Positions 1 to 6,475 of a DNA stretch of 6,475 nucleotides are shown here, in pieces. The stretch spans positions 1-6,475 of the forward strand of contig JAJYJL010000492.1 of assembly GCA_021789565.1 (NCBI GenBank), in the 5' to 3' direction. The first letter of the stretch is position 1. Each line of letters opens with the position of its first letter. The notes beneath the pieces were generated by a model that saw only the letters and a program-made list of their open reading frames with translations, was not told the origin of the DNA and searched no databases. The position numbers and the translations under genes are program-made. Source of the DNA: Acidobacteriota bacterium (GTDB lineage Bacteria; Acidobacteriota; Terriglobia; UBA7540).

Positions 1-306
1 CGTGACGGCTTCAACGCTGACGAACAGGTCGTGCAACCGGCTGGGGCTCGACAGTCCTGCGGCGTAGGCGGCATCGAGGATGTTTCCGGACCGCTCTAGC
101 GCCTGCTTGGCGTAGTCCAGCATCAGAAATTGCAGGAAGCGCTTGGGGCTGATGCCTGCCCAGCGCGTAAATATCCGCTGAAAGTGCCAGGGGCTGAGGT
201 TGACACTCCTGGCGACTTCTGCAAGATCGGGTTGCGCCGGAAAACGTTCATCCAGATAGTGGATCGCCTTCTCGATCCGCGCGTAATCGTCTAATGTCGA
301 TGGCAT
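1..306 (-). CDS. Ada-like protein, N-terminal AraC-type HTH part (3' end beyond window)
   Basis: The first 102 residues are visible and the gene runs off the left edge. They form a two-helix-turn-helix AraC/XylS-type DNA-binding domain. Recognisable pieces are YARIEKAIHYLDE (about 8-20), LSPWHFQRIFTRWAGISPKRF (about 37-57, split here for description only) and the second HTH at about 76-96 ending in GLSSPSRLHDLF. The wording 'RWAGISPKRFLQF' and 'LSSPSRLHDLFV' is typical of Ada-type bifunctional proteins, in which this domain precedes the O6-methylguanine-DNA methyltransferase domain with its PCHR motif. That domain would lie outside the window, so the repair function is inferred. The N-terminal four-cysteine methylphosphotriester sensor of E. 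coli Ada is absent, because the protein begins directly at the HTH. The ATG at 304-306 is supported by a GAGGGAG ribosome site (316-322), 9 nt away. A plain AraC-family regulator is the alternative. Confidence 0.8.
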   Translation of the reverse strand, partial: MPSTLDDYARIEKAIHYLDERFPAQPDLAEVARSVNLSPWHFQRIFTRWAGISPKRFLQFLMLDYAKQALERSGNILDAAYAAGLSSPSRLHDLFVSVEAVT

Positions 307-328
307 CTTTTAATTCTCCCTCGGAACC

Positions 329-372
329 ATCTTGCGGTGGATGCGTTGCAGAGGCAATCCGAATCTTGCGGT
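329..372. repeat. 10-bp direct repeat upstream of the Ada-like gene
   Basis: ATCTTGCGGT occurs at 329-338 and again at 363-372, starts 34 bp apart. Read on the gene's own strand it is ACCGCAAGAT, which shares CGCAAGAT with the Ada-box region of the E. coli ada promoter as I remember it. AraC-type proteins often bind direct repeats, so this could be an autoregulatory site. The nearer copy lies only 23-32 nt before the start codon, where it would act as a repressor site or lie in the leader. No convincing -35/-10 pair was seen nearby. Two short copies could also be chance. Confidence 0.3.
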
Positions 373-403
373 ATCGGCGGTTTCTTTTAGCGAAGGCCCG
401 CAA

Positions 404-440
404 GCGGATTCCTCGTCGCCCGGGGCTCCTCGGAATGACC
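404..440. repeat. REP-like imperfect palindrome
   Basis: The sequence is an imperfect palindrome centred exactly on base 422. ATTCC (408-412) mirrors GGAAT (432-436), and GCCC (418-421) mirrors GGGC (423-426); 10 of 14 arm positions pair. The half 'GGAATGACC' with 'ATTCCTCG' resembles the family 'GTCATTCCGAG...GAGGAATC' that I recall as a dispersed intergenic repeat in acidobacterial and related genomes. It sits in the gap between the Ada-like gene and the 3' end of the oxidoreductase, where it could also fold as an RNA hairpin after the oxidoreductase stop. Only one copy lies in this window, so repetition cannot be shown here. Confidence 0.45.
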
Positions 441-464
441 GGATTGCCGAGCTTTTCGGCCGCG

Positions 465-1487
465 CTACAGCGGCAGGGTGACGGGCCGGTGCTCGCGAAT
501 GGAAATCTCCGAGGCGTAGCAAATCTCATGGGTGAGCGCGGCATCGTCAAGGTTGGCGTGGGACTCGCGGTCTTCCAGAATGCAGTCGATGAAATGGCTG
601 ACCTCCTGGGGAAAGGGATGGTGGGCTACGTCGCCGCTGTCGGGGAGCACGGTGGGAATGGCTGCCCAGTTTTTCTGGCCGGGCCACTTTTTGGTGAAGA
701 CCTCGTTGTTGCGGATGGCTCCCTGGTCACCCAGTAACTGGATGCGGAAAACATAGGGCATGATGGATTCGACAGAGGAAGCCACTTTGCCGATGGTGCC
801 GTCTTCAAAGCGCACCAGAGTGATGCTGTTGGGCTCGTACTCGTAGTGCAGGAGATTATCGGGGCTTGTGTTGGCGTAGGAAAAAACCTCAATGGCCTTT
901 TTGCCCACAAACCAGCGCAGCCCGTCGGCGGCGTGGCATCCACCGGTCAGCAGACTGCTGCCTGCCATATCCTTCTTGATGTTCCAGTAGTATTGGGCAT
1001 ACCAAGGACCGACACCGTGCAGATAGTCGACTTCAGCCGCAAAAAGCTTACCAATGAATCCGCCAGCCAGCATCGCGCGGATGGTCTCAAAGAGCGGATT
1101 CCATCGGAGCACAAAGCTGACCACGGTCTTGACCTTGGCGGCATGAACGGCAGCCTGAAGTTCGCGTAGCCCTTCCAGGTTGAGTGCCACCGGTTTTTCA
1201 ATCACCATATGCTTGCCGGCTTGGGCCGCGGCGACGCCCTGCGGGACGTGCAGATGGTGGGGAGTGGCCAGCACAACGATCTGGATGCCGGGATCATCAA
1301 GCATTTTTTCCAGGTGTTCGTAGGCGCGTGCGCGCTGCAGCTTAAATACTTCCGCTTTGGCATGGGCACGGTCTTTTTCCCGGCTGACGATGGCGCGGAC
1401 CTCGGTGCGAGGATCGGCCTCGAATGCACGGATGTATTCGCCTGAAACCCATCCCGTTCCCACAATTCCCACACCCAATTTTTCCAT
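465..1487 (-). CDS. Gfo/Idh/MocA-family NAD(P)-dependent oxidoreductase
   Basis: A complete 340-residue cytoplasmic protein, close to the usual family length. The N-terminal Rossmann fold shows the dinucleotide loop GIVGTGWVSG (about 7-16), then the strand VVLATPHHLH (71-80) and the family signature EKP at 97-99, with Lys98 the expected catalytic lysine. The C-terminal alpha/beta domain holds TGGCHAADGLRW (181-192). By position His185 matches the catalytic histidine of inositol dehydrogenase-type members, whereas the catalytic aspartate four residues earlier is Thr181. Members oxidise or reduce sugar, polyol or related hydroxyl groups with NAD(P). The substrate cannot be read from sequence and the neighbours give no hint. 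The ATG at 1485-1487 is chosen because GGGAGG (1494-1499) lies 6 nt upstream. The nearby ATG at 1490-1492 is only 1 nt from that site and in another frame. It is transcribed divergently from the rubrerythrin gene. Confidence 0.88.
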   Translation of the reverse strand: MEKLGVGIVGTGWVSGEYIRAFEADPRTEVRAIVSREKDRAHAKAEVFKLQRARAYEHLEKMLDDPGIQIVVLATPHHLHVPQGVAAAQAGKHMVIEKPVALNLEGLRELQAAVHAAKVKTVVSFVLRWNPLFETIRAMLAGGFIGKLFAAEVDYLHGVGPWYAQYYWNIKKDMAGSSLLTGGCHAADGLRWFVGKKAIEVFSYANTSPDNLLHYEYEPNSITLVRFEDGTIGKVASSVESIMPYVFRIQLLGDQGAIRNNEVFTKKWPGQKNWAAIPTVLPDSGDVAHHPFPQEVSHFIDCILEDRESHANLDDAALTHEICYASEISIREHRPVTLPL

Positions 1488-1538
1488 TTCATGCCTCCCT
1501 TTGGCTTTCCTTCGGTTTGCCGCTTCGCACAGGCGGCT

Positions 1539-1547
1539 ATTCTATCA
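1539..1547 (-). promoter_or_regulatory. candidate extended -10 element for the oxidoreductase gene
   Basis: On the minus strand this reads TGATAGAAT, an extended -10 (TGN plus TAGAAT, 5 of 6 to TATAAT). It lies about 50 nt before the start codon at 1487. No good -35 is present at the right distance, which extended -10 promoters can tolerate. The Crp-type dyad at 1580-1593 would be centred near -54 relative to this promoter. Assigned by eye only. Confidence 0.3.
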
Positions 1548-1579
1548 AGGAGCTGGCAGGAATGTTCTCACAAAATCGG

Positions 1580-1593
1580 GTGACTCCAGTCAC
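1580..1593. promoter_or_regulatory. Crp/Fnr-type operator dyad between divergent genes
   Basis: GTGACT-CC-AGTCAC is a perfect 6-bp inverted repeat with a 2-bp centre. It equals the GTGA-N6-TCAC core recognised by Crp-type members of the Crp/Fnr family. It lies in the control region shared by the oxidoreductase (minus) and rubrerythrin (plus). If the weak -10 at 1616-1621 is used, the transcription start falls near 1628 and the dyad centre (1586.5) sits at about -41.5, the classical class II activator position. The cognate regulator is not in the window, and a Fnr-specific TTGAT half-site is not seen. Confidence 0.45.
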
Positions 1594-1615
1594 TGAAGCC
1601 TTACCCACCCGCGGG

Positions 1616-1621
1616 GACAAT
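1616..1621 (+). promoter_or_regulatory. candidate -10 element for the rubrerythrin gene
   Basis: GACAAT matches the sigma-70 -10 consensus at 4 of 6 positions and would place the start point near 1628, about 50 nt before the ATG at 1681. There is no good -35, which would fit an activator-dependent promoter served by the dyad at 1580-1593. The AT-rich AAATATA at 1631-1637 is an alternative -10. Weak on its own; its value comes from the spacing to the dyad. Confidence 0.25.
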
Positions 1622-1649
1622 AAAGAGGGGAAATATAGGTCCGGCTAGG

Positions 1650-1674
1650 CCCTCCGAGGAGGGAGAAAGGAGGG
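1650..1674 (+). promoter_or_regulatory. rubrerythrin leader: ribosome site GGAGGG with upstream CCCTCC anti-site
   Basis: The ribosome site GGAGGG (1669-1674) lies 6 nt before the ATG at 1681. Just upstream are CCCTCC (1650-1655) and a second GGAGGG (1658-1663). CCCTCC is a perfect 6-bp complement of both GGAGGG copies. Pairing with the near copy leaves only a 2-nt loop and is sterically unlikely. Pairing with the true ribosome site leaves a 13-nt loop and would hide it. This could dampen translation, or the duplicated purine tract could be a standby ribosome site. The sequence is certain; the regulatory role is inferred. Confidence 0.4.
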
Positions 1675-1680
1675 ACGAAT

Positions 1681-2328
1681 ATGGCCACCGTGGACCTGAA
1701 ATTCAAATCCTTGCCAAAATGGGCTGTTCTGGGGTCGCTGACGGTTGTGATCTTTGCGTCGTTAGCTTGGATGGGCGACGCTCCGGCGCAAAGCCAGACC
1801 GTTTTGAACCTCCAGGCTGCCTACGCCGCCGAGTCCAACGCCTATGTGCGTTATCAGGCTTTTGCGGAGCGCGCCCAGGAGAATGAGTTTGGCGAAGCGG
1901 CAAGCCTGTTCCGGGCCGCCGCGTGCGCAGAGCATGTCCACCTGAAGAACCTTGCCGCCGTGATGCGCAAGATGGGTTTTGAACCGGTGATCAGGATTGA
2001 CAACCCTGTAGTGAAAACGACGGCGGAGAATCTCCGAACATCGGCGGAAGTGGGCGAAGCCTATGAGCGCGACATCCTGTATCCGGAGTTCATCAAGGAA
2101 GCCAAGGCTGCGGGTCATGATGAGGCTGCGCGGGTGTTCCAGTTCGCGATGACGGCTGAAGCCCAGCACGCTAAGTTGTTCAAGACTGCTCTCAGTAACC
2201 TTCACAGGATGGATATGACGAGCCGCGTGTACTACGTCTGCAACGTGTGCGGCTATACGGCGGAAACCGCGGCTAAGCCCTGCCCTGGGTGCGGGGAGCC
2301 TAAGCCCACGTATGAGGAGATGTTCTGA
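1681..2328 (+). CDS. rubrerythrin with N-terminal signal/anchor segment
   Basis: A 215-residue di-iron peroxidase-type protein; rubrerythrins reduce hydrogen peroxide using electrons passed through a rubredoxin-like centre. The four-helix ferritin-like domain (about 42-175) has the full ligand set in the expected order: Glu51, Glu84 and His87 (EHVH), Glu126 and Glu129 (GEAYERD), Glu160 and His163 (EAQH). The C-terminal rubredoxin-like knuckles are CNVC (187-190) and CPGC (201-204), then EPKPTYEEMF. Unlike the classical cytoplasmic protein of about 190 residues, this one starts with a basic stretch and a hydrophobic segment (about 15-30) followed by DAPAQS. This looks like a Sec signal peptide cleaved after Ala36 or Gln37, or an uncleaved anchor, placing the enzyme in the periplasm or on the membrane. 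The ATG is supported by GGAGGG 6 nt upstream. The downstream neighbour is convergent, so it is probably monocistronic. Peroxidase activity is inferred from the family. Confidence 0.93.
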   Translation: MATVDLKFKSLPKWAVLGSLTVVIFASLAWMGDAPAQSQTVLNLQAAYAAESNAYVRYQAFAERAQENEFGEAASLFRAAACAEHVHLKNLAAVMRKMGFEPVIRIDNPVVKTTAENLRTSAEVGEAYERDILYPEFIKEAKAAGHDEAARVFQFAMTAEAQHAKLFKTALSNLHRMDMTSRVYYVCNVCGYTAETAAKPCPGCGEPKPTYEEMF

Positions 2329-2410
2329 CCTGTTGGGGTAACCCTTGCAGAAAGCCGACGCTGCTGATGCGCGCCTTAGCCCTCAGCCAGAAGCACCGGG
2401 GAACACATTT

Positions 2411-2443
2411 ACCCAGGTGCAACCTGATAGGCTGCGCCTGGGT
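2411..2443. terminator. strong hairpin in convergent gap (possible terminator)
   Basis: ACCCAGGTGC (2411-2420) pairs with GCGCCTGGGT (2434-2443), giving a 10-bp stem with one G-T wobble and a 13-nt loop. A shorter outer pairing of GAACACA with TGTGCTC across a TTT bulge may extend it. It lies about 80 nt past the rubrerythrin stop and 130 nt past the stop of the opposing CADD-family gene. No run of T follows on either strand, so intrinsic termination is unproven. It could instead protect a 3' end or belong to a structured RNA. Confidence 0.4.
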
Positions 2444-2467
2444 GTGCTCGATTGAACCGATATCAAC

Positions 2468-2512
2468 AGGGTGGAGGAGTGGCGGTATCTGAGTCGAACA
2501 AATCTCCACCTT
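2468..2512. other. second hairpin in convergent gap
   Basis: AGGGTGGAGG (2468-2477) pairs with TCTCCACCTT (2503-2512). The 7-bp core GGTGGAG/CTCCACC is perfect and is flanked by two wobbles and an A-T. The 25-nt loop contains AGTCGAACA. Together with the hairpin at 2411-2443 this fills most of the gene-free stretch 2329-2569, in which no convincing coding frame was found on either strand. It may be transcript-end structure for the convergent genes or part of a small RNA; no promoter for the latter was identified. Confidence 0.35.
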
Positions 2513-2569
2513 CCTGCCCGCTCCGGTAGCCTTGCCTGAGAGTACGAACCGATGAACCTTCCCGCCGCG

Positions 2570-3250
2570 TCAGCACTCGATGCCGTGACGGCGGCAGACT
2601 GCTGAAAGCATGTCCCATAGCGAATCGAGAACCGTGTCAACCGCATCGGTGACCTTGCGCACGTCTTCCGCACTCAAAGTAGATTCGAGGAGTTCCCTCT
2701 CGACCCGCGAGTGCTCGCGATCTGGTTCAATGTGGACGCGGAAATAGTCGAGAGCGTCCGGCGTGTTGAGGCCGTAGAAGTTCTTAAGACCTTCAATCTT
2801 TGATTCCGCAACTTTGGGAATCTGCGATTCATAGGCATAAAGGGCGGCAATTCCTTGCGCGACGCTTCCGTCGCGGCAGACCCCGCGGAACGTCCGGATC
2901 AGGTTCTCGGTCTCGGCCCAGAGGTCGGCGTTTGAGACCTCCTCGCGGCTGAGGCCGGTTGCTTGCGCAAAACGGAGCCAGAGTTCCGGGTGATTGGGAT
3001 GGCCGGCTTCCTCATCCATCAGGTTGGCCAAAATGTGGCGGCGGACCTGCTGGTCTTAAGTGTGTGCATGCAGCGCCGAGAGGTAGGTGGGGAAAGCAGC
3101 AACGTGGTGATAGTACTGCCGGGCATAGTCACGCATGGCAAGCTGTGGCAGTTCCCCCCGCGTCCACATCTGATAGAAAGGGTGGAGGAGCAGATTACGT
3201 TCTGCGATGCGGGTCTCAATGTGTTCAAGGGTGCTGGCCGTTGTGTTCAC
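2570..3250 (-). pseudogene. CADD-family (self-sacrificing p-aminobenzoate synthase-like) gene with in-frame ochre stop
   Basis: The frame spans 226 residues, the family's normal length, but codon 65 is TAA (3056-3058). The frame is unchanged on either side, so this is a nonsense change, not a frameshift. Known CADD (Chlamydia) makes p-aminobenzoate for folate using its own tyrosine and a di-metal site. By position, with a constant offset of one, all reported metal ligands are kept: Glu80, His87, Glu141, His173, Asp177, His180. So are the residues tied to catalysis: Tyr26, Tyr42, Tyr140, Lys151. The start is GTG (3248-3250), with AAGGAG 7 nt upstream; the longer ATG at 3346 overlaps the promoter -35 and is rejected. 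Translation would stop after 64 residues, before every ligand. A TTG at 3029-3031 could restart it but has no ribosome site and loses Tyr26 and Tyr42. A recent mutation, a sequencing error or read-through are all possible; GAA to TAA is the simplest origin. Confidence 0.82.
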
Positions 3251-3257
3251 TCGGTTT

Positions 3258-3263
3258 CTCCTT
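3258..3263 (-). promoter_or_regulatory. ribosome site fixing the GTG start of the CADD-family gene
   Basis: On the minus strand AAGGAG stands 7 nt before the GTG at 3248-3250, in the context AGAAGGAGAAACCGA. This decides the start in favour of GTG, giving a protein that begins VNTTAST, over the in-frame ATG at 3344-3346, which lies upstream of the likely transcription start. Confidence 0.75.
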
Positions 3264-3317
3264 CTGCTTAAAATTGTTGAGAGATAATTGCCCCGATGCG
3301 TGGTGTCAGGATGCCAG

Positions 3318-3346
3318 ATTATGCACGATCCGCTCGCTTTTCTCAA
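3318..3346 (-). promoter_or_regulatory. sigma-70 promoter of the CADD-family gene
   Basis: On the minus strand TTGAGA (3341-3346, 5 of 6 to the -35 consensus) is followed after exactly 17 nt by CATAAT (3318-3323, 5 of 6 to the -10 consensus). Transcription would begin near 3311, giving a leader of about 60 nt before the GTG start. This is the best-formed promoter in the window and indicates the interrupted gene is still set up to be transcribed. Confidence 0.65.
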
Positions 3347-3403
3347 CTGGATTCCATTTGGCGGGCCGGGCTGACCTTGCTGGAAGCGTTCTGAAATGCG
3401 CCG

Positions 3404-3450
3404 GTGTGAACACAGTTGTCACTTTGACCGCACAGCTGTCACGTGCAATC
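3404..3450. repeat. 20-bp tandem repeats with adjacent palindrome, possible IS end remnant
   Basis: CACAGTTGTCAC (3411-3422) recurs as CACAGCTGTCAC (3431-3442), 11 of 12 identical, at a period of exactly 20 bp. The first copy is abutted by the palindrome GTGT-GA-ACAC (3404-3413), and the second contains the palindrome ACAGCTGT. IS21-family elements are known for ends carrying several short repeats, so this may be a leftover end. Two evenly spaced operator sites on one face of the helix is the alternative. No transposase (istA/istB) fragment is recognisable in the 287-bp gap 3251-3537; apart from the CADD promoter I see nothing else there. Confidence 0.4.
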
Positions 3451-3537
3451 TGCCCTATGATGGATGATGGAGGGAGATTTCAAAAGGACCGGCACGAAGG
3501 GCGGCAAGCAACGGCCTCGACCGGGCTGCAAGTTTGC

Positions 3538-3966
3538 TTAGACTTTCTGGACGACCTGCCTAGACAGCCCGCGGCTCAGATAGACTTTGCCCTCGGCGAC
3601 CTGGTGAACGCCCCGCGCCAGTTCCTCCACGGCGCGGCCCTTAAGAATGTAGCCACGGATCCCAGCCTCCAAAGCCTGCTCAACGTAGTGGTAATCGCGG
3701 TGGACAGTCAGAATAATGGTCCGGGCTCCGGGAAGTGATCTGCGGATTTGGCGGGCGGCTTCGATTCCGTTCAGGTGGGGCATCGATAGATCGAGGAGAA
3801 TGATATCGGGGCGGTGTTTGCAAGCCAGGGAGACAGCCTGTTCTCCGTCGGAAGCCTCGGCGACTACCTTGAACCCTTCCCGTTCGAGGAGCCCCCTCAG
3901 GCTCCGACGAACTGGCGCATTATCGTCGGCTAACATGAGTTGCAATGCCATCAAAGGTTTAGACAC
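3538..3966 (-). CDS. receiver-only response regulator (NarL/FixJ receiver lacking HTH)
   Basis: A 142-residue protein consisting of one CheY-like receiver domain (about 7-125). It has the acidic pair Asp14/Asp15, phospho-acceptor Asp59 (LLDLSMP), the switch residue Thr87 and Lys109 (YILKG). Sequence style (GFKVVAEASDGEQAV, AGIRGYILK) is that of NarL/FixJ regulators and closely follows the full-length regulator at 4309-4941. The tail VYLSRGLSRQVVQKV matches the interdomain linker of such proteins and then hits TAA (3538-3540), about where the LuxR-type helix-turn-helix should begin. No HTH remnant is readable downstream in any frame. It could be a genuine single-domain receiver, acting as a phosphate sink or protein-interaction switch, or a product of deletion. 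The start is GTG (3964-3966) with AGGGGA close upstream (short spacing); an ATG at 3949-3951 is less well supported. Its likely kinase is the one encoded at 4913-6244. Confidence 0.85.
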   Translation of the reverse strand: MSKPLMALQLMLADDNAPVRRSLRGLLEREGFKVVAEASDGEQAVSLACKHRPDIILLDLSMPHLNGIEAARQIRRSLPGARTIILTVHRDYHYVEQALEAGIRGYILKGRAVEELARGVHQVAEGKVYLSRGLSRQVVQKV

Positions 3967-4195
3967 TTTCCCCTAATTCTGGCCCTGAGAGCGCCCCCCC
4001 ACTCCCCAGACCCGCGCAAACTCCCCCTCAGTCTTGCAGGAGGGTGCTGCAGATTGTTCTGCCTTTCATGCGCGGACATGCCTAGCCTGCGTAATTCAAC
4101 TCAGAATATTCAAGCCATCTGCTCTTCGTTCCTGCACAGGACTGGCAGCCCAGGCAACTCGGTGCGAGGCACTCTGCCTCATCACATGCGAAGCT

Positions 4196-4225
4196 ATCCT
4201 ATTCTCAAACAGAAAGGGCGGTCAA
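4196..4225 (-). promoter_or_regulatory. candidate promoter for the receiver-only regulator
   Basis: On the minus strand TTGACC (4220-4225, 5 of 6) is followed after 18 nt by TAGGAT (4196-4201, 4 of 6). The start would be near 4189, leaving a leader of about 220 nt. It falls just downstream of the possible terminator, which fits the receiver-only gene being a separate unit. Assigned by eye. Confidence 0.3.
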
Positions 4226-4240
4226 TCCGGTAAAGACCTT

Positions 4241-4290
4241 AAAAATCTCTGCGGTGCAACGGGGAATGCAAGGGGTCAAACGCTGCAGAG
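4241..4290 (-). terminator. possible intrinsic terminator after the NarL/FixJ regulator
   Basis: On the minus strand CTCTGC (4285-4290) pairs with GCAGAG (4247-4252), and the stem is followed at once by ATTTTT (4241-4246). The 32-nt loop contains a smaller TGCA/TGCA hairpin. It begins about 19 nt after the regulator stop codon at 4309-4311. The T-run is right, but the stem is short and the loop long, so efficiency is uncertain. Confidence 0.4.
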
Positions 4291-4308
4291 GACTTTGCCG
4301 GCAGGTAG

Positions 4309-4941
4309 TCAGGGCTGAACCAGGCCGCGGCGGATGGCGTACCGTACGAGGCTAGCTGTTTCGTGGACGTCGAGCTTTTCCATGATCCGTGTCCGGTGGG
4401 ATTCCGCAGTCTTCACGCTGATGTTCAACAGGGAGGCGACTTCTTTGGTGGTTTTCCCCTCGGCAACCAACTGCAAGACCTGAAGCTCCCGAGGACTCAA
4501 TGAATCGCTTGGTACATCAACTTTATTCAAATAGGCATCCACGACCGTGTCTGAAATGTCAGAGCTCAGAAAAGTTGATCCCCTTGAAACTTCACGGATG
4601 GCCTGAACGAGTTCCGCGGCAGCACGGCTTTTGAGCACATAACCCCTGATTCCGGCACGCAACGCTTCCAGGACGTACTGCGCCTCCGTGTGCATCGTCA
4701 AAACAACTATCTTGGTCGGGGGACTAACCTGGTTGATAGCTTTGGCCGCACCGATGCCATTCATCAAAGGCATGGCCAAGTCTAGCACCGCGACGTCGGG
4801 AGACAGTTCCTGAGCCAAACGGGTGGCCTGGTGGCCATCGGCCGCTTCTCCGACGACTTTGAATCCTTCCTGCTCAAGGATTGCCCTCAGCCCCTGGCGC
4901 ACCATTTGATGATCATCGGCCAGAAGGATACGTATAGGCAT
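4309..4941 (-). CDS. NarL/FixJ-family response regulator (receiver plus LuxR-type HTH)
   Basis: A complete 210-residue transcription regulator of standard length. The receiver (about 3-118) has Asp9/Asp10, phospho-acceptor Asp54 (VLDLAMP), Thr82 and Lys104 (YVLKS). The LuxR/GerE helix-turn-helix (about 147-207) shows LSPRELQVLQLVAEGKT, the recognition-helix region VKTAESHRTRIMEKL and a C-terminal YAIRRGLV, all family hallmarks. Phosphorylation would be expected to promote dimerisation and DNA binding. The ATG at 4939-4941 is set by GGAGGG (4947-4952), 5 nt upstream. It begins inside the 3' end of the kinase gene (29-bp overlap), so the two are co-transcribed and very likely a cognate pair. 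Targets cannot be predicted from the window. Confidence 0.94.
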   Translation of the reverse strand: MPIRILLADDHQMVRQGLRAILEQEGFKVVGEAADGHQATRLAQELSPDVAVLDLAMPLMNGIGAAKAINQVSPPTKIVVLTMHTEAQYVLEALRAGIRGYVLKSRAAAELVQAIREVSRGSTFLSSDISDTVVDAYLNKVDVPSDSLSPRELQVLQLVAEGKTTKEVASLLNISVKTAESHRTRIMEKLDVHETASLVRYAIRRGLVQP

Positions 4942-6244
4942 CTTTGCCCTCCATTGGAACCAAGACTGAGATTTCCGTGCCTTTGCCGGGGCTGGAATTA
5001 ATTATACATTCTCCTCGTAAAGGAATCAGGCGTTCTCTCATCCCGATCAGACCGAGTCCCGATCTTCCTTTTTGTCCCATCACTGACTGGACGTCAAAGC
5101 CTGCACCGTCATCGGTAATAATCAGACGGATCTTGTTGAGCTCCTTTTCGAGCCGAATCGCGACGTGCGTGGCCCTGGCATGCTTGGTGGTATTATTCAA
5201 GGCCTCCTGAACAATACGGTAGAGGGCGACCTCTATCTGCGGGGAAAGCCGCCCACTGGTATTTCCCTCAACCGTGATGCGAATTCCAAAGCGTTTTGAG
5301 ACTCCCTGGGACAGGAACTCAACAGCAGGAACCAATCCCAGATCGTCCAGGATGGTCGGACGCAGCTCATGGGAAAGACGGCGCAATTCCGTCTCAATCT
5401 GTTCAATCAAATCCTTGATTTCCCCAATCGCCTGCTGAACGGAAGGGGCTACGGTACGTGCCAATGCGTCAATGGCAATGTGGACAGAGACCAGGAGCTG
5501 GCTTGCCTCGTCATGGAGCTCGTGGGCAATGTGCTGGGCGCGCTCTTCGAGAGCTTCATTGAGCCGGTGCAAGGCCTGTTCAGCGCGCTTGCGCGTGGTG
5601 ATGTCACGGGCAATGCCCTGTACGCCGATGGGTTTTCCCCCGCTCAGAATCGGACGGGCGCTGACCTCTACAGTCAGCGGGTGCCCGTCTTTGGCCAGAA
5701 TCTCGAACTCATGCGTCAAGGGCCCGCCGCCGGCCATGAGTTCTTCAAACATCTTAGCCGCCCGCTCAAAATGTTCCATTGCCAGGATGTTGATCGGGAT
5801 GGGCGGTGGTTCGTCCCGATGATACCCGGTGAGATTCTCGCCGGCCCTATTGATCGAAGTCAACCTGCCTTCGGCGTCTACCGTGAAGACGAGGTCGTTC
5901 GCGTTTTCGAACAATTCGCGGTAGCGTTCCTCGCTGGCCTGCAGCGCGGCGTTTGTTTCCCTGTAGCCACTGATCGTCATTTCGTAAGGGGTGAGGGTTT
6001 CGATCAGGAACTTCTCGGAGGACTTCAGGCATCCGGCAATATCCTCGTTATTGGACGCTTGTGAAAGGGCACGGTTAAATGCTTCGGAGTGAAGTGTTAC
6101 CATCTCGATGAGACTGATCCCCTGCCCCAGAGCGCGGCGTCCCAGTTCATAGGCTTCTTCCAGCGCTACTTCGTCTGCTTTTTCCAGGTAGGCCAGCAGC
6201 GCTGACTCGTAGTGGTCCGTGAAATCGGCCTGGCCGCCTTTCAT
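4913..6244 (-). CDS. RsbU_N-PAS histidine kinase (HisKA_3 / NarL-type)
   Basis: A 443-residue soluble sensor kinase with no membrane segment. Domain order: an RsbU N-terminal-type helical domain (about 10-95; YELGRRALGQGISLIEMV, then TPYEMTISGYRETN); a PAS/PAC sensor (about 104-222; YRELFENANDLVF to ARDITTRKRAE); a HisKA_3 dimerisation domain with HELHDEASQLL and phospho-acceptor His244; and an HATPase_c domain (about 335-432) with N-box QEALNN (346-351), DDGAGF (378-383) and GLGLIGMRER (396-405). In Bacillus RsbU this N-terminal domain is the docking site for the RsbT switch kinase. Here it is attached to a two-component kinase in place of a PP2C phosphatase. The start at 6242-6244 overlaps the stop of the RsbX-like gene as ATGA and has GGGGAG (6251-6256) 6 nt upstream. 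The 3' end overlaps the regulator by 29 bp. Control by RsbT is inferred from domain and context. Confidence 0.92.
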   Translation of the reverse strand: MKGGQADFTDHYESALLAYLEKADEVALEEAYELGRRALGQGISLIEMVTLHSEAFNRALSQASNNEDIAGCLKSSEKFLIETLTPYEMTISGYRETNAALQASEERYRELFENANDLVFTVDAEGRLTSINRAGENLTGYHRDEPPPIPINILAMEHFERAAKMFEELMAGGGPLTHEFEILAKDGHPLTVEVSARPILSGGKPIGVQGIARDITTRKRAEQALHRLNEALEERAQHIAHELHDEASQLLVSVHIAIDALARTVAPSVQQAIGEIKDLIEQIETELRRLSHELRPTILDDLGLVPAVEFLSQGVSKRFGIRITVEGNTSGRLSPQIEVALYRIVQEALNNTTKHARATHVAIRLEKELNKIRLIITDDGAGFDVQSVMGQKGRSGLGLIGMRERLIPLRGECIINSSPGKGTEISVLVPMEGKDAYTYPSGR

Positions 6245-6475
6245 CGCGGTCTCCCCTGATAAATGGCGACAAGCACCAGGGCGTCATCTATTTTCAGGCC
6301 GTCGCGGGCAAGAATGCCTTGTGCAGTCTCGCCAGGGTCCTTGAAAAAAATGATCTCGTCTTCAAATCCCCGCCGGATGCCATCCGTTGCAAGAACAAGT
6401 GTGTCTCCGGGGTCAACGTTCACCGCGGCGGCGCGCAATGGAGGCAGGGAAGCCCCGACAACTCCCCGGGACAAT
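6241..6475 (-). CDS. RsbX-like PP2C/SpoIIE phosphatase, C-terminal part (5' end beyond window)
   Basis: The last 77 residues are visible; the gene enters from the right edge. GVVGASLPPLRAAAV, then GDTLVLATDGIRRGF with the conserved TDG aspartate, and the late DDALVLVA with its Asp pair, match the end of SpoIIE/PP2C-type Mn-dependent serine phosphatases. The closest style is RsbX and the phosphatases paired with RsbT-like kinases. RsbX resets the stressosome by dephosphorylating RsbR and RsbS. The stop TGA (6241-6243) overlaps the kinase ATG by ATGA, so the two are probably translationally coupled. A fused RsbT-RsbX form is possible because the N-terminal part is out of view. Confidence 0.85.
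   Translation of the reverse strand, partial: LSRGVVGASLPPLRAAAVNVDPGDTLVLATDGIRRGFEDEIIFFKDPGETAQGILARDGLKIDDALVLVAIYQGRPR

Follow-up and report, generated by a model that had tools for sequence, protein, structure and literature searches.

CADD (CT610) of Chlamydia trachomatis is a 4-aminobenzoate (pABA) synthase of solved structure (PDB 1RCW, 8VA9). According to excerpts of PMC11965152, the residues consumed in CADD are Tyr27 and Lys152, and Tyr141 and Tyr170 form the pair associated with Mn/Fe. The same excerpts describe a protein of this kind from a soil bacterium, NePabS (NE1434) of Nitrosomonas europaea, whose production of pABA has been demonstrated, and the occurrence of Phe or Tyr at the positions of this pair (Tyr140 and Tyr169 in the numbering used below) is linked there to Mn/Fe preference. 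Among the papers listed in the literature searches, none has a title that concerns an interrupted CADD gene. The window analyzed here (the whole stretch of 6,475 nucleotides from an Acidobacteriota bacterium) carries a CADD-type gene, predicted from its sequence to code for a self-sacrificing pABA synthase-like protein, whose frame is broken by one stop codon. Very probably, an accessory CADD-type gene of an uncultured soil lineage of Acidobacteriota has become a young pseudogene here, through a real nonsense allele that occurs in two or more assembled sequences.

The coordinates of the features are given in Table 1. The CADD-type frame runs on the minus strand from GTG 3250–3248 to TGA 2572–2570 and its sole interruption is the TAA at 3058–3056 (codon 65). 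Translation of positions 2567–3346 (minus strand) yields one stop inside the gene, flanked by “...SALHAHT” and “DQQVRRHILANL...”, with no frameshift on either side. The two pieces were searched separately against TIGR04305 (CADD family putative folate metabolism protein; cut-off of 200 bits). The N piece (64 aa) scores 77.6 bits over model positions 3–57 of 212 and the C piece (161 aa) scores 187 bits over positions 60–211 of 212; each is below the cut-off alone and they match adjacent stretches, covering the length of the family model. Both the translation and the separate TIGR04305 matches confirm the description, made in a first-pass annotation of this DNA, of a single in-frame ochre stop at codon 65 without frameshift; the gene thus has the family match and, owing to the TAA at codon 65, lacks the uninterrupted frame of a CADD family member. 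In Pfam the N and C pieces match TENA_THI-4/PQQC and the C piece also matches Haem_oxygenas_2. The frame has no match in the plasmid collection.

Table 1. Features of the window at and around the interrupted CADD-type gene. G440, G441 and G442 are genomes compared at this locus (matching loci L118, L123 and L122, respectively).
Feature	Position	Strand	Basis and remarks
Gfo/Idh/MocA oxidoreductase, left landmark	465..1487	-	profile matches; 89–91% in G440–G442
Rubrerythrin, also variable at the locus	1681..2328	+	match in L123 (G441); none in L118 (G440) and L122 (G442)
C piece of the CADD-type gene, 161 aa + TGA (2570–2572), with metal-ligand positions and Lys151	2570..3055	-	TIGR04305, 187 bits
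Codon 176, Pro, adjoining ligand Asp177	2723..2725	-	120 proteins, 80 loci; Ala in nearly all relatives fetched
TTG, first in-frame ATG/GTG/TTG after the stop, 153-aa ORF	3029..3031	-	ORF list; no close upstream AGGAG-like stretch by eye
In-frame TAA, codon 65	3056..3058	-	translation; faces loop 64–66 of a modeled intact relative
N piece of the CADD-type gene, 64 aa from GTG, with Tyr26 and Tyr42	3059..3250	-	TIGR04305, 77.6 bits; P0121, 98%
Ribosome-site-like AAGGAG ahead of the GTG start	3258..3263	-	also before the G440 start
Promoter-like TTGAGA-17-CATAAT	3318..3346	-	10/12 consensus match only; same -10 box ahead of the G440 gene
Stand-alone receiver, 142 aa, right landmark, ending in TAA	3538..3966	-	profile matches; locus comparison

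Residues were numbered from an alignment of the closest intact relative, P0002 (90% identity over the C piece, among the best 120 of 7351 homologues), with 1RCW of Chlamydia; the two numberings differ by one. Structures 1RCW and 8VA9 are the nearest solved ones of P0002 (E-values of 2e-52 and 4e-52). The window keeps Tyr26, Tyr42, Glu80, His87, Tyr140, Glu141, Lys151, Tyr169, His173, Asp177 and His180. Glu80, His87, Glu141, His173, Asp177 and His180 are the residues that we take to be the metal ligands; with this assignment, the sacrificial Tyr, the Lys and the metal-ligand positions of the family are all present. The statement that the ligands and Tyr26, Tyr42, Tyr140 and Lys151 are kept at an offset of one is borne out by the P0002/1RCW alignment, the ligand positions being those presumed above. 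To call the gene “otherwise intact” was, however, too strong. The residue beside ligand Asp177 is Pro176. Of 120 fetched proteins with the motif, 118 have Ala at this position and one has Thr, and the only Pro is that of P0001, the window's own protein (44 N-terminal fragments that stop short of residue 176 were left out of this count). The 80 genome loci compared (the best 80 of 229) have Ala in 78 cases and Thr in 2. In the model of P0007 (mean pLDDT 95.3), the intact CADD of genome G440, residue 176 lies within helix 164–191, and a proline in this ligand helix may be harmful to the enzyme. Pro176, carried by one sequence, is a second suspicious change.

A base-calling or assembly error in an intact gene is unlikely to account for the TAA. 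The frame is open apart from this codon and intact relatives are common (7351 CADD homologues at E <= 1e-10, of which the best 120 were seen), as an error would have it, but the end point is shared by a protein from a different assembled contig. This is P0121, a 64-residue ENA protein from a 13,602-b contig that represents three member sequences and is the best of the 44 proteins listed in the N-piece protein search. It shows one difference from the window N piece (Ser for Ala in HHVAAF), hence it is not the same sequence, and both end at the same Thr. Since P0121 is non-identical, lies on a different contig and terminates at the same residue, an assembly error is disfavored; Pro176 as a second unusual change also speaks against it. 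It is unlikely that the end of a contig falls exactly at the last residue of P0121. More than one assembled sequence therefore has the truncation, and the stop at codon 65 is probably real and shared, the second case being known as a protein only. Note that the assemblies of P0121 and of the window may derive from one sample, and that the receiver-protein search gave no match on a 13,602-b contig, so that a gene order common to P0121 and the window is unsupported. The C-terminal ORF of the window (P0001) represents a cluster of four members.

Other candidate interruptions were considered. The TAA in the CADD match of G295 (L082, 1960–1962) lines up with the C terminus of the query and was rejected as a second case, being the gene's own terminator. 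The 44 short N-terminal proteins were not used as a census of broken CADD genes because their alignments crossed apparent frameshifts, and no count was drawn from them. By eye, the tails of P0123, P0138 and P0139 are unrelated; indels or errors of assembly could be the cause. The CADD relative P0035 (158 aa; longest contig, 198,320 b) begins only at residue 69, and this other lineage may have a broken N-terminal part.

The interruption has no counterpart in the genome relatives compared. Among the best 80 loci of 229, codon 65 is a sense codon in every case (Asp 45, Glu 26, others 9), each locus has 62 or more open codons upstream of it, and a stop at or before codon 65 occurs in none. The stop is derived, as none of these relatives carries one there. 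In alignment A1, 35 relatives have a residue in the stop column, which is Glu in 26 and Asp in the other 9. An alignment around codon 65 with CADD homologues had been proposed as a check, and its outcome agrees with the absence of a stop in the 80 loci.

Inspection of the same locus in relatives, proposed likewise, gives an intact gene in one genome and, in place of further disruption, a missing gene in two others. An intact CADD (P0007) stands at the same place in G440, a genome from the order of the 65%-identical relative G001/L016; its identity to the window is 86% in the N piece and 80% in the C piece. The G440 locus reads AraC-type regulator, Gfo/Idh/MocA oxidoreductase, CADD, stand-alone receiver, NarL-type regulator, PAS histidine kinase and SpoIIE-like end. 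In G441 and G442, whose NarL-type regulators are 94% identical to that of the window, CADD is absent between the locus landmarks: the receiver is found 159 b after the rubrerythrin match in G441 and 339 b after the oxidoreductase in G442. These gaps hold only chance-level matches to CADD remnants (best E of 0.07), and a CADD gene was not found elsewhere in the assembled G441 and G442 with the C piece or TIGR04305. The gene, intact in G440 and not found in G441 and G442, is therefore accessory at this locus, lost from G441/G442 or gained by the others. The trio formed by the receiver (3538–3966), a full NarL-type regulator and the PAS histidine kinase is kept in G440, G441 and G442. The rubrerythrin (1681–2328) carries a hydrophobic N-terminal stretch. 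Some CADD and receiver protein clusters have longest contigs of equal size (71,210, 27,008 and 15,541 b among others), which suggests that the CADD–receiver pairing is usual.

Putative signals for expression of the gene are retained. Two promoter-like sites were found in 2330–3540 versus 0.5 in shuffled sequences, and the claim of an intact good promoter and ribosome site stands as a promoter-like match of 10/12 whose -10 box, together with AAGGAG, recurs upstream of the G440 gene. These retained sites, and a frame that is open on both sides of the TAA, would also suit read-through to a full-length enzyme, to which we give hardly any credit. Recoding would be indicated by TAA being unused as a terminator or conserved in frame, but the neighboring receiver gene does end in TAA, as had been stated, and 0 of the 80 relatives (best 80 of 229) has a stop at codon 65. 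Moreover, the window has no Rfam family match and Pro176 would persist in the read-through product. Of the three options first put forward, a recent nonsense mutation is thus supported, an assembly error is countered by the shared end of P0121, and read-through gained no support.

A split enzyme, active as a pABA synthase assembled from the N fragment and a C fragment with its own start, the cut lying in a loop between helices, is very unlikely. It agrees with the position of the stop, opposite loop 64–66 between helices 36–63 and 67–81 in the P0007 model, with the otherwise good conservation of both pieces, and with each piece representing a protein-database cluster of three or four members. 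However, the first start-type codon, TTG 3031, falls within helix 67–81 and has no close AGGAG-like stretch, Pro176 lies in the ligand helix, and no split is conserved in the 80 loci (best 80 of 229). A natural split enzyme kept in several strains, whose N fragment would be a disposable Tyr carrier and whose separately started C fragment would bring the metal site and the Lys, is more improbable still.

The nonsense allele that we favor appears recent. Over eight outgroups, private protein changes number 5–8 in the window and 6–9 in P0002; as they are similar, the break would be young, in line with the earlier view of a gene that is not long dead. The window departs at 2 of the 94 columns of A1 that are conserved at 95% or more, one of them being residue 176. 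This is not unusual: the 32 rows from P0002 to P0044 have 0–4 departures and 6 more distant rows have 3–7. Pro176 speaks for relaxed constraint elsewhere in the gene; the 2/94 departures and the similar private changes do not. The dN/dS between the window and G440 is 0.15 for the N piece and 0.14 for the C piece, compared to 0.02–0.11 for five neighbors; it is a weak sign, since the value for the receiver gene is as high as 0.18 between G442 and G440. The CADD synonymous divergence between the window and G440 (0.57 and 0.77) is below that of the five neighbors (1.02–1.60), and gene exchange at the locus might be its origin.

In the young pseudogene, the 64-residue N fragment is likely still made from the kept promoter-like and ribosome sites, given that the -10 box and AAGGAG recur upstream of the gene of G440. 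It would have the sacrificial Tyr and lack the metal site. The C fragment would be made poorly or not at all; its probable scarcity follows from the location of TTG 3031 inside helix 67–81, away from any close AGGAG-like stretch. Neither active enzyme nor pABA would be expected from the window copy. We infer loss of activity, a recent origin and tolerance through dispensability in the lineage. Some observations count against a pseudogene: the kept frame, promoter-like and ribosome sites also fit an intact gene with an erroneous base, several other window-specific changes are mild, and the 2/94 departures do not exceed those of the closest relatives. On balance the case looks like ordinary recent gene decay, and nothing found favors read-through or a split enzyme. 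The locus shows a gene for a single-turnover pABA synthase coming and going at one place: one genome has it intact, two relatives yielded no copy, and here it is interrupted.

The dispensability of CADD is seen in these genomes and is not explained by a recognized PabB. Such an enzyme was considered and rejected as the explanation: the CADD-less G441 and G442 show only TrpE, which is the only chorismate-binding (PF00425) match of G440, G441 and G442 alike (TIGR00564 above cut-off). G440 also codes for a second class IV aminotransferase that the models leave unassigned. Among 40 genomes of the order of G440, CADD is above the TIGR04305 cut-off in 5 and DHPS is above cut-off in 35. Exactly one PF00425 match without CADD above cut-off is found in 25, although G420 and G435, two of these, give weak sub-threshold TIGR04305 matches. 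DHPS above cut-off, a single PF00425 match and no CADD above cut-off are combined in 21 of the 40, including G441 and G442, in the assemblies as deposited; this raises the question of where much of the order obtains its pABA. In contig C9 of G004, CADD and the only chorismate-binding enzyme of the genome are about 1.3 kb apart (104177–104803 and 106059–106814).

The CADD of G440 shares with the window gene its position between the Gfo/Idh/MocA oxidoreductase and the receiver. It differs by being uninterrupted, by Ala at residue 176 and by its surroundings, the 19.5 kb fetched being free of rubrerythrin matches. Compared to Chlamydia CADD, the window has Tyr26, Lys151, Tyr140 and Tyr169 as counterparts of Tyr27, Lys152, Tyr141 and Tyr170 (residues as named in excerpts of PMC11965152); it differs by its break at codon 65 and by residue 176, which is Pro against Ala in the Chlamydia protein. 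The host of the window gene is environmental and the role of the Chlamydia protein in host-cell death is not implied for it. NePabS, following the same excerpts, has Phe in place of the two tyrosines, Tyr140 and Tyr169, that the window has in common with CADD (window positions being those of the alignment to 1RCW). Unlike the window gene, NePabS is uninterrupted.
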